5,495 nt of DNA from DATKZS01 sp035527835 [NCBI: bacterium] (lineage in GTDB: Bacteria > RBG-13-61-14): NCBI GenBank assembly GCA_035527835.1, contig DATKZS010000210.1, positions 1-5,495 of the forward strand, in the 5' to 3' direction. The notes under the pieces are model-generated. The model saw nothing but the letters and a program-made list of their open reading frames with translations. It searched no databases and was not told the origin of the DNA. A program made the position numbers and the translations under genes. Of this stretch, positions 1 through 5,495 are shown piece by piece. How positions within the stretch are numbered: the stretch's first letter is position 1; every line of letters starts with the position of its first letter.

Positions 1-98
1 TGGGCCGCGGGTGGCCTGGACATTGGGCCGCGGGAGGCCGGGTGTTGGGCCACGAAAGGGGCTTCGCGGCCCGGACGCTGGGCCTCAAAAATTGGGCC
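1..98. repeat. Dispersed TGGGCC motif, five copies
   Basis: TGGGCC occurs at 1, 24, 46, 79 and 93. Four of the five have G or A after the CC or extend to GCGG/ACGG-like ends, for example TTGGGCCGCGG and TTGGGCCACGG. Intervals are 23, 22, 33 and 14 bases, so it is not a clean tandem array. A complementary CGCGGCCC at 65-72 could pair with GGGCCGCG at 2-9 or 25-32. It may be a degenerate repeat or a GC-rich motif recurring by composition. It continues to the window edge, so its full extent is unknown. Confidence 0.3.
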
Positions 99-206
99 AC
101 GGTTTGCCAACGCCCGGATTTTATTATGGACCGTGTTGAGCCGGGCAAAAATTTTCCGGAGAAATGGCTTCCGTGGCCTGGAATTGCGGCCGGTGGTCAA
201 CGCCAA
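1..206 (-). CDS. Possible hypothetical protein, 3' end cut off by the window edge (TTG start)
   Basis: A minus-strand frame begins at TTG (206-204) and stays open for 68 codons to the window edge. An in-frame TAG at 239-237 bounds it upstream. A GGAGG lies at 219-215, 8 nt before the TTG, and the start is 33 nt after the glycosyltransferase stop, a normal within-operon gap. The translation begins LALTTGRNSRPRKPFLRK and is rich in Arg, Pro and Ala, with no signal peptide, membrane segment or family I recognise. Against it being a gene: 68 open codons are not rare in GC-rich DNA, and the TGGGCC motif repeated in its second half falls in different reading frames, which suggests non-coding DNA. 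The case for it rests on the ribosome binding site and position only. Confidence 0.3.
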   Translation of the reverse strand, partial: MALTTGRNSRPRKPFLRKIFARLNTVHNKIRALANRGPIFEAQRPGREAPFVAQHPASRGPMSRPPAA

Positions 207-214
207 AATAAATT

Positions 215-219
215 CCTCC
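215..219 (-). promoter_or_regulatory. Ribosome binding site (GGAGG) before the TTG frame
   Basis: The minus strand reads GGAGG followed by an 8-nt AT-rich spacer and TTG. The spacing equals that before the CTG start of the glycosyltransferase. This site is the main reason to consider the edge frame a gene. A 5-nt match can also occur by chance. Confidence 0.35.
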
Positions 220-239
220 GCATCCCGGAATGCCGGCTA

Positions 240-2252
240 TCAGGCTTCCAGCATTTGCAGGAGCGAGCGGGCGGCGGGGTTTGAGGGCGCGTGGCGGAGG
301 AGGGTTTTCAGGTGCCTGATGGCGCTGGATTTGTCGCCGGCGCGGGCCTCCAGGACGGCGAGGTCGAGGAGGTAGGGGGAGTCGTTGGGAGAGAGGGCTG
401 AGGCTTTTTTATAAAGGGCGATGGCGGACGGGATGTTGCCGGCGGCCTGGGCGATTTTAGCGAGCTCGGCGTAGGGGTCGGGCCGGCGCGGGTATTGGGC
501 AATGAGGGTCTCGAGCTCTTGCCGGGCTTCTTCGGGATGCTGGGTTTTAAGGAGCACGCGGGCCAGCTTGAGGCGGGCGCCGAACTGGAGGGGGAACGCG
601 GAGAGCGACGCGCGGTAGTGCTTGATCGCGGCCTCGGTGTCTCCCCGGCCCTCGGCGATCCGGCCCAGGTCCTCATGGGCCCAGGCCGCGGCCATGCTCT
701 CGGGGCCCGGGGCATGCTCCAGCGTTTTCTCGAACATGGCGGCGGCGTCATCGGGCCGGTTCATGCGGGCCAAGAGCACTCCGAGCTGAAGATAGGGATC
801 GGGCTCGTCCGGCGCGAGCGCGACGGCGGTTTTATACTCGTCGAGCGCGCGGCCATACTCTCCCGTCCGGCTCAGGGAATTGGCGAGGAAGAGGTGGAAC
901 TCGGCGGGCGGCGGCTTGGGCGCGCGGGAGAGATCGTGGTTGCAAAGCGCGATGAGGACGGCGAATCCGGCCCCGGCGGCGGCCGCTGGCCGGTAGCGGC
1001 GCGCGCGGAATTTTTCTCGGAGCCAGAAGGGCAGCTCGGCGGCGAGGATGAGCAGAGCGGGGATGACGGGGAGGCGGTAGCGTGAGCCGATGAAGAAGAG
1101 GATGACGGAGGCCGCGTAAATTATTATGTATAAGAGGAGCAGGGACCGCTCGCGGGAGCGCCGGAAGAGGGAGAGGGCCATGGCGATGATGGCGGCGGGC
1201 GCGACGAGTCCGAAGGGGAAGGCGATGCCTCGCTCCCACATCAGGGCGGCGAGGATGCGCGAGTGGGCGCGATAGGAGTAGAGGTCCAGGTTGCGCGGAT
1301 ACTCATGGCCCCAGATGAACTGGCCGGCCTTGGCGGCGAGGCGGCCGGCCCAGGAGAGCGGCTGTTCGCGGATGTCCTGCCACGCCTGGTCCATGAACCA
1401 GGCCGAGCGTTGGCCGGGTTTTTCAGCGCCGTGGCGGCGCGGCGCGGCCATGAGGTCGGCCCAGGCAAAGCTCGGGCGGATGGCCGTGGTCCTTTGCCAG
1501 TCCCGGTTGTTGCCGATGTAGAAATTGGCCCCGCCGTTCGACGAGATGAGAACGAATTCATGGCTGACCGCGTAGTTGTGCATCGTCACGGGCGCGATTG
1601 GGAGGACAGCTCCGGCGATCATGACGGCCGCCAGTCGCGCCATGCGCCCCCGCCGCATTTGCCCGCGCCACGAATAAATAAGCCAGGCCGCGGCCGCGGG
1701 CAAAAACAGCAGGATATTGGGACGGACGATTGCGGACAGCCCGAAAACCGCGCCGGTCCCGAACACGATCAGCGCGCCGCGCGTTTTCGCCGAGCGGATC
1801 AGGCCGAGCAGCAGAAGGAGGTTGAGAAATGTCTCGAGCGTCGTGCTCAGATACTCGCCGTCGAAATAAATGAGCGGGCCGTAGAGCGCCGCGGCCAGGC
1901 CGGCGAGCAGGGCGGGGCCGGGCCGGGTCACGCGCCGCCCGAGCACGACCACGAGTCCGCAACTGAAGGCGCCGAGCATGGCCTGCAGGAGGTGCAGGAG
2001 CAGGTGGTTCTCGCCGAAAACCATGATCCCGAGCGCAAGCAGGTACGGGTAGAGCGGCGGCTGCCAGAAGGACTCCTCGCCCAGCCACAGGCCGTGGGCC
2101 ACGGCCCGGGCCTGGGCCAGATACGTGGCCGCGTCAACCGCCGGCACGGCGAAAAAAGGCAGGTCCCGGACCTCGAAGATATACGCCGCGCGCGCCGCGA
2201 ATGCCAGCGCGATCACGGCGAGTACGGCGGCGCGGTCGCGGGAAAGCTTCAG
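240..2252 (-). CDS. GT-C (family 39/ArnT-like) membrane glycosyltransferase with C-terminal TPR domain
   Basis: Likely an integral inner-membrane glycosyltransferase using a polyprenyl-phosphate sugar donor; acceptor unknown. Numbering is from a CTG at 2252 (670 aa). Roughly 11-12 hydrophobic segments occupy residues 8-445. The family's catalytic first loop is visible as VDAATYLAQA (Asp about 40), followed by WQPPLYPYLLA (about 63-73). Further family-like motifs are GLSAIVRPN, FVLISSNGGANFYIGNN and SRYRLPVIPALL. Residues from about 450 to the end form some six TPR-like helical pairs with the GEYGRALDEYKTAVALAP type of pattern, probably one soluble domain. The first GTG (2216, giving 658 aa) has no Shine-Dalgarno and would cut the first membrane helix. 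The CTG has GGAGG 8 nt upstream and overlaps the MaoC stop by 4 nt. The stop is a tandem TGA-TAG. The family assignment is firm; the exact substrate is not. Confidence 0.85.
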   Translation of the reverse strand: MKLSRDRAAVLAVIALAFAARAAYIFEVRDLPFFAVPAVDAATYLAQARAVAHGLWLGEESFWQPPLYPYLLALGIMVFGENHLLLHLLQAMLGAFSCGLVVVLGRRVTRPGPALLAGLAAALYGPLIYFDGEYLSTTLETFLNLLLLLGLIRSAKTRGALIVFGTGAVFGLSAIVRPNILLFLPAAAAWLIYSWRGQMRRGRMARLAAVMIAGAVLPIAPVTMHNYAVSHEFVLISSNGGANFYIGNNRDWQRTTAIRPSFAWADLMAAPRRHGAEKPGQRSAWFMDQAWQDIREQPLSWAGRLAAKAGQFIWGHEYPRNLDLYSYRAHSRILAALMWERGIAFPFGLVAPAAIIAMALSLFRRSRERSLLLLYIIIYAASVILFFIGSRYRLPVIPALLILAAELPFWLREKFRARRYRPAAAAGAGFAVLIALCNHDLSRAPKPPPAEFHLFLANSLSRTGEYGRALDEYKTAVALAPDEPDPYLQLGVLLARMNRPDDAAAMFEKTLEHAPGPESMAAAWAHEDLGRIAEGRGDTEAAIKHYRASLSAFPLQFGARLKLARVLLKTQHPEEARQELETLIAQYPRRPDPYAELAKIAQAAGNIPSAIALYKKASALSPNDSPYLLDLAVLEARAGDKSSAIRHLKTLLRHAPSNPAARSLLQMLEA

Positions 2253-2707
2253 GACGTTTTCCTCCGGATCATGATCGTGCGCTCGCCCTCCTGCGCCACC
2301 TCGCCGCGCTGGTTCATCACCTGGACCGCGAAGGTCACGATGCCGCGGTCCGGCTTCTTGGTCTCGCGCTTTGACTTGATGGTCTGGATGACGTGGATGG
2401 TGTCGCCGATGAAGATGGGCCCCTTGAAGCCCCAGGTGAGGCCGAGGAAGGCGACCAGGGTGTCGTTATAAAGATCCAACTGCTGGGTGAGCCCCGACGA
2501 GATGGCCAGGCCCAGAAGCCCGTGCGCGATGCGCTTTCCGAACTGCGTGGCCTTGGCGTGCTCGTCATTCATGTGCAGCTCATTGAAATCTCCCGACACC
2601 CCCGCGAAATTCACGATGTCAGCCTCCGTCACCGTGCGCGCCTTGGTCTTATAACTCGCGCCCACCTCCAGGTCCTCGTAAAACAGTCCACGCGGCCGAT
2701 CACTCAT
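2249..2707 (-). CDS. MaoC-like (R)-specific enoyl-CoA hydratase / hot-dog dehydratase
   Basis: A 152-aa single-hot-dog protein, a normal length for stand-alone MaoC-like enzymes. The hydratase-2 motif is present as AGVSGDFNELHMNDEHA (residues 35-51), with the expected catalytic Asp40 and His45 and conserved Asn42. RIAHGLLGLAISSGL (59-73) matches the IAHG-helix region, and GDTIHVIQTIKSKRET fits the later GD.(I/L)....V strand. The family hydrates trans-2-enoyl-CoA or dehydrates 3-hydroxyacyl-CoA, in the cytosol, in fatty-acid, polyhydroxyalkanoate or branched-acid pathways. The substrate cannot be read from sequence. One small oddity: Glu43 occupies the place of the common Pro in N-P-x-H. The ATG is fixed by GAAGGAGG 6 nt upstream. 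It is the first gene of the probable operon, and its stop overlaps the next start by 4 nt. Confidence 0.9.
   Translation of the reverse strand: MSDRPRGLFYEDLEVGASYKTKARTVTEADIVNFAGVSGDFNELHMNDEHAKATQFGKRIAHGLLGLAISSGLTQQLDLYNDTLVAFLGLTWGFKGPIFIGDTIHVIQTIKSKRETKKPDRGIVTFAVQVMNQRGEVAQEGERTIMIRRKTS
2261..2265 (-). promoter_or_regulatory. Ribosome binding site (GGAGG) deciding a CTG start
   Basis: Inside the last codons of the MaoC gene (CGG AGG AAA ACG TCC TGA) lies GGAGG, 8 nt before CTG at 2252-2250. No ATG, GTG or TTG in the glycosyltransferase frame lies at a usable distance. The next in-frame start, GTG at 2216, is about 44 nt from this site. The CTGA overlap is the CTG version of the familiar ATGA/GTGA coupling arrangement. 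Confidence 0.6.
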
Positions 2708-2713
2708 ATTATG

Positions 2714-2720
2714 CCTCCTT
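2714..2720 (-). promoter_or_regulatory. Ribosome binding site (AAGGAGG) of the MaoC gene
   Basis: The minus strand reads GAAGGAGG, six bases, then ATG at 2707. It is a near-complete anti-16S match at good spacing, and fixes the start. Confidence 0.8.
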
Positions 2721-2748
2721 CAGGAAATTAGTTGATCGCATTTCCAGG

Positions 2749-2754
2749 ATTATA
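2749..2754 (-). promoter_or_regulatory. Candidate sigma-70 type -10 box (TATAAT)
   Basis: A consensus TATAAT lies at 2754-2749, about 41 bases before the MaoC start, in a short AT-rich island (GATAAATATAATCC). That would give a leader of roughly 35 nt ending in the strong ribosome binding site. The -35 region is weak: with a 17-bp spacer it would be GTTCCC (2777-2772). A TTGCCT at 2770-2765 is too close. Probable promoter for the MaoC-glycosyltransferase operon. Confidence 0.4.
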
Positions 2755-2759
2755 TTTAT

Positions 2760-2783
2760 CGCAAAGGCAAGGGGAACGCAAAG
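2760..2783 (+). repeat. Degenerate third copy of the hairpin arm
   Basis: This stretch has the same three-unit build as the left hairpin arm: CGCAAAGG, CAAGGGGAA, CGCAAAG against CGCGGAGG, CGCAGAGAA, CGCAGAG at 2811-2834. By eye it matches at 17 of 24 positions with no gaps, in direct orientation 51 bp away. It sits immediately upstream of the TATAAT box of the MaoC promoter. It may be a decayed relic of the palindromic element, or chance similarity of purine-rich DNA. Confidence 0.4.
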
Positions 2784-2807
2784 TCAGTGGGCCGGTGAGA
2801 TAAGTCA

Positions 2808-2876
2808 AACCGCGGAGGCGCAGAGAACGCAGAGATTAATAATTATTACCTCTGCGTTCTCCGCGCCTCCGCGGTT
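2808..2876. repeat. Long near-perfect inverted repeat (REP-like palindrome, possible terminator)
   Basis: Arms of 27 nt at 2808-2834 and 2850-2876 are reverse complements with a single mismatch, separated by a 15-nt AT-only-but-one loop that itself contains the 12-nt palindrome TAATAATTATTA (2837-2848). Each arm is built of short units of the form CGCRGAG repeated about every 8-9 nt. It begins 13 nt after the stop of the surface-protein gene, so it could end transcription. The following bases on the minus strand (GGTTTGACTTAT) are a poor U-tract, however, so it is not a textbook intrinsic terminator. The composition suggests a dispersed intergenic palindrome of the kind seen in many uncultured bacterial genomes (recollection, not searched). 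Confidence 0.85.
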
Positions 2877-2889
2877 AATAAAATGCCCT

Positions 2890-5495
2890 TCAGTTCCCGA
2901 ACGCGGCGTAGGTGAATGACGCGGTCCCGGCGGAGGCTTCGCCGGTCAGGGAATCGAAGGTGACGTCGAAGCCATCGGCGGTCACGTTGAAGATGAGCGT
3001 GTCAATGAATTTCCGGCCGCCGATGGGAGAGTCCAGCGCGGACACCCAGACGCGCGGCGGCGCGGCGAAGGCCTGGTTAAAGGACACGCGCATGGTCACG
3101 CTCGACGCCGGCGCTCCAATGGCCAGGACCCGGACGTCGGTCTCCAGCCGTCCGCCCAGCAGCTCCTCGGCCTTCACCGCGAAGGGAACCGAGGTGATGC
3201 GCTGCCGGGGCGTGAGCGCCTCGCCGTTAACCGAGACTTCGAGGTAGAGCTCCGGGTTCGAGAAGATGCCGGGCGCCAGCGGCGAAACCGAGCCCAGCAA
3301 CACGCTGTAAATTCCCTGCTGGACGGATACGCTGGCCTGCGTCTCGCCCCAGGCCACGGTCGCGCCGGCAAGACTGGTGAAGATCTGGAAGCGCATGCTT
3401 ACGGTCCCGCCCACGGCCACGCCGGAGGCATCGCTGAGCCGGCCCTGGTAATTGATCAGGCGCGGGGGCTGGACCGGGATGGAATTCGGATCATTGGGGT
3501 CAGTGCCCGCCGCGACCTCGGCGCCGTCGGAAAAGCCGTCATCGTCGGAGTCCGGGTCGAGCGGGTCGGTCGAATGAGTATTGACCTCGGCGCCGTCATC
3601 CAGCCCGTCGCCGTCGGTGTCGGCGAGCAGAGGACTGGTGAGCGGGACATTTATCTCATAGTCATCGTCCAGGCCGTCGCCGTCGGTGTCGGCCTCGCAC
3701 GGATCGGTCCCGGCGTTGTATTCTTCCAGGTTGGTGAGCCCGTCGGAGTCGAAATCTCCGGCGGCGTCGGCGGTGTCGGCATCGAGGCAGGAATAAGTCT
3801 TTTCCCATACATTGGGCATCTCATCGCCGTCGCGGTCCGTGAGCGCGTCTCCGACCTCCATGCCGTCGGGCACGCCGTCGGAATCGGTGTCCTCAAGGAC
3901 CGGGCTGGTATGAGTCACGTAAACCTCGCTCCAGTCCGAGAGCCCGTCGCCGTCAGTATCAATGAACCAGGGGTCGCTCAAATAAACGAACAGCTCCTCA
4001 TAATCCGTGAGCCCGTCGTCATCCATGTCCGCGTCATGAGGATCAGTCCCGAAAAATAACACCTCCTCCGCGTCGGTCAGCCCGTCTCCGTCCGCATCGC
4101 CGTCGGTCAGCGGGTCTGTTTGGATCACATTTATTTCCAGGCCGTCAGAAAGGCCGTCGTTGTCCGTGTCCGGATCCAGGGGATTGGAACCATAGACAAG
4201 ATATTCATCTCCATCAGAAACCCCGTCATCATCAGTGTCCCAATCGGAAGGGTCAGTTCCAAGAAGGTTCTCCACTGCCGGAGCAAGCCGGTCGCCATCC
4301 TGGTCAATCACGATCAGGGCGAAATATATTTCCAAATTCCCGTCCCGAGAATCTTGCCAGCTCACCCCGAACTCGCTCCCGGTCCAGGTAAGTTGAGCCG
4401 CTCCTGAACTAGCACCGTCATTGGTAATCCTGATATCGTCCCCGATCTCGGTTCCTGCGGCGGAAATCCTCGTGAAATAGATTTCATCATACCCATCCCC
4501 CCGCCCATCATACCAGCTCACCCCGAACTCGCTCCCGGTCCAAGTCAGGGAAGGCACCCATGATTCATCGCCGTCAGTTGTGATCCTGACGTCGTCCCCG
4601 ATCTTATTCCCTGCCGCGGAAATCCGCGTGAAATAAACCTCACCGTTGCCGTCCCGGAAATCATACCAGCACACCCCGAACTCGCTTCCGGTCCAAATCA
4701 GGGAAGTCCCCCCTAAATCTGCGCCGTCATTTGTGATCCTGATATCGTCCCCGATCTCAGTCCCTCCCGCGGAAATCCGCGTGAAATAAATCTCGTAATT
4801 CCCGTCCCTGTAATCAGTCCAGCTCACTCCGAACTCGCTCCCGGTCCAGGCCAGGGAAGGAGCCAATGAATCAGACCCATCAATGGTTATCCCGGTGTCG
4901 TCCCCGATCTCGGTGCCTCCCGCGGAAATCCGCGTGAAATAAACCTCCCAGTTCCCGTCCCGGTAATCCGTCCAACTCGCCCCGAACTCGCTCCCGGTCC
5001 AGGTAAGGGAAGGCTCCCATGAATCAGCGCCATCAATGGTTATCCTGGTGTCGTCCCCGATCTCGGTCCCTCCCGCGGAAATCCGCGTGAAATAAATCTC
5101 GTCGTTCCCAAAGCGTTCATCCTCCCAGCTCACCACGAACTCGCTCCCGGTCCAGGTAAGTGAAGATACAGATGAGTTGCCAATATAATTGGTTATCCGT
5201 TCGTCGCCTCCAAGTTTGCTGCCCAAGGGGGAGATTCGGGTGAAATAGATCTCAGAATCCCCATCCCTGGAATCATGCCAACTCACCCCGAACTCGCTCC
5301 CGGTCCAGATCAATGAAGGGTAGCCTGAGTTGGAGCCATCACTTGTGATCCGAACATCATCACCTGATTTCAAATAGGCGGGGACCACATCGGGATTCAA
5401 GGGATTCGATCCGCCCAGGCTCTCCACGCCGTCATTCACCCCGTCTCCGTCCGTGTCAGGGTTATTGGGGTCGGTGCCGGTGTCCGCCAAGTCCA
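2890..5495 (-). CDS. Large surface/secreted protein, 5' partial: TSP3 repeats, seven-blade beta-propeller, YQGRL module, lectin-like C-terminus
   Basis: Residues are counted from the TTG at 5490, which is not a real start: the frame is open to the edge and already inside a calcium-repeat motif (GTDPNNPDTDGDGVNDG). Order: one TSP3-like repeat (4-34); seven propeller units (42-395), each with WTGSEFGVSW, then a D-x-R-D-G-N-type turn and EIYFTRI; about eleven complete D-x-D-x-D-G-x-x-D calcium repeats plus a partial one (396-668); a module starting RLINYQGRLSD and ending LTPRQRITSVPFAVKAEE (677-776), typical of secreted proteins of environmental bacteria; and a final domain (798-866) with F..AF..PP.VWVSA, FNVTADGFDV and a YAAFG end, resembling H-type lectins. 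Cys568 and Cys598 flank one calcium unit and could form a disulfide. No LPXTG, PEP-CTERM or membrane anchor is visible at the C-terminus. Likely an exported adhesin or binding protein; the ligand is unknown. Signal peptide lies outside the window. Confidence 0.85.
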   Translation of the reverse strand, partial: DLADTGTDPNNPDTDGDGVNDGVESLGGSNPLNPDVVPAYLKSGDDVRITSDGSNSGYPSLIWTGSEFGVSWHDSRDGDSEIYFTRISPLGSKLGGDERITNYIGNSSVSSLTWTGSEFVVSWEDERFGNDEIYFTRISAGGTEIGDDTRITIDGADSWEPSLTWTGSEFGASWTDYRDGNWEVYFTRISAGGTEIGDDTGITIDGSDSLAPSLAWTGSEFGVSWTDYRDGNYEIYFTRISAGGTEIGDDIRITNDGADLGGTSLIWTGSEFGVCWYDFRDGNGEVYFTRISAAGNKIGDDVRITTDGDESWVPSLTWTGSEFGVSWYDGRGDGYDEIYFTRISAAGTEIGDDIRITNDGASSGAAQLTWTGSEFGVSWQDSRDGNLEIYFALIVIDQDGDRLAPAVENLLGTDPSDWDTDDDGVSDGDEYLVYGSNPLDPDTDNDGLSDGLEINVIQTDPLTDGDADGDGLTDAEEVLFFGTDPHDADMDDDGLTDYEELFVYLSDPWFIDTDGDGLSDWSEVYVTHTSPVLEDTDSDGVPDGMEVGDALTDRDGDEMPNVWEKTYSCLDADTADAAGDFDSDGLTNLEEYNAGTDPCEADTDGDGLDDDYEINVPLTSPLLADTDGDGLDDGAEVNTHSTDPLDPDSDDDGFSDGAEVAAGTDPNDPNSIPVQPPRLINYQGRLSDASGVAVGGTVSMRFQIFTSLAGATVAWGETQASVSVQQGIYSVLLGSVSPLAPGIFSNPELYLEVSVNGEALTPRQRITSVPFAVKAEELLGGRLETDVRVLAIGAPASSVTMRVSFNQAFAAPPRVWVSALDSPIGGRKFIDTLIFNVTADGFDVTFDSLTGEASAGTASFTYAAFGN
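3487..4305 (-). repeat. TSP3-like calcium-binding repeat array (about 12 units)
   Basis: Coding repeats of roughly 22-30 aa, each with a D-x-D-x-D-G-(L/V/F)-x-D-x-x-E core, for example DTDNDGLSDGLE, DTDGDGLDDGAE and DSDDDGFSDGAE. Linkers are of the type .GTDP or .TSP. One unit is the longer variant DRDGDEMPNVWE ... DFDSDGLTNLEEYNAGTDP, a common partner of such arrays. The acidic loops should bind Ca2+ and stiffen an extended stalk between the propeller and the C-terminal domains. The DNA of neighbouring units is locally near-identical, for example GTCGCCGTCGGTGTCGGC at 3607 and again at 3676. Confidence 0.85.
4306..5370 (-). repeat. Seven 153-bp in-frame repeats encoding a beta-propeller
   Basis: The codons for WTGSEF start at minus-strand positions 5307, 5154, 5001, 4848, 4695, 4542 and 4386. 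Successive intervals are 153 bp five times and 156 bp once (one extra codon in unit 6, where RDGNYE becomes GRGDGYDE). Across all seven copies those 18 bases show a single synonymous change (unit 5, GGG to GGA). Seven units of about 51 aa, each with four potential strands (RIT..., PSLTWTG, EFGVSW, EIYFTRI), fit one closed seven-bladed propeller. The blades are not Asp-box sialidase type; W-x-D-x-R-D-G-N-x-E-I-Y-F resembles TolB-like propeller repeats. Confidence 0.8.

Follow-up and report, generated by a model that had tools for sequence, protein, structure and literature searches.

A membrane glycosyltransferase gene that probably starts at a CTG overlapping the stop codon of a MaoC-like gene

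The two genes and their junction

According to our analysis, the window (the whole stretch of 5,495 nucleotides that was analysed) carries on its minus strand two genes whose frames are open over their whole length. The first, at positions 2249 to 2707, encodes a MaoC-like dehydratase of 152 amino acids (Pfam PF01575, 88.5 bits against a cut-off of 27) and ends at the stop codon TGA 2251-2249. Its ATG is preceded, 6 nt upstream, by AAGGAGG, so that the organism appears to use Shine-Dalgarno (SD) signals. Searching the genome contigs returned MaoC relatives at 49 loci, the best at 54% identity, and in 43 of them the C-terminus lies within -2 to +4 residues of that of the window protein. The second gene, at positions 240 to 2252 if counted from the CTG discussed below, encodes a membrane glycosyltransferase of 670 amino acids with C-terminal TPR repeats.

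The second product is a transferase of the GT-C fold with C-terminal TPRs. It matches Pfam PMT_2 (PF13231) at 40.5 bits, against a cut-off of 26.1, as well as TPR families, and its structure model has a pLDDT of 90.3. A Foldseek search with residues 1 to 440 gave 21 PDB entries at E <= 0.001, of which 20 are named as OST/PglB/AglB, Pmt4 or ArnT and the remaining one as a secretory translocon; by E-value the OST/AglB/PglB entries come first, Pmt4 stands at rank 12 and ArnT at ranks 19 and 21. TPR proteins dominated the results of the full-length fold search and of the search against PDB sequences, and neither informs on the enzyme. Residues D40, R391 and R393, invariant in 27 aligned sequences, are kept in the window protein. 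We take OST/PglB/AglB, Pmt4 and ArnT to form the GT-C group, and D40 to lie in the first outer loop. With the GT-C transferases (PMT_2, ArnT, PglB/STT3, Pmt4) the window protein shares the Pfam match, the fold (TM-score by query 0.36 to 0.54) and the Asp after helix 1, D40, while it differs from them in bearing a C-terminal TPR array. The label GT39, given to the protein in the first-pass annotation, is not established by these matches, which are to Pfam PMT_2 and to a fold of the GT-C type.

Read on the minus strand in the MaoC frame, the junction is ...ATC ATG ATC CGG AGG AAA ACG TCC TGA. The proposed start codon of the glycosyltransferase, CTG 2252-2250, overlaps the MaoC stop as CTGA (2252-2249), and if the CTG is the start the pair shows the NTGA stop/start overlap of 4-nt gene pairs. 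An SD-like GGAGG (2265-2261) stands 8 nt before the CTG (2260-2253 intervening), inside the upstream gene and at a usable spacing; SD sequences in this place are frequent, not universal, in 4-nt pairs. Both the overlap and the spacing had been described in the first-pass annotation and are read directly from the sequence, so that the arrangement of CTG, SD and CTGA is a confirmed observation. It had also been claimed that the glycosyltransferase frame has no ATG, GTG or TTG before the GTG at 2216-2214. The frame is open back to a TAA at 2468, and the claim holds for the 71 codons 2465-2255, for CTG 2252 itself and for the 11 codons after it. The only other CTG in the frame is at 2435, which leaves CTG 2252 as the sole NTG between 2435 and GTG 2216. 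The 12 codons lost if GTG 2216 is annotated (2252-2217) had been read as KLSRDRAAVLA; the residues are right and the count is not, the 12 codons being the CTG plus 11 residues, (L/M)KLSRDRAAVLA, a basic N-tail followed by the first part of helix 1.

How far the SD sequence speaks for a start was gauged by randomly re-encoding the MaoC tail with the codon usage of the window: in 4.9% of the draws GGAGG ended 4 to 11 nt ahead of the NTG, and in 2.8% it coincided with a C before the TGA. Of the 49 MaoC relatives, 38 carry an RR or KR pair within their last 15 residues, yet just 2 carry GGAGG within the final 30 nt, which argues that the SD is not a by-product of the protein sequence. The SD alone is thus evidence at about the one-in-20 level, and the N-terminal homology is the stronger part. 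RNA folding around the junction is not stronger than in shuffled sequences (z 0.63 and 0.93), and Rfam at gathering thresholds gave no match.

The N-terminus of the glycosyltransferase

Homologues of the glycosyltransferase were searched around G004, G016, G159, G001, G005 and G014 and in the genomes of 20 loci. Among the 43 loci obtained (L050 to L092), 7 were left out of the N-terminal comparison for failing E <= 1e-15 or for aligning only from query residue 80 or later; the 36 rows retained represent 35 distinct loci, L071 being the same place as L058, and the start list of L074, whose frame runs off the locus end, may be incomplete. The comparison hinges on a conserved basic column, which holds Arg in 30 of the 36 rows and Lys in the other 6 and is Arg21 in the window protein. 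In every one of the 36 rows a canonical start lies 19 or more residues ahead of it; the window protein has 20 residues ahead of Arg21 when read from the CTG and 8 when read from GTG 2216. In 3 rows the outermost start is an ATG at exactly 20 residues, the distance of the CTG, and the 8 rows with a single canonical candidate place it at 19 to 38 residues.

The structure model points to the same place. AlphaFold predicts helix 1 at residues 4 to 28, or 2 to 28 when the domain is run alone, and together with the homologue starts this bears out the earlier claim that the protein begins upstream of GTG 2216, with residues that complete the first helix. The two alignments supplied to AlphaFold held the window protein with 26 and 25 of the 36 rows, each trimmed at the nearest canonical start at least 14 residues before the Arg/Lys, and their first columns are therefore not independent of that choice.

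The 12 extra codons follow the codon usage of the gene itself, scoring 2.53 against an in-frame mean of 4.8 and off-frame means of -6.1 and -6.9. Among in-frame segments this score ranks at the 17th percentile, and a frame on the opposite strand scores higher (3.42); the five 12-codon blocks upstream of the CTG all score negative. Aligned with a profile built from the 35 homologues, the CTG form matches from its residue 6 onwards and scores 6.7 bits above the GTG form. This gain is small, and 2 of 200 shuffles as well as 7 of 200 random segments also reached it. When 71 upstream residues were offered the score was 444.0, against 430.6 without them, and the alignment began at residue 3, not upstream of the CTG.

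Homologue comparison thus shows the predicted coding region and helix 1 to reach the CTG and to stop there. That the true N-terminus sits at the CTG position is, by these comparisons, well supported, and the gene for this membrane sugar-transfer enzyme most likely starts at the CTG overlapping the preceding stop. The first-pass reading as a whole is deemed partly supported: what stands is the upstream N-terminus and the CTG as the only NTG with a well-spaced SD.

The homologues, only 23 to 38% identical and falling into several groups, are too distant for comparing the start codon, and among the loci compared the pairing of the two genes was found in the window only. The glycosyltransferase is absent from the fetched stretches of the 49 MaoC loci, in 14 of which the downstream genes were inspected, save for one 50-residue TPR match (L045), and MaoC is absent from the 43 loci around the glycosyltransferase homologues. 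The glycosyltransferase query matched 13 stretches of the genome contigs by pattern, none of them confirmed, and its domain had no match in plasmids; in viral contigs there was no match to MaoC, nor to the junction pattern in which the base in question was set to N.

Initiation at the CTG and competing explanations

On balance we think it more likely than not that the glycosyltransferase is translated from CTG 2252 by termination-reinitiation after MaoC, with fMet and at low output. Ribosomes that finish MaoC at the overlapping TGA, or their 30S subunits, would be retained by the GGAGG just upstream and initiate anew at the CTG using fMet-tRNA. The product would be M-KLSRDRAAVLAVIALAFAARAAYIF, with its first transmembrane helix whole. 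How much enzyme is made would then depend on MaoC translation and, CTG being a poor initiator, would be little relative to MaoC: CUG makes up 0.024% of bacterial starts and is 0.86% as efficient as AUG, as given in PMC11497404 citing its ref. 22. We infer that C stands at 2252 in the living organism and that fMet initiates there, and likewise the coupling and the low output. That coupled re-initiation is what permits the weak codon, as had been proposed at first pass, is plausible.

The most serious challenge concerns the base itself. C2252 is silent in MaoC, where it belongs to a Ser codon (TCC), and TCA, TCG or TCT in its place would create ATG, GTG or TTG; since one silent change gives a canonical start, keeping the C needs a reason, or else the C is an error. 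The position would then be right and the base wrong, through an assembly error or a minority variant, in an ordinary 4-nt overlap, and neither protein would reveal it; an error for ATG, GTG or TTG had already been named at first pass as a refuting case. In a survey of 1.43 Mb, ATGA (57) and GTGA (61) were the commonest such junctions, against 24 CTGA, none of which matched that of the window. However, the gene pair bears no other sign of error, both frames being open and the MaoC end falling within the range of its relatives, and assembly substitution errors would usually be rarer than the CUG start rate of 0.024%. We judge a wrong base rather unlikely, though a real contender.

The same survey informs how general such a start might be. 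An SD of at least 5 nt occurs at 24 of the 126 ATGA, GTGA or TTGA junctions versus 3 of the 24 CTGA junctions, and the SD is accordingly modest evidence for a CTG start. At four of the 24 CTGA junctions the stretch from -90 to +30 lacks a canonical start, and an SD of at least 4 nt is absent from all four. This suggests that comparable CTGA starts are rare, and that the window offers a useful example, not a member of a common hidden class. It is at best a tentative proposal, and one that we doubt, that the CTG was selected as a fixed low-output setting for the enzyme encoded behind MaoC, rescued by the strong SD and reinitiation, and represents a small hidden class of CTGA-started genes to which callers accepting just ATG, GTG and TTG assign a shortened N-terminus.

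Another candidate is GTG 2216, reached by ribosomes that re-initiate 33 nt past the stop of MaoC; the protein would then have a shortened helix 1. No other canonical start precedes this GTG in the frame, and PMC11497404 puts the efficiency of GUG at 58.4% of that of AUG, far above CUG. Against it, GTG 2216 has no SD-like sequence upstream, places 8 residues before the conserved Arg where all homologue rows allow at least 19, retains 16 of the 25 residues of helix 1 and discards 12 codons that look coding; we hold this reading to be distinctly unlikely. Improbable, in turn, is a recent mutation of ATG, GTG or TTG to CTG in a gene that is decaying or made at trace level without benefit: a canonical start is one silent substitution away and switches to CUG do occur at a low rate (2 of 61,358 reconstructed ancestral AUG; PMC5622118), but the 670-codon frame is intact and the invariant D40, R391 and R393 are kept.

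The GTC at 2255, directly before the CTG, is in frame with the glycosyltransferase, and GTC is the start of Streptomyces sigR under IF3 control (PMC5472188). Its use here seems very improbable, since CTG keeps two of the three anticodon pairs, has a better spacing to the SD (8 nt as against 5) and forms the 4-nt overlap, and the sigR authors describe theirs as, to their knowledge, the first documented GTC start (PMC5472188). We regard as scarcely credible that ribosomes shift by -1 ahead of the MaoC stop and so make a MaoC-glycosyltransferase fusion. In favour, the second gene is indeed read in the -1 frame of the first, and the stop is preceded by GGAGG AAAA. Against this, an in-phase X XXY YYZ heptamer is absent by eye, the SD directly abuts the A run, folding at the site is unexceptional, the profile finds no homology on the upstream side of the CTG, and it would be strange for a soluble dehydratase to be joined to a membrane enzyme.

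Relation to known non-canonical starts and overlaps

If initiation at CTG 2252 is real, the window adds a specific natural CTG start that can be tested, at a site where re-initiating ribosomes could be less strict about the start codon. A gene finder accepting the usual starts only would remove the first 12 amino acids of the protein, and homology combined with overlap geometry can find N-termini mis-set by annotation limited to ATG, GTG and TTG, a limit noted in PMC5472188.

CTG as an initiator has precedents. CTG starts are given for plasmid repA, Deinococcus deserti rpsL and E. coli O157 ano (PMC5960689), and a CUG start for 4 of 26 new N-terminal proteoforms of Salmonella (PMC11005335), whereas a selection in mycobacteria, with an SD in place, brought no enrichment of CTG (0.03%; PMC4633059). 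The window gene resembles repA, rpsL and ano in its proposed bacterial CTG initiator; those cases rest on experiments and the window CTG on comparison, and section 30 of PMC5960689 describes no CTGA overlap for them. With Streptomyces sigR, whose GTC start IF3 represses, the window pair would share a non-canonical start in translationally coupled genes, possibly setting the ratio of two proteins; in sigR-rsrA the odd codon is on the first gene and in the window on the downstream one (PMC5472188). As in known 4-nt termination-reinitiation pairs, the start would share the three bases of TGA and the SD lies in the upstream gene (PMC6728339, PMC10666635), but those overlaps are given as ATGA or GTGA, and the word CTG does not occur in the main text of either paper. 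A whole-word literature search found no paper joining CTGA overlap, CTG start codon and operon. Each element is already on record, whether the CTG start, the non-canonical start under IF3 control or the 4-nt overlap, and the window case would add a rare instance.

Anatomy of the MaoC-glycosyltransferase junction

On the minus strand, the gene for a MaoC-like dehydratase (2707-2249) is the 5' neighbor of, and directly followed by, that for a membrane glycosyltransferase of 670 residues with a TPR tail (2252-240). Read from the sequence, the junction consists of GGAGG, an 8-nt gap, and CTGA, in which TGA is the MaoC stop codon and CTG lies in the glycosyltransferase frame; this frame is open as far back as TAA 2468, and between that codon and GTG 2216 it contains no ATG, GTG, or TTG. 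The first-pass annotation had reported the CTGA overlap, the GGAGG placed 8 nt before CTG, and the lack of a canonical start before GTG 2216, all of which are exact according to the sequence. The MaoC C-terminus falls within -2 to +4 residues of that of 43 of 49 relatives, and the junction is therefore explicable without a frameshift. The main alternative to CTG initiation is a base error or polymorphism at 2252, which we regard as unlikely; C at this position occupies the third place of a MaoC Ser codon, where a change is silent, and the Ser alternatives TCA, TCG, and TCT would each yield an ordinary start. Immediately 5' of CTG and in frame is GTC (2255-2253, minus strand), with a Shine-Dalgarno (SD) spacing of 5; GTC is described as the start codon of Streptomyces sigR (PMC5472188).

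A separate large repeat protein enters from the window edge upstream of MaoC, also on the minus strand. It contains about six tandem 153-nt (51-amino-acid) repeats (4337-5308) of the type WTGSEFGVSWxDxRDGNxEIYFTRIS, bacterial TSP3 repeats, and a C-terminal H-type lectin domain. Between it and MaoC lies a 27-nt inverted repeat (2808-2876; 96% complementary, 15-nt loop), which may act as a terminator or represent a palindromic repeat of the dispersed type. Short imperfect repeats occur 3' of the glycosyltransferase at 1-42 and 11-192 (TGGGCCGCGG..., GTGGCCTGGA...), where no gene was assigned.

Position of the glycosyltransferase N-terminus

By its matches to PF13231 and to PDB entries (OST/PglB/AglB, Pmt4, and ArnT), the enzyme is classified as a GT-C type transferase, the GT39 label not being established. 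Its homologues are patchy, found in 22 of 297 genomes of one phylum (E <= 1e-15) and in 3 of 52, 2 of 198, and 5 of 95 genomes of three others (E <= 1e-25); MaoC was present in none of the 43 stretches fetched around them. The N-terminal comparison rests on these distant homologues (23-38% identity), of which 36 rows (35 distinct loci) out of 43 passed the threshold. All 36 keep a basic residue where helix 1 ends (Arg in 30, Lys in 6), and in every row 19-98 residues separate it from the outermost canonical start upstream. Since the outermost start may be too far upstream, the fairer comparison comes from the eight rows that have just one candidate start, among them L074, which is cut by the locus end; there the distance is 19-38 residues. 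The window distance is 20 residues from CTG versus 8 from GTG, so that the single-candidate rows agree with CTG, and in three homologues the outermost start is an ATG at exactly 20 residues.

AlphaFold placed helix 1 at residues 4-28 with 27 aligned sequences (mean pLDDT of 97 for residues 11-20) and at residues 2-28 in a domain-only model with 26; since we set the trimming of the homologue N-termini in these alignments ourselves, we take this helix as support rather than independent proof. In the model, a GTG start would retain 16 of 25 helix-1 residues and lose the basic N-tail. Scored by the gene's own codon usage, the 12 codons from 2252 to 2217 reach 2.53, a value not exceeded by 17% of in-frame segments (mean 4.8, standard deviation 2.4); segments from the two off-frames attain it in just 1.2% and 0.5% of cases. 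The five blocks preceding CTG all score below zero (-0.8 to -11.6), and one opposite-strand frame over the same bases scored 3.42. Against a profile of 35 homologues, the CTG form gained 6.7 bits over the GTG form. This gain, which 2 shuffles and 7 random segments (200 of each) also reached, is to be weighed lightly, since the form extended by 71 upstream residues scores higher still (444.0 versus 430.6). The useful part is where the match starts: the CTG form aligns from its residue 6, and the extended form from residue 3 in the same numbering.

Homologue start distances, the predicted helix 1, and the coding scores thus bear out the earlier proposal that the N-terminus lies upstream of GTG 2216 and completes helix 1. 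Translation from GTG 2216, the second-ranked alternative, is accordingly improbable, and a start position at CTG 2252 is well supported.

Candidate Shine-Dalgarno signal and comparable junctions

MaoC ends in RR, which is common to many relatives (RR or KR within the last 15 residues in 38 of 49), and CGG AGG could therefore come from codon choice. GGAGG occurs within the last 30 nt in only 2 of the 49, and random re-encoding of the MaoC tail placed it within range in 4.9% of draws; at about 1 in 20, GGAGG before CTG is suggestive of a meaningful SD. MaoC's own ATG is preceded, 6 nt upstream, by AAGGAGG, so SD signals are probably in use in the source organism.

We surveyed NTGA overlaps between a TGA stop and the frame downstream of it across 1.43 Mb and 1,223 genes (the 49 MaoC loci plus portions of two genomes, all from genomes other than that of the window), genes being called, crudely, by codon usage. 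ATGA, GTGA, TTGA, and CTGA occurred 57, 61, 8, and 24 times; in the same order, 14, 10, 0, and 3 had an SD of at least 5 nt, and 23, 28, 0, and 4 lacked any other canonical start between -90 and +30. Eight of the 24 CTGA junctions (survey loci L001-L049 and L093-L132) read CTGATG, where translation more probably starts at the ATG, which overlaps the stop by 1 nt (TGATG). None of the four CTGA junctions free of another canonical start had an SD of at least 4 nt, and the window's arrangement was not met again in this survey.

Probable initiation at CTG and known systems

Every mechanistic step beyond the junction anatomy is one that we infer. Ribosomes terminating MaoC would reach TGA while GGAGG is still within range of the 16S tail and could re-initiate with fMet-tRNA on the overlapping CTG; low glycosyltransferase output would be expected, since CUG is the weakest NTG. 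On balance, we lean modestly toward genuine CTG initiation. Termination-reinitiation is an established process at 4-nt overlaps (PMC6728339, PMC10666635), and non-AUG re-initiation has been demonstrated in E. coli using anticodon-mutant initiator tRNAs, non-canonical starts being opposed by IF3 (PMC2268962).

Plasmid repA, Deinococcus deserti rpsL, and E. coli ano are listed as genes that begin at CTG (PMC5960689), and CUG was the start in 4 of 26 new N-terminal proteoforms of Salmonella (PMC11005335). By contrast, CUG is assigned 0.024% of starts and 0.86% efficiency (PMC11497404), the non-ATG annotated starts given for an E. coli N-terminome are only GTG (50 of 688) and TTG (10 of 688) (PMC13245402), and a mycobacterial selection in which an SD was present did not enrich CTG (PMC4633059). 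A CTG start in the window would thus be of a rare but known kind; it sits in an unusual position. For a coupled pair whose ratio may be set by an odd start codon, sigR, which begins with GTC, offers a precedent (PMC5472188).
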